Shown in pieces: positions 1 to 52,946 of a stretch of 52,946 nt of DNA; position 1 is the first letter of the stretch; each line of letters opens with the position of its first letter. Source of the stretch: Terriglobia bacterium (GTDB lineage: Bacteria; Acidobacteriota; Terriglobia; JAIQFV01); assembly GCA_020072965.1 (NCBI GenBank), contig JAIQFY010000035.1:1-52946 (forward strand), given 5' to 3'. The position numbers and the translations under genes are program-made. The notes beneath the pieces are model-generated. The model made no database searches. It saw only the letters and a list, made by a program, of their open reading frames with translations, and was not told the origin of the DNA.

Positions 1-25
1 CCTCTCGATCCATTGCCGTTTCACC

Positions 26-316
26 TCAACGGGGCAGTCCAGATTTTTTTTTCAACCAGTCCAGTTCCACCTGCAACTGACCGATCTGCTGGTACAACCG
101 CGCCTGCAACTGTTCCGCTTCCTGCTCCTCCCGGTCACGGCGCTCGGAAAAGACCCGCGGCAACTGCTCCAACGCCTGCTTTTTCCAGGCCGCCACCTGA
201 GCGGGATGAATTCCATAGTGACTCGCAATCTCATTCACGGGTCGCTGTCCCTTGAGGGCTTCCAGGGCCACCTTCACCTTCATCTCGGCACTGTGCTTCC
301 TCCGCTGCTTCGGCAT
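26..316 (-). CDS. IS3-family transposase OrfA (helix-turn-helix subunit)
   Basis: A 96-residue protein that begins with a basic segment (MPKQRRKHSAEMKVKVALEA) followed by the HTH-8-type helix-turn-helix around residues 10-55 (INEIASHYGIHPAQV-like pattern with the AAWKKQAL signature). It ends in a glutamate/glutamine-rich heptad coiled coil (about 60-90) of the kind that multimerises OrfA. A Shine-Dalgarno-like AGGAGG lies just upstream of the ATG. In IS3 elements OrfA binds the terminal repeats, and a -1 frameshift makes the OrfAB transposase with the DDE domain. Here the A9 run sits near the 3' end exactly where that shift is expected, and the -1 frame is open to the window edge. Family assignment is firm; the IS subgroup is not resolved. 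Confidence 0.88.
   Translation of the reverse strand: MPKQRRKHSAEMKVKVALEALKGQRPVNEIASHYGIHPAQVAAWKKQALEQLPRVFSERRDREEQEAEQLQARLYQQIGQLQVELDWLKKKSGLPR
44..52 (-). other. Probable programmed -1 frameshift site (A9 run)
   Basis: On the minus strand nine consecutive A residues encode the Lys-Lys-Lys before the OrfA stop. A -1 slip turns the downstream reading into N-L-D-C-P-V-E-V-K-R-Q-W-I-E-R, which has no stop up to base 1 and resembles the OrfA-OrfB junction of IS3 elements. Slippage is inferred from the family and was not measured. Confidence 0.65.
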
Positions 317-402
317 CGCGTCCTCCTGAGTCCGCAGCAGCTATTTTACTACCTTAACCCCTGGTCCGAATTTCGGGGTACACTATAGTCCCCTCTTCAA
401 CT

Positions 403-861
403 TTGCCGGTTGCAGAGGTGCGTTTTAGATACCTGGGTCCCACCGAACGTGGCTCGGCCCTGGGTTCGGGCGAGATGCGCCGGCAGTTGGGTCTGAAACT
501 GCGCGCTCAAGATCCTTGCAACCTCCTCTATGTCATGTGGCGCCTGGAACCCAAGCCGGGGATCGTCGTGTCGATCAAGCTCAATCCAGGGCAACATGCA
601 TCCTCGGAGTGTGAAAACGGAGGCTATCGCAATATCAAGCCTTTGCGTACAGCCCCTGTTCCCGAGCTCAAAACGGGGGTGTCTCATTCCCTGCGGGCGG
701 AAATGAAGGGCGATAATCTCACGGTCATGGCGGATGACCGTGTTGTCTGGGAAGGGCCGATCGGTAATCAAGCACTTAAACTGAAGGGACCAGTAGGGCT
801 GCGAACTGACAACAGTCGCCTTGAATTCCAGATGTTCGTAGACAGCGGGATCCCTCGATAG
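403..861 (+). CDS. 3' fragment of a secreted/lectin-like protein cut by the IS element (probable pseudogene)
   Basis: An open frame that starts right at the IS edge (in-frame codons from 383; the first usable start is TTG at 403, without a convincing ribosome site) and ends at a clean stop. The roughly 150 residues alternate short hydrophobic strands and Gly/Asn turns. They end in a GPVGLRTDNSRLEFQMF pattern typical of concanavalin-A-like or DUF1080/LamG-type beta-sandwich domains, where such a strand closes the fold. No signal peptide is present because the 5' part is missing. The simplest reading is that the IS inserted into a longer gene whose start lies on the far side of the element. The exact family is uncertain. 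Confidence 0.5.
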   Translation: MPVAEVRFRYLGPTERGSALGSGEMRRQLGLKLRAQDPCNLLYVMWRLEPKPGIVVSIKLNPGQHASSECENGGYRNIKPLRTAPVPELKTGVSHSLRAEMKGDNLTVMADDRVVWEGPIGNQALKLKGPVGLRTDNSRLEFQMFVDSGIPR

Positions 862-963
862 ATTCTTAGAGTTCCGGATCGTCGATCTTCAGTCCTGCAT
901 TCCCTCACTCGGTCTCTCTGAATCGGTTAGGAAGGCAAGGGCGGACGAACCCGCGTTGATTTC

Positions 964-1827
964 TCATTGCAATGCGAAACTCTTCGGATCGATGGGCTGA
1001 TTGAATGTGATCTTTTCAAAGCCCGTCTCCCATTCCCCGAAGAATGTTGACTGCCCCACTTCGGCGGTGTAATGGATGGTCCAACGATGGGGGAGGGTCA
1101 GTCCATCTTCCTCGCGGAAATCTTCGAAAACTTCCAGCAATTCGAGGCGATTGTCGGTCTGGCTCGAAGAGAGGTCAGGGCGGCCGGCCAGCGGGGCCGG
1201 TTGAATAATCCTATAGATCGTCGCAACATGACGGAACGTTTCGGGCTCAAAGTAGAGGAAGATGTTGAGATTGCTCTCCCCCTTCCTCATCTGATACCGG
1301 ACTTCATGGGCCGGCTTTCCCTCGACTTTTGAAAGGCCACGGTATTGCAGCTTGGCCCCTCTCTGTTCCAGTTGTGTCAGGGGCCAGGCGGTGGAGAGGA
1401 CTCCACCGATCAGACCTTCTTTAATAATTCCATTGTAGAGGTAGAGGAAATCCCCGAGTTTAGATCGTTTGCCGGGTCGAATGTAGCCGACTTGGGCATT
1501 CTGTCCGTCAAAGGCAAAGAGCTCCTCAGGATAATCCTTGGATTCGAACTTCATGTCGTATCGGAATTTGTCACCTTCCGAAAGAAACACGGTCTGACCC
1601 ACCATGGAGCCGCTTCCCCCTGTCCTGACTCTCACGGTCCCGTTTCCTTCGGCGATGCATGTTTTCCGGGCTGCCAGTTTTTCCGGGGCGCCCACGGCCT
1701 TGAGACTCCGTGCGACCAGATCCTGAGGGTCCAGTTTGGGTTCTTTTGAAAGGGTGGGGGCCGGAAAGGCCAAAAGAGCTACGTAGAAAAGCGCCACTCC
1801 CAGGAACGTCTTCTTTTGCGCAGTCAT
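964..1827 (-). CDS. Secreted LolA-like lipoprotein-sorting-fold protein
   Basis: A 287-residue protein with a signal peptide (positive MTAQKK, hydrophobic core about 8-22, cleavage near residue 27). The body has the half-barrel repeat style of LolA/LolB-like proteins: alternating strands such as FRYDMKFES, QVGYIRPGK, HEVRYQMRKGESNLNIFLYF and HVATIYRI, ending in an ITFNQPIDPKSF motif often seen at the C-terminus of such periplasmic proteins. The C-terminal half of the cytochrome at 5742 ends with a very similar EIKFNQPIDDTKF, so the two share this fold. A strong AAGGAGGAG precedes the ATG. It stands alone and faces away from the methyltransferase gene. A role in outer-membrane lipid or lipoprotein handling is only an inference from the fold. 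Confidence 0.6.
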   Translation of the reverse strand: MTAQKKTFLGVALFYVALLAFPAPTLSKEPKLDPQDLVARSLKAVGAPEKLAARKTCIAEGNGTVRVRTGGSGSMVGQTVFLSEGDKFRYDMKFESKDYPEELFAFDGQNAQVGYIRPGKRSKLGDFLYLYNGIIKEGLIGGVLSTAWPLTQLEQRGAKLQYRGLSKVEGKPAHEVRYQMRKGESNLNIFLYFEPETFRHVATIYRIIQPAPLAGRPDLSSSQTDNRLELLEVFEDFREEDGLTLPHRWTIHYTAEVGQSTFFGEWETGFEKITFNQPIDPKSFALQ

Positions 1828-2290
1828 GATTTAATGCTCCTCCTTTAGGGCGACTCTTGATATTTCGAATGAATGGGTTCTCATTAAGTTCACTGCTGGA
1901 ATCCTATGGGTGTGGAAAGCGGGGCATGGAAACAGAGACCTCTTTATGGTAGAGCATTCTCCCTCCGATGTGAACAAGAAAAACGCCTCAGCGAGGTTTG
2001 GCAGGCGGCATGACATTGTCTCCGGAGGGCTGCAATCGAGGAACAAGAACGGGTTTCTGGAGTTCGGTGCTTCTTTTCCATGGGTGGGTTCCCAGGGTGG
2101 ACCCCCCTCAAGAGAGTGAGGAAGATACAATTTCACTTGTGATGAGTTCGATCCAGCATGCTTCCCCGATAGGGCCGAGATAGGTTCTTGTAGGCTGGAA
2201 GGGAATGTAGACGCCTTAAGGCCGTTGCTGTCATAATAATTTGGCGAGGACATTTTGAGTCCAAAAAATCTGGAGCGGTAATAATCAAGA
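1828..2290. other. Divergent intergenic region
   Basis: 463 bases between divergently transcribed genes. Open frames here have no family signature and atypical composition. It presumably holds both promoters; I could not pick a convincing -35/-10 pair. Confidence 0.4.
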
Positions 2291-3064
2291 ATGGTTGATC
2301 CAAAATCACGGTTCTCAAGCAGGGTGGAGAATTATGTCCGGTTTCGCCCCGGCTATCCCGGCCGAATCGTCGAAATCCTTCGTGAAGAGTGCAATCTGGC
2401 CCCTGCCTCGGTAATTGCAGACATCGGTTCAGGAACGGGAATTTTGGCGGAGTTGTTTTTGAAGAATGGAAACCAGGTCTACGGGGTTGAGCCGAACCGG
2501 GAAATGCGAGAGGCGGGCGAGAAACTCTTGAGCGGTGCCTCAAGGTTCGTGAGTGTTTGCGGGTCGGCAGAAGCTACAACGCTTTGTGATCACAGTGTAG
2601 ATTTTGTTTCTGCCGGTCAGGCCTTTCATTGGTTTGATCGTCAGAAAGCCCGTGAGGAGTTTTCCAGGATCCTGAAGCCGCAGGGATGGATCGTCCTGAT
2701 TTGGAATGACAGACGGACAGACTCCACACCGTTCCTTACGGCCTACGAGGAATTGATGCTCACCTACTCCATCGATTACAAAGAAGTCGATCACAAGCGG
2801 GTTGACAGCAATGTGATAAGTTCCTTTTTTGGATCCACCTCGTTTAAGTTGAGAAATTTGGAAAACCAACAGGCCTTTGACTTTGAGGGTTTGATGGGCC
2901 GCGTCTTCTCCTCTTCATATGCGCCGGAGCGGGGACATCCAAACTATGAACCCATGGTGAAGGCGCTGGCCACTCTCTTTCAGACGTACGAGGACCGTGG
3001 TCAAGTGGTCTTTGAGTATGACACCCGGCTTTACTACGGACAGCTTCCTGCAGACCAAGGTTGA
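2291..3064 (+). CDS. Class I SAM-dependent methyltransferase (type 11)
   Basis: A 257-residue Rossmann methyltransferase. Motif I (the SAM glycine loop) is seen as VIADIGSGTGILAELFL at about 41-57. An acidic residue ends strand 2 (YGVEPNREM, about 69-77), and post-motif FVSAGQAFHWFD (about 104-115) is typical of the type 11 family that includes trans-aconitate methyltransferase-like proteins. The C-terminus carries the recurrent FEYDTRLYYGQL signature. The N-terminal RFSSRVENYVRFRPGYP is also characteristic of this subfamily. The substrate cannot be told from sequence. The ATG has only a weak GGAG some 15 bases upstream. It may form a loose unit with the GNAT gene 90 bases downstream. Confidence 0.8.
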   Translation: MVDPKSRFSSRVENYVRFRPGYPGRIVEILREECNLAPASVIADIGSGTGILAELFLKNGNQVYGVEPNREMREAGEKLLSGASRFVSVCGSAEATTLCDHSVDFVSAGQAFHWFDRQKAREEFSRILKPQGWIVLIWNDRRTDSTPFLTAYEELMLTYSIDYKEVDHKRVDSNVISSFFGSTSFKLRNLENQQAFDFEGLMGRVFSSSYAPERGHPNYEPMVKALATLFQTYEDRGQVVFEYDTRLYYGQLPADQG

Positions 3065-3154
3065 CAGCACTTCAAACGTCTTCAGGGAGCGGATTCATCA
3101 TGGCTGGCCCGGAAGTCTTCATTCGTAGTTGGTTGGTGTGGAGGCGAGATGTGA

Positions 3155-3688
3155 ATGAAACCACCCGAAGAATTTGAAACCCCGCAATTGCGGTTGCGGC
3201 TGCCGGCGCTGGAGGATGCACCATCGATCTTTGATCAATACGCCCGGGATCCCGAGGTCACGCGCTATCTGGTCTGGCGACCTCACCGCTATATCGATGA
3301 GACCCGTGAATTTTTGAGGCGCTGCAAGGCCGTCTGGAAGGACGGGTCCGCCTTTCCCTGGATCATCATCCGCAGGGCGGACGAACAGCTCGTCGGGATG
3401 ATTGAGATTCGGATTAGCGGTCACACTGTTAGCCTCGGGTATGTGCTGGCCAGATCGTATTGGGGGAAGGGTTACGCTCCCGAAGCGGTCGAAACGGTGG
3501 TCGATTGGGCACTGGGCCAAAGTGAAATCTACCGAGTGTGGGCCGTCTGCGACGTGGAAAATCGAGCCTCGGCACGGGTGCTGGAGAAATCCAGGATGGT
3601 TTGCGAAGGGACCTTACACCGATGGATGATCCATCCCAACCGCAGCGACGAGCCCCGCGATTGTTATTGTTATGCGATTACGAAATGA
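3155..3688 (+). CDS. GNAT N-acetyltransferase, RimJ/RimL type
   Basis: A 177-residue acetyltransferase of the RimJ/RimL-like branch. The N-terminal TPQLRLRLPALEDAPSIF is the usual beta1-alpha1 start. The acetyl-CoA pyrophosphate loop is seen as YWGKGYAPEAVETVVDWAL (about 108-126), matching the R/Q-x-x-G-x-G/A pattern. VENRASARVLEKSRM (about 141-155) is the conserved helix that follows the strand 5 splay. The substrate may be a protein N-terminus, an antibiotic or a small amine; it cannot be decided here. The length is normal for the family. It ends 18 bases before the histidine kinase gene and may be co-transcribed with it. Confidence 0.85.
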   Translation: MKPPEEFETPQLRLRLPALEDAPSIFDQYARDPEVTRYLVWRPHRYIDETREFLRRCKAVWKDGSAFPWIIIRRADEQLVGMIEIRISGHTVSLGYVLARSYWGKGYAPEAVETVVDWALGQSEIYRVWAVCDVENRASARVLEKSRMVCEGTLHRWMIHPNRSDEPRDCYCYAITK

Positions 3689-3706
3689 ACTCCGCGCAAG
3701 CAAAGC

Positions 3707-4858
3707 ATGGACCATGAAACGATCGGACAGCGCCGTTTGGTGAAATGGACCCTGATTCTTCTGGGGTGGACCTTCCTGGGGGTCTTCTATGCCGGGCAGA
3801 CCTATCTCATCTATGCGCGCTCCAACCATCCCACCCGGTTAGCCCGAATCCTCCCGGGCGCCCTGGTAATCTGGTACTCCTGGGCCGTCCTTTCCCCGTT
3901 TATCATCTGGCTGGCCCGCCATTTCCGGATCGAACGAAAGCGATTGCTTCGGAATCTTGCGACGCATCTCGCGGCCGGTATATTCTTCTCCTTCCTGCAC
4001 CAGGCGGTTCCAATCCTCGTTTTCTCCACCGTGGACATCGCCTCGGGCAAGCCCTCCCTGTTCTTCAGCCGGCTCTTCAATTCGCTTTTTTCCCTGTACT
4101 TCAGCAATGATTTCTTCATCTATTGGATGATTCTGTTTGCGGTCCATGCCTTGGACTACTACCGCCGGTACCGGGAAGGAGAGCTGAAGGCCTCGCGTCT
4201 GGAGGGTCAGCTAGCCCAGGCCCAGCTCCAGGCCCTCAAAATGCAGCTCCATCCTCATTTCCTTTTCAATACCCTGCACGCCATTTCGGCGCTGGTTCAC
4301 AAAGACCCTGAAGTGGCCGACCGCATGATCGCGCGTTTGAGCGATCTGTTGCGGCTGACCCTGGATAGTGTCGGCGTCCAAGAGGTCCCTTTGAGACAGG
4401 AGCTGGATTTCCTCGAGCGCTATCTCGAAATTGAACAACAACGTTTCCAGGACCGGTTAAAAGTGCACTTGGAGGTCGACCCCCGGACCCTGGATGCGAT
4501 GGTACCCAACTTGATTCTGCAACCCCTGGTTGAGAACGCCATTCGGCATGGAATCGCACAGCGTTCATCCCCCGGTCGGGTTGAGATTCGTGCAAGACGG
4601 GAGGACACCCGGCTGCGGCTGGAAGTGCGTGACGATGGATCCGGACTCGAAGAAGGGGCAAGCGAAAATCTGAAGGAGGGGATCGGTCTGGGAAACACGC
4701 GGGCGCGGCTCGAACAGCTCTATGGCGCGGCGCACCACTTCGACCTCTCCAACGCCTCCAAGGGGGGGCTCGTGGTGAGTTTAATGATTCCATTCCGCAC
4801 GGAGTCCCAAGGCGGACGAAAGGGGCATCCCGATGAGTATTCGAGTCCTGATCGTTGA
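3707..4858 (+). CDS. LytS/YpdA-type sensor histidine kinase
   Basis: A 383-residue membrane kinase of the His_kinase (LytS/YpdA) class. Four hydrophobic segments lie in the first 150 residues (about 13-33, 49-69, 88-107, 130-148), followed by a short coiled coil (about 155-178). The phosphoacceptor box KMQLHPHFLFNTLHAIS follows at about 178-194, with the acceptor expected at His184. The ATP-binding HATPase_c part shows the N-box PLVENAIRHG (about 271-280) and G-boxes DDGSGL and GIGLGNTRARL. No extracytoplasmic ligand domain is present, so the signal is probably sensed in or at the membrane. The stop codon overlaps the start of the LytTR regulator by 26 bases, which couples the pair. Confidence 0.92.
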   Translation: MDHETIGQRRLVKWTLILLGWTFLGVFYAGQTYLIYARSNHPTRLARILPGALVIWYSWAVLSPFIIWLARHFRIERKRLLRNLATHLAAGIFFSFLHQAVPILVFSTVDIASGKPSLFFSRLFNSLFSLYFSNDFFIYWMILFAVHALDYYRRYREGELKASRLEGQLAQAQLQALKMQLHPHFLFNTLHAISALVHKDPEVADRMIARLSDLLRLTLDSVGVQEVPLRQELDFLERYLEIEQQRFQDRLKVHLEVDPRTLDAMVPNLILQPLVENAIRHGIAQRSSPGRVEIRARREDTRLRLEVRDDGSGLEEGASENLKEGIGLGNTRARLEQLYGAAHHFDLSNASKGGLVVSLMIPFRTESQGGRKGHPDEYSSPDR

Positions 4859-5600
4859 TGATGAGGTGCTGGCCCGCGAAAGGATCCGCGACCTACTCCG
4901 GGGACAATCGGGTTACGAGGTTATCGGGGAATGCTCCAATGGCCGTGATGCCGTCCAGAAGATTTTGGAGCTCGAGCCCGACCTGCTTTTCCTGGATGTT
5001 CAGATGCCCGGACTGAACGGGCTGGATGTTGTGGAGGCGGTGGGCCCGGGACACATGCCGGTGGTAATTTTTGTGACGGCCTATGACCAGTATGCGCTGA
5101 AAGCCTTCGAAGTGCACGCGCTCGACTACCTCCTGAAGCCGTTTGACCGGCCCCGGTTTCAGAAGTCCCTTCAGCGGGCTCAGGTACAGATCCAGCAGCA
5201 GAGGACTGGGAATCTCGATGACCGCTTGAGGGTGTTGCTGGAGGACTTGAAGGGGACCCGGAAATTCCTGGACCGGCTGGTTGTCAAGGACGCTGGCCGG
5301 ATTTTTTTCTTGAAAGCCAATGAAATTGATTGGGTCGAGGCGGCGGGAAACTATCTCCGTCTGCACGTCGGGAAGGAATCCCATCTTTTACGCGAGACCA
5401 TGGGACGGTTCGAACATCAGCTCGACCCCAATCATTTCCTGCGCATCCATCGTTCCGCCATCGTCAACATCGAGCGGGTCAAGGAATTCCGCCCCCTCTT
5501 TCATGGAGAATATTCAGTGATTCTGCGTGATGGACGTCAGTTGACGCTGAGCCGTGCCTATCGCGGGAGATTGAACGAACACTTGCGAAGGTTGCTTTGA
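4833..5600 (+). CDS. LytTR-family response regulator
   Basis: A 255-residue response regulator and partner of the upstream kinase. The receiver domain (about 3-120) has the acidic pocket D10/D11 (VLIVDDE), the phosphoacceptor Asp55 in LLFLDVQMPG, the Thr/Ser position in FVTAYDQYA and the invariant Lys102 in LKPFDRPRF. The LytTR DNA-binding domain (about 148-252) shows the F-L-K-A-N-E-I-D-W-V-E-A-A-G-N-Y start and the FLRIHRSAIVNIERV core, as in AlgR/LytR/AgrA. Such regulators bind pairs of imperfect 9-12 bp direct repeats. Targets are not evident; the cytochrome gene follows 141 bases later and could be one. Confidence 0.93.
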   Translation: MSIRVLIVDDEVLARERIRDLLRGQSGYEVIGECSNGRDAVQKILELEPDLLFLDVQMPGLNGLDVVEAVGPGHMPVVIFVTAYDQYALKAFEVHALDYLLKPFDRPRFQKSLQRAQVQIQQQRTGNLDDRLRVLLEDLKGTRKFLDRLVVKDAGRIFFLKANEIDWVEAAGNYLRLHVGKESHLLRETMGRFEHQLDPNHFLRIHRSAIVNIERVKEFRPLFHGEYSVILRDGRQLTLSRAYRGRLNEHLRRLL

Positions 5601-5741
5601 GACTCCCGGGGTTCATCACCTTTTCCCACCGGATGGTCCCCGAAAACCAACACTCTATCCCAAGTCCGTTGCCGTCCATCGGAGTAAATGTTAGATTCCC
5701 GCCACATCTCATTACACTCTTGAAAGGGGAAAATAGTCACG

Positions 5742-6932
5742 ATGACCAAAGCCCTCCCTCTTGTTCGGTCACTTGTTTTTGTTATTGTTGTGCTGATTGC
5801 GCTGCCGTCCCTGAAACTTGCCCCCTTTGGCCTCAGCATGGCCATGTCTTCAGGGCCCGGGTCCGGAAATGAGCAGGATAAACCCGCGGGGTCGCAGGAG
5901 AAAACAGCGGCACAACAGTATAAGAACATCCAGGTGTTCAAAGATCTGCCCGCCTCCGAGTTGATCGGAGCCATGCAATTCATCGCGGCTTCCCTGGGAG
6001 TCGGTTGTGAATACTGCCACGTGACCGCCGAGCGCGGCAACTGGCCGATGGAAAAGGATGACAAGAAAACAAAGCAGACGGCGCGCAAAATGGTCCTGAT
6101 GATGCGTGAGATCAATGCTGCGAACTTTGAAGGGAAGCTCGTGGTCAATTGTGCGAGCTGTCACCAGGGAAGATCTCAGCCGATGCCCATTCCTCCACTC
6201 AAAGGGGGCATCCTGGTGTCGTTGAAGCCAGGGCCCCCCGTCTCGAAGCCGCCGGATTCCTTACCGACGACAGATCAGGTCATCGACAATTACATACGAG
6301 CCTTGGGGGGCGCGGATGCCTTGGCGAAGGTCAAGACGGCAGTGCTTCGGGGAACGCTCCAGTTTTCAAATGGAAGAGCTATGGCGGTGGAGGTCTCCGC
6401 TGCGGCTCCAAATAAGATGCTGTGGACGCTCACGACTCCAAACGGGACGATTTATCGGGGATTCAATGGACGCGTCGGTTGGGTCAAGAGTAATGAGGTG
6501 GTCCGTCCCCTCACCGGATCTGACCTGGCACAACTCAAACGCAGAGCAGAGTTCAATGAAGAGGCGCGCTTCAAAGAGTTGTACCCCAAGAGATCACTGC
6601 TCGAGAAGGAAACCATCGACGGCCACGAAACCTACGTGATGGAAGCCACGGGAGTCGATGGGGTCCGGGAGAAAATGCTGTTTGACATTCAGAGCGGGCG
6701 ATTGCTTCGAAGGATAACCTTCGCTGAAACCCCACTCGGTCTCCTCCCGAACCAAACCGATTTTGAAGACTATCGGGACGTGGAGGGGATCAAACAGCCG
6801 TTTACAGTTCGGGTTACCGGTGCGAACAATGTTCAGACTGAGAAATTCACGGAAATCAAGTTCAACCAGCCCATCGACGACACCAAATTTGATCAGCCTG
6901 TTGTCGAGAAGGGAGCGGCACCATCAAAATAA
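5742..6932 (+). CDS. Di-heme cytochrome c of the photosynthetic-reaction-centre subunit type fused to a LolA-like domain
   Basis: A 396-residue exported protein. After a signal/anchor segment (about 8-35), the region 58-150 matches the reaction-centre cytochrome c subunit family: YKNIQVFKDLPASELIGAMQF, then heme motif CEYCH (89-93), a Met-rich helix KMVLMMREIN (116-125) likely to supply an axial Met, and a second heme motif CASCH (137-141). The classical RC subunit has four hemes; this is the short two-heme form found in non-phototrophs. The C-terminal half (about 170-390) is a separate beta-rich domain like the LolA-fold protein at 964, ending EIKFNQPIDDTKF. No photosynthesis gene is nearby, so a role in periplasmic electron transfer is inferred. 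The fusion is unusual enough to note. Confidence 0.75.
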   Translation: MTKALPLVRSLVFVIVVLIALPSLKLAPFGLSMAMSSGPGSGNEQDKPAGSQEKTAAQQYKNIQVFKDLPASELIGAMQFIAASLGVGCEYCHVTAERGNWPMEKDDKKTKQTARKMVLMMREINAANFEGKLVVNCASCHQGRSQPMPIPPLKGGILVSLKPGPPVSKPPDSLPTTDQVIDNYIRALGGADALAKVKTAVLRGTLQFSNGRAMAVEVSAAAPNKMLWTLTTPNGTIYRGFNGRVGWVKSNEVVRPLTGSDLAQLKRRAEFNEEARFKELYPKRSLLEKETIDGHETYVMEATGVDGVREKMLFDIQSGRLLRRITFAETPLGLLPNQTDFEDYRDVEGIKQPFTVRVTGANNVQTEKFTEIKFNQPIDDTKFDQPVVEKGAAPSK

Positions 6933-7082
6933 GTGTAGCCAGAGGAACATGAGGGTGTGCCTCTTTTGCCATCGACCGCAATGTGACCTAAAGAGCCTGA
7001 AAAATTGGAGTGACCCATGACCGTGACTCACGGACTCGTCTGCTCGGGTGGCCTTGATCCCGTCCACCGAGGGGGGAGATAA

Positions 7083-7159
7083 CGGGCTTTTGCAACCGGC
7101 AGGCAAGAGCCCGGGATCCCCCAAAACGGGATCCCGGCTACCAAGACTCTCATGAGAGT
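7083..7159 (+). promoter_or_regulatory. Overlapping stem-loops and palindrome in the leader of thiG
   Basis: In the 409-base gap before thiG, three structures are packed together. CGGGCTTTTGC (7083-7093) can pair with GCAAGAGCCCG (7103-7113) with one mismatch. CCGGGATCCC (7111-7120) pairs perfectly with GGGATCCCGG (7128-7137). ACTCTCATGAGAGT (7146-7159) is a perfect 14-base palindrome. The first two stems share bases 7111-7113. No U-run follows, so this is not a standard terminator. No TPP-riboswitch core was recognised. The remainder of the gap shows no gene. Confidence 0.4.
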
Positions 7160-7341
7160 TGCAGGGCTCAATTGTCCGGGGGTGAGAGTTTCCTCGTGCG
7201 AACCCAGTGGGCGAGGTGTGGGATATGTGAATTGCATTTTGCCGGGGTGGGATTTATGATGGAGGCTGAGTTCCCGTTCGATGATTCAAGACAGAGCGCA
7301 TGGGCGCGACTGTCTTTTGGAATGGCCCAAGGAGGCTTCCT

Positions 7342-8118
7342 ATGAATGACGACCTGGTGATTGCAGGAAAGACATTTCACTCACGCCTGATTGTGGGCAC
7401 GGGGAAATACCGGAGTTTTCCGGAAATGAAGCGCGCCCACGAAGCGAGCGGGGCGGAGATGGTCACGGTGGCCGTCCGCCGGGTGAATCTGAGTGACCGT
7501 TCCAAGGAGTCGCTGCTCGACTACATCGACCGGGACCGGATGTTCATTCTTCCCAATACGGCGGGATGCTACACCGTCGATGAAGCGGTTCGGACGGCAC
7601 GGCTGGGCCGCGAAGCGGGGCTCTCCAACTGGGTAAAGCTGGAAGTGATCGGCGACGAGAAGACCTTGTTTCCCGATGTGATGGGGTTGATCGAGGCGAC
7701 CCGGACCCTGGTAAAGGAAGGGTTTGTGGTCCTGCCGTATACGAACGATGATCTCATCATCGCGAAGCGGCTCATCGATGCGGGGGCGTCCGCGGTGATG
7801 CCATTGGGTGCGCCCATTGGCAGCGGGATGGGCATCCAGAATCCCACCAACATCCGGATCATGCGCGAGATGATTACCGGGGTCCCGCTCATTGTGGACG
7901 CCGGCGTCGGTACGGCGAGCGATGCAGCGATTGCCATGGAACTGGGTGCAGATGCCGTGTTGATGAATACGGGAATTGCCTGCGCTCAGGATGCGGTCAT
8001 GATGGCCGATGCGATGAGACATGCAGTGATTGCCGGGCGACAGGCCTATCTGGCCGGCCGGATCGAGAAGAAGCTGTATGCGACGGCCTCCAGCCCCCTG
8101 GCAGGAGTGGTGCGGTAA
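7342..8118 (+). CDS. thiG: Thiazole synthase ThiG
   Basis: A 258-residue TIM-barrel enzyme that builds the thiazole phosphate of thiamine from deoxyxylulose phosphate, dehydroglycine and sulfur carried on ThiS thiocarboxylate. Diagnostic stretches are the start [15 protein letters not shown], the Schiff-base lysine in [15 protein letters not shown] (Lys99), [13 protein letters not shown] and [12 protein letters not shown] (phosphate site), and the end [10 protein letters not shown] chose the ATG at 7342 because AAGGAGG lies 7 bases upstream; an in-frame ATG at 7300 would add 14 residues foreign to the family. No thiS, thiH/thiO or thiF of the usual operon is adjacent; the only ThiS/MoaD-like and ThiF-like domains in the window are in the fusion at 21369. 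Confidence 0.95.
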
Positions 8119-8121
8119 AGG

Positions 8122-8358
8122 AAGTTGTCAGTTCTCAGTTCTCAGTTGCCAGACCCCCAGTTGCAAATTGTTACATTCAGCGGCTCAGAGAATTAGGTGT
8201 CAGCTTTTATTCGGCAACAATCAGGAGCAAGTTTTTTAGAACTCCGATGGGATCCATGGATAGTAGAGCTTCTTGCAGGTGGGTCACAACTGCATTGGAT
8301 TCCCAAACATATCGACTCCTGTGTTCACTGACAACTGAGAACTGAGAACTGACAACTT
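8122..8358. repeat. Intergenic element bounded by a perfect 27-bp inverted repeat
   Basis: Bases 8122-8148 and 8332-8358 are exact reverse complements over 27 bases, built of three degenerate copies of a CAGTTCT-like unit, with a 183-base spacer. The element fills the gap between the convergent thiG and mqnD-like genes, leaving 3 bases on each side. A one-mismatch copy of the arm lies at 52518-52540 after gspG. It looks like a small non-autonomous repeat that also could act as a bidirectional 3' structure. No gene is seen in the spacer. Confidence 0.7.
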
Positions 8359-8361
8359 TCT

Positions 8362-9219
8362 TCACCCCACGAACTCTACGCGGACACGCTTGGGGAGGAG
8401 TCTTTTCTTGAATCCCTCATTGAGGAGCAGCTGAACCGCCCGTCGGCCGTCCTTGCCATAGTCAAGGGTCAGGTCGTTCACGTACATCCCCACGAACTTA
8501 TCCGCCAGTTCCTTACTCATATCCCGGGCGAACTGCATGGCATAATTCAAGGCCTCATCACGGTGATCGAGCGCATACTGAATCGAGGCCTTCAGCAAAC
8601 GGGAAACCTCCCGAATAGTTTCCAACCCCAGATCTTTTCGAATGACATTCCCGCCCAGCGGGAGGGGGAGCTGGTGGCGGTCGTACCACCATTCGCCGAG
8701 ATCCAGGATTTTGTGAAGTCCCTCCCGGGCGTGGGTGAGCTGACCTTCGTGGATGAGGAGGCCCCCCTCAACCAAGCCGTGTTTGACGGCATCAATGATC
8801 TTGTCGAACGGGACGATCACGGGCTCAAAATCCGGTTCGTAAAGTTTAAGTGCGAGGAAAGCAGTCGTCATCAGGCCGGGGATGGCGATGCGTTTTCCCT
8901 TGATGTCCTCGGGTGGGAAAGCCTTACCCGCAACGACCATAGGCCCGTACCGGTCTCCCATCGAAGACCCATGCGGCAACAGGGCGTAGCGGTCTGCAAT
9001 ATGCGGGTATGCCGAAAACGAGATCGCGGTGACTTCGTAAACGCCTTGGAGCGCTTTCGAATTCAGGGTTTCGATATCGCCCAGGATATGGTGAAAGCGC
9101 AGATTCCCGGTGGGAAGCTTGTCTGTGGCAAGCGCGTAGAACATGAAGGCATCATCGGAATCCGGGCTGTGCGCGATGTGGATATCGACCGGCTTGGTCG
9201 AAGGTGATGGGTTTGTCAT
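8362..9219 (-). CDS. MqnA/MqnD-family protein, probable 1,4-dihydroxy-6-naphthoate synthase
   Basis: A 285-residue protein with the periplasmic-binding-protein-like fold of the MqnA/MqnD family, cytoplasmic enzymes of the futalosine route to menaquinone. Family features are the N-terminal [17 protein letters not shown], the [25 protein letters not shown] stretch (read as two halves around the hinge), [10 protein letters not shown], and the helix-strand [18 protein letters not shown]. MqnD converts cyclic dehypoxanthinyl futalosine to dihydroxynaphthoate; MqnA is the chorismate dehydratase. The SPDSDD start and length fit MqnD better, but a substrate-binding paralogue is possible. The ATG at 9219 has a GAGG 5 bases upstream. 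An in-frame ATG at 9294 would add 25 residues and has no ribosome site. Confidence 0.75.
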
Positions 9220-9818
9220 GTAGGCCTCAGGGCTGTGATTGCGAAGAACCCTCGTTTGTGCCCAGGAATCTGTCGCAGGATGAAAGGAAGGCATTATAAC
9301 GAATAGTTTGTGATTTGAGAAAAACTATGGAGCCAGTGAAGGAGTATTGTTAAAGGAGGATATTCTTTAGCTTGAATTCCGAATTTGGAGACCTCACGCA
9401 TTGTCTAAAGGATTGAAGGAGAGATCGATAGACGCTTCCTAGATCTTAGCGGAAAGGGATCAAACTCGTGCGCCCAGAGCTCGTGTGGAATGTTTCTAAC
9501 GGACCCGGGCGGGGATGGGAAAGCTATGGCACGGCACGATCGAAGCGAGTGTACTAGCCTTCACTGGCCAACATGCAAAATCTGAAATTGCAAATTTGAG
9601 ATCTGAGATTGCCTTGCGAAGGAAGAGAAGACGAGGGATGAGTAGTGCTCTCAGGGAAACTCCAAAGCCAGGAACCCGAGCCGGGGCTCGCCCCTTTAAG
9701 AAAAAGGGGAGGAGATCTTGGCCTCACTTCCTCCAGCTTCGACCGCTCCCGGAGAAGTTTCCAAACCATGGGTGGAGGGTTGTCTCCCGAAACGAGCCTT
9801 CACCTTCCGAATCCGGTT
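9220..9818. other. Intergenic region with an AT-rich degenerate repeat
   Basis: About 600 bases without a convincing gene. Bases 9577-9613 contain a run of AATCTGAAATTGCAAATTTG-like units related to those at 27208-27231, 28446-28493 and 39495-39520. Short open frames elsewhere have no family signature. Confidence 0.4.
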
Positions 9819-10790
9819 TTAATGGACGGGGTTCTCGGCGTTTTCGAAGAACTCCAGGAATTGACTGAGAATGAGTTCCCTGGAGAGGCGAGAGGGAACC
9901 CGCGATCCCAGCAGGTCGGTCATGGCAAGACGGGGATAAAGGGCGGCAAGGGAATCGAATCGCCATCTTGCGTCGGTCCCGTTCTCCATTGCATTTAATC
10001 GAACCACGAGGGGCGCCAGGTCAATTCGTGGCCGCTTGGCAAGGGTCCTGGTTTCAAACCAGGTCACAATATGATAAAAAAACTCACACAGCAACCCGCC
10101 GTCGTCCTCCGTAAAAGTTAGCAGCCGATCATGCCGGCAGGCATTGAACCGCGACGTCAGTGGAAATTCCTTTCGCGCATCCATGACCGAGAGGCCGGCC
10201 CCGGAGTACTCACGGATGATGGCTGCTCCGTTCGCCAGGGCGCTTCGCGCCTCGGCGAGCCTGGCGAATCCCTCCTCATGCAATTCCCGATATCTCGTCT
10301 GAAAGTTATATAAAAGATCGGGGAGCTCTCCCAGCAATGTTTCGTAAATCAGTTGGTACTTCTGCGTGTCATCGAGTTTTGCAAAATGTGCTCTCAAAGG
10401 TGAGCGCTGAGGATCCTCAAAGGCGGAGACGACCAGATCGAACCGAACGGCCTCGGAAGTGGTAAACCAGCCAAAATCTCCGGCTTCAGCCGCGCGAATC
10501 AGAAACTCCTTGTGAGGAAGCGCCTCATGAGGATGTATTGCGGCCCAGCAAGATAACAGCCCATCGGTGTCAAAATGATTGTTGCTGACAAACTCAATGT
10601 TCTCGAAAAGACGATCGGCATAAGGGTCCACGGCGAGATTGAGCGCGATCTCTGTGGAGGTGTCGGCCTTCAAGTGTTCAGGCGTTTGGTTATTGGGCCA
10701 ATGGCTCAGATTAACACGACATTCCTCAACGCCGTCAACCACCATCGTGCGCGATGTGTTGATCCCGCCATGATAAAAAATAAATTTCAT
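9819..10790 (-). CDS. DUF6687-like conserved protein with an NHFDTDG motif
   Basis: A 323-residue soluble protein without signal peptide or membrane segment. I recognise the style of the DUF6687 family: an N-terminal MVVDGVEECRVNLSHWPNN, then PEHLKADTSTEIALNL (about 37-52) and SNNHFDTDGLLSCWA (about 69-83). The last stretch, with acidic and histidine residues at a strand end, resembles the metal-binding motif I of DHH-type phosphoesterases, but no other DHH motif is obvious, so a hydrolase role is only suggested. The C-terminal half is helical with many Arg/Glu. It stands alone, with opposite orientation to the fimbria-like block upstream. Function unknown. Confidence 0.6.
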   Translation of the reverse strand: MKFIFYHGGINTSRTMVVDGVEECRVNLSHWPNNQTPEHLKADTSTEIALNLAVDPYADRLFENIEFVSNNHFDTDGLLSCWAAIHPHEALPHKEFLIRAAEAGDFGWFTTSEAVRFDLVVSAFEDPQRSPLRAHFAKLDDTQKYQLIYETLLGELPDLLYNFQTRYRELHEEGFARLAEARSALANGAAIIREYSGAGLSVMDARKEFPLTSRFNACRHDRLLTFTEDDGGLLCEFFYHIVTWFETRTLAKRPRIDLAPLVVRLNAMENGTDARWRFDSLAALYPRLAMTDLLGSRVPSRLSRELILSQFLEFFENAENPVH

Positions 10791-11414
10791 GAGCCATCCT
10801 CAAATAGATTAAGGAACTATATGCGTCCCGAATTGGAGGTCGACGAGTCGCGTTGTTCTGCCTGAATTTTCGAAAGAGGCTTGCTAGCACGATGCCGCCG
10901 CGGTCACCATCTTACAACAAATAAGCTTCTCACACGGGATATGATGTGCCCGCCTTGATGCCCCGGAGTTGATTCCTCTTCAAAAATAAACAACGCAGGG
11001 AAACTCACCCCGACGTACATATTCTTTCTGTTACAAATTTGACAATTACCGTTATGAATAACGTAAACCGTTAACCGCAGATGATGCCCCGCTTTCTTCA
11101 ATCGTCACAAACTGTACGACTTGGCCTTTTGGCATGCCATGTGCCAAGGAGTTCTTGTTGATTTTAATGGGAGAATTGAAGTGTGCTCATCTCCGGTGCT
11201 GAAATTTAACTCAACTGGTCTCGTCACAATTCTGACACACGGGTGAAATATTTTTGTGAAGTGCCTGATGTAAAAGATGACATGTACGATGCGAGAGGGT
11301 AAGACGATGAAGCGGCGGGATCAAGTGAAAACGAAATCAACGGGAATGATGATTCAGAGTTCCCCTCATAAATCCGGTCTGCCAGTGACCAACAAACTGG
11401 GAAAGGAAGATGTC
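10791..11414. other. Leader region of the first fimbria-like block
   Basis: About 620 AT-richer bases containing several dyads: GTTACAAATTTGACA (11030-11044), CGTTATGAATAACG (11050-11063), a GTCACA half-site (11104) and TTGGCA/TGCCAA arms around 11134-11152, followed by the palindrome at 11223. No gene with a family signature is seen. The open frame from 11277 reads through into the subunit gene but lacks a ribosome site and signal peptide until 11415. Confidence 0.45.
11223..11238. promoter_or_regulatory. Candidate operator GTCACAATTCTGACAC, block 1
   Basis: A dyad with GTCA and TGAC half-sites six bases apart. It lies about 177 bases ahead of the first subunit gene. The same 16-mer with one change lies ahead of the second block at 12834. 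The shared position points to one regulator for both blocks; the regulator is not identified. Confidence 0.5.
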
Positions 11415-11921
11415 ATGAAAAATAATTGGAAAGCTCTTTTGATTTGCACTGCGGTTGTGGCACTGGTTCTCTTGATGGGAACTTCAACCTTCGCCGCCAC
11501 CCAGACTTTGACCATCAATGCCACGGTGGCCGCCCGGGCGGAATTGACACTGGCTCCAACGACGATTAATTTTGCGGACGCGAGTCCCGCGACCTCGCCG
11601 AACATCACTGCCAATACCCCGGTAACCGTGACGGCGAACGTGCGTACCGCAAAAGCTTCGACCGCAACTCTTATGGCTCTGGCTGGCACCGATCTCACCT
11701 CGGGGACGGATACCATTCCGATTACAGCCGTTACTTGGACAGCGTCAGCGTTGCCGTTTATTGCAGGGACCATGAGCCATACCTCCGCGCAAAGTGGTGC
11801 GACGTTCAGCGCAGGCAGCGGTTCGTATAGCGGGACATACACTTTCACATTGGCCAATAGCTGGAGTTACAACACGGGCAGTTATGTGGCGACAGTCACC
11901 TACACGCTGACTGCCCCATAA
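11415..11921 (+). CDS. Fimbria-like secreted subunit, paralogue A (no cysteines in the mature part)
   Basis: A 168-residue protein: signal peptide MKNNWKALLICTAVVALVLL with cleavage after STFA near residue 28, then an all-beta mature chain rich in Thr, Ser, Ala. It starts with an alternating hydrophobic strand (TQTLTINATVAARAEL) and ends with ANSWSYNTGSYVATVTYTL. Both stretches recur in the paralogues C and D. An N-terminal alternating strand plus a terminal strand with aromatic residues is what donor-strand-assembled pilins show, so a fibre subunit is likely, but no named family (e.g. spore coat U) can be fixed by eye. Start chosen for GAAAGGAAG 5-8 bases upstream and the signal peptide. It is first of two subunits in block 1. 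Confidence 0.65.
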   Translation: MKNNWKALLICTAVVALVLLMGTSTFAATQTLTINATVAARAELTLAPTTINFADASPATSPNITANTPVTVTANVRTAKASTATLMALAGTDLTSGTDTIPITAVTWTASALPFIAGTMSHTSAQSGATFSAGSGSYSGTYTFTLANSWSYNTGSYVATVTYTLTAP

Positions 11922-11925
11922 TGAG

Positions 11926-11981
11926 CCCGCTGCTGGCTTCGATAGAGATCGCAGCGGGACGTGCAGGAATGTTCCCGCTGC
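11926..11981 (+). promoter_or_regulatory. Three-segment stem-loop between subunit genes A and B
   Basis: CCCGCTGC (11926-11933), GCAGCGGGA (11951-11959) and TCCCGCTGC (11973-11981) lie just after the stop of A. The middle segment can pair with either neighbour (8 or 9 perfect pairs), giving mutually exclusive hairpins. A related TTCCCGCTGC stem follows subunit D. It may tune expression of the minor subunit, as hairpins after major pilin genes do elsewhere. Confidence 0.5.
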
Positions 11982-12017
11982 CTCATCTATCCCCTTGAGA
12001 GGCCCGTGAGTGTGAGG

Positions 12018-12578
12018 ATGAAGGCCATGAGACCCGTATGGCAGAATAAACCTGAGCCAAAGGCAATGGCCATGTTCACTCAGCCACTGATCGCGGGAAT
12101 CCTAATCGTGATGGGCCTGCTGATCACGAACTCCCTCTCCCACACCCAGACCTTGTCTCTTAGCCTCAATCCCAGTTCGATTAATTTCCCCGATCAAAAT
12201 CCAACCAACTTTCCAAGCATTTCGGCAAGTGCTATTGTACAAGTGCAGGTCACCGCTTCCTGGGGCAATGGAACCTGGTCGGTCACAAGCCTGGCCGGCG
12301 GAGATCTCCTGAACTCCGACGGAAGAAGCGTCATCCCAATCTCCAATGTCCGCTGGACCGCTTCGCGAGCCGCCGGCAACTGCTCCGGGGGATGCTCCTG
12401 CATGGGTGGAACAGCCAGTAGATCGAGCCCGCAACATATCCTTGAAGGGAGTGGGTATACGGGGTTCTTAGGATTTGGCAGCTATAGCTGTAATGTGAAT
12501 TTCACGCTCGTGAACGACTGGGCTTACAACACGGGGTCCTATTCCCAAACGCTCACGGTCACCGCGGCAAATCCGTAA
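12018..12578 (+). CDS. Fimbria-like secreted subunit, paralogue B (four-cysteine type)
   Basis: About 186 residues with a hydrophobic export segment (LIAGILIVMGLLITNSLS) and a mature chain that starts TQTLSLSLNPSSINFPDQNP. It aligns with E (14367) and more distantly with A, C and D. It has the conserved C-terminal NDWAYNTGSYSQTLTV. Unlike A, C and D it carries a C-x3-C-x-C cluster (CSGGCSC, near residue 118) and a fourth Cys before the last strands (SYSCNVNF); E has the same spacing, so two disulfides are likely. This could be a minor, adaptor or tip subunit. Start is uncertain: ATG at 12018, 12027 (GAGG 9 bases upstream) and 12066 all precede the hydrophobic segment. Confidence 0.6.
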   Translation: MKAMRPVWQNKPEPKAMAMFTQPLIAGILIVMGLLITNSLSHTQTLSLSLNPSSINFPDQNPTNFPSISASAIVQVQVTASWGNGTWSVTSLAGGDLLNSDGRSVIPISNVRWTASRAAGNCSGGCSCMGGTASRSSPQHILEGSGYTGFLGFGSYSCNVNFTLVNDWAYNTGSYSQTLTVTAANP

Positions 12579-13196
12579 GCGAATTCCTCGAAGTTGTCCC
12601 GGGGGTTGAGAGATCTGATCGGATTGGATTTCTGGCGATTCTCTGTGAGGCATTCTGGCCATTCTGATTCTTTTTATTCAACGCCATTCAACATCCCCAG
12701 ATTAACCTGTTCTAAACGCACTTTTGCCAACCCCTTGATGCGTGGGCTAAGGTGTCTTTATTTGAGGAAGAGATCCAGTGATTGGACCCTCCCCAAACGC
12801 CACTCCGATCCGCTCGTCGGCCAGACCAAAAACGTCACAATTTTGACACCACTTTCTCTAGAGTTACACCTACCTCCCTTTCATTTCAAGCTCTGAAATG
12901 TCACAAAAGTGTTAACTTATGACATTTATTTAGAGAGGCTTATGTCGTCGGACCCCTGTAAAATAAGGACCTCCCGAAGGGTTTGATTTTCCTCCCTATC
13001 CACCCTCAAAGAACATTCCTACCGTCACATTTTTGTCATATGAAAGTTATAAAACATGACTGTGATTATCGAGAGGGGTTTAACAGTGGACTTGACAGAG
13101 CAGAAAACGACAAAGCAATCGGCGATCAGCAAGTCCAGTGTTAAGCCCCTTGATGAGTCCGAACAACAAATCCATTTGAGACGAAAAGAGGAAAAC
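12579..13196. other. Leader region of the second fimbria-like block
   Basis: About 620 bases, AT-rich toward its right end, without a convincing gene. It holds the palindrome at 12834, further GTCACA half-sites at 12900 and 13024, and the probable promoter of genes C-D-E. A reading frame from 13056 runs into gene C but has no ribosome site or signal peptide before 13197. Confidence 0.45.
12834..12849. promoter_or_regulatory. Candidate operator GTCACAATTTTGACAC, block 2
   Basis: Differs by one base from the site at 11223 and has the same GTCA-N6-TGAC dyad. It lies about 350 bases ahead of subunit gene C, with two extra GTCACA half-sites between (12900, 13024). Confidence 0.5.
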
Positions 13197-13715
13197 ATGA
13201 AAAACAATTCGAGACCCACCGGGACGCTACTTTCGATTCTTGCCGCGATGGTGATGGTTGCAATGATGGCGGGCTCCACACTTTTTGCGGCCACCCAAAC
13301 CTTAACCATCAATGCCACGGTCTCCGCTCGTGCCGAGCTGACGCTGTCACCTTCAACAATCAGCTTTGCGGATGCAAGTCCGACTATCTCGCCCACCATC
13401 GCTGCCAACTCCACGGTGGCCGTGACGGCCAACGTGCGGACGGCTGCAAACAGCAAGGCGACCCTTCTGGCGGCAGTCAGTGGAGATCTGACATCGGGGG
13501 GTGACTCGATTCCTGCCAGCAATGTCAGCTGGACGGCTTCGGCGGGTCCATTCATTGCCGGGACCTTGAACAAGACCACAGCGCAAAGTGCGGCCAATTT
13601 TGCAAACGGGAGCGGTTCGTACAACGGAGTTTACACCTTTACCCTGGCCAATAGCTGGAGCTACAACACGGGAAGTTATGCTGCGACGGTAACGTACACT
13701 CTGACCGCCCCATGA
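13197..13715 (+). CDS. Fimbria-like secreted subunit, paralogue C
   Basis: A 172-residue paralogue of A and D. Signal peptide MKNNSRPTGTLLSILAAMVM with cleavage after TLFA near residue 32; the mature chain begins TQTLTINATVSARAELTL, nearly identical to A. The middle has the repeated GDLTSGGDSIPASNVSWTAS and FIAGTLNKTTAQS blocks, and the end is ANSWSYNTGSYAATVTYTL. No cysteine in the mature part. The ATG at 13197 has AAAGAGG 5-6 bases upstream. A and C are close enough to suggest a recent duplication. As first gene of block 2 behind a long leader, it may be the major subunit of that block. Confidence 0.65.
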   Translation: MKNNSRPTGTLLSILAAMVMVAMMAGSTLFAATQTLTINATVSARAELTLSPSTISFADASPTISPTIAANSTVAVTANVRTAANSKATLLAAVSGDLTSGGDSIPASNVSWTASAGPFIAGTLNKTTAQSAANFANGSGSYNGVYTFTLANSWSYNTGSYAATVTYTLTAP

Positions 13716-13761
13716 ATTTTGGCTTTCAAAATCCTGAATGAATAACCCTACGGAGAACAAC

Positions 13762-14274
13762 ATGAAAAACATTTGGAAAATCCTGATGACAATCACAGTG
13801 GTTGCCGGCGCAGCCCTCATCCTGAGTACTGCAGCCTTCGCCGCTTCCGACAGCAAGACTCTGACCATCAATGCCACCATTTCGGCTCGAGCGGAGCTGG
13901 TGCTTGCACCCACGACGATCAACTTCGCCGATAACAGCCCGACGACGGTATCTTCTGTTTCCGCTGACAACCCTGTCGCGGTGACCGCCCGGGTGCGCAC
14001 GGGAAAAGCGACCGCAGCGACATTGACGGTTGCCTCCGCCAACGATCTGACTTCGGGTTCGGATACCATTCCAATCAGTGCGGTGAGTTGGACCGCTTCC
14101 GGCGCGCCGTTCATCGCAGGGACCTTGAATAAAGCCTCAGCGCAGAGCGGGGCCACCTTCGGCAATGGCAGCGGGACGTACAATGGCACATATAGTTTCT
14201 TCCTCGCCAACAACTGGACTTATAATACCGGCAGCTACTCAGCGACGGTGACTTACACGCTGACTGCTCCGTAA
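13762..14274 (+). CDS. Fimbria-like secreted subunit, paralogue D
   Basis: A 170-residue paralogue. Signal peptide MKNIWKILMTITVVAGAALI with cleavage after AAFA near residue 27; mature start SDSKTLTINATISARAELVL, middle NDLTSGSDTIPISAVSWTAS and FIAGTLNKASAQSGATF, end ANNWTYNTGSYSATVTYTL. No cysteines. The ATG at 13762 has GGAG 6 bases upstream; the in-frame ATG at 13738 has none. It sits 46 bases after C and 92 bases before E, so C-D-E read as one transcript. Compared with A and C it is more diverged in the SP-to-TAN loop. Confidence 0.65.
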   Translation: MKNIWKILMTITVVAGAALILSTAAFAASDSKTLTINATISARAELVLAPTTINFADNSPTTVSSVSADNPVAVTARVRTGKATAATLTVASANDLTSGSDTIPISAVSWTASGAPFIAGTLNKASAQSGATFGNGSGTYNGTYSFFLANNWTYNTGSYSATVTYTLTAP

Positions 14275-14286
14275 TGCGCCCTTTAC

Positions 14287-14332
14287 AGGTTCTGTTCCAT
14301 TGGGCTGCGGGAGGGGGATAGAACCTTCCCGC
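14287..14332 (+). promoter_or_regulatory. Competing stem-loops between subunit genes D and E
   Basis: AGGTTCT (14287-14293) pairs with AGAACCT (14320-14326). GCGGGA (14307-14312) pairs with TCCCGC (14327-14332). The stems interlock, so only one forms unless a pseudoknot is made. The TTCCCGCTGC end matches the third segment after gene A, at the same place relative to the four-cysteine subunit gene. Confidence 0.4.
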
Positions 14333-14366
14333 TGCACCAGCTTCCTCGAGGAAAATAGGTGAACCA

Positions 14367-14879
14367 ATGATTGAGAAAAAGACAGCGCATTTAGCAATCG
14401 CAATTCTGGCGTTGGCCGTTACCTGGGTGTGGAGTTCGCCATCATTTGCAGCGATCGCCTTTACTCTTACTGTTACTCCGTCCTCAATCAGCTTCCCCGA
14501 TGCCAATCCGAGCTCAGTGTCTCAAATTCCTGCCAGTGCAACAGTCCTGATAAAAGTTAGGGTGACTAACGGAGCTAATCAGAATTGGTCGGTTCACCTT
14601 TTGGCAAACGGCGATCTTCTGAATTCCGATGGTGTGAGCAAGATCCCTATAGCGAATTTGACTTGGAACGCAACAATGACCGGACGGGCTTGTACTAACG
14701 GATGCACGTGCGTATCTGGGACGATGAGCGCGACGGTCCCCCAAGATGTAATACGGGGGCTCGGGAACACTCCGAACGGCCAGTTCAATTGCAACACAAA
14801 TTTTTTGCTGAATAACCAGTGGGGTTACAACACGGGCCCTTACACGCAAACCATCACCGTGGTCACCGCATCGCCATAA
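14367..14879 (+). CDS. Fimbria-like secreted subunit, paralogue E (four-cysteine type)
   Basis: A 170-residue protein: signal peptide with hydrophobic LAIAILALAVTWVW, cleavage after SFA near residue 28, mature start AIAFTLTVTPSSISFPDANP. It pairs with B: shared PSSI(N/S)FPD, GDLLNSDG, a C-x3-C-x-C cluster (CTNGCTC), a late Cys (FNCNTNF) and the end NNQWGYNTGPYTQTITVV. The block-wise order major-then-cysteine subunit (A-B and C-D-E) suggests that the pair was duplicated as a unit. AGGTG lies 5 bases before the ATG. A tip or adaptor role is inferred only from the cysteines and the order. Confidence 0.62.
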   Translation: MIEKKTAHLAIAILALAVTWVWSSPSFAAIAFTLTVTPSSISFPDANPSSVSQIPASATVLIKVRVTNGANQNWSVHLLANGDLLNSDGVSKIPIANLTWNATMTGRACTNGCTCVSGTMSATVPQDVIRGLGNTPNGQFNCNTNFLLNNQWGYNTGPYTQTITVVTASP

Positions 14880-15385
14880 TCCCTCCCCTTTTGATCTTCT
14901 CGGTCCTAATTTACTCCACTTGCCGAATAACCGAATGCCGGAGCCATAAATTGTCAATCTCGAGGTCTCCTGGGGGAGCCGAAGTGATTCATAAGGATAG
15001 AGATGTTCGATTGGAGGATGGTTTGCACATAACTGGAAGATGGCTTGCCCTGGGTTTCCGCCTGACCATCCAAACGATTGTAACCGGCCGTGAAAGAGTT
15101 CCTCCTTCGCCGGATCCGAATCGAGCGTCCAAAATGAGATTTCTTACTTTAGAGGAGACCTCTTGGCTGGAATGTGTGCTTTGAAATCTTACTTTCAACT
15201 ATCACCTCACAATCAGCAGCAAAAAATCCTATCATCCCCCTTTATCGTCAAAGTTTTGGGATATTTTTTTCGGATAATGCAGCGTAGTGAAAGTGGGGGG
15301 ATTGGAAGTGGAAAGAGGTAGGACAAGTTGAGTAAAGAATTTTAAGAGGAATCATACAAATCCAAGCAGGGATAAGGGACCAAAG
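14880..15385. other. Gap between the last subunit and the chaperone gene
   Basis: 506 bases. Open frames here have no signature. Near 15241-15290 is an AT-rich stretch (GGGATATTTTTTTCGGATAATG) that could hold a promoter for the chaperone-barrel pair. Confidence 0.4.
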
Positions 15386-16267
15386 ATGCAAGGGATGAAA
15401 ACAAAGAAAAGCAGAGTCGGGCGGCAGGATACAACGGCGGCCGGTTTGTCGGGGTTGATCCTGGTGGCCGCATGGATTTTAGGATCAGGAATTACCCTTC
15501 GCGCGGATGTCGCCATCGGAGTCTTTCCAATCCGTGCAGAGCACGAAGTTCAGGCAGGGCAAACCAAGACTGACGGCATCACGGTCGACAATGACTCTGC
15601 TGAAATCATTCATATGCGCGTCACGGTGGCGGACTGGTATCTTACGCGCGATGGGAGCCCCACCTTCGTGAAAAAGGGAAAGTCCCCCGAGTTTTCCATG
15701 AGCGAATGGTTCGTGGTGAATCCCGCAGAATTCGTTGTACCGCCCCACGGACATCAGATCATCCGTTACACTTTCACGGTTCCCAAGGACACCCCCGACG
15801 GTGGATACCACACTGCAATAATGATTGAATCGGTTCCCAATATTGCGCCGGGACAGGACGTGCATGCCGCCTACTTGAACGCCCGGGTCGGGGCCATTAT
15901 TTATGATCGCGTGGGAAAAACCACTCCGCAGGGAACCATCACCGCTCAGCAGGTCGTGATTGACCAGAAAAACTCGGGCCAGGTGGGAGTCCAGATTACC
16001 TTGAAGAACAGCGGTTCCTCTCATTTCCGGTTCAAGGGGGAGAGTAAGATCATCGACAAGCAGGGAAAGGTAATTGAAACCCTGCCGATCAATGACTCCG
16101 TAGTTCTCCCGCAGTCGGAGCGGGACATTTTCGTTCCAGTCAAGGGGATCCTCCCCACGGACGGGTTTACGATTGTCAGCAGCCTGGACATCGGTCTGAA
16201 AGAGTTGCTGGAGGCAGAAACCAGGGTGGAACCGAATCCTTCAAGCTTACCGGATGTTAAAAAGTAG
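15386..16267 (+). CDS. PapD-like periplasmic fimbrial chaperone
   Basis: A 293-residue exported protein with a long signal peptide (hydrophobic LSGLILVAAWILGSG, cleavage after TLRA near residue 40). The N-terminal domain follows the PapD pattern: IGVFPIRAEHEVQAGQTKTD, then VDNDSAEIIHMRVTVADWYL, EWFVVNPAEFVVPPHGHQII and a strand ending in TVPKDTPDGGYHTAIMIESV, corresponding to the F1-G1 region that donates a strand to subunits. The second domain (about 185-280) is beta-rich with VQITLKNSGSSHFRFKGESK. In chaperone-usher systems such proteins fold pilins in the periplasm. Position after five subunits and directly before the barrel gene, with no spacing, supports this role. Archaic or alternative-clade chaperones are the closest comparison. 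Confidence 0.7.
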   Translation: MQGMKTKKSRVGRQDTTAAGLSGLILVAAWILGSGITLRADVAIGVFPIRAEHEVQAGQTKTDGITVDNDSAEIIHMRVTVADWYLTRDGSPTFVKKGKSPEFSMSEWFVVNPAEFVVPPHGHQIIRYTFTVPKDTPDGGYHTAIMIESVPNIAPGQDVHAAYLNARVGAIIYDRVGKTTPQGTITAQQVVIDQKNSGQVGVQITLKNSGSSHFRFKGESKIIDKQGKVIETLPINDSVVLPQSERDIFVPVKGILPTDGFTIVSSLDIGLKELLEAETRVEPNPSSLPDVKK

Positions 16268-19200
16268 ATGCGACCCATGAAGACCAACGCGAAGAAATCA
16301 TCTCAGTTGCAACGCCGACTGGAAGCGGTCCTTTGCGCTGCACTGATGTTGTGCTTCCTGTTGGTTCCGGCTCAACCCCTTCAGGGAGAAGAAGCCGGCG
16401 GGGCAACCGTCCTCTTCCAGTTCAATAACAACGCGACCGGGGCGTCTTCCAATATTCTCAACAATCCACTCTTTTCCCTGGCCATCCCGGGGTACACGAA
16501 TGCCGACCTCCGGGTTGACACCTACCAGTTCATTCCGAACTGGGGGTTGCTGAGAACCTCGTTCGATATGGCGAACACCAACAATTCATTCCGTCCCAGT
16601 CGGGGATTCCTCGAATTATCAGACTATCATCTCGGAGACTGGAAGGTGGATATCGCGGCAGGTGATCAGCCGTTTGTCGCCTATAATCTCGATTTTGGAT
16701 TGAATTCCCTGTATAACCCGTTTGCCTATCTGCGCGGAGGGAGGGTGACCACCTCGACCGACCGCATGTCGTTCACGGTTTTTGGAGGGCGCGCCGCCGC
16801 CATGAATGGGTTCTTCGGCGAGTCGCTGCGTGTGAGCGAAGAAAATATCATGGGAGCCCGGGGGGTATTCACTCCCTCATCGAAATTGAAAATTGGTGCC
16901 AGCCTGGTCCACACCAGTGCCCCGGAGAATTCGACCGATCTAACCATCCCGCAGTCAGATACCATAGCGACGATGGACGCGCTGTATCAGCTCAATCCCC
17001 ATGTTCAATTTCTGGGGGAATCTTCGATTTCAAAGTTCTCCGGTTCACCTGACGCCGAGCATGGCAATGGGATGGACTTCTCTTATCTCTTTGGGACCAA
17101 GCTGAAGGGCGTGCGGGGCAGTGCGGAAATCACCTGGCAGAGGTTGGGACCCAATTATCTTCCGCTCAGCTTCTTCAACCTGGGGGATCGCGAAGGACTC
17201 TTCAGCTCCGGCGATTATCAGGTGAATCACAAGCTGTCCCTGTACGGAGCGTTCAATCGATTCCAAACCAATCTGCTTGATTCACACACCCAGACGGGAC
17301 TTCAAGTCAACAATGAGTTCATCGGGGCGCGGTATATGTTGCGTCCCCACAGTACCGTGAATATTCGGGTGGGAAACGCCGGGATCGAATCGATTCCGCT
17401 CAGTCCCAATCTGGTGTCCACTCACAGCCATACGCTGGACCTGGAGTTTATACAACAGGTTCAAACCTGGCGGTTCCTGGTGCGTTACATGGATAGCCGC
17501 GACCTTGATTTCACGACTGCTTCCCAACATACCCTGCGTCAGCGCATGGAGCTCGAAGTCCGGAAGACCTGGAAGAATGGAACGAACCTCTGGGTTTCGG
17601 GTGGGACCCTCAGCGAGTCCCAGCAGGCGCCTCAGGAAAACAAACACGTGAGCCTGGTGGGAGGCGCGGGATTCAACTGGAACGTGCGGCCCACCCTTTC
17701 GTTTTACTCAGAGCTGAACTGGAATCAGGATGTGGCGGTGGTGCGGACCTCGAGCTTCAACTATACTTCATTGAATGGCGGAATGAATTGGGCACTTTCC
17801 CATGGAGTCCAGGTCTCTTTGAACGGCCAGTGCAACCGCTCAGCCAGCAAGATGAACGTCCTGGACTTCTACACGGTGCCCCCCGAAAATCTGAACGACC
17901 TGCAGAATCTCTTGCTAAGCCAGCAGCTCAACCGATACCAGGTCACTTTTAGGGTTCAGAAGACCTTCCGATGGGGAGAGCGCCCTCAGGAAATCCTACT
18001 TAGAGATTCAGGTGCTTCCGCGTTAGCGGGTAGACCTCATGATTTTGGGAACATCTCGGGAATTGTCTTTAACGACCTCGACCGAAGCAGCCTGAAGGAC
18101 GAAAAGGAAGCGGGCGTTTCCAACGTCACAGTCGTTCTTGATAAGAGAGCGAAAGCGACAGTGGATGTTCAAGGTCGGTTTGAATTCAAGAATGTCCCGG
18201 TCGGAAAGCATACCGTGGAGTTGGATTTGCTCACGCTGCCGGCGACGTTCGACGCCGCGGCAAATACCCGGGTGGCTGTCAACGTGGCGAAGCGCGCTAC
18301 CGCCGATGTTCAGTTTCCGCTGTTGGAACTCGGGAAGGTGTCCGGAAAGGTCGTCCTCGTGAATGGGATGGACTCCAACGGCCTTCGCAAGGAAATTGGA
18401 GAAAGCAAGGTCCCTGAACTGCCGGGCATTAATATCATCATTCTCTTGAACGAAACCTACAAGGTGACATTCACCGACGGGGACGGAGAGTTCGAGTTCA
18501 GCAATATCCCGAGCGGTGATTACCGCGTCCGCATCGATCGCGGCACGCTGCCGGAATTCTCCTCCGTCGAGTCTGAAGAAGTGCAAATGATTCGAATCGC
18601 ACCCGGGGAGAAGCTGTCGAACCTCAAGTTTGTGGTGAAGATCAATCCGCGCCCGAACCGCCGCCTCCTGGTGGCGTCCCAGACCCTGCCGCAACCCCCG
18701 AAGGTGGAACCAGCAGCCACCGCCGTCGTCAACTCCGGGGCCAGGAAACGGGTCCGGTCGGAAGTGACGCAGAATAGCAAGTCGCCCGCTGATAATCGTA
18801 ATGGGAAAGCGACCCCAGGTGTCTCGGCTCTCGCAGGCGGCAATGTGCCCTCCCTCGAAGACATTGATCGGTGGTCAAAATCCTCCCAAAATGGAATCTT
18901 GATCCATAAAGTCCGGGCAGGAGAAACCCTGGAGATTTTGGCGCTGAAGTACTATCAGACAAAAACGAAATGGACGCTGATCTTCAATGCCAACAAAGAT
19001 CTGATCGGCGCTTCCAGGAAATTACATCCCGGCCAGGAGTTAAAGATCCCGGTGGAAGCGGAGCCGGTTTCGGGACTGAACAAGACGACAGGCCAAGGTT
19101 CCGCAAAGATTCATGTGGTCCAGCCGGGAGAAACCCTCGGAAGTCTTTCCCTGCGGTATTACAAGACGGAGACCAAGTGGAACGTGATCTATGAAGCGAA

Positions 19201-19402
19201 CAAGGCCCAATTGGCCGCTTCCAAGATTCTTCGAATCGGACAAAAATTAATGATCCCCGCCAGCCCCCAATTGGCGAAGTCGGTTGCTCCTGACAAAGAC
19301 GTGACCAATTCGAGTACCAGGGGGGCGTCCTCCAGCTCCACCGACTCTTCCGCTGTGTCCGCGCCATCACCCGGTACCGGAAACAATCCACTCTCGCACT
19401 GA
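16268..19402 (+). CDS. Large outer-membrane protein: putative beta-barrel, two SdrD-B-like domains, two LysM domains
   Basis: A 1044-residue exported protein whose ATG abuts the chaperone stop (TAGATG). Signal peptide with core AVLCAALMLCFLLVP. Residues about 45-575 are a long series of alternating strands (e.g. WKVDIAAGDQPFVAYNLDFG, VQVSLNGQCNRSASK) as in a large barrel. About 594-660 (SGIVFNDLDRSSLKDEKEAG) and 690-765 (FTDGDGEFEFSNIPSGDYRV) are SdrD-B/carboxypeptidase-regulatory-like beta domains. Then come a low-complexity linker and two LysM modules (about 878-930 and 947-998; HKVRAGETLEILALKYYQ, HVVQPGETLGSLSLRYYK) that bind peptidoglycan. By position it replaces the usher. I see no clear usher plug or periplasmic N-domain, so an usher function is inferred. 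C-terminal tail is Ser/Thr-rich. Confidence 0.65.
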   Translation: MRPMKTNAKKSSQLQRRLEAVLCAALMLCFLLVPAQPLQGEEAGGATVLFQFNNNATGASSNILNNPLFSLAIPGYTNADLRVDTYQFIPNWGLLRTSFDMANTNNSFRPSRGFLELSDYHLGDWKVDIAAGDQPFVAYNLDFGLNSLYNPFAYLRGGRVTTSTDRMSFTVFGGRAAAMNGFFGESLRVSEENIMGARGVFTPSSKLKIGASLVHTSAPENSTDLTIPQSDTIATMDALYQLNPHVQFLGESSISKFSGSPDAEHGNGMDFSYLFGTKLKGVRGSAEITWQRLGPNYLPLSFFNLGDREGLFSSGDYQVNHKLSLYGAFNRFQTNLLDSHTQTGLQVNNEFIGARYMLRPHSTVNIRVGNAGIESIPLSPNLVSTHSHTLDLEFIQQVQTWRFLVRYMDSRDLDFTTASQHTLRQRMELEVRKTWKNGTNLWVSGGTLSESQQAPQENKHVSLVGGAGFNWNVRPTLSFYSELNWNQDVAVVRTSSFNYTSLNGGMNWALSHGVQVSLNGQCNRSASKMNVLDFYTVPPENLNDLQNLLLSQQLNRYQVTFRVQKTFRWGERPQEILLRDSGASALAGRPHDFGNISGIVFNDLDRSSLKDEKEAGVSNVTVVLDKRAKATVDVQGRFEFKNVPVGKHTVELDLLTLPATFDAAANTRVAVNVAKRATADVQFPLLELGKVSGKVVLVNGMDSNGLRKEIGESKVPELPGINIIILLNETYKVTFTDGDGEFEFSNIPSGDYRVRIDRGTLPEFSSVESEEVQMIRIAPGEKLSNLKFVVKINPRPNRRLLVASQTLPQPPKVEPAATAVVNSGARKRVRSEVTQNSKSPADNRNGKATPGVSALAGGNVPSLEDIDRWSKSSQNGILIHKVRAGETLEILALKYYQTKTKWTLIFNANKDLIGASRKLHPGQELKIPVEAEPVSGLNKTTGQGSAKIHVVQPGETLGSLSLRYYKTETKWNVIYEANKAQLAASKILRIGQKLMIPASPQLAKSVAPDKDVTNSSTRGASSSSTDSSAVSAPSPGTGNNPLSH

Positions 19403-19486
19403 CCCCCCCCATTCTCCTGAATGACGGATATGCAAGATCCGGATCTTCCCGCCTGGGAGATCGGCTTATCCCAGTGCCATCCTCCT

Positions 19487-19966
19487 CTATTCGGCTCCGG
19501 GTCTCGGAGCTGGTCTGGGTGGAGTGATCGATGCGTGGTAGTGCCACACCCGCCACTGTCCTTCGCTCATGTGCCAGAGGATGGTCGCGCGACCAAGGAT
19601 TTCGCGACTCCTCCCATCTTTGGTGACCTGGGTTTGCTTCCAACTTCCGGCTTGCACAGCTTGATCGCCATTTACCCAGATCCTCATATCAGGATTGAAA
19701 TCAAAGGCCGAAATGGTGAAGTTGGTCACGGCTGCCGTCCAAACGCGTTTGAGTCGGGGGAATCCCACCAGGGGACCTTCGTTGATGTCGTAAAAGACAT
19801 TGCCCGGATCCTTGTCGAAAATTTCATCGAGAATCGAGAGATCCTTGGCCACAATGGCTCCCGTGAATTTCTTCGTTTTTTCCCGGATGGCCTGTTCCGG
19901 TTCTTGCGCCATGGCTGGGACCGCCACCAGCATCACCAACAGTAACGAGAAGACTGTCTTCTTCAT
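19487..19966 (-). CDS. Secreted NTF2-like (SnoaL/DUF4440-type) protein
   Basis: A 159-residue protein: signal peptide MKKTVFSLLLVMLVAVPAMA, then a single NTF2-like cone fold. It has the helix KTKKFTGAIVAKDLSILDEIF, the FYDINEGPLVGFPRLKRVW strand-helix, and the closing strands GRATILWHMSEGQWRVWHYH. Proteins of this type are ketosteroid-isomerase-like enzymes or ligand-binding proteins; the substrate is not predictable. GGAGG lies 6 bases before the ATG. It is related in fold to the gene at 24761, and both lie at the edges of the cysteine cluster, 32 bases after queG, so it is probably the last gene of that transcript. Proline-rich tail. Confidence 0.7.
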   Translation of the reverse strand: MKKTVFSLLLVMLVAVPAMAQEPEQAIREKTKKFTGAIVAKDLSILDEIFDKDPGNVFYDINEGPLVGFPRLKRVWTAAVTNFTISAFDFNPDMRIWVNGDQAVQAGSWKQTQVTKDGRSREILGRATILWHMSEGQWRVWHYHASITPPRPAPRPGAE

Positions 19967-19998
19967 GTTGACCTCCGGATTAAAGGGATTTCATGACC

Positions 19999-21243
19999 TT
20001 AAGGTGTAGCTCCTTGATGCTCACCCGAGCGTTTCAAGGCCCATACGATTTCTTCGATCACGGCGGTGCTATTCTCTTCTTGGTGTCGAACCCGCAATGC
20101 CTCCATCCCTTCGACGGCGCCTATTTCGCCCAGGGCCCATGCGGCGTGTTGCCGCACCAGGGGCTCAGGGTGGGAAAGCGCCCAGGCAAGGACCGGGACT
20201 GCTTCGGTGGAATGGCTGTTTCCAAGGGCGACGGCCACATTGCGCAGGAAGCCTGCATATCGGGCGCGCCGGATAGGGCTCAATCTAAATCGGAGGTCGA
20301 ACTCTTCCGGAGTCAGGGTCATGAGTTCCGTCAGTCGCGGGGTGAGATTGCCGGCACCGGGTCGAAAGTCCGGTTCATCGGTCGGGACTGCAAATCGATT
20401 CCACGGGCACACCTCCTGACAGTCGTCGCAACCGAAAATGCGGTTACCGACCAGGGGCCGCAACTCGCGGGGGATGGGGCCTCGCAATTCGATGGTCAGG
20501 TAGGAAATGCACCTTCGGGAATCGACCACGAAAGGGGCGACAATGGCGCGGGTTGGACAAGCTTCCAGACATCGTGTGCAGGTCCCACAGAAGGTTTTCC
20601 TGGCTCTGTCAGGGTTGGCCAGCACCTCCCGCACTGCGCCAGAGCCGAGTAGGGCGTCTCCACGCATCTTGGAACGGTCAATGGCCGGGTGTTGGAACGC
20701 CCGGTCGTAATCACTTTCCTCAAATGAGTGCGTGGTGAGAATTTCTCCCACGAAGATCCATGAGCCGGTCTCCGTGGTGATCAGATTGGCGTTCTTGCCG
20801 ATCCAGCCGACCCCGGCGCGCTCGGCCCACCATTTGTCGAGCACGGGACCTGTATCCACGTAAGACAGGGACGAGGCACGGGGCAGAAGCGATGAGACAA
20901 ACTCTTCGAGGTCGATCAGCTTCCGTTTTATGGTGAGGTGGTAGTCTCGCCCCCATGCGTACCGGGAAATAACGCCGGTCTGCCGATCACCCCTGTTGTC
21001 TTCCGGAGAATAATAATTGAGGAGTACGGAAAGAACTGATTGGGCATGTTTCAGGACGACGCGCGGGTCGATGCGCTTCTCCGGCGCGCGGCTCATGTAC
21101 TTCATCCCACCTTGAAACCCGTCCTCCAGCCATTTGAGAAATCGCTGCTGAGAGAGGGGATCGATGGGCCCCGCCCGAGTGATGCCGCATTTGGAGAAGC
21201 CAAGCTCTCTTGCCCGGGTCTTGATTTGATGCGAAATGCTCAC
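19999..21243 (-). CDS. queG: Epoxyqueuosine reductase QueG with C-terminal HEAT repeats and an insertion
   Basis: A 414-residue cobalamin- and iron-sulfur-dependent enzyme that reduces epoxyqueuosine to queuosine in tRNA. Seen: the N-terminal AGPIDP and SVLSVLLNYY parts, YVDTGPVLDKWWAERAGVGW (about 128-147), the first ferredoxin motif C219-x2-C222-x2-C225-x3-C229-P with C245, and the second C272-x2-C275-x3-C279-PWNR. The C-terminus (about 325-405) has HEAT-like repeats (AGFLRNVAVALGNS, VRQHAAWALGEIG), as in other long QueG proteins. Between FVGEIL and the first cluster there is an additional segment of about 35-40 residues (SFEESDYDRAFQHPA onward) that I do not expect from E. coli QueG. It lies 125 bases after the MoeB-like fusion. 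Confidence 0.92.
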   Translation of the reverse strand: MSISHQIKTRARELGFSKCGITRAGPIDPLSQQRFLKWLEDGFQGGMKYMSRAPEKRIDPRVVLKHAQSVLSVLLNYYSPEDNRGDRQTGVISRYAWGRDYHLTIKRKLIDLEEFVSSLLPRASSLSYVDTGPVLDKWWAERAGVGWIGKNANLITTETGSWIFVGEILTTHSFEESDYDRAFQHPAIDRSKMRGDALLGSGAVREVLANPDRARKTFCGTCTRCLEACPTRAIVAPFVVDSRRCISYLTIELRGPIPRELRPLVGNRIFGCDDCQEVCPWNRFAVPTDEPDFRPGAGNLTPRLTELMTLTPEEFDLRFRLSPIRRARYAGFLRNVAVALGNSHSTEAVPVLAWALSHPEPLVRQHAAWALGEIGAVEGMEALRVRHQEENSTAVIEEIVWALKRSGEHQGATP

Positions 21244-21368
21244 GGGAAGATATTAGAGGTTTTCCAGGAAATAGGCGAATCCCGGGGCGCGTCAGAAGAG
21301 TTCAAGAGAGGGGCTCCCATGGCTCGGAGCATCCCCCCGAGGCCGCCGCCATTCAGCAAGGGATCAGC

Positions 21369-22838
21369 TTAATACTTCGGTACGGTTGGATCGACCTGGT
21401 CACTCCAAGCCAGGATCCCTCCCTTGAGGTTCTTCACCTTGGCAAATCCCGCCTTCCGCAGGAAGTCACAAGCCTTCGCACTCCGCACCCCGCTTTTGCA
21501 ATGCGCCACGATCAGATGGGCGGAATCCAGCTCATTGATTCGCACGGGAAGGTCTCCCAGGGGGATGAGGTGAGAGTTCGGGATGCGGCAGATTTGGAAT
21601 TCATGGGGCTCCCGGACATCCAGAATAAACACGGGGTCGTTGCGGTCGATCATCTGCTTCAAGGTCGGCGCGTCGATTTCAAAGTCAGAGTGTGCAGACA
21701 TTTCTAAGTCCTTTGCTCTTTGTTGTGGAATTCCACAGAATTGTTCGTAATCGATCAAGCGCTGAATGGTGCGATTTTTTCCGCACATGGGGCAGTCCGG
21801 ATCCTGGCGGAGCTTCAACTCGCGAAATCTCATCTTCAGAGCGTCAAACAAGAGCAGGCGCCCGGCAAGCGTGTCTCCCTTGCCCAGAATCAGCTTGATA
21901 GTCTCATTGGCCTGGATGCATCCGATGATTCCCGGAAGCACGCCCAGAACGCCGCCTTCGGCACAACTGGGAACCAGCCCCGGAGGAGGCGGCTCAGGGT
22001 ACAGGCAGCGGTAGCAGGGAGCTTCCGGCATCCCCAAAATGGATGCCTGCCCTTCAAAACGGAAAATCGAACCGTAAACGTTGGGTTTCCCGAGCAAGAC
22101 ACAGGCGTCATTCACCAGATAGCGAGTTGGAAAATTATCCGTTCCATCGACGATGATGTCGTAGTCCTTGATAATATCGAGGGCATTTTCACTGGAGAGT
22201 CTCACCTCATAACCCACGATCTTGATCTCCGGATTTATTCCCTGGAGTCGCTCCTTGGCGGACTGCAGCTTGGGCCGTCCGACATCACGCGTCGAATGGA
22301 TGACCTGCCGCTGAAGATTAGTGAAGTCGACCACATCAAAATCGACGATGCCGAGGGTCCCAACACCAGCGGCCGCCAGGTACATTCCCAGGGGAGCGCC
22401 CAGACCCCCGGCGCCGATGGTGAGGACCTTGGCGGCCTTGAGCTTGAGCTGGCCTTCCATGCCGACTTCGGGAATGATCAAATGCCGGCTGTATCGCAGG
22501 ATTTCGTCGTTGGACAGTTTCATCTGTTTGGCGGACTCGGCAATCGCGTCTGCGACCGCGGAAGAACCTCCCGCGATCGACGGGATGATGGAAATCGTCT
22601 CACCCCCGCTAAGCGGGGTCGCCTCTTTTTGCAGATAGCGGATGTCCTCGTCATTCACATAGATGTTGATGAAGCTCCTAAGCCTTCCGTCGTCTGTATA
22701 GAGATGTTTCTTCAAGTCGCGGTATTGCAAGGTTAGAGATCGCAAGGCGTCATTGACGGTTGGAGCATCCACCTCCACCGAATCCTTCTTGCCGGCATAA
22801 GGGCGAAGGGGTGTGGGGATCAAAATCTTTACAGCCAT
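21369..22838 (-). CDS. Three-domain fusion: MoaD/ThiS/CysO-like sulfur carrier, MoeB/ThiF E1-like enzyme, rhodanese
   Basis: A 489-residue protein. Residues 1-91 are a ubiquitin-like sulfur carrier (MAVKILIPTPLRPYAGKKDS start; FINIYVNDEDIRYL; SGGETISIIPSIAGG) with the usual Gly-Gly at 90-91, but followed by Ser-Ser and a 15-residue linker instead of ending. Residues 107-370 are the E1-like adenylating domain: ILRYSRHLIIPEVG, ATP loop IGAGGLGAP (about 141-149), VDGTDNFPTR, zinc cysteines C275/C278 and C349/C352, and SCAEGG (Cys292). Residues 385-489 are a rhodanese with active-site Cys447 (AHCKSGVRS). The protein thus holds carrier, activating enzyme and persulfide donor. GGAG precedes the ATG. 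With the adjacent JAMM and CysM genes, a CysO-type cysteine route is the best reading; molybdopterin or thiamine supply is an alternative. Confidence 0.85.
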   Translation of the reverse strand: MAVKILIPTPLRPYAGKKDSVEVDAPTVNDALRSLTLQYRDLKKHLYTDDGRLRSFINIYVNDEDIRYLQKEATPLSGGETISIIPSIAGGSSAVADAIAESAKQMKLSNDEILRYSRHLIIPEVGMEGQLKLKAAKVLTIGAGGLGAPLGMYLAAAGVGTLGIVDFDVVDFTNLQRQVIHSTRDVGRPKLQSAKERLQGINPEIKIVGYEVRLSSENALDIIKDYDIIVDGTDNFPTRYLVNDACVLLGKPNVYGSIFRFEGQASILGMPEAPCYRCLYPEPPPPGLVPSCAEGGVLGVLPGIIGCIQANETIKLILGKGDTLAGRLLLFDALKMRFRELKLRQDPDCPMCGKNRTIQRLIDYEQFCGIPQQRAKDLEMSAHSDFEIDAPTLKQMIDRNDPVFILDVREPHEFQICRIPNSHLIPLGDLPVRINELDSAHLIVAHCKSGVRSAKACDFLRKAGFAKVKNLKGGILAWSDQVDPTVPKY

Positions 22839-22855
22839 GGTTTTTTCTCCAGTTA

Positions 22856-23031
22856 GCGATCAGCTTTCAGCAATCAGCTATCAGATTTGAGCCTCGAACT
22901 CCTATAGATTTCTCAAAACGTATGAGTCACGTTCTTCGGCCTGATGGTTCAGCCACTGGCCCATTTGGATTGGGGCTTGCTCCAGGAGTTCGTCGCTGAA
23001 AGCTGATGGCTGATAACTGACAGCTGATAGC
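22856..23031. repeat. Intergenic element with imperfect 29-bp inverted arms
   Basis: Bases 22856-22884 and the reverse complement of 23003-23031 match at 24 of 29 positions; both are built of degenerate ATCAGCT units. The spacer has no gene. It lies between the JAMM gene and the fusion gene, so it would be in their common transcript if there is one. Confidence 0.6.
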
Positions 23032-23038
23032 TTCTCCT

Positions 23039-23503
23039 TCAAATCTCCATCAATGTTTCAGACTCAAATTTTTCCCGCGCGGCATCGGTTTCCCAACATG
23101 TGACTTCACTCGGCTGACCCTGGTCCACTGAGATGATCACGTAAGAATACCCGCTGCTCGCCACGTGCAGATCGTACCTCGAGGGAGCCGCCGGGTGGTC
23201 CGGGTGGGAATGATAAAAGCCAATAATCGACAGGGCACGTGAACGGGCCTGTTTCTCCGTTTCGAACAGGTGTCGCGGATCGATTACATAACGATTGCGC
23301 AGTCCCTGCTCATTCTCATCGATACCCAAGGCAGCTGCTGTCTCTCTTTCAAAACTGTTGGGCAGACGAACCACCTCTCTCACTTCTTTGTCGCCGTTCC
23401 CGTCAGCGAGCCCCACGAGAGCGCCACAGCATTCATCGGGATAGGTCTCCCGGGCGTGCTGTCGGATGCAGTCAAGTTGTTCCGATTTCACTTTAAGAGT
23501 CAT
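23039..23503 (-). CDS. JAMM/MPN metallopeptidase, Mec-like
   Basis: A 154-residue single-domain zinc peptidase. The JAMM motif is complete: Glu24 (YPDECCGALVG), then GFYHSHPDHPAAPSRYD with His98, His100, Ser108 and Asp111 in the H-x-H-x7-S-x2-D spacing. Known bacterial relatives include Mec of Mycobacterium, which releases cysteine from the CysO-cysteine adduct, and QbsD-like enzymes that trim a carrier to expose Gly-Gly. Here it sits between cysM and the carrier-E1-rhodanese fusion. Both jobs are possible: hydrolysing the carrier-cysteine amide, and cutting the fusion after Gly91. No signal peptide, so cytoplasmic. Confidence 0.88.
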   Translation of the reverse strand: MTLKVKSEQLDCIRQHARETYPDECCGALVGLADGNGDKEVREVVRLPNSFERETAAALGIDENEQGLRNRYVIDPRHLFETEKQARSRALSIIGFYHSHPDHPAAPSRYDLHVASSGYSYVIISVDQGQPSEVTCWETDAAREKFESETLMEI

Positions 23504-23626
23504 TCCGTTCCACCAGACCGAGATTCAAAATTGTTGGATCAACAACTGGGACGTCGAATTCGCCCCGGTTGCGCTGGTCCCCGGGTTAATCCCGGTTCCT
23601 CTTCGCGCCCCGGGAGTGTCTTGCCT

Positions 23627-24568
23627 TCAAATTTCCTCGTCCCAGAACCTCTCGCTCAGGTATTTATCCCCTCCATCGCAGAGGATCGTCACGATGATCC
23701 CTCTTTGGACCCGCCTGGCCACTTCCAGGGAGGCCATGATCGCAGCGCCTGACGAAATTCCGATAAACAGCCCCTCTTCACGCGCCGCCCGCTTCACCAT
23801 GCGATAGGCTGCTTCGGTTGAGATCCGCAACTCATCATCCGCCAGGTTGGGGTCATAAATCCGGGGCACAATAGCCGTGTCCATATGTTTCAGCCCCTCC
23901 AGTCCGTGGAAGGGGGAATCCGGCTGGAATGAAATGCACTGAATGGCCGGGTTCAGTTCCTTCAAGCGTCGGCTGGTCCCAACGAAGGTCCCGCTGGTCC
24001 CAAGTCCGGCGACGAAATGAGTCACGCGATGCTCCGTCTGTTCCCAGATTTCGACGGCTGTGGTCATGTAGTGGGCCCGCCAATTAGCCTCGTTGCCGTA
24101 CTGATCCGGGTAGAAATAGAGATCCGGCCTTTCTGCGAAAAGTTTTCTTGCCATCCGGATGGCCCCGTCGGAACCCTCCTGGGGGCTGGTTAGTACCAAT
24201 TCCGCCCCGTAGGCCATGAGGATCCGTCTTCGTTCTTCACTTGCATTCTGCGGCAGACACAATCGGACCCGGTAGCCTTTAACAGCGCAGATCATTGCAT
24301 AGGCAATCCCGGTGTTCCCTGAAGTCGCGTCCAGCAGAATTTTTCCAGGCTTGAGTCTCCCGCTTCGCTCTCCTTCGAGGATCATGTTCAAGGCGGGGCG
24401 GTCCTTCACCGAACCACCAGGATTAAACCACTCCGCCTTCCCATAGATTTCCACCCCTGGGGGCAATTCATCGGCGACGCGGGTCAGGCGAATGAGAGGG
24501 GTCGCTCCAATTCTCGACAACAGGTCGGCCTGTGTCGTCGGTTTTTCAAGATCCGTCACTTGTGTCAT
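23627..24568 (-). CDS. cysM: Cysteine synthase, CysM type (PLP-dependent)
   Basis: A 313-residue fold-type II PLP enzyme. Lys55 in PGGSVKDRPA is the Schiff-base lysine. SGNTGIAYAM (about 94-103) is the substrate loop, and GLGTSGTFVGTSRRL (about 194-208) binds the PLP phosphate. It takes O-phosphoserine or O-acetylserine and a sulfur donor to make cysteine. In mycobacteria the CysM partner uses O-phosphoserine and thiocarboxylated CysO, and the same gene trio (carrier, CysM, JAMM peptidase) occurs here. The gene is first of the cluster, with 123 bases before the JAMM gene. Sulfide-using CysK activity cannot be excluded. The C-terminus SERFWDEEI is family-typical. Confidence 0.92.
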   Translation of the reverse strand: MTQVTDLEKPTTQADLLSRIGATPLIRLTRVADELPPGVEIYGKAEWFNPGGSVKDRPALNMILEGERSGRLKPGKILLDATSGNTGIAYAMICAVKGYRVRLCLPQNASEERRRILMAYGAELVLTSPQEGSDGAIRMARKLFAERPDLYFYPDQYGNEANWRAHYMTTAVEIWEQTEHRVTHFVAGLGTSGTFVGTSRRLKELNPAIQCISFQPDSPFHGLEGLKHMDTAIVPRIYDPNLADDELRISTEAAYRMVKRAAREEGLFIGISSGAAIMASLEVARRVQRGIIVTILCDGGDKYLSERFWDEEI

Positions 24569-24760
24569 AGCTCCAGATAATCCTCTGGGAGGAAGGGGGA
24601 ATGAACTTCCGTCCCCTCCTCAAGCATGGGCCTTCGTGCCACCCCGGTAAGGGGCCAACAAGTCTCCCACTTCTGAAAACGGATATTATAACACGCCATA
24701 CGACGCATCCCTGTGTAATAATTTGTAAGCCGGCAAAGCGGTGTTGAGCGGGGAAACGGC

Positions 24761-25186
24761 CTATTGAATCGTCGCCGCGGAGGGTTGGACGTTCGAAGGC
24801 GGGGTCAATGAGGCATGATGGTGAATCAGCAGCCAGCTTCCGTCCTGTTGCATGAAGAGGTTCGTGGAAAAGGCTTGAGCGGTTTCGATTCCCTCGCCGA
24901 AGCGGTTGGAGATATTCTCGAGGCAACAGACCCAGGCCAGGAGACCTTCAATTTTCACGGTGACATAGCTAAGTTGAATGCGAATTTCACGAGTGTGCCT
25001 GAAGATGCGCTCCCAGCTCTCGAAGATGTTATCCCAGCCGACAATCAAACCCCAGCCGGGGTGGACACACTTGACCCAGTCCTCATGCAGCCAGACTTCG
25101 GACATCTGCGGGAGGTCCAGTGCCTCCAGCGCAGCATAGAAGCGTTTGTTCACTTCGAGAACCTGTAGTTCATGGTCGCTTGTCAA
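24761..25186 (-). CDS. NTF2-like (SnoaL) protein, cytoplasmic
   Basis: A 141-residue NTF2-like protein: VLEVNKRFYAALEALDLPQM helix, VWLHEDWVKCVHPGW, the ESWERIFRHTREIRIQLSYV strand-helix and the closing SWLLIHHHAS strand. Histidine and tryptophan residues line the presumed pocket; ligand unknown. I place the start at the TTG at 25186 because AAAGGGA lies 7 bases upstream and homologous proteins begin close to this point. The in-frame start at 25393 would add about 69 low-complexity residues (FFLFLEKFLSERCPS...) with no fold. The gene precedes cysM by about 190 bases on the same strand; a functional link is not shown. Confidence 0.7.
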   Translation of the reverse strand: MTSDHELQVLEVNKRFYAALEALDLPQMSEVWLHEDWVKCVHPGWGLIVGWDNIFESWERIFRHTREIRIQLSYVTVKIEGLLAWVCCLENISNRFGEGIETAQAFSTNLFMQQDGSWLLIHHHASLTPPSNVQPSAATIQ

Positions 25187-25726
25187 GCGTAATCCCTTTC
25201 TTGCGGTGGGCTTCCGAATATCGATCCCTCCACTTCCCGGGCGCGGGTTAGGAGTGGATTCATCCGGGGGATTGCGAGTGGAGGGACATCTTTCACTCAA
25301 GAACTTTTCGAGGAACAGGAAAAAGTTCAGGGAAAAATACCTTCCGGGTTCCGAATTACTCCCCTTAATTTGTGGCCGGACAGTGCCTCGCATGCCCTGC
25401 CCTGAAGACTCAAGCAGCTTTCCACCATAATGCAGATCCTTTGATTCTAGTTAAAGTACGAGGTCTTTGCAAATGTCTTTCTCGAAAGCTGGGTTGGCGT
25501 TCCATCTTGTCCATGTGACAATCCTGCAGGTTTCCGACGGCGGATAATATCGTGGGCGGTCACGGCCCGCCGGGAGAGAAATCATTTGAAACCTTTGTCC
25601 TCGGAAGGACGAACTTCAACGGATGAGGGCCTCGGAGAAAGAGCCCTCCCCCGTTTGAGAACTAGCGAGCGCCTGGTTTGTTCTATGGTCTATGTCGAAC
25701 ACGATTTGTTGTTTGGTGCGTGAATC
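25187..25726. other. Intergenic region between divergent genes
   Basis: About 540 bases. No gene with a signature; a short GAGGGC/GCCCTC stem lies at 25625-25648. Presumably carries the divergent promoters. Confidence 0.35.
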
Positions 25727-26644
25727 ATGCGGCCTGGAAAAATCACCATTTACCTTTTGTATGCCACGATCTGCGTCATTTGGGGATCAACTTGGCTTGC
25801 GATCAAGCTGGGGTTGGATGGGGTCCCCCCCCTGGTGGGGGCCGGATTCCGGTTCGCCCTTGCTGGGCTGCTGTTTCTCGCTCTTATCGTTTCGAAAAAG
25901 CTTTCCTTGAGAGTGAATGGTGCAACTGTCCGGTTGATTGTAATGGTGGGGGGATTGAATTTCGGCCTCTCGTACGGATGTGTGTACTGGTCGGAGCTTA
26001 CCGTTTCCAGCGGACTGGCCTCGGTGCTGTTTTGTGTCTATCCGTTTTTTGTGGCACTGCTTGCCCATTACTGGTTTGCGCTGGAATCATTGGACTGGAA
26101 AAAGATTCTCGGGATTGGGTTTGGATTCGCAGGAATTGCCGTCATCTATGCGGACGAGATTCAAGCTTCCACCGGTTCGCTGCGGGGGATGCTGGCGATG
26201 TTGGTAGCCACCCTGGCCTCCAGTATTTCACTTGTCTACCTCAAAAAATACGGGTCGGAGTTGAACACGCTGGTGTTGAACTTCTATTCTATGCTCCTGG
26301 GGGCAGCTCTTCTGCTTCTAACGTCTCGCCTGTTGGAACGAGGACAGGGAATTCACTGGTCCGGGAAGAACATTACCGCCCTCCTTTATCTCTCGGTCTT
26401 TGGCTCTGTGGTGGCGTTCACGATGTACTTTTACTTGCTGAAACATTTGAAGGCGACCCAGATGTCATTCGTGACCTTCATTTATCCCATCCTGGCTTTG
26501 CTGCTCGGTTCGTGGTTTCTTCATGAACGGCTGTCCGGGAAGCTGGCGGTGGGAGCGGCAATGGTCCTTGGGGGGATTCTCATTTCAAATCGTGCCAGTC
26601 CGACGGGGGCGATGGAGCGCGCCAGAAACAGGGAAGGGAATTAA
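25727..26644 (+). CDS. EamA/DMT-family transporter
   Basis: A 305-residue membrane protein with ten hydrophobic segments arranged as two EamA repeats of five. The first repeat opens with YATICVIWGSTWLAIKLGLD and PPLVGAGFRFALAGLLFL, the usual entry motif of the family. The second repeat holds LNTLVLNFYSMLLGAALL, YLSVFGSVVAFTMYFYLLKH and TFIYPILALLLGSWFLHERL. Members export amino acids, nucleosides or other metabolites; the substrate cannot be told. The neighbour downstream is tatA, with 83 bases between; no operon partner suggests the substrate. Confidence 0.88.
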   Translation: MRPGKITIYLLYATICVIWGSTWLAIKLGLDGVPPLVGAGFRFALAGLLFLALIVSKKLSLRVNGATVRLIVMVGGLNFGLSYGCVYWSELTVSSGLASVLFCVYPFFVALLAHYWFALESLDWKKILGIGFGFAGIAVIYADEIQASTGSLRGMLAMLVATLASSISLVYLKKYGSELNTLVLNFYSMLLGAALLLLTSRLLERGQGIHWSGKNITALLYLSVFGSVVAFTMYFYLLKHLKATQMSFVTFIYPILALLLGSWFLHERLSGKLAVGAAMVLGGILISNRASPTGAMERARNREGN

Positions 26645-26727
26645 AGCGGTCACGTTTCAGTTCCGGTTTATCGTTTGACTTCGATGGTTAGTTCACTTAC
26701 AATGAGATGATTGAACTGGAGGGCGAT

Positions 26728-26895
26728 ATGCCAGGAAAGCTGGGTCTGCCGGAACTACTGCTGATTCTTCTCATCGTTATATTGATTTTCGGGGGCAGGA
26801 AGATCCCAGAGATCGGCAAGGGGATCGGCGAAGGAATTAAGAACTTCAAGGATGCGATGAAGAAGGGTGATGAGAGCCCGACTGAAAAGAAATAA
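26728..26895 (+). CDS. tatA: Sec-independent translocase TatA
   Basis: A 55-residue protein: one membrane helix ([17 protein letters not shown]), the conserved hinge Phe-Gly before [20 protein letters not shown], the amphipathic helix, and a charged tail. TatA forms the pore for folded, twin-arginine-signal proteins. The ATG at 26728 has GGAGG 5-6 bases upstream; an in-frame ATG at 26707 would put acidic residues before the helix. No tatC is in the window. The small size makes it easy to miss, but the [10 protein letters not shown] signature is clear. Confidence 0.9.
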
Positions 26896-27041
26896 GCTTT
26901 TCTCCTCCCTACGTGTAACCAATCTTTTGAAAGAGTTGCCTGTTCCAGCTTGCTGATTTTCTGCAGAGGATGCGCTGCAGAGTGAATTCTTGTCTTTCAT
27001 TCTAAAGACGAAGGTTTTTCAAAGGACCAGTTTCGACAGTC

Positions 27042-27073
27042 CCGGTGAGTGTTTGTCTCACCGGATTTTTTTT
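27042..27073 (+). terminator. Rho-independent terminator
   Basis: CCGGTGAG (27042-27049), a 7-base loop and CTCACCGG (27057-27064) form a perfect 8-bp stem, followed by ATTTTTTTT. It lies about 150 bases after tatA. The stretch between has two more small stems (CTGCA/TGCAG and GTCTTT/AAAGAC), so it is either a long 3' UTR or the end of a separate short transcript. Confidence 0.75.
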
Positions 27074-27152
27074 GGAAGGGTCCAGAGAAGGAAATTCGAC
27101 AAGATTTGAACACCTAGGCGAAACGCGGTTGCCTCGATTGGTCCTGGCCGGT

Positions 27153-27340
27153 TTCGGACCTTCCGCGAAGCGCGATTGCTTATGCTAACTCCCGGGAAGG
27201 TCCCTAATCTCAAATTTGAAATTTCAAATTAAAAGGGACAGACAGCTTGCTCGACAATTATCAGCCGGTAGTGCAGAATCGGGCGTCGGATCATCCTGGT
27301 TAGACCGTCCTACGGCGGAACAGTTTCATTCCTCCTTCAG
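27153..27340 (+). repeat. Dispersed intergenic element, copy 1 (about 190 bp)
   Basis: Shares ordered blocks with the reverse complement of 39382-39574: TTCGG...GAAGCGCGATTGC, GGGAAGGTCCC, the 18-base palindrome AATTTGAAATTTCAAATT (27213-27230), GACRSCTTGCTC, and GGCGGAACAGTTTCATTC. The order and spacing agree, but bases between the blocks have diverged. No open frame is conserved, so a non-coding mobile or structural repeat is likely. The gap 26896-27562 holds no gene. Confidence 0.65.
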
Positions 27341-27562
27341 TCCATCGCAAGTGATTTGCAGGGAACAACCTCACGTCCGTTTGACACCCTTAAAATTGGA
27401 ATCCAGGTTTATTCCACGATAAGTCTGTTTCTATGGCATCCCATGCAAACATATCGGACCGAGGGGTGTTCGAAAACATTGGAGTTCAGATTAAGATGAC
27501 AGACCGACCCGATGAAGCCGGATTGTGTCAGAATTGAGGAGAGAATTGGGGAGAGGAGGGAG

Positions 27563-28213
27563 TCATTCCTGCTGACGAACATAAATATCGCGGGCAATCT
27601 CCGGCTCAAGTGCCACCTGCGTCTCTTCGCACTGCAGTACGACTGAGGGGGATTTTTGAAATAGCTTAATGGTCACACCGGGGGAGATACCGAATGCCGA
27701 CAACTTCTGGAGTCGTGGAAAGTTGCGGGTATTGATGTATGCGATGCGGCCGGTCCCTCCGACGTCCAGCGCGGTCAGGGGGAGCACCAGCGGCTTCACG
27801 TCGGAACGTGCCTGGTTGCAGCATTTTCCTTCCGGAATGTCATGGCCATGCGGGCATCGTGTGGGGTGACCCAACAGGGTGCAGATCGAATCCGTCACTC
27901 CAAGGGCGAGGGAGTGTTCGAACTCACAGGCATTGTCTTCGGCCTCCTGAATATCCACCCCGAGAACATCCATGACAAGGCGCTCGGCCAGCCGGTGTCG
28001 ACGGATGATTTCGCGAGCGAGCTCATTGCCGCCCGGGGTCAAATTCAAATGTTCGTCTTTTTGCTCGATCAGATGCTCGTCCAGCAGCGATTTGATCAAT
28101 TCGAAGGTGAGTGAGACCTTCGCCATGGAGGCCACCTGCTTCCAGGTCGTGCCCCCCTGTTCCTTCGCTGTCCAAACGGCCTCCAAGACCTCTTCCATCT
28201 GTTGAGTAATCAT
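27563..28213 (-). CDS. DtxR/MntR-family metal-dependent regulator with FeoA-like domain
   Basis: A 216-residue regulator. A winged helix-turn-helix (about 5-65; VASMAKVSLTFELIKSLLDE), then the dimerisation and metal-binding region with RRHRLAERLVMDVLGV and EFEHSLALGVTDSICTLLGHPTRCPHGHDIP (about 98-128), where His, Glu and Cys residues supply metal ligands. The C-terminal SH3/FeoA-like domain follows (about 145-210; LTALDVGGTGRIAYINT, LQKLSAFGISPGVTIKLF). It is the usual three-domain DtxR plan. Encoded after feoB on the same strand, 480 bases apart, so it may control ferrous iron uptake; Mn is an alternative. The linker has GKCCNQAR next to the His/Cys cluster. Confidence 0.85.
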   Translation of the reverse strand: MITQQMEEVLEAVWTAKEQGGTTWKQVASMAKVSLTFELIKSLLDEHLIEQKDEHLNLTPGGNELAREIIRRHRLAERLVMDVLGVDIQEAEDNACEFEHSLALGVTDSICTLLGHPTRCPHGHDIPEGKCCNQARSDVKPLVLPLTALDVGGTGRIAYINTRNFPRLQKLSAFGISPGVTIKLFQKSPSVVLQCEETQVALEPEIARDIYVRQQE

Positions 28214-28445
28214 TCGTCGAGTACCTGAATACCGAATCGGGCTTCACGCCAGGGGGCGAAGCAGGATTAAAGAACGAATAAGAGGCGCCGCGAATGGATC
28301 GGTTCCTCGTGTCGACAATCGGGTCTCTTCGCTCCCGCGAACCATGTCGAAGCGCAGGGGAAAACCCGAACTCTTGGCGCGGTCGCTGGGCCTGAGATTC
28401 TTTCTACGAAGTTCGGGATCGATCCTTGATACGAGATTCGAGCAT

Positions 28446-28690
28446 CATGATTTGAGATCAAGGATTTGAAATCTGAGATTTAAGATCTGAGAACCGAATC
28501 TCTCATAGTACAATTCGCAACTCCTAATCCACAATCCACCCTTCGCAACGGGCATTCCGAAATCCCCATTCCGAAATCCGCAATCCGTACTGCCCATTCC
28601 GCGACTTGCGTCCAGCACCCCGCAATCCGCCGTCTGCATTCCACATTCCGCAATCCCCAATCCGCAATCCGAGATTGGATGGTGGTCCCT
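28446..28690. repeat. Degenerate short-unit repeat tract between dtxR-like gene and feoB
   Basis: The left part (28446-28493) is made of ATTTGAGATC/AAATCTGAG units; the right part (28530-28680) has roughly a dozen degenerate copies of a CCGCAATCC/ATTCCGAAATCC unit of about 10-12 bases. The units are not exact and there are no spacers, so it is not a CRISPR. A short relative lies at 41045-41078 (ATTCCGCATTCCGAAATC). Together with 28214-28445 it fills the gap. Confidence 0.65.
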
Positions 28691-28696
28691 CCCATT

Positions 28697-30697
28697 CTAT
28701 AACAATTTGCTGAATTGCGGGGCATGGTGCAGAAGCCAGTTGAGCGTGGCTCCGGTGCCCAGGGCAATGGGGGTGACCACCAGGGCAATGTAGACGGCCC
28801 GCTTCCATCCGTGCTCCTTGATCATCATGAAAAACTGGGCCGTGCAGGGAACAAAGAGCGTCATGGTCACGAGCGCAATCACGATCTGGATGTGGTCCAG
28901 CATCCCCGCTTCCGTGAGCCGATACAGTCCGGCGGCCCCATAATCACGACGCAGGAATCCGAGAATGAACGCCGTGGCGGTTTCGGCCGGCAGGCCCAGC
29001 ATGTGGACCACAACCGGTTCGACGGCGTGAATGATGTGCTTCAATACCCGCAACTGGTCGAGCATGAAGAGGACAAAAGTCCCGAGCATAAAGAGGGGCA
29101 AGGCTTCGCGGAGATACCATTTCATCCGCATCCAGGTCTTAAATCCGATGTTCCTTAACTGGGGGACGCGGATCGGGGGGATTTCGAAAATGAAATCGCT
29201 GCGCTGCCCTTTCACGATTTTCGACGACAGAAAGCCGATCAAGAAGACCTGTAGCGTGACGGATCCAAAAATTGTAAACAGGGCCACTATCGAAACGCCG
29301 GCCGTAATCCCAAGGATGACTCCGAGTTGGGCAGAACATGGAATCCCCAGAGCCAGGAGCAGCGTGGCAATGAGGCGCTCCTTTTTCGTGGCCAGCACCC
29401 GGGTCGTCACCGTTGCCATCGTGTCGCAACCCAGGCCAAGGATGAGGGGAAGAACCGCTTTGCCATTAAGTCCCATGGCTCGAAAGATGCGGTCGGAGAG
29501 AATCGAAAGTCGGGGGAGATAACCGCTGTCCTCAAGTATTCCAAATGCCAGAAAAAAGGTCCCCACAATGGGCAGGACGATGGCGATAGCGTACGGGAGG
29601 GCCATGGAGATCAGTCCGTATGGGCCGACAAATAAGTCATGAAAAAAGGCGATCGGCATGATGCGATCAAAGAGAGTCCTGGCGGCGGGAACCACGTACA
29701 CCCCAAAGAGTGTTTTCTCTAAGAAGTCGACCGCCTTTTGGGCACCGAACACCCCGACAAATTCATACATGAGAAAGAGCACCAGGAACAAAATGGGGAT
29801 CCCGGTGAGCGGCTCACGGGTCCATTTGCCGATTTTTTCGTAAAGGATCTTTCTGTTGAATGGCACCACCTGGCGCAAGGACTCGATGTTTCGGTCCAGA
29901 AAGGCAACCCGCTCCCGGTTAATCATAGCCGCAGGAATTTGGTGATTCCGTTCTCGAAATTCCTGAAGCTGCATTTCCAGTTTCTGCAGCTTGTCCGGGG
30001 GCACCAGGCGTTCGATGGGATGACGCAGGGAATGGTCCCCCGAAGCCAGCCATTCTACCGTCAGGCGGGGAGGCAACGGGGAAGAGTGGTTCAGCAGGAC
30101 TTTCACCTGCTCCAGGAGCGCATCTGAATCTCCTTGATGCGGGTCCTGTGGCATCCGCGCACTCTTGAGGGCATCAAAGAGCCTTCTAAATCCCTCGCCG
30201 GTTGTGGCCACGGTTTCAACCACCGGAACCCCGAAGAGCGCGCTCATGGCTTTACTGTCAATGACAATGCCCCGGGTGCGGCACTCGTCCATCATGTTCA
30301 GGTCAATGACGAGGGGACACTGCAGTTCGGCCAGCTGGAGGGTAAGGAGCAGGGAACGGCGAAGGTTCTTGGCATCCGCCACCTGAATGATGAGGTCCGG
30401 TTTCTCGGCCAGTAAGAGATCGCGGGTGACCCGCTCGTCTTCCGACTGGGGGACGAGACTGTTCACGCCCGGGGTATCAATGATTTCAAAGGTCTCGCGA
30501 TAAATTGTGGCGGTACCCCGCGAGACCTCCACCGTCGTGCCGGGATAGTTGGATACCACCACGTACTTGCCGGTGAGTTTTCCGAAAAGAACGGATTTCC
30601 CCACATTGGGGTTCCCCACCAGCGCAATTCTCCGTCGCGGGGGTGATTCCACGCTCACATTCTCCATAGCTGTTGGCCTCTGTAAACCGCGCGCCAC
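28697..30697 (-). CDS. feoB: Ferrous iron transporter FeoB
   Basis: A 666-residue G-protein-coupled iron permease. N-terminal GTPase: G1 GNPNVGKS (28-35), the YPGTTVEVSRG switch I region, G3 IIDTPGVNSL, and the NMMDE G4 motif, followed by a helical GDI-like spacer. The membrane part (about 290-660) shows the two gate-type regions FGILEDSGYLPRLS and GLGCDTMATVTTRVLATKKE, where the metal-site Cys lies, and the second half with FILGFLRRDYGAAGL. The start is GTG at 30697 with AAGGAGG 12 bases upstream, or ATG at 30667 with GAGG. A Fur-box-like dyad lies 82 bases upstream. No separate feoA is seen. Confidence 0.93.
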   Translation of the reverse strand: MARGLQRPTAMENVSVESPPRRRIALVGNPNVGKSVLFGKLTGKYVVVSNYPGTTVEVSRGTATIYRETFEIIDTPGVNSLVPQSEDERVTRDLLLAEKPDLIIQVADAKNLRRSLLLTLQLAELQCPLVIDLNMMDECRTRGIVIDSKAMSALFGVPVVETVATTGEGFRRLFDALKSARMPQDPHQGDSDALLEQVKVLLNHSSPLPPRLTVEWLASGDHSLRHPIERLVPPDKLQKLEMQLQEFRERNHQIPAAMINRERVAFLDRNIESLRQVVPFNRKILYEKIGKWTREPLTGIPILFLVLFLMYEFVGVFGAQKAVDFLEKTLFGVYVVPAARTLFDRIMPIAFFHDLFVGPYGLISMALPYAIAIVLPIVGTFFLAFGILEDSGYLPRLSILSDRIFRAMGLNGKAVLPLILGLGCDTMATVTTRVLATKKERLIATLLLALGIPCSAQLGVILGITAGVSIVALFTIFGSVTLQVFLIGFLSSKIVKGQRSDFIFEIPPIRVPQLRNIGFKTWMRMKWYLREALPLFMLGTFVLFMLDQLRVLKHIIHAVEPVVVHMLGLPAETATAFILGFLRRDYGAAGLYRLTEAGMLDHIQIVIALVTMTLFVPCTAQFFMMIKEHGWKRAVYIALVVTPIALGTGATLNWLLHHAPQFSKLL

Positions 30698-30778
30698 CGG
30701 GACGCCAAACCTCCTTATCGGCGGGAGGGCGCGAATTCATTACGAGGGCTTCATCTCAAGCTGTGAAAACAGACACTT

Positions 30779-30797
30779 GATAATGAAAGTCATTTTC
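30779..30797 (-). promoter_or_regulatory. Fur-box-like operator of feoB
   Basis: GATAATGAAAGTCATTTTC matches the classical Fur consensus GATAATGATAATCATTATC at 16 of 19 positions and lies 82 bases before the feoB start. It points to iron control by a Fur protein encoded elsewhere, in addition to or instead of the DtxR-type regulator nearby. Confidence 0.65.
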
Positions 30798-31185
30798 ATT
30801 TTAAAGGTCCCCCGCGGGATTGTCAACTACGATTTGATGGGAGGTCGAACCGGCGAAACCCTTAGGCGGGATGAATATATTGGTCCCGTCGTTTTGAATC
30901 GACGTTGCTCCCCCTCCGCCGCACGTCTTTTCAAGGGGAGGCCCATTTGACTCAAACGCGCCTTTAAACTAAACTGATGGGTCAATTGTCTGGGGTGTGC
31001 GATTGATTGAATGGGGATGGATCGGTCTGGAGACGGTTCCGGTTTGGATTTCCATGGCGCGAATCTCTGTTTTCCCCGGGAATTTTCCAGGGGTTGAGTC
31101 GTCTTATGTCTCTGAAGGGCATTTAAGCCCAAGATTGAAGCAGTATTCCGGAGTTTCGATCCCGGTTTAGCCGGGCCAGGAGAAT
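30798..31185. other. Intergenic region between feoB operator and the S55-domain gene
   Basis: About 390 bases; no gene with a signature. Probably contains the promoter of the rightward S55-domain gene. Confidence 0.35.
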
Positions 31186-33108
31186 ATGAAAAAACGATTC
31201 TGGTTGCTCAGGGTGGGATTGCTTGGGCTTAGTGTGGCGCTTACTCCTTTGATTCCTTCCACAGCCCAGGAACCGCCAGCCGTGAAATCCCCTGCTGTTC
31301 CGCCCGTCTCCGACTCGAAGTTCTTCAAGTTGAAAGACCTGCGCCCGGGCATGACGGGAGTGGGTCATACAGTATTCAAAGGGGATGCAATCTCCGATTT
31401 CCAGGTGGAGATCCTGGGGGTGGTCGATAATTTTCTCCCCAAGCAGAGTGCCATTTTTGCCAAGCTTTCGGGGGGACCCCTGGCTGAAACGGGGGTATTT
31501 GCGGGTATGAGTGGCAGCCCCGTCTTCATCGATGGAAAGTTACTCGGGGCCGTGGCCTATTCCTTCCCGTTTTCAAAAGAGGCCATTGCGGCCATTACCC
31601 CCATTGAAAACATGGTCAACATGACCGACAGTAACTCCTCGCGGACGGATAAAGCCACGACCGGGAATTCGTCCTCATCCGATAGGTCCCCTTACGATTC
31701 TTCGCAATCGATTTCTCAACAGTTATGGAGTCTAGTGCCTTCCTCAGGAGTGAACCTCCCGGGGGCTGAATCGGCGGGCAGGACCACTGAGAATGGTCTC
31801 CCCAATCCGGCGGAATTAAAACCCATTGACACGCCCCTCATGCTTTCCGGTTTTCCGAGAGCTGCCATCGATTATTTCCTTCCCCAATTCCACGCGATGG
31901 GTTTAGCTCCTGTGATGGGAGGGGCAATGGGCGGGCCGGATGTGCCCAACGATACCATGGCGGAGGCCTCGGACATCGGCCCCGGATCAGGTGTGGGGGC
32001 GCAGCTGGTTCGCGGAATCTTTGGTGCCACGGCGGCGGGGAAGGTCACCTATCGCGATGGCAACCGGATTTTCGCTTTCGGCCATCCCTTCCTGCACAGC
32101 GGGCCGACAGATTTGCCAATGACCAAGACCCGGCTCATCACCGTTCTTCCGAGCCTGATGAACTCGACCGAGCTTTCGGTTCCCACGGAGCTCATCGGGA
32201 CGATAAAACAGGATCGCGTCAGCGGCATATTTGGGGAGGTGGGAGTCACCCCGCGGATGATCCCTGTGACCATCCACCTGCGTTCGAGTCGCAACATTCA
32301 GAAGACCTTTCGCTTCGAAACCGTCAATGACCGTTTTCTCACCCCGTTCTTAGTCAACTTCACGGTTTTTTCGGCGCTCACCTCCAGCGAACGGGCCTTG
32401 GGAGAATCCACCCTTGAAGTGCAGGGCACCATCTCGCTGAAAGGGAAGCAGGAGGTGAAGGTTGAAAACTTCGTCTCCGGAGACGCCAATTCCTCAGTGA
32501 TCGCGTCCCTTTCGGTGGCGAACCCTGTCAACTTCCTCCTGCAGAGCGGGCTGAAGGATGTTCAAATCGATTCCATCACGGTCGATGTAACGTCCTGGGA
32601 TGAAAAACGACAGGCGGTTCTGGAGAGGATCTGGAGCGACCGCAGGGAGGTGGAAGCGGGAGATCATGCTGAGGTGAGTGCGGTCCTGCGCAGGACTGAC
32701 GGGGAAGAGATCCTGGTGCGCATCCCCATCATCATTCCAGAACAAACCCCACCCGGTCCCTTGATGGTCAGTGTGATGGACGGAGGGGTTCTCTCGATGT
32801 TGGAGAGCCGGGAGACCCGGCCGACCTACCTTCCCAAGGATCTCTCCCAACTGGTCAGGACCATCAATCAAGCGCGTCAAAACAACCGTCTTTACGTTAG
32901 GGTGATGCGGCCCGAACAGTCATTCGCCATTTACGGCGAAGCTTTCCCCGCCGTACCCCCGTCGCTTGCTGCCCTCCTGCTTTCCGACCGGACTTCCGGT
33001 GCCAACCAGACCACGCTGCGAAGCTCGCCGCTTTTGACCGTGGAGGGGCCGCCACTCAACCTGCTGCTTGCCGGCCAGAGGTCGATCACCCTGTCCGTAG
33101 TCAAATGA
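31186..33108 (+). CDS. Secreted SpoIVB-like peptidase S55-domain protein
   Basis: A 640-residue exported protein: signal peptide (core VGLLGLSVALTPL), then a SpoIVB/S55 domain. Diagnostic parts are LRPGMTGVGHTVFKGDAISDFQVEILG (split around residues 52-78, with the catalytic His61) and VFAGMSGSPVFIDGKLLGAV (about 104-123, with the catalytic serine), then AITPIENM. Residues 150-250 are Ser/Pro-rich linker. The rest (about 260-640) is a beta-rich region with SFGHPFLHSG-like AFGHPFLHSGP. In Bacillus SpoIVB cleaves SpoIVFA; here sporulation genes are absent, and such proteins are common in Acidobacteriota with unknown substrates. The beta-propeller gene follows after 73 bases. Confidence 0.8.
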   Translation: MKKRFWLLRVGLLGLSVALTPLIPSTAQEPPAVKSPAVPPVSDSKFFKLKDLRPGMTGVGHTVFKGDAISDFQVEILGVVDNFLPKQSAIFAKLSGGPLAETGVFAGMSGSPVFIDGKLLGAVAYSFPFSKEAIAAITPIENMVNMTDSNSSRTDKATTGNSSSSDRSPYDSSQSISQQLWSLVPSSGVNLPGAESAGRTTENGLPNPAELKPIDTPLMLSGFPRAAIDYFLPQFHAMGLAPVMGGAMGGPDVPNDTMAEASDIGPGSGVGAQLVRGIFGATAAGKVTYRDGNRIFAFGHPFLHSGPTDLPMTKTRLITVLPSLMNSTELSVPTELIGTIKQDRVSGIFGEVGVTPRMIPVTIHLRSSRNIQKTFRFETVNDRFLTPFLVNFTVFSALTSSERALGESTLEVQGTISLKGKQEVKVENFVSGDANSSVIASLSVANPVNFLLQSGLKDVQIDSITVDVTSWDEKRQAVLERIWSDRREVEAGDHAEVSAVLRRTDGEEILVRIPIIIPEQTPPGPLMVSVMDGGVLSMLESRETRPTYLPKDLSQLVRTINQARQNNRLYVRVMRPEQSFAIYGEAFPAVPPSLAALLLSDRTSGANQTTLRSSPLLTVEGPPLNLLLAGQRSITLSVVK

Positions 33109-33181
33109 TCATCGAGGCGTGCCGCCAGTGTGAAATCCCTCTTCGGGATGGCCCCGGCAAAGCGACCCTCAAGGAGAACCC

Positions 33182-35419
33182 ATGCGAAAGGTGCTCGCAA
33201 CTGATTTCCTGATCCTGATGCTGATCCTGGCTTGCTGCACTCCAGCTTTTTCTGTGGGGCCCCAATTCTGGGAGCAATCGACATTCCGTGATTTTCAACA
33301 GGGCAAGGTGACCGGCTGTTCCATCGCGCACGAGGGGCGCGTTACCCTCTCCCCGGAGTTGAAGCCGATCTTCTCAACCGATCAGGTGCTGGTTTGGTCG
33401 ATGGTCAACGATTCCCGGGGGAATCTCTACCTGGGGACAGGACATGGCGGACGGGTTTTTAGAGTTGATTCGAAAAACGAAGGAAAATTGTTTTACTCGG
33501 CGAAGGAGCTCGACGTCTTTGCCCTGGCGATTGACCCGGAGAACAATCTCTATGTGGGGACCTCTCCTGACGGTAAGGTCTACAAGGTAACCCCGGAGGG
33601 AAATGCCAGCGAATTCTTTAATCCGCATTCCAAGTATATTTGGGGCCTGGCGATCGACTCACAAAGAAATCTTTTCGTGGGCACAGGGGACCAGGGAAAG
33701 ATTTACAAGGTTGATCCCGCAGGGAAAGGCAGCCTCTTTTATGAAACCAAACAGACCCATGTCATGGTCCTGAAACTGGATGGAAAGAATGATCTGTTGG
33801 CCGGCACATTTCCGGAGGGCATCCTGTTCCGAATTTCACCGGCTGGAAGGGGATTCGTCCTTTACGATACCCCGCTTCAAGAGATCCACTCCATTGAGTT
33901 GGCTGCAGACGGGTCCATCTATATCGGGTGCCTCAATGAAAAGGCGCCGCGACGAATAGGTACCCTCGGCGCCCCGCAGCCTTCGGTGGCCCCGGAGACC
34001 TCCGCCTCGGGTGGGATCACCGTGACGGTCACAGACGCACCCATCCAGGCGGCAACCGAGGCGCATTTGGAGCCTCAATTCGCGTCGCCTGTATTTACGG
34101 CGGGTTTGAGCGGCGGCCTGCGAAGCGCTATCTATCGCATTGCACCCGACCTCTCGGTCGAGACTCTTTGGAGTTCGCCTGAAGAAAGCGTTTTTGATTT
34201 GCTGTACCAGAAGGATCATATTCTGTTTTCCACCGACACGAAGGGACGTCTCTACGAGCTTTTCCTCGACCGTAAGTACACTTTGCTTGCTGAAGCGAAC
34301 GAGGCTCAGGCCACGCAATTGGTTCAACGTGGACAGGACGTCGTAGTCGCAACCAGCAATTCAGGGAAGCTGTATGAATTTGGATCCAATTCGCCGATGG
34401 TGGGCCTCTTGGAATCCCCGGTGAAGGACACCCAGTTAGTCTCCAAGTGGGGAGTGATTTCATGGCAAGGAGAGGCGCCTTCGGGATCCTCGATCCAGTT
34501 TTTCACCCGGTCAGGCAATTCCGACAGACCCGATTCAACCTGGAGTGACTGGTCCTCGGCGTATGCTCGCTCAGAAGGCGAGCAAATCACCAGCCCTTCG
34601 GCGCGTTTCATTCAATGGAAGGCAGAATTGAAAGGAAGTGCCAAGGTTTCACCATGGATCGATTCAGTGACGGTCGCCTACTTGCCTCAAAATGTACGAC
34701 CGGAGATTACCGCGTTGACCGTGACGCCTCAGGGATTGAGTTCTTCCCGGCGCCCCGCGGGAGAGTCGACCCCCACGAGCGGGAGCTCAGACGGGGAGTC
34801 GAAAGGAGCTTCCATCGACTCCCAGTCCAGTATGACGGTAACGGCCTATCCGACAACCAGTCCTTCTCGAAACAGGGTCACCATCAACTGGCAGACCGAA
34901 GACAAGAACCACGATACGCTGGAATACGCGGTCTATATTCGTGGAACCCATGAATCCAACTGGAAGCTTCTCAAGAAGGAGTTGAGAGATACCACCTTTG
35001 CTTTGGACCCCGAAACCTTGCCGGATGGGAGGTATCGGATTCGGGTCGTGGCAAGCGACTCTCCTTCTAACCCTCCCCAAAGTGCCCTCACAGCAGAGCT
35101 GGAGAGCGATGTTTTTCAGATTGACAACACACCACCCAAGGTGGAGGTTACGGAGAAATTGGCTGAAGGGGACAAGGCCACAGTCCATTTTCGCGCCACG
35201 GATGTGGGATCCAATTTGCGCCGCGCCGAATTCTCAGTGGATGGGGGGAAGTGGCAAATGACTGAATCGGACGATGGACTCGTCGATTCCAAGTTTGAGG
35301 AGTTTACAATCCAGACTGACGCGCTTTCCTCGGGAGAACATGTGGTCACTCTGCGGGTTTACAGTGCAAGCGGCAATGCCGGGCTGGGAAAGGCTATTAT
35401 TAACATAACAAAGAAGTAA
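33182..35419 (+). CDS. Secreted beta-propeller protein with C-terminal Ig/Fn3-like domains
   Basis: A 745-residue exported protein: signal peptide with LILMLILACCTPAFS, then at least six blades of about 40-45 residues between residues 60 and 420, each with a D-x-x-G/N-N-L-Y-V/L-G-T-x-x-x-G-K-V/I-Y/F-K/R-V pattern (NLYLGTGHGGRVFRV, NLYVGTSPDGKVYKV, NLFVGTGDQGKIYKV). After a Ser/Thr-rich linker come Fn3-like segments (INWQTEDKNHDTLEYAVYIR, about 560-650) and a final beta domain. Such propellers bind proteins or sugars. It is paired with the S55-domain gene; the two may work together at the cell surface, which is inferred from proximity only. Confidence 0.7.
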   Translation: MRKVLATDFLILMLILACCTPAFSVGPQFWEQSTFRDFQQGKVTGCSIAHEGRVTLSPELKPIFSTDQVLVWSMVNDSRGNLYLGTGHGGRVFRVDSKNEGKLFYSAKELDVFALAIDPENNLYVGTSPDGKVYKVTPEGNASEFFNPHSKYIWGLAIDSQRNLFVGTGDQGKIYKVDPAGKGSLFYETKQTHVMVLKLDGKNDLLAGTFPEGILFRISPAGRGFVLYDTPLQEIHSIELAADGSIYIGCLNEKAPRRIGTLGAPQPSVAPETSASGGITVTVTDAPIQAATEAHLEPQFASPVFTAGLSGGLRSAIYRIAPDLSVETLWSSPEESVFDLLYQKDHILFSTDTKGRLYELFLDRKYTLLAEANEAQATQLVQRGQDVVVATSNSGKLYEFGSNSPMVGLLESPVKDTQLVSKWGVISWQGEAPSGSSIQFFTRSGNSDRPDSTWSDWSSAYARSEGEQITSPSARFIQWKAELKGSAKVSPWIDSVTVAYLPQNVRPEITALTVTPQGLSSSRRPAGESTPTSGSSDGESKGASIDSQSSMTVTAYPTTSPSRNRVTINWQTEDKNHDTLEYAVYIRGTHESNWKLLKKELRDTTFALDPETLPDGRYRIRVVASDSPSNPPQSALTAELESDVFQIDNTPPKVEVTEKLAEGDKATVHFRATDVGSNLRRAEFSVDGGKWQMTESDDGLVDSKFEEFTIQTDALSSGEHVVTLRVYSASGNAGLGKAIINITKK

Positions 35420-35629
35420 TCAAGTGGTGGTCGGTAGTATCATTGCAGAGCACTTCATCCCGGCAATTAGGGTCTGATCAGAAGAGTCTTATTTCAGGTA
35501 AAAATCATAGAGAGCTCTCGCAAAATGTTTGCGAGGATGCTGCCCGTGCCGAGGGAAGTTCTTTAATTCCGGCCGGATCCCTTTGCCCTCGTGGCCCGCT
35601 AATTTCGTACGAGGAAGAAGAAACCAAGC

Positions 35630-36220
35630 TTGCAAAAACAGAACCCACCTCCAGCACCTGAGGCTTCCGAACGGGAAGCCATCAAACGGGCCCAAAAGGG
35701 CGATGGGGCTGCTTTTGAAACCCTCTACCACCTTCACAAGAAACGGGTGTATTCCATTTGTTTGCGTATGACTGGCTCCACGGCAGAAGCCGAAGACCTG
35801 GCGCAAGAGGCTTTCATGCAGCTGTTTCGCAAGATTGCGACTTTTCGAGGCGAGTCCGCTTTCTCCACTTGGTTGCACCGGCTGACCGTGAACGTGGTTT
35901 TGATGCATCTTCGGAAGAAAGCACCCGATCAGGTCTCGATCGACGAGACCGTGGAGGGAGCTGAGGAGACAGGTCCTCCGCGCGAACTCGAGGATGTAGA
36001 TTTGCGGTTGACAGGTTCGATTGATCGGGTCAACCTGGAGCGTTCCATTTCGCGTCTTCCCGCGGGTTATCGGACTATCTTTATCCTCCATGATATCGAA
36101 GGGTTTGAACACAACGAGATTGCCAAAATGCTGGGGTGTTCGATTGGCAACTCGAAGTCCCAGCTCCATAAGGCCCGGATGCGGTTGCGGGATCTCGTGG
36201 TGGGCAATGCCCAGCCTTAA
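35630..36220 (+). CDS. ECF sigma factor (RpoE-like)
   Basis: A 196-residue sigma-70 of the ECF group. Region 2 (about 20-90): [20 protein letters not shown], then [20 protein letters not shown] with the DLAQEAF core of region 2.2, and [19 protein letters not shown]. Region 4 (about 135-190): [20 protein letters not shown] and [20 protein letters not shown], the DNA-recognition helix. Start is a TTG at 35630 with a GAGGAAGAAG 10-18 bases upstream. It precedes an anti-sigma gene with a zinc-binding ZAS motif by about 130 bases, the usual regulator pair. Target promoters were not identified. Confidence 0.93.
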
Positions 36221-36348
36221 TCGAAAGAGTGATTCTCTGTGACGAGGGGTACCCCTATGTGGCTGGAATGCAAAAATTTGTAAAATGGGTCGGCATCACT
36301 TGCGACCGAACTTGCATCGAAGATAGTGACTGCTAAGGAAGGCTTGGG

Positions 36349-37041
36349 GTGAAGGTAAGAGAAATGGATTGTCGAGAATATCAGCTTTTAATTTCAGCAC
36401 AGATTGATGGGGATATGTCTCCTGCGGAAGTCCTTGAGGCGGAGCGGCATCTGGGGGCCTGTTCCCGGTGTGCGGCGGTGTACAATGACCTTAAGACGAT
36501 CGTCGTAGGGGCACAACAACTCCCTCCATTTGAGCCGAGTGACCGCCTGTGGATAAGAGTGCAAGCCCAGTGTGAAGCCGATGGCCTCGTGCGGCAAAGC
36601 CCGGGGGCCCCCTGGCTCCGCATGGAGTGGTTTCGTTTGCTGGAGGGACCAAGAATCGCCATGGCGACGGCGTTCCTGGCAGTTCTCATCATGGTTGCCA
36701 GTGTCATGACATACCGGGGGATCCACACGCCCCCCCAGGGTCCATCCCGCGATTCTACTGCAGAAATACAGGCGGCTAACGAGGTCCGTACCGCTGAACA
36801 GCATTATCTCGATGCTATCGATTCCCTTCAGAGGATTACGGAATCGAGGATGGCCCAGATGGACCCTTCGCTGAAGTCCATTCTGGAAGACAATCTGGCG
36901 ACCATCGACTATTACATTGACAAGTGCCGTGAAAGCGTAAAAAATGACCCCTCGAATGCGCTGGCTCAACGTTATTTGTTAGAAGCTTATCGCAAGAAGG
37001 TTGACTTGCTCGCGTCAATTGTACACTCCGATGTTTTTTAA
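36349..37041 (+). CDS. Zinc-finger anti-sigma factor (membrane)
   Basis: A 230-residue single-pass membrane protein: N-terminal ZAS domain with Cys8, then His34-x3-Cys38-x2-Cys41 (RHLGACSRCAAVYNDLK), a membrane helix (IAMATAFLAVLIMVASVMTY, about 103-122) and a periplasmic helical tail (about 140-230). ZAS proteins hold ECF sigma factors at the membrane until a signal releases them. The partner is the sigma factor upstream. Start: GTG at 36349 with AAGGAAGG upstream; an ATG at 36364 is also possible. The DUF4097-like gene overlaps its end by 11 bases. Confidence 0.85.
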   Translation: MKVREMDCREYQLLISAQIDGDMSPAEVLEAERHLGACSRCAAVYNDLKTIVVGAQQLPPFEPSDRLWIRVQAQCEADGLVRQSPGAPWLRMEWFRLLEGPRIAMATAFLAVLIMVASVMTYRGIHTPPQGPSRDSTAEIQAANEVRTAEQHYLDAIDSLQRITESRMAQMDPSLKSILEDNLATIDYYIDKCRESVKNDPSNALAQRYLLEAYRKKVDLLASIVHSDVF

Positions 37042-37927
37042 CTCATTGAAAGGCAAGTTTGAAGTTCTGCGGCCGGTGTTGCTTGCGGCCTTTAGTTGTG
37101 CGCTGGTTTTTTGCATTGGGGATGTCTCCCCGCTTTCGGCTGCGGGGAATGACCGGTTTGAAAAACGCTTTCCGGTCGGGGCAAACCCCACGGTGATCGT
37201 CACCAACGACAATGGCGTCGTCACGGTCCGCGGCACCCCCCGGAATGAAGTCCATGTGGTTGCCACCAAGCGCTCGTCCAGCGTCGAAATCGACACCGAG
37301 GCCATGGGAAACCGGCTGCGGTTTGACACTCATCTGTTCGAGAAGAACATGAAGCCGCAGGAGCGGACGGTAGATTATGTTCTCGAGGTTCCGGAGAAGA
37401 CTTCGCTTGAGATTCACAACGTGGGGGGGCGCGTCAGGGTGGACGGGGTCAATGGGGGCTTGAGCATTGACGCGTTGAATTCTTCGATTGAGCTCAACGA
37501 CATCCACGGGTCCATGATTTTGCGCTCGGTCAGTGGCAACATGAGCGTTGCCCGCAGCTCCGGCCGTATCGAGGCGAACTCCATCAGCGGCGATCTCCAG
37601 TTCACCGACCTCTCCAGCCAGTCGGTGGACGGGTCCACGACTTCAGGCAATATCTCCTTTGAAGGGAATTTTTACGACAACGGCCGGTACACTCTCTCCA
37701 ATTACAGCGGATTCATAGATATTGCTACACCCGCCGATTCCTCTTTCGAATTGGATGCGCGCAGCGTCAAGGGCAGTGTGCAAAGTGAAATACCCTTGAA
37801 ATCGAAGGCCCATACTCCCTTCAATCCCACGATCATGAGGCAGTCCCTGCTCGGTATCTATAACGACGGCGCCGCTTCCGTGCATCTTTCCTCCTTCTCT
37901 GGTAAAATCAGAATCCGAAAAAAGTAG
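37031..37927 (+). CDS. DUF4097-family secreted beta-helix-like protein
   Basis: A 298-residue exported protein: signal peptide core VLLAAFSCALVFCIGDVSP, then a long run of short beta strands with G-x-V/I-x-V/I patterns (GVVTVRGTPRNEVHVVATKR, VDYVLEVPEKTSLEIHNVGG, DINDIHGSMILRSVSGNM-like), as in DUF4097 putative adhesins. The ATG at 37031 overlaps the anti-sigma stop by 11 bases; a TTG at 37001 is a longer alternative. Sigma, anti-sigma and DUF4097 in a row is a recurrent operon in several phyla; the DUF4097 protein may be the effector or a modulator of the envelope response. Function unknown. Confidence 0.75.
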   Translation: MFFNSLKGKFEVLRPVLLAAFSCALVFCIGDVSPLSAAGNDRFEKRFPVGANPTVIVTNDNGVVTVRGTPRNEVHVVATKRSSSVEIDTEAMGNRLRFDTHLFEKNMKPQERTVDYVLEVPEKTSLEIHNVGGRVRVDGVNGGLSIDALNSSIELNDIHGSMILRSVSGNMSVARSSGRIEANSISGDLQFTDLSSQSVDGSTTSGNISFEGNFYDNGRYTLSNYSGFIDIATPADSSFELDARSVKGSVQSEIPLKSKAHTPFNPTIMRQSLLGIYNDGAASVHLSSFSGKIRIRKK

Positions 37928-38035
37928 AAGTCGCCAGGCCATTCATTTCCACTCAATGCATGGACCCGGTGTCCGGCGGGAAGGACGCCGCGGGCAGATA
38001 CTCGTCCGTGGCCGTCATGTACCCTTTTTCTATTC

Positions 38036-38536
38036 ATGAAGAACCTTTTCCTCATTGGTTTTATGGGTTGTGGGAAAACCACAGTGGGTCGTGCGGTGGC
38101 AACCCTCCGTGCCTGCGGTTTTGTGGATCTGGATGAACAGATCGAGACGCGGGAGAAAATGGAGATTTCCAGAATTTTTGAAGAACGGGGCGAACCGTAC
38201 TTTCGGGAGATTGAAACCCGAGTCTTGACGACGCTGGACTTGGCCACCCCCAAGGTCGTGGCCCTGGGCGGAGGGACCTTTACATTTCCCCGGAACATTG
38301 AATTTGTTAGAACCCAGGGGGTGTCACTTTTTCTGGATTGTCCTCTCGAGCTGCTGAGGGCCCGGTGCGAGGCTTTTCAGCATCGGCCCCTGTTTTTGCG
38401 CGATCCTGTCAGACTCACGGATCTGTTTTATGCCCGTCTCCCTTTTTATCGGTGTGCCGACTATCGGGTGGAAGTCTCCAATGCTCCCCCGGAAGACGTA
38501 GCAAGGAGAATTGTCACCCTCCTGGAGAAAATATGA
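38036..38536 (+). CDS. aroK: Shikimate kinase
   Basis: A 166-residue P-loop kinase that phosphorylates shikimate at C3 in the chorismate pathway. Walker A GFMGCGKTTVGRA (8-20), shikimate-binding DLDEQIE (31-37), IFEERGEPYFREIETRVL (47-64), the glycine loop VVALGGGTF (73-81) and the lid arginine region CEAFQHRPLF (about 111-120). Length is at the lower end of the family. It overlaps the next gene by 4 bases (ATGA). Other shikimate genes are not in the window. Confidence 0.93.
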   Translation: MKNLFLIGFMGCGKTTVGRAVATLRACGFVDLDEQIETREKMEISRIFEERGEPYFREIETRVLTTLDLATPKVVALGGGTFTFPRNIEFVRTQGVSLFLDCPLELLRARCEAFQHRPLFLRDPVRLTDLFYARLPFYRCADYRVEVSNAPPEDVARRIVTLLEKI

Positions 38537-39315
38537 ATCGATGCGTATGCCGGGTTATCCATGGTTTCAGTGTCCTGCTCCTCTCGAGTCTCATGGTATG
38601 CGCCACCCACGCCCAACCCCCGGCCCCTGGTAAAGAAGGAAAGGAATCGGCCCCTCACAAAACCAAATCGAGCCCCCAACTCCAGGGAAATGAGAAGGGG
38701 GCGTTCAACATTTATGTTGAAGACCAACTGAAGGGGACGGAGGAATATGATGTGGAACCCGTGGGGAATCAATTTGTGGCCCGGGGAAAGGTCCAACTCA
38801 CTATTACCCGGGATGAGAAACCCGTGCATTACCTGATTGAAACGGAATTGGTTCTGAAGCCGAACTTTAATCCGGTTCGGTATAGCATGGTGCAGAAGTT
38901 TGAAGGAAATACATCTTCGATCAAAATGACATTTCAAGAGGACAAGGCAACGGCCGATTTCAGCACAGGTTCAGGGACAGAGATGCGGGACTACCAGCTT
39001 GTCCCGGGTGTCGCGCTTCTGGATGACAACATCTTTCACCAATATGGGTTACTGGCGAAGCGATATGATTACGAGAAAGGCGGGTTGCAGGAGTTTTCCG
39101 CCTTCATTCCCCAGGAATCGATCGGAGGCCTGCTTCACATCATTTACAAAGGCGACGAGAAAATTGACGTGGGAGGGAAGAGCGTGGCGGTGCAACACTT
39201 GCTCGTGGATACCAACGATCTGAAACTGGACTTGTTCGTGGAAGGGAACGAGCACCACTTGGTCAAGCTGGAAGTGCCCTCCTCCAAAGTCTCGGTGGTT
39301 CTCCAGAAATTATGA
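38533..39315 (+). CDS. Secreted protein of unknown function
   Basis: A 260-residue exported protein, start ATG overlapping the aroK stop. Signal peptide core GFSVLLLSSLMVCATHA, then a Pro/Lys/Ser linker (27-52) and a beta-rich domain: GAFNIYVEDQLKGTEEYDV, VHYLIETELVLKPNFNPVRY, GGKSVAVQHLLVDTNDLKLD, ending in KVSVVLQKL. The pattern of an opening strand, a lipid-like substrate cavity and paired long strands resembles DUF3108/DUF6134-type outer-membrane-associated proteins, but I cannot name a family. The longer upstream reading frame from 38338 is out of frame inside aroK and not used. Confidence 0.6.
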   Translation: MNRCVCRVIHGFSVLLLSSLMVCATHAQPPAPGKEGKESAPHKTKSSPQLQGNEKGAFNIYVEDQLKGTEEYDVEPVGNQFVARGKVQLTITRDEKPVHYLIETELVLKPNFNPVRYSMVQKFEGNTSSIKMTFQEDKATADFSTGSGTEMRDYQLVPGVALLDDNIFHQYGLLAKRYDYEKGGLQEFSAFIPQESIGGLLHIIYKGDEKIDVGGKSVAVQHLLVDTNDLKLDLFVEGNEHHLVKLEVPSSKVSVVLQKL

Positions 39316-39381
39316 ACGTGGATTATGATTTTAATGGTGTCAACTGGGCGTGAGGGTCCTCCATTCAAGTCAATTGTAAGG

Positions 39382-39574
39382 CCCTGAATGAAGAATGAAA
39401 CTGTTCCGCCATAAGTGGGCCCGGACTAGAAGGGACAGGCGACTGACCCTGATCTATCGTTCGATGATTTATGAGCAAGGCGTCTGGTTCTTTCAATTTG
39501 AAATTTCAAATTTGAGATCTGGGACCTTCCCTTGAATCGGCATACGCAATCGCGCTTCGGGAGGACCGAACTCC
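39382..39574 (-). repeat. Dispersed intergenic element, copy 2 (inverted relative to copy 1)
   Basis: Reverse complement of this stretch shares ordered blocks with 27153-27340, including the 18-base palindrome (39495-39512). It fills most of the 462-base gap between the aroK-linked gene and the heptose kinase gene; no gene is seen in the rest. Confidence 0.65.
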
Positions 39575-39777
39575 TACGACGCCGGGAATTCATCGGGCGA
39601 ATCATGTCGGCCTGAAAGAGCGGCGAGAACTTTGAATGCTTCTACCCCGCGACCTGTACAACCGTCTTCCACTGAGGTACTTATCAAATTTCATCCCCCC
39701 AATATACCTCCCAACTTCGGAATCGGGATGAAGCGCCCCCCTTCCTGGGCTCGGCTTCATCGGGGGGCGTCAATCCT

Positions 39778-40761
39778 TCAGGAGAGCAAAGCCGCCTTTC
39801 TCAATTCCTCCATTGAAACCGTCGCCGTTCCTAATTTCCCTACAACAATGCCAGCGGCGGCATTGGCGAGGAATGCCGCCTCGACCATGGACGCCCCGGC
39901 CGCGAGTGCCAGGGCCAGCGTCGAGATCACCGTGTCGCCGGCACCGGTTACGTCGAATACTTCGCGCGCCTGGGCCGGAATGTGAGTCACCCGTCCCGCG
40001 GCTTCGCAGAGCGTCATTCCATGCTCTCCCCGGGTAATCAGGAGGGCCTGGGCTTCGAACTGCTGCAATAGCCTTTTTCCCGCCCGTTCAGCCGCCCGGT
40101 CATTGTCGATGGTCACTCCACTGAGTCGCTCCGCCTCGTGATGGTTCGGGGTGATCAACGTCGCCCCCCGGTAAAAAGGGGCGTGGGAGATTTTGGGATC
40201 GAGGCACAGGGGGATCTTTTTACGGGCCGCGTGGGAGATAAGGCTTTGCAATAAATCGCGGGTGACAAGCCCCTTTTCGTAATCGGAGACAATGATGGCC
40301 CCGTAACGGCCGATGCCCGTTGCCCATAGGCGCAACAGTCGAGACTGGATCCGGGCGTGGACTGCTTCCTTCCGCTCACGATCGGCTCGAACGACTTGTT
40401 GATGTTCAGCTATGACGCGTGTTTTGAGCGTGGTGGGACGATGAGGGTCGGTCAGCACTCCCCGGCAATCGATTTGCATCTTTCGGAATTCTCGCCGGAG
40501 TTTCTGCCCGGCCTCGTCCTTTCCAACCACACCGAACGGGGAAGGGGCGCCGCCCAGAGAGGAAATGTTTGCGGCCACGTTCCCGGCACCGCCCAGGTGG
40601 AAGGTGTGCTCGGTGACCTCAACAATGGGCACCGGGGCCTCAGGGGAGATACGGGTGACGCGGCCACGCAAGAACTCGTCCAGCATCAAATCGCCCCAGA
40701 CCGCAATGCGGCGCCCATTGAAACGCTGGAGAATACGTTTTATGGTGGAGCTCTTCAGCAT
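39778..40761 (-). CDS. D-glycero-beta-D-manno-heptose-7-phosphate kinase (RfaE domain I / HldA-like)
   Basis: A 327-residue PfkB-family kinase. Early motif VWGDLMLDEFLRGRVTRISP (about 21-40), GGAGNVAANISSLGG (about 57-71), and the ATP/anion-hole motif FDVTGAGDTVISTLALALAA (about 268-287), where the catalytic Asp lies. It phosphorylates heptose 7-phosphate at C1 on the way to ADP-heptose for LPS. Only domain I is present; the nucleotidyltransferase domain II (RfaE2/HldC) would be a separate gene. ATG at 40761 has GGGATAAAT upstream; the in-frame ATG at 40791 has no ribosome site. The GT9 transferase gene upstream on the same strand would use the product. Confidence 0.9.
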   Translation of the reverse strand: MLKSSTIKRILQRFNGRRIAVWGDLMLDEFLRGRVTRISPEAPVPIVEVTEHTFHLGGAGNVAANISSLGGAPSPFGVVGKDEAGQKLRREFRKMQIDCRGVLTDPHRPTTLKTRVIAEHQQVVRADRERKEAVHARIQSRLLRLWATGIGRYGAIIVSDYEKGLVTRDLLQSLISHAARKKIPLCLDPKISHAPFYRGATLITPNHHEAERLSGVTIDNDRAAERAGKRLLQQFEAQALLITRGEHGMTLCEAAGRVTHIPAQAREVFDVTGAGDTVISTLALALAAGASMVEAAFLANAAAGIVVGKLGTATVSMEELRKAALLS

Positions 40762-41121
40762 ATTTATCCCGTCCAATCCAGGCGGAATCAAAACCGTGTT
40801 TCATTAGGAATCCAGGAACCCCGCAGGTCGGACCTCAAGATGATTTTTCTCATAAAATCATGTTTTTTCCAGATCGATGGCTCTTAGCTTCCTGTATTCC
40901 TGGCCTCCTAAAAATAGGTTTTACTTGCCACAGGCGGCGCAAATTCTGATGATAACCGAAGAACCAATGGTGTCTGATACCGCGGGGCGGCATCGCCCGC
41001 CATGGGGCATAGACGCGCGGACTGGAACAGGGCTTCCGTGCTTCTATTCCGCATTCCGAAATCTACAATCCGTAATTGAACCGGGAGCCTGATGAGATGT
41101 TGAAGGCTGATCTCCAGAAAT
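40762..41121. other. Intergenic region
   Basis: About 360 bases between two minus-strand genes; a short degenerate ATTCCG/AATCC tract at 41045-41078. No gene recognised. Confidence 0.35.
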
Positions 41122-42282
41122 TCAGGGACTGAGAATATAATTGTTTGAGCCCTCGCGGAGGGCCCGTTTTACCGCCTCTTTGACCTGTTCAACCGTGATC
41201 GACTTGATGCATTCCGGCTCTGGGAACTTCCAGCAGGAATATCCGGCGCAGGGGTTACAGTCGAAGGGATTTTGAACCACCTCGCTGCGCGTTTTCCAGG
41301 GGGACCAAGCCACGGAGTTGGACGAGCCAAAGAGGATCACCGTGGGCTTCCCTAACGCGGCGGCGATGTGAGCCGGGCCACTGTCGTTTCCCAGGTACAA
41401 ACCAGCGCCCTGGATGGCGGCAATCAACTCCTGAATGGACAGGTTCGAGAGCAATCCCACAGGAGCCTGGACCATCGATTTCACACCCTCCAGTTTTGCC
41501 CTTTCTCTGGACGTTCCTGTAAGCACGACCTGGTAACCCTCGGAGACCAGGAAATCGGCAACAGCAGCAAAGCGGTCACCCATCCACTCCTTGGTTGCAA
41601 ACACGGCGGTAGGCTGAATGACAGCGTACTTGGCGTGAGGGTCGATCCCGACCGATCGCAATTTTTCCTCCGCGGACGCTTGCGCCCCTTCGCCGGCCAG
41701 GACCGTTAAGGCCGGCGCCTCAGAAAAATCCTTGCGCGTTCCACCGCTCAACCAGTCGAACCAGGCGAGCGTTCTCTCGACCGTATGGTGCATCTTGCGG
41801 CCCAGCAGGTCGCCCGACGGAGGGATCAGGATATTGTATGCAATTTGGTGGCGGAATTCGGTACATCCAATGCGGCAACGTGCTCCGCTCAAGGCAGTGA
41901 TCCAGGCCGAGGTGTTCCCCCCATGCAGATTCCAAACGACATCATAATGAGCCTGGCGGACACGCCAGAGCAGCCGGGGCCTTGATAACAGGGTCGGCGG
42001 GGATTTTTCCGGGAGCGCCAGCGCTTTTCTTTGGGCAGCGGGTCTTGCAGATCGAAGTTCAAGCAGGCGATGGATGTACGGATTCTCATAGAGCGCTTCG
42101 CTGAAAGGATGCTCCACCGCCACATCCAGCATGATATCGGGACGCGCTTCATAGATGGACTCCAGCAAGGGGGTCATAAGGACGACGTCCCCGAGGGAAC
42201 GGAGCCGAACCAGCAGCATCTTGGGCGCGAAGCCGAGAGAACGGAACAAATTTTCAGGTCTCTTCAATTTTGGCCTCGTCAA
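41122..42282 (-). CDS. Glycosyltransferase family 9 (heptosyltransferase-like)
   Basis: A 386-residue GT-B transferase. N-domain: MLLVRLRSLGDVVLMTPLL (about 22-40) and DVVWNLHGGNTSAWITALSG. C-domain: YAVIQPTAVFATKEWMGDRF, GNDSGPAHIAAALGKPTVILFGSS (split about 300-322), where the acidic residue and the GP-H contact the nucleotide. A Cys-rich end FDCNPCAGYSCWKFPEPEC is common in this family. It adds heptose or a related sugar to the LPS core. The start is a TTG at 42282 inside the end of the small gene at 42254 (29-base overlap), implying coupling; an ATG at 42219 is the alternative. Confidence 0.88.
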   Translation of the reverse strand: MTRPKLKRPENLFRSLGFAPKMLLVRLRSLGDVVLMTPLLESIYEARPDIMLDVAVEHPFSEALYENPYIHRLLELRSARPAAQRKALALPEKSPPTLLSRPRLLWRVRQAHYDVVWNLHGGNTSAWITALSGARCRIGCTEFRHQIAYNILIPPSGDLLGRKMHHTVERTLAWFDWLSGGTRKDFSEAPALTVLAGEGAQASAEEKLRSVGIDPHAKYAVIQPTAVFATKEWMGDRFAAVADFLVSEGYQVVLTGTSRERAKLEGVKSMVQAPVGLLSNLSIQELIAAIQGAGLYLGNDSGPAHIAAALGKPTVILFGSSNSVAWSPWKTRSEVVQNPFDCNPCAGYSCWKFPEPECIKSITVEQVKEAVKRALREGSNNYILSP

Positions 42283-42427
42283 TCAGCATGACCGGAATGT
42301 CATCGCGGATTGGATAGACGCGATGACACGTTTCACACTTGAGTCCTGTCCCCTCATTTACCAGTTTGACGGGGGTTTTACAGAGTGGGCAGACCAGAAT
42401 TTCAAGCAAATCCTCGTTGATGACCAT
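42254..42427 (-). CDS. Trm112/UPF0434-family small zinc-ribbon protein (57 aa)
   Basis: A 57-residue gene too short for ordinary ORF cut-offs. The protein starts MVINEDLLEILVCPLCKTPV and holds two CxxC pairs: Cys13-x2-Cys16 and Cys31-x2-Cys34, then HRVYPIRDDIPVMLIDEA, the exact pattern of UPF0434/YcaR and Trm112-like proteins. AGGAG lies 6 bases before the ATG. In E. coli the homologue sits by lpxK-kdsB; here it precedes and overlaps the GT9 gene, again in an LPS setting. Its role is unknown; Trm112 proteins activate methyltransferases in eukaryotes and archaea. Confidence 0.85.
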   Translation of the reverse strand: MVINEDLLEILVCPLCKTPVKLVNEGTGLKCETCHRVYPIRDDIPVMLIDEAKIEET

Positions 42428-42472
42428 GCAGTCTCCTGATCCTGTTTTAGGTTTCGGCGTTCATAAGAACTC

Positions 42473-42560
42473 ACCGCAAAGGACGCAAAGAAGGCGCAAA
42501 GCGCGCCAGGACTTAGATTAAGCATTTCAAACCCGATCGTAACTCTGCGTCCTTTGCGGT
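42473..42560. repeat. Inverted repeat of CGCAAAGGA units
   Basis: ACCGCAAAGGACGCA (42473-42487) and TGCGTCCTTTGCGGT (42546-42560) are exact 15-base inverted copies. The left arm continues with degenerate CGCAAAG units. They bracket a 58-base spacer between the Trm112-like gene and the GT-C gene. Confidence 0.65.
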
Positions 42561-42601
42561 TCGGTTTGCACTTTTATGACTGTCAAGATTTGTTGTTCTA
42601 T

Positions 42602-44206
42602 CTATTCTAAAGCGGTAGAAGAAAGTTTCTGCCGGTACAAGCTCGCCTCCGATCCATCCGGCAAATCAAATGCCCCGACCTTCTGGAAACGAAAGGGATC
42701 GCTCTCCACATATCGATTGAGTTCGGCGTTTCCGCGTGTTGTTCCCGGTTCGCCTTGGGAGCCGGATTTGATCAGCAGATAATTCAATCCTGCAAAGTGA
42801 TCCAACTGAGCAAATTGCGCGATCCTTTGTATCTGGACGGGGAGAGCCTGGAGTCTTGAATAAAAGATGAAATCGAAATGATTGAAACGGGGTAAATCCG
42901 GTACGATCCCCAATTGAGGATCCTCGATCCCCTGCTGGCTTGCGTCATCCCTGGCACGATTCAGAATCGGGATGATTTTCCAGTCCTCGCGATGGGGCGG
43001 CCCGATAAGATGCTCGTAGCTTTGTGCATAGAGATTCACCTGGACGGCCGGCGAGCTGTAAATCCGGACTGCGTCCGGCCACGCATTAACCCCAAACGTG
43101 ATGAGGCCAAACTCTATGCTGGCACTGACTACGAGCACTGCTGTCAGCGCGCGGCGCCAGACCGAAGACTTCATTCCACACAGCCCCCCTGCGGTCAAAA
43201 CCGCCAGGTAGGGCAGGCTTGCCACCGACATTCGGACTTCCCGATGCACCAACGCAAACGTCATTATAGCCAGACTGCCGAACCCTCCCAAGAACAAAAT
43301 CAACGCGCGGCCCGGGAATCGCCTGAGTGAGATGAGAACACCAAGGAGAAGGAATAGAGAAGGGACGAACAGCATGTGAACCCGCGTCAGGGCGTCCAGG
43401 GTGAAAAGGAGAGAGGGTGCAGTCATGAACTCCGGTTGCTGCAACACGTAATGCAACTGTCGATTTATGAAAAAGTACTCGCGAACGTCTGACCAATGCG
43501 GTGCATACCATAGAGCGGCTCCCGCGATCCCCACGAGATGGGCCGTCAGAAAATTCCTGAAGCGAAAAGATCGACGGCGCAGGGGCGCTTCGTCGCGGGT
43601 GACCATCTCATAAAGCGCGAATATGGCCAGCGGCAGTGCATAGAAAATGAAACCATGTTTTGCCAGGAAGCCAAGGGCGATGGTCACACCGTAGAGCCAG
43701 GAGCCCTTGCGCGAGGAAAAATTTTCGGTGGACAGGTAGGCCCAGGTGGCAGTCGCCACCACAGCGACCAGGGTAAGATCAAGGAGTGCCTCCCGCGTCA
43801 GCCAAGCCATGACGGGGTAAGTGGCAACCAGGAAGGCCGCGAGCATCCCCACCTGTTCAGAAAACAGCTTCCTCCCCATCCCGTACGTTGCTGCAATCAA
43901 GAAGGCCAGCGGAATGAAGTTCGCCGCCGGCCCGACGTAAACCGAGGGGTGAAACATCCAGAAGAAGACGCCCATCAGGGCCGGAAACAGCGTGGGATAG
44001 TACTTCCCCAACAAGACGAGCGATTTGAGGGTGGCCCAGGAGAATGAAGCGTGTTTAAAGGTCTCCCAAAAATCAAGGGCAGTGGTCAGATGGACCGCCA
44101 TGTCCCAGATCGGCGGACGATCGTCGAGGGCGAACCAAATGCAATCCAGCACGACGATCGCAACGTAGAGCAGGACCAGCAGTGAATAGATTCGGGTCGG
44201 TTTCAA
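42602..44206 (-). CDS. GT-C fold membrane glycosyltransferase (GT39/ArnT-like)
   Basis: A 534-residue protein with about 11 membrane helices in the first 380 residues and a soluble C-terminal part. The first loop after helix 1 has DRPPIWDMAVHLTTALDF, with the acidic residues expected for the GT-C catalytic site; WLTREALLDLTLVAVVATAT is the next conserved helix. GT39/ArnT-type enzymes use polyprenyl-phosphate sugars and modify lipids or proteins on the periplasmic side. The donor and acceptor cannot be told. It follows the large membrane gene at 44241 by 34 bases, on the same strand. Confidence 0.75.
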   Translation of the reverse strand: MKPTRIYSLLVLLYVAIVVLDCIWFALDDRPPIWDMAVHLTTALDFWETFKHASFSWATLKSLVLLGKYYPTLFPALMGVFFWMFHPSVYVGPAANFIPLAFLIAATYGMGRKLFSEQVGMLAAFLVATYPVMAWLTREALLDLTLVAVVATATWAYLSTENFSSRKGSWLYGVTIALGFLAKHGFIFYALPLAIFALYEMVTRDEAPLRRRSFRFRNFLTAHLVGIAGAALWYAPHWSDVREYFFINRQLHYVLQQPEFMTAPSLLFTLDALTRVHMLFVPSLFLLLGVLISLRRFPGRALILFLGGFGSLAIMTFALVHREVRMSVASLPYLAVLTAGGLCGMKSSVWRRALTAVLVVSASIEFGLITFGVNAWPDAVRIYSSPAVQVNLYAQSYEHLIGPPHREDWKIIPILNRARDDASQQGIEDPQLGIVPDLPRFNHFDFIFYSRLQALPVQIQRIAQFAQLDHFAGLNYLLIKSGSQGEPGTTRGNAELNRYVESDPFRFQKVGAFDLPDGSEASLYRQKLSSTALE

Positions 44207-44240
44207 ATCATCTTTCCGGTCTTGGTGAGTGTCATCCTCG

Positions 44241-46316
44241 TCATGGAATTGAGACGTTGACTGAAATGCCCATGGACGGCGACTCCAGAAGGACCAGCCG
44301 GAGCGAGTAGTCGCCGGGTTGCCTCGGTGTTTCCAGTTGGAGAGGTAGGGCCACTCGATTCAACAGATAGGGGAGTCGCACTTTCAAAGCTTGGCGATAA
44401 ACGACGCGTCGCTGCGAGTCCAGCCACTCCACGGCCACAGGAGTCATCCCGACCCGTGCTTGCGGACGGTCCGGCGGATGAGGCAGTTGCGGATTCACCA
44501 GGAAATCGATGGATGGGGAACGGAGTCCGTCTGTCTGAAGCGAGGCCTCGATTTGTCGTTTGCGAGCGGGGGCAGGGGAGTGGATGATGAGGTTCCAATA
44601 AGCATCAGTCAGATTCTGTGAAATCCTGAGCCGGGGTTCAATCGCCAGCACTTCATCCCCGTCGGGAAATTCCTCGACTTGCTTGAGCCGGGTGCTTGAG
44701 CTCAAGGCCGATTGCCATGCCTGGTTTTCTTTCAGGGACATTTGTTGGCGATGAAGGACAATCGTCCGCACCCCGATGGCTTCAAAGACATCCAGTGCCT
44801 CCTCGGCTGGAAGTCGGCGAGCAGTCGCCACCAATTCATAAAAAGGGGGTGGAAAGTAGCCGCTGTAGCCAATGACTATGGGTTTCAGATGGTATGCAGC
44901 GAAATAGGTATAGGATCGGACCGTGGGTTCACCCCCGCCTTCCTGAAAGACAACTGGAATCTCCAGAATTCCACCCGGCCCGCGGTAGGTCTCTAAGAAC
45001 TGATAAGCGGGTGGAATCCTGTTCCCCGAAACTTCCGAAAGCAAGGGAAGGGGAATGGACAAGAATTCCAGACCCAACAACACGGCTGTCGCGACACAAA
45101 CGAGGGTCCCGCTGATCATCTTCCACCCATGCAAATCCCATTTGCGTTTCAGCAATTCATAAAGGTGGATCCAGCCGTAGGCAGCTAGGATCGACATCGA
45201 AGCAAGCAAAATCAACCCGGCCCGGGCCGGCACTCGGAGCATCGAAAACCCGGGAAGTGGGTTGACAAGCCATTGGTAGGGAAGCGGGACTTTCGTGATA
45301 TGTCCGGAGACCTGTAAAAAGGGCCCCAGCGCTATAAGATACCCTGCCGCCGAGAGCGCAAAGAAAATCCTGACATGGTATTCCCGCCGCAATCCCCAGG
45401 CCAGTAGAACCAACAGGATTGTCAGAAATCCAGTAAAATAAAAGCGTTCATAAGGAGGGCCACTCAGAGAATGGAGCAGCTTCCCATAAATCAAGTTCGA
45501 TGGAAAGACCGCAAACAGGTTGCTCCATAAATCCGACGAGAAATAGACTTTCAGTGATTCAGGAGGGATGAAATTCCACTCCTGATGGAGAACATAATAG
45601 TGCCTCAGGAAAGGTGCGAGCACGAGCACGGCACAAACCATGGTGACCACCGCCTGAAGAAACACCTTCCCCGTCCACTTCCGGGTGAGAAGGAAATGGA
45701 CAAGAAAATACACCGCGAGAATCGGGATGAGGTAGAGCGCCACGTATACTGTGGTCAGGTACTGCAACACAAAGAAGATCCCCGTGACCATGGCGTCCCG
45801 CCACTCACTCCGATGAAGCCACCGATCAAAAAAGAGAAGAATCAGCGGTAGCCACATCAAGCTGAGCAACTGCACATGGTGGAGATGACTAAGCCGAATG
45901 GGCGTAAATCCGAAAATGAACCCCGCTAACCAGGCGGCCGGAAAATGGTGGGTGAGATAGTACGCCAGGGCCAGCATGGAAATTGCCGACAGAGGAAAAG
46001 TCAGAATTAGCGTAGTATTATAAGCGATGAGCGGGTTATGCGTGAGGGCAAGGATGGGAGCAAAAATCGCCAGGTCAGGGAGCATCAATTCAGAAAGCGC
46101 CAGCGCATTGGCTTCGGGAAAGAAAATATTTCCGTCAAAGAGCTGGCCGGGTTTCATCGTCAGCGCATGCGTCTCCCAGCTTAGAATCCAGACGTTCAGG
46201 TAGGAATCGCCATTTTCGAAGAGGCGATCGCTGAGATGGAAGGGCAGGGGATAGAGAAAGATAAGCGTGGCGAGAAAGTATAAAAGGATAGCCAGGACAA
46301 ACAGCCGTGCGCGCAT
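44241..46316 (-). CDS. Large GT-C-like membrane protein
   Basis: A 691-residue protein with about 12 membrane helices in the first 430 residues and a C-terminal beta-rich periplasmic part. The first outer loop reads FENGDSYLNVWILSWETHAL, the D-x-x-x-N-x-W pattern of putative mannosyl- or YfhO-like GT-C proteins. GFTPIRLSHLHHVQLLSLMW is a further typical stretch. The C-terminal part includes GILEIPVVFQEGGGEPTVRS and a final Ig-like strand set. Together with the next gene it suggests modification of a cell-surface glycan. Activity not proven from sequence. Confidence 0.6.
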   Translation of the reverse strand: MRARLFVLAILLYFLATLIFLYPLPFHLSDRLFENGDSYLNVWILSWETHALTMKPGQLFDGNIFFPEANALALSELMLPDLAIFAPILALTHNPLIAYNTTLILTFPLSAISMLALAYYLTHHFPAAWLAGFIFGFTPIRLSHLHHVQLLSLMWLPLILLFFDRWLHRSEWRDAMVTGIFFVLQYLTTVYVALYLIPILAVYFLVHFLLTRKWTGKVFLQAVVTMVCAVLVLAPFLRHYYVLHQEWNFIPPESLKVYFSSDLWSNLFAVFPSNLIYGKLLHSLSGPPYERFYFTGFLTILLVLLAWGLRREYHVRIFFALSAAGYLIALGPFLQVSGHITKVPLPYQWLVNPLPGFSMLRVPARAGLILLASMSILAAYGWIHLYELLKRKWDLHGWKMISGTLVCVATAVLLGLEFLSIPLPLLSEVSGNRIPPAYQFLETYRGPGGILEIPVVFQEGGGEPTVRSYTYFAAYHLKPIVIGYSGYFPPPFYELVATARRLPAEEALDVFEAIGVRTIVLHRQQMSLKENQAWQSALSSSTRLKQVEEFPDGDEVLAIEPRLRISQNLTDAYWNLIIHSPAPARKRQIEASLQTDGLRSPSIDFLVNPQLPHPPDRPQARVGMTPVAVEWLDSQRRVVYRQALKVRLPYLLNRVALPLQLETPRQPGDYSLRLVLLESPSMGISVNVSIP

Positions 46317-46402
46317 GAAGCCTTGAAGGTAGTGGATTTAGAGTGATCCGTCAAAAATGAAAAGGCGGCGTAGCATAACACCCGCAAATTCACGCAGTCA
46401 AT

Positions 46403-46536
46403 CCGCATCCGCAGATGACGCAGATTACACAGAAAATTGGGGTGAAACATTAAAGGAACAGCAATAGGGGAGTAAGGGCGACGGGGTAAAAGCCCACCCT
46501 GGTTTTTCTGTGAAATCGGCGAAATCTGTGGATGCG
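46403..46536. repeat. Inverted repeat of CGCAGATTACA units
   Basis: Bases 46403-46436 and the reverse complement of 46503-46536 match at 28 of 34 positions; the arms are made of degenerate CGCAGATNACNC units. The spacer is 66 bases. It lies between the large membrane gene and the second sigma factor gene, which are divergent. Confidence 0.6.
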
Positions 46537-46579
46537 ATCATCAAAAATCGACAGAAAGGTTTAGACTTTTTTCCTCCCC

Positions 46580-47197
46580 ATGTCGTCTTCGAAAGTGAAG
46601 GATGGAATGGCCATTGAGGGCGCTTCAGACGGCGAGCTGGTTCATCGGGCCGGGAAGGGCGACGTCGCGGCCTTCAATGTCCTGGTCAGAAAATGGGAAA
46701 AGCCACTTTACAACTTTGCGTTGCGGTTGACCGGGCACCGGGACGATGCGCTCGACCTGGCGCAGGACGCATTCCTCAAAGCCTACAATCAGTTGCATCA
46801 GCTTCAGGGGGCCGACAAATTCTCCCGATGGCTCTTCAAGATCGCCCTGAATCTGTTCTACAGCGCAAAACGGGGCTCGCACGAGGGGCAGACGATCTCA
46901 TTGGACGAGGAGGTTGGGAACGGTCTCAACTTGCTCGACGCCCTTCCTCCAGGGAGCTTGAAGAATCCCGCTGGCTCCGATGCCCTTGTTTTCGAGCGGG
47001 AGCGGGCCCGCGGCGTCCGACGGGCCATCGCTCAATTGGTCCCCGACCAGCGGGCGGCGATTATCCTGAAGATCTATTACGGCATGAAGTTCGAGGAAAT
47101 CGCGGAAGTGGTTGATTGCCCGGTGAGCACCGTAAAGTCGAGGTTGTATGCGGCGATGGAAATTTTACAGGAAACCTTGAAGGATTGGACTGAATGA
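46580..47197 (+). CDS. ECF sigma factor (RpoE-like), second copy
   Basis: A 205-residue ECF sigma factor. Region 2: AFNVLVRKWEKPLYNFALRL, HRDDALDLAQDAFLKAYNQL (region 2.2) and FSRWLFKIALNLFYSAKR. Region 4: IAQLVPDQRAAIILKIYYGM, KFEEIAEVVDCPVSTVKSRL and YAAMEILQETL. It differs from the sigma factor at 35630 in the longer linker between regions 2 and 4. The anti-sigma gene lies 76 bases downstream, then a secreted protein. Stress or envelope signal is unknown. Confidence 0.93.
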   Translation: MSSSKVKDGMAIEGASDGELVHRAGKGDVAAFNVLVRKWEKPLYNFALRLTGHRDDALDLAQDAFLKAYNQLHQLQGADKFSRWLFKIALNLFYSAKRGSHEGQTISLDEEVGNGLNLLDALPPGSLKNPAGSDALVFERERARGVRRAIAQLVPDQRAAIILKIYYGMKFEEIAEVVDCPVSTVKSRLYAAMEILQETLKDWTE

Positions 47198-47273
47198 AGC
47201 ACTGAGCTGCAGGCTGAGAGAGCACCTTAGAAGGTCACATCCTCCTAATTCCGATTGCTTGGAGAGGGACATT

Positions 47274-47951
47274 ATGAACTGCCAGGATTTTAAGAAACAG
47301 ACCATGGATTTGGTATTGGGCGAGTTATCCGATGAATCACGCCCCGCGTTGGAGCAGCATGCCGCTCAGTGTACGGCCTGCGGCGCACAACTCAACCGCC
47401 TGGTTGCAGTGGCGAATGTGATGAGGAGGGGATGGCGCGATGAGGAGGTTCCAACCTCCCTGGTGTTTACCCCAGCGGTTTCCCCGTCTGCTTCACGGTT
47501 TTGGAATTGGCTGTCGGCAGCCCCGAAGTGGGTGAATGTCTCCATGGCCACGGCGTCCGCTCTGGTGGTTCTCTTTGCGGCACTATCCCTGGCCCGTGCG
47601 AACTTCCGTTTTGATCATGGACAGTTTGCGCTGTCGTTCGGTCAGACGCAGGGCAGTTCTCCATTGGCGACGTCCCCATCCATCCCTGTCGTCAACACTT
47701 CCATGAATTCGGCGGAGATTGAAAATCTAATTACAGCCAGGTATTCCTCATTGAACGCGCAGGACCGCCAGCAATATGCGGCCATGCTGGATCACCTGTC
47801 CCAGCAGATGCAGTCCCAGCGCGAGGCCGATCTGCAGAGAATTGGCCTGGCCTTCGATCAGGTGAAGACAGTCGTGTGGAAAGAGATGCAGCGCAATAAC
47901 GCCATCGTTCAATATGCAGCTCAGCGGATCGCCACGAACAGCAAGAATTGA
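47274..47951 (+). CDS. Zinc-finger anti-sigma factor
   Basis: A 225-residue membrane protein: MNCQDFKKQTMDLVLGELSD with Cys3, then the ZAS His/Cys set (EQHAAQCTACGAQLNRLVAV), a membrane helix at about 92-110 (VSMATASALVVLFAALSLA) and a periplasmic part ending in a coiled coil (LSQQMQSQREADLQRIGLAF). The ATG at 47274 has GGAGAGGG 5-10 bases upstream; the in-frame start at 47259 adds five residues. It pairs with the sigma factor upstream. Confidence 0.83.
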   Translation: MNCQDFKKQTMDLVLGELSDESRPALEQHAAQCTACGAQLNRLVAVANVMRRGWRDEEVPTSLVFTPAVSPSASRFWNWLSAAPKWVNVSMATASALVVLFAALSLARANFRFDHGQFALSFGQTQGSSPLATSPSIPVVNTSMNSAEIENLITARYSSLNAQDRQQYAAMLDHLSQQMQSQREADLQRIGLAFDQVKTVVWKEMQRNNAIVQYAAQRIATNSKN

Positions 47952-48010
47952 GACTTCGGAAGGCACTTTTTGACTTTCAACACGATAGGGGTCGGAACAG
48001 GATTTATTCT

Positions 48011-48574
48011 ATGAAAAAACATCTTTGGATTGGGATCTGCACAACGCTCCTCGCCACCTTGCTGAGCAATTCGGCCCTCGTGAGTAAGCCAGGACAGGAC
48101 CTCGCCGTAGTTAAACAGAATATTGAGGTTTTCGAAGGGATCCTCTCAACCGTTCTGCAACAGAATTTTACGGATCCCTTTGCGGTGCTGGAAAAACCCA
48201 AGGGGGCCTACCTGGATGGCTTTGGAGCGGTTTTTTCCTTTGAGATCGACATTGCGACGGTGAAACGACCGAATCTGTTCTCACAGGCGCGATCCACGCC
48301 CGAGGAGGAGAATAAGGTTTTCAACGAACGCTTGCCGAAGTTGAGGGAATTGATGCAAAAGACCCTTGCCGAACACGGCGATTCCATGACCTCCATCGGG
48401 CCGGCGGAGCAGATCGCGGTCGTGGCCCAGCTCTTCAATTCCGGTTTCCTTTCACGACCCATGGAACTGAAGACGGTTATTGTCCGTATTGCAAAAAAGA
48501 ACATCCTCGATTACAAGGCCGGACGCCTGAATTACGACGATTTGAAGAAAAAGATGGAAGTGTCGCAATATTGA
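48011..48574 (+). CDS. Secreted protein of unknown function in the second sigma operon
   Basis: A 187-residue exported protein: signal peptide MKKHLWIGICTTLLATLLSN, then a mixed alpha/beta domain with QNIEVFEGILSTVLQQNFTD, AYLDGFGAVFSFEIDIATV and a helical end. No family recognised. ATG at 48011 has CAGGA 9-10 bases upstream. It is the third gene after sigma and anti-sigma, a position that often holds an effector or a sensor. The IDYKAGRLNYDDLKKKMEV-like end is charged. Confidence 0.6.
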   Translation: MKKHLWIGICTTLLATLLSNSALVSKPGQDLAVVKQNIEVFEGILSTVLQQNFTDPFAVLEKPKGAYLDGFGAVFSFEIDIATVKRPNLFSQARSTPEEENKVFNERLPKLRELMQKTLAEHGDSMTSIGPAEQIAVVAQLFNSGFLSRPMELKTVIVRIAKKNILDYKAGRLNYDDLKKKMEVSQY

Positions 48575-48748
48575 AGAAATAAATTCAACCGCAGAGACGC
48601 TGATGGCACTGCTCCTTTGCGCCTCGGCGGTAAATGGTTTTCTCCTGGGCGAATTCCTCGAAGGGAATTCAAGACGCTGCGCTCCGAATCCCCACCTGGA
48701 CCTCGGGGCGCGGCGTCGCGTTTAGAGAACAACATCCGATTGGTCGAA

Positions 48749-50449
48749 ATGATTCCCCAAACTAAACTCCTCGGTGAGATTCTGAAGGAACAGCACCACA
48801 TCACGGATGAGGATCTCAACCGGGCTTTACAACTTCAGTCGGAGCGGGGTGATAAGATCGGACGGCTGCTGGTCGAACTCGGGTTGGTGTCTGAGAGGGA
48901 TGTCCTGGAGGCGCTCCAGGAACAGTTGGGGCTTCCCCTGCTGGTCGCACATCAGGTTCCTGAGGTCCCCTTGGATCTTGAGAGTTTTTCGCCTCGATTC
49001 ATGAGGCAGACCCATTGTCTCCCGATCACCCACGATGAGAGCGGACTTACCGTGGCGATGGCGGACCCGCTGGACCGCGCCACGATCGAATCCATTCAGC
49101 TCTTTACCGGATACCGGGTAAAGCCGGTCCTTGCCCCGGAAGCCGAAATCCTGGATTCCATCGAAAAACTTTATGGGGCCGGTACCAATGCCATGGGACG
49201 GCTGATCGAGAACATGGAAGGCGAAGAGGGCGGAGTGACGGAGGAACAGGAAAGCATTGAACATCTCAAAGACATGGCCTCCGAAGTCCCGGTGATCCGG
49301 TTCGTCAATCTGCTCATCTCCCGGGCGGTGGAACAACGGGCCAGTGATATCCACATAGAGCCTTTTGAAAAGGACGTGAAGGTGCGCTATCGCATCGACG
49401 GCATTCTCTACAATGTGGAAACTCCGCCCAAGGCGCTGAAGGCCGCAATCATTTCCCGCGTCAAGCTGATGGCCAGGCTGAACATCGCCGAACGCCGATT
49501 GCCCCAGGATGGCCGCATCAAGCTCCGGGTGCTCGGCAAAGAGATTGATCTGCGCGTGTCCACCTTGCCGACCATGTATGGCGAGTCGGTGGTCATGCGA
49601 ATCCTCGACAAGTCGGATTCTTCCAAAATCAATCTGAAGGCGCTTGGATTCCCTGAGCGGGAGCTTAAGCTGGTGGAGGCGCTCACCGCGCGCCCTCACG
49701 GGATTTTTCTCGTCACCGGTCCGACAGGCAGTGGAAAGACGACCACGCTTTATTCGGCTCTGCTCCGGATCAACCAGCCCGACAAGAAGATCATCACCAT
49801 TGAAGATCCGGTGGAATACCAGATGGACGGCGTGAACCAGATCCAGGTGAATCCTCAAATCGGGTTGACCTTTGCCAGCGGCCTGCGCTCCATTGTCCGC
49901 CAGGACCCTGATGTCATCATGATTGGGGAAATCCGCGACCTGGAAACGGCTGAAATCGCCATCCGCTCGTCGCTCACCGGACACCTGGTGTTCTCCACGC
50001 TGCACACCAACGATGCTCCCTCCTCCATCACGCGTCTGCTGGACATGGGCGTTGAAGATTACCTGCTGGCGTCCTCGCTGCTCGGCGTGCTGGCCCAGCG
50101 GCTGGTGCGTGTGATTTGCCGGGTGTGCAGGAAGCCTTATCTCATCGACGCAAAGATTATTCACGCTCACGGGTTTAATGGTTCGAGTTCCGGAGAAGTG
50201 ACTCTTTATCGGGGTGAAGGCTGCGAGGCGTGCGGCTATACCGGCTACGAGGGACGTGTCGGCATCTTTGAGTTGATGCTCATTGACGATGCCCTGCGGC
50301 GGTTGATCGTGACCAAAGAGGACGCCAATGTCATTGCCGCCAAAGCGCGGGAACAGGGCATGGTGACCCTGCGGGAGGATGGGTGGCAGAAAACCCTGCT
50401 GGGGATTACGACGTTAGATGAGGTGCTGAGAGTGACGAAGGAGATTTAG
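48749..50449 (+). CDS. Type II secretion / type IV pilus assembly ATPase GspE/PilB
   Basis: A 566-residue hexameric ATPase. N-terminal MshEN-like domain (LLGEILKEQHHITDEDLNRA, about 6-25, and VSERDVLEALQEQLGLPLL), middle part with DIHIEPFEKDVKVRYRIDG, Walker A VTGPTGSGKTTTLYS, the Asp box TIEDPVEYQMDG, Walker B DPDVIMIGEIRDLETAEIA, the His box STLHTNDAPSSI, and a zinc-binding C-x2-C pair region (CRVCRKPY, CEACGYTGYEGR). It powers pseudopilus or pilus extension. ATG at 48749 chosen; the upstream frame to 48617 has no conserved residues. gspF and gspG follow, so a T2SS or a pseudopilus locus is likely. Confidence 0.92.
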   Translation: MIPQTKLLGEILKEQHHITDEDLNRALQLQSERGDKIGRLLVELGLVSERDVLEALQEQLGLPLLVAHQVPEVPLDLESFSPRFMRQTHCLPITHDESGLTVAMADPLDRATIESIQLFTGYRVKPVLAPEAEILDSIEKLYGAGTNAMGRLIENMEGEEGGVTEEQESIEHLKDMASEVPVIRFVNLLISRAVEQRASDIHIEPFEKDVKVRYRIDGILYNVETPPKALKAAIISRVKLMARLNIAERRLPQDGRIKLRVLGKEIDLRVSTLPTMYGESVVMRILDKSDSSKINLKALGFPERELKLVEALTARPHGIFLVTGPTGSGKTTTLYSALLRINQPDKKIITIEDPVEYQMDGVNQIQVNPQIGLTFASGLRSIVRQDPDVIMIGEIRDLETAEIAIRSSLTGHLVFSTLHTNDAPSSITRLLDMGVEDYLLASSLLGVLAQRLVRVICRVCRKPYLIDAKIIHAHGFNGSSSGEVTLYRGEGCEACGYTGYEGRVGIFELMLIDDALRRLIVTKEDANVIAAKAREQGMVTLREDGWQKTLLGITTLDEVLRVTKEI

Positions 50450-50476
50450 CGGAGGCCGAAAATCCAAATTCCAAAG

Positions 50477-50779
50477 TCCAAAATCCAAATAAATTCCAAA
50501 ATCCAAATTCCTAAACGCAAACAAAAGCCAAAGTCCAATATCCAAGCAAGAAGCAGCTAGTTCCGACTATGAATTTAATTTCGAATATCAAGCCTATATC
50601 ACCCATTAAGTCCGCAACAGGAAAGATCGATGGTCAGTGTTCTTCGACCTAATGCGCATTCCTTTGAGATGGTTAAGGAGACGAATCATTCTTGGAACTA
50701 CATTGTGGTTTTGGAAATTGATTTTTCCCTGGAACGCGGACTTTGGATTTTGGAATTTGGAATTTATTTGGATTTTGGA
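50477..50779. repeat. Inverted repeat of TCCAAAATCCAAA units between gspE and gspF
   Basis: Bases 50477-50500 and 50756-50779 are exact 24-base inverted copies; both arms continue as degenerate TCCAAAATCC tracts (50460-50545, 50740-50800). The right arm reads in frame into gspF and would add a Trp/Phe-rich, artificial N-terminus if the first ATG were used. The 362-base gap has no gene. Confidence 0.65.
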
Positions 50780-50811
50780 TATTGGATTTTGGAATTTGCT
50801 CCTTGAAGCCC

Positions 50812-52026
50812 ATGGAATTCTTCTACAAGGCGACTACCTTTGACGGCAAACTGATGGAGGGTTCGCTTGAGGCCGAGAGCGAAAAGGCCTTGAGCTTCCG
50901 GCTGCAGCAGATGGGATACCTCCCGATCCAGATCCGGACTGCAGCCCCGGGGAAGCCTGTCTCGATCTCCCTGCCGTTTGGACGATCCCGCCGCGTCCGC
51001 AACAAGGATCTGCTCCTTTTCACGCAGGAGTTGGCCACCCTGTTGAAATCCGGTTCGCCGTTGGACCGCAGTCTGGGTCTCCTTGCGGATATGAGCGAAA
51101 ATCCGGCGTTAAAGTCAGTGACTCAGCAACTGCTCAAAGAAATCAAGGCCGGGAAATCCTTTTCTGAGGCCCTGGCAGAGCATCCCCGGGTGTTTTCTAA
51201 ACTTTACGTGAACATGGTCCGCGCCGGCGAAGTGGGCGGTTTTTTGAACGAGGTGTGTGAACGGCTGGCTGAGTTTTTAGGGGCGAGCGAAGCCCTGCGC
51301 ACCACCCTGATCAACGCCATGATCTATCCGGCCCTGCTGACGGTCGTGGGGATCACTTCGATTGTTATCTTGATGACCTTTGTGATTCCCAAGTTCACGC
51401 AGATTTTTTCGGACATGGGGCGGGCCTTGCCCCTGCCGACTGTGATCCTCATGAATGTGAGTTATGGAGTGACACATTTTGGATGGCTCATTCTCCTGGG
51501 ATTGGCGGCGATCTTCTTCTTGTGGCGTCGGATCCTGGCGACGCCATCCGGACGCTTGGGCTGGGATCAATGGATTCTCCGGTGGCCCGTGCTGGGGGAC
51601 CTTTTGTTGAAGGTTGAGGTCGCGCGGTTTACGAGGACCATGGGGACTCTACTGCATAGCGCCGTTCCCATGATGCAATCTCTGAATGTCGTCAGTGAAA
51701 TCATTGGCAACCGCGCCATCGCCGCCAAGCTCGAAGGAGTCGCTGCGGGGATCAAGAAGGGTGAAGGGGTGGCTAAGCCGATCCTCCAGGCGCGCATGTT
51801 TCCACCGCTGATGGTTCACCTCCTTGAGGTGGGGGAGGAAACAGGGAAGCTGGATGCCATGATGCTTCAGATTGCCGACATCTACGATGTCGAAGTTCGC
51901 TCCACCATGAAAAACCTGTTGGCGCTTCTGGAACCGTCGATTATTCTCGTGATGGGTTTGATCGTCGGGATGATTGTTCTGTCCATCCTGACGGCCATCC
52001 TCTCGATCAATGAGATTAAGTTTTAA
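50812..52026 (+). CDS. Type II secretion inner-membrane protein GspF/PilC
   Basis: A 404-residue polytopic protein with two GspF repeats. The N-terminus MEFFYKATTFDGKLMEGSLE is the usual start. Repeat 1: LLLFTQELATLLKSGSPLDR, VFSKLYVNMVRAGEVGGFLN, with helices ALLTVVGITSIVILMTFVIP and FGWLILLGLAAIFFLW. Repeat 2: FTRTMGTLLHSAVPMMQSLN, PPLMVHLLEVGEETGKLDAM and helix PSIILVMGLIVGMIVLSILT. It anchors the ATPase to the pseudopilus. ATG at 50812 is preferred; the in-frame ATG at 50743 lies in the repeat arm. Confidence 0.9.
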   Translation: MEFFYKATTFDGKLMEGSLEAESEKALSFRLQQMGYLPIQIRTAAPGKPVSISLPFGRSRRVRNKDLLLFTQELATLLKSGSPLDRSLGLLADMSENPALKSVTQQLLKEIKAGKSFSEALAEHPRVFSKLYVNMVRAGEVGGFLNEVCERLAEFLGASEALRTTLINAMIYPALLTVVGITSIVILMTFVIPKFTQIFSDMGRALPLPTVILMNVSYGVTHFGWLILLGLAAIFFLWRRILATPSGRLGWDQWILRWPVLGDLLLKVEVARFTRTMGTLLHSAVPMMQSLNVVSEIIGNRAIAAKLEGVAAGIKKGEGVAKPILQARMFPPLMVHLLEVGEETGKLDAMMLQIADIYDVEVRSTMKNLLALLEPSIILVMGLIVGMIVLSILTAILSINEIKF

Positions 52027-52076
52027 GGGACGACACCTTACCGCTGCCGAGCTGGGGCAGATAACAAGGAGAGAAC

Positions 52077-52511
52077 ATGCAGCGCCCGCGAAATCGAAAT
52101 GGGGAAGCCGGCATCACGTTGCTGGAGTTGCTGGTGGTCATGGTGATCATCGCGCTGTTTGCAACGCTGGTGGGTACACGGCTGTGGCGCAACGTCGCCA
52201 CGGCGAAAGCAACAACCGCCAAGGCCCAAATTGAGACTTTTGAAAATGCCATCGAACAGTTTCGATTGGACGTCGGCCGTTTGCCCACTCAGGAGGAGGG
52301 CCTCCCGTCGCTCCGCATCCGGCCACCCGCGCTCGATGAAACCAAGTGGAAAGGGCCGTACCTGCAGAAGGAAATTCCCCAGGACCCGTGGGGGAACCCG
52401 TACGCTTATCGAATGCCGGGACAACACGGGGATTACGACGTTCTCAGTTATGGTCGTGACGGCCGGGAAGGCGGCGAGGGCGAAGATGCAGACGTCGTGA
52501 GCTGGAAGTGA
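52077..52511 (+). CDS. gspG: Major pseudopilin GspG
   Basis: A 144-residue prepilin. Cleavage by prepilin peptidase is expected after Gly12 (NGEAG|ITLLELLVVMVI), with Glu at +5 of the mature chain and the long hydrophobic helix. The C-terminal part has the GspG signature: TFENAIEQFRLDVGRLPTQE, GLPSLRIRPP, KWKGPYLQKEIPQDPWGNPY and DVLSYGRDGREGGEGEDADV, which holds the calcium-binding aspartates. The mature size is typical. AAGGAGAG lies 5 bases before the ATG. This signature favours a type II secretion system over type IV pili for the gspE-F-G set. Confidence 0.93.
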   Translation: MQRPRNRNGEAGITLLELLVVMVIIALFATLVGTRLWRNVATAKATTAKAQIETFENAIEQFRLDVGRLPTQEEGLPSLRIRPPALDETKWKGPYLQKEIPQDPWGNPYAYRMPGQHGDYDVLSYGRDGREGGEGEDADVVSWK

Positions 52512-52517
52512 AAAACA

Positions 52518-52808
52518 GTTGTCGGTTCTCAGTTCTCAGTGTGAAGCGCACCGGTGGCCTGGTGAAGGTGGCGGGATAGGGGCCGGGTTTTGGATGTCGG
52601 GGCGGAGGGACCTCACTTGTGTGAAGGCGGATGGAATCTGTAGGGGCGCACAGCCGTGCGCCCTCGAATGGTGTGATGGGGAAATTGTAGGGGCGCACAG
52701 CCGTGCGCCCTCAGCCGAAGCGGGCAGTCATATGTTGGGAATCATGAAGAGAAAAGGGACTCAGCCGCGAAGCGGCGAGATTAAGTAACCTGGGGCGCAA
52801 GCCCCAGG
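52518..52808. repeat. Cluster of repeats and hairpins after gspG
   Basis: A one-mismatch copy of the 8.1-kb arm (52518-52540), then two identical 27-base direct copies (52639-52665 and 52686-52712), each containing GGGCGCAC/GTGCGCCC with an AGCC loop, and a further hairpin CCTGGGGC-GCAA-GCCCCAGG (52789-52808) with a GCAA tetraloop. Between lies GCCGC/GCGGC. No gene is seen. Confidence 0.65.
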
Positions 52809-52811
52809 AGA

Positions 52812-52946
52812 TTGAGTCATCTCTTTTCGCCTAAGAGTGGGGATCCGCCCAAAACTGAGACCGTATCGATCACGGTCACGCCTTCCAATCCTTCGCTGAC
52901 CTCGGGAAACACGATGCAATTTACTGCGACCGTCACCAGCACTACC
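52812..52946 (+). CDS. Start of a bacterial Ig-like (Big_2-type) domain protein, partial
   Basis: The frame is open from 52785 to the window end. From about 52857 it reads TVSITVTPSNPSLTSGNTMQ and then FTATVTSTT, the first strands of a Big_2 or similar Ig-like domain (V-x-V-x-P...L..G..Q-F-x-A). No signal peptide is visible, and the TTG at 52812 lacks good spacing to the AGGAG before it, so the true start is unclear; it might be a gene fragment. The gene continues past the window. Confidence 0.4.
   Translation, partial: MSHLFSPKSGDPPKTETVSITVTPSNPSLTSGNTMQFTATVTSTT

Follow-up and report, generated by a model that had tools for sequence, protein, structure and literature searches.

The window, by which we mean the whole 52,946-nucleotide stretch of DNA that was analysed, comes from a soil-type bacterium and carries what is probably a divergent chaperone-usher (CU)-like operon with a minimal usher, whose products would assemble a non-covalent surface fibre. 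Strand exchange between donor and acceptor subunits and secretion through the usher-like protein are the parts of this reading that we infer. The fibre is most likely adhesive and located on the cell surface. A surface fibre-assembling, CU-like system was also the original prediction for this locus, and that reading is supported and largely holds: neither of the two checks that it named, one on the fold of the subunits and one on conservation of the locus in relatives, refuted it.

The host genome is 5.9 Mb, and the operon occupies positions 11415-19402 of the window on the + strand, on which all of its features given below are located. Genes for five subunits (A to E) are followed by one for a chaperone with two Ig-like domains and then by one for an outer-membrane barrel protein. 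All seven ORFs run in the same direction, as had been claimed for five exported subunits, a chaperone and a barrel. An AAGGAAG ribosome site precedes the ATG of subunit A at position 11415, and the ATG of the barrel gene comes immediately after the stop codon of the chaperone. The host genome has a single copy of the chaperone and a single copy of the whole barrel protein. Antisense ORFs over the subunit genes (for example 13353-14213) were taken as codon-bias artefacts. At the end of the window there is a match to the Acido-Lenti-1 small RNA (52763-52808, - strand), which is also found near the operon at two loci in relatives (L039 and L058).

The earlier view of the subunits as five paralogues stands as far as paralogy is concerned, and is refined here into two classes. 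Subunits A (11415..11921; ORF from 11277), C (13197..13715; ORF from 13056) and D (13762..14274; ORF from 13738) are 59-64% identical to one another, whereas B (11961..12578) and E (14367..14879) are 32-35% identical to A. After the signal peptide, the pilin-like A/C/D class carries an N-terminal extension with the pattern (T/D)xxTLTINAT(V/I)xARAEL, and its members end in W(S/T)YNTGSYxATVTYTLTAP. The shared N-terminal strand and C-terminal end had been noticed before, and the motif is confirmed, but the exact letters given for it fail for D, which has KTLTINATI and WTY rather than QTLTINATV and WSY. The extension is TQTLTINATVAARA in A (11499..11540), with alternating hydrophobic residues, and SDSKTLTINATISARA in D (13846..13893); in C it spans 13293..13334. 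In all three subunits it is a candidate donor strand, a role that is also suggested by the model of paralogue D, where this segment is free and of low confidence.

Subunits B and E have no N-terminal strand, carry extra Cys residues, and end in YNTG(S/P)YxQT(L/I)TV(T/V)xAxP. In the CU pathway, an extension is needed only by subunits that donate a strand, and thus the B/E class fits a tip or cap role, most likely that of the tip. The two N-terminal classes, one with the alternating extension TLTINATV and one with none, co-occur at most loci and are usually adjacent.

The C-termini of the subunits were compared across 53 sequences. A Gly is present at position -14 in 47 of these and an aromatic residue at -12 in 49, with hydrophobic peaks at -8, -4 and -2. 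A Gly at -14 combined with an alternating hydrophobic terminal strand is a pattern known from pilins. The penultimate Tyr of classical pilins is not kept, and most of the subunits (36/53) have Ala at this position.

An AlphaFold model of D has a confident Ig-like core at residues 51-178 (mostly >93) and an unfolded mature N-terminus at residues 31-50. The outcome of the subunit fold check was an Ig domain resembling that of pilins, in which the N-terminal strand stays free. In a Foldseek search with this model, CfaB, a pilin, ranks first (E 5.9e-4) and pilins make up most of the top 50 matches; Fim, Pap, Csu and Caf pilins are numerous across two fold-match lists. Fold Z scores reach 8.6, which is only moderately above the level of unrelated beta-sandwiches. 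WxL structures are absent among the fold matches listed for D, although this absence proves nothing. At the level of sequence, Pfam and NCBIfam scans of the subunits gave chance matches only, and a PDB sequence search with subunit profiles found no relative. The SCPU family (PF05229) has no match in 36 subunits and none in the host genome, and profile similarity between the subunits and SCPU is weak.

The chaperone (15386..16267) was characterized by profile-profile comparisons in local mode, using mature sequences and shuffled-column controls, and the comparisons were repeated at equal depth. Against archaic CU chaperones of the same phylum it matches with a probability of 99.4 and a score of 147 over 203 columns (shuffled maximum 22), and against WxLIP with a score of 77 (shuffled maximum 20). 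Archaic CU chaperones and WxLIP reach a score of 32 with each other. Medians at equal depth are 137 for chaperone and archaic CU, 87 for chaperone and WxLIP, and 30 for archaic CU and WxLIP. Because the latter two groups match each other poorly, the chaperone family lies between them, and judged by these profiles it is homologous to both. The description of this protein as PapD-like is refined here, in that it stands closer to archaic CU chaperones and to WxLIP than to PapD.

With a profile of 19 chaperone sequences, the best match in the PDB is the solved structure of EfmWxLIP1 (E 2.6e-7, both domains), and CsuC is found at 2.5e-5. A single-sequence Pfam scan returned WxLIP_PGBD with an E value of 6.9e-5, a match that falls short of the cut-off for this family, and the chaperone of the window does not reach the DUF916 (PF06030) cut-off (23.3 vs 27.3 bits). 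One chaperone homologue in a relative (L049:6760-8211, - strand) lies just above the WxLIP_PGBD cut-off (27.6 vs 27.3 bits) and has an AMIN domain at its C-terminus. The landmark residues of CU chaperones are mostly retained: among 21 chaperones, Pro113 is conserved in 21, and Arg127 and Arg215 in 20 each. Arg215 is aligned with Arg174 of CsuC, a carboxylate anchor that helps to hold the C-terminus of the subunit (PMC4654587). The anchor of CsuC also includes Arg89 and Tyr196, and the position of Arg89 is occupied by R in 8/21 and by H in 7/21 members of the family. The chaperone has no C-terminal transmembrane helix and ends in ETRVEPNPSSLPDVKK, as read by eye.

A WxLIP-related chaperone raises the possibility of a Gram-negative WxL system, in which WxL-like peptidoglycan-binding subunits are held by a WxLIP-like protein in a short adhesive complex that surrounds the barrel, with no polymeric fibre. 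The rank of EfmWxLIP1 over both domains and the chaperone-WxLIP score of 77-87 speak for this explanation, as do the peptidoglycan-binding tails found on several barrels and the AMIN domain found on one chaperone. The subunits also contribute, since their profile scores 28.6 against WxL (shuffled maximum 17.5) and their end, YxATVTYTL(TA)P, resembles the YxxTLTWxLxxxP of WxL. However, they have no WxL family match and no dual W-x-L motif, the terminal motif being Y-T-L. The chaperone matches CU chaperones better than WxLIP (137 vs 87 at equal depth) and lacks the transmembrane helix, while the N-terminal donor-like strand and the Gly at -14 fit pilins and the barrel fold is usher-like. Thus, we regard a WxL system of this kind as unlikely.

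The outer-membrane barrel protein (16268..19402) has 1044 amino acids and was originally described as unrecognisable as a standard usher. This proved accurate: none of the 18 barrels scanned, all homologues of one another, matches the Pfam models Usher (PF00577), PapC_N or PapC_C, yet the fold matches ushers best. The same scans recover true ushers, PapD_N chaperones and SCPU pilins in the same phylum. The structure model of the barrel protein is of moderate confidence (pLDDT 72, pTM 0.51) and includes 25 long strands and one broken strand at residues 42-571 (16391..17980), with two sandwich domains and then two LysM domains after them. A total of 26 strands would fit the short periplasmic-turn pattern. 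In a Foldseek search with the model, the top 11 matches are FimD/PapC with E values down to 1.8e-18, and the next match is at 1.5e-10. When superposed on FimD, the pore part fits at 4.7 A over 358 residues, compared with 7-8 A for porins. The barrel is therefore predicted, on the strength of this model, to have the usher barrel fold.

The sequence evidence for an usher is distributed unevenly along the protein. In comparison with ushers, the whole-protein profile reaches a score of 104 (shuffled 24), whereas the barrel segment alone gives a weak score of 25 (shuffled maximum 17), and most of the usher signal sits in the two C-terminal sandwich domains. The first of these (18044..18364) is SdrD_B-like and the second (18416..18643) is CarboxypepD_reg-like, and they align in order with usher CTD1 and CTD2. 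Generic CarboxypepD_reg domains, used as a control, score higher, which weakens the evidence from these domains, although the first domain scores better against usher CTD1 than usher CTD1 does against the generic set. A PDB sequence search with the barrel protein matched essentially only the C-terminal domains.

Two parts of a standard usher are absent. There is no usher N-terminal domain, as the barrel starts at residue 42 and no sequence similarity to that domain was detected. In full-length homologues from subunit-bearing loci, 21-56 residues lie between the ORF start and the beginning of the barrel profile, with the exceptions of L063, whose N-terminal half is unaligned, and the short ORF of L049. 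The plug is likewise absent, since no inter-strand segment in the model is longer than about 27 residues and there is no similarity to the usher plug. Two outer-group barrels (L052:5295-7838, - strand; L051:8255-11407, + strand), from loci with no recognised subunits, carry an extra N-terminal stretch that resembles copper amine oxidase N1 (PF07833).

The barrel protein ends in a peptidoglycan-binding tail formed by the two LysM domains (18887..19258). The tail is OmpA in the two Geobacterales copies scanned and SPOR in L051 and L069, and many relatives have none. Because three unrelated peptidoglycan binders share this end, the C-terminus of the barrel protein would be periplasmic, as in ushers.

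These features also leave room for a large peptidoglycan-tethered outer-membrane protein of another kind that is no usher, with the fibre self-assembling or secreted elsewhere. Such a protein would explain why no usher family match is found in the 18 barrels, why the barrel sequence is only weakly usher-like and has neither plug nor N-terminal domain, and why the C-terminal domains are closest to generic CarboxypepD_reg and SdrD_B domains. The ranking of structural matches nevertheless favours FimD/PapC, the domain order is that of usher CTD1 and CTD2, and the barrel adjoins the chaperone at nearly every locus read, and we consider this explanation to be quite improbable. A standard archaic (sigma) Csu-type CU operon that was merely mis-scored would share the chaperone homology and the architecture, but it is already disfavoured and has very little chance of being correct, given that neither the host genome nor the family has an SCPU or usher match, that the same models find archaic operons elsewhere in the phylum, and that the barrel has no N-terminal domain or plug. 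Standard archaic CU operons with SCPU, PapD_N and Usher matches were seen in Acidobacteriota (G039, G046, G061, G070, G084, G087, G108 and G150), mostly in different genomes from those that carry the operon described here.

About 24 relatives, belonging to Acidobacteriota and Desulfobacterota (Geobacter, Geomobilimonas), retain the set of subunits, chaperone and barrel, and the conservation check thus found the locus to be kept as a unit. The repeated appearance of the gene set at many loci of two phyla places its association beyond chance, and the unit is real, sporadic and old. Geomobilimonas luticola (L059) and a Geobacter MAG (L061) are among the carriers, together with Candidatus Hebobacteria and other Deltaproteobacteria. 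Sampling of the host phylum gave chaperone hits in 52 of 396 genomes, and the Geomobilimonas phylum gave them in 20 of 297; in these counts, some of the weakest hits are genuine CU chaperones located next to standard ushers. Among the loci read, subunit genes adjoin the chaperone and barrel genes at L038-L050 and at most of L058-L069. The outer-group loci L051, L052, L054 and L057 have a chaperone and a barrel and no recognised subunit. A contig scan with a single chaperone as the query gave no match, and a subunit alignment used as the query was successful. At four loci, the barrel gene is immediately followed by an extra subunit-like gene in the opposite orientation (L064:15136-15633, L066:14756-15310, L068:5681-6154 and L069:14983-15510, all on the - strand).

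Riboswitches for c-di-GMP (class c-di-GMP-I) are located just upstream of subunit genes at two of the approximately 28 loci read. One precedes the first subunit gene of L063 (9161-9247, +) and the other precedes a reverse-strand subunit gene of L064 (15691-15773, -). This placement fits a role in surface attachment. The window contains no riboswitch, and candidate promoters and terminators in it are not above chance.

We propose that the operon works like a chaperone-usher pathway. The subunits have signal-peptide-like N-termini and would be exported by Sec. In the periplasm, the two-domain chaperone would bind each subunit, whose Ig fold is taken to be incomplete, and lend a strand of its own to the gap. 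Such complementation is suggested by the homology of the chaperone to CU chaperones and to WxLIP, for which strand insertion into WxL is a published prediction (PMC10599100). Chaperone-subunit complexes would then go to the barrel, where the two periplasmic sandwich domains might replace usher CTD1 and CTD2. Since the barrel has neither the N-terminal recruitment domain of ushers nor a plug, recruitment would fall to these CTD-like domains. An incoming A/C/D-type subunit would use its N-terminal strand to displace the chaperone strand from the previous subunit, and the growing fibre would pass through the barrel pore. B/E-type subunits, having no donor strand, would sit at one end of the fibre, most likely the tip. 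The pore would be anchored to peptidoglycan by the tail, which is LysM here and SPOR or OmpA in relatives.

We do not file the operon in the archaic branch because the usher signature, the usher N-terminal domain, the plug and SCPU pilins were all looked for and not found. A broader reading might well hold, and we offer it tentatively, short of favouring it. The operon could represent a separate, undescribed branch of strand-exchange fibres common to Acidobacteriota and Desulfobacterota, the usher being minimal and, in several lineages, tethered to peptidoglycan, and the chaperone and subunits of the operon could be a missing link between CU pili and WxL/WxLIP that implies common descent. A search of freely accessible literature found no published description of the operon, and the WxL literature compared here never mentions chaperones or ushers.

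If these proposals are correct, an usher does not need, in order to function, the N-terminal domain and plug that are central in current models of classical pilus secretion, and it becomes possible to test what the smallest machine for fibre export is. The chaperone family would join CU and WxL systems, which are unconnected in the WxL literature compared. It would also offer a concrete model for the poorly understood WxL/WxLIP pair, in which WxLIP acts as a donor-strand partner and either descends from pilus chaperones or is their ancestor. Finally, a surface-adhesion operon of soil and metal-reducing bacteria would gain a name, where family libraries now scatter its parts under SdrD, LysM or no match.

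Four groups of known systems offer points of comparison. TasA-type and archaeal donor-strand filaments (TLP-1, Saci thread) have a comparable Ig-like subunit fold, with a Z score of 8.6 for TLP-1 that is near the level common to beta-sandwiches, but they have no usher and have other accessory genes. Gram-positive WxL/WxLIP (DUF916-DUF3324) systems share a chaperone homologous over both domains and a similar terminal strand motif in the subunits. They differ in that the subunits of the operon have no W-x-L pair, its chaperone has no transmembrane tail, and it includes an outer-membrane barrel in a diderm host. Classical and alternative CU pili provide the best structural matches of both the barrel (FimD/PapC) and the subunit (CfaB, Fim/Pap pilins), and they share the Gly 14 residues from the subunit C-terminus, whereas the operon lacks the penultimate Tyr, a sequence match, the usher N-terminal domain and the plug. 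Archaic (sigma) Csu pili, with CsuA/B, the CsuC chaperone and the CsuD usher, differ in having SCPU subunits and 24 barrel strands, compared with 25-26 predicted here, and in having an usher with a family match, N-terminal domain and plug in place of a barrel that often carries a peptidoglycan-binding tail. With Csu, the operon shares the parts list, pilin-like subunits with an N-terminal strand that is predicted here to be free, a two-Ig-domain chaperone with an aligned conserved Pro and an Arg174-type residue, and a barrel followed by two sandwich domains.
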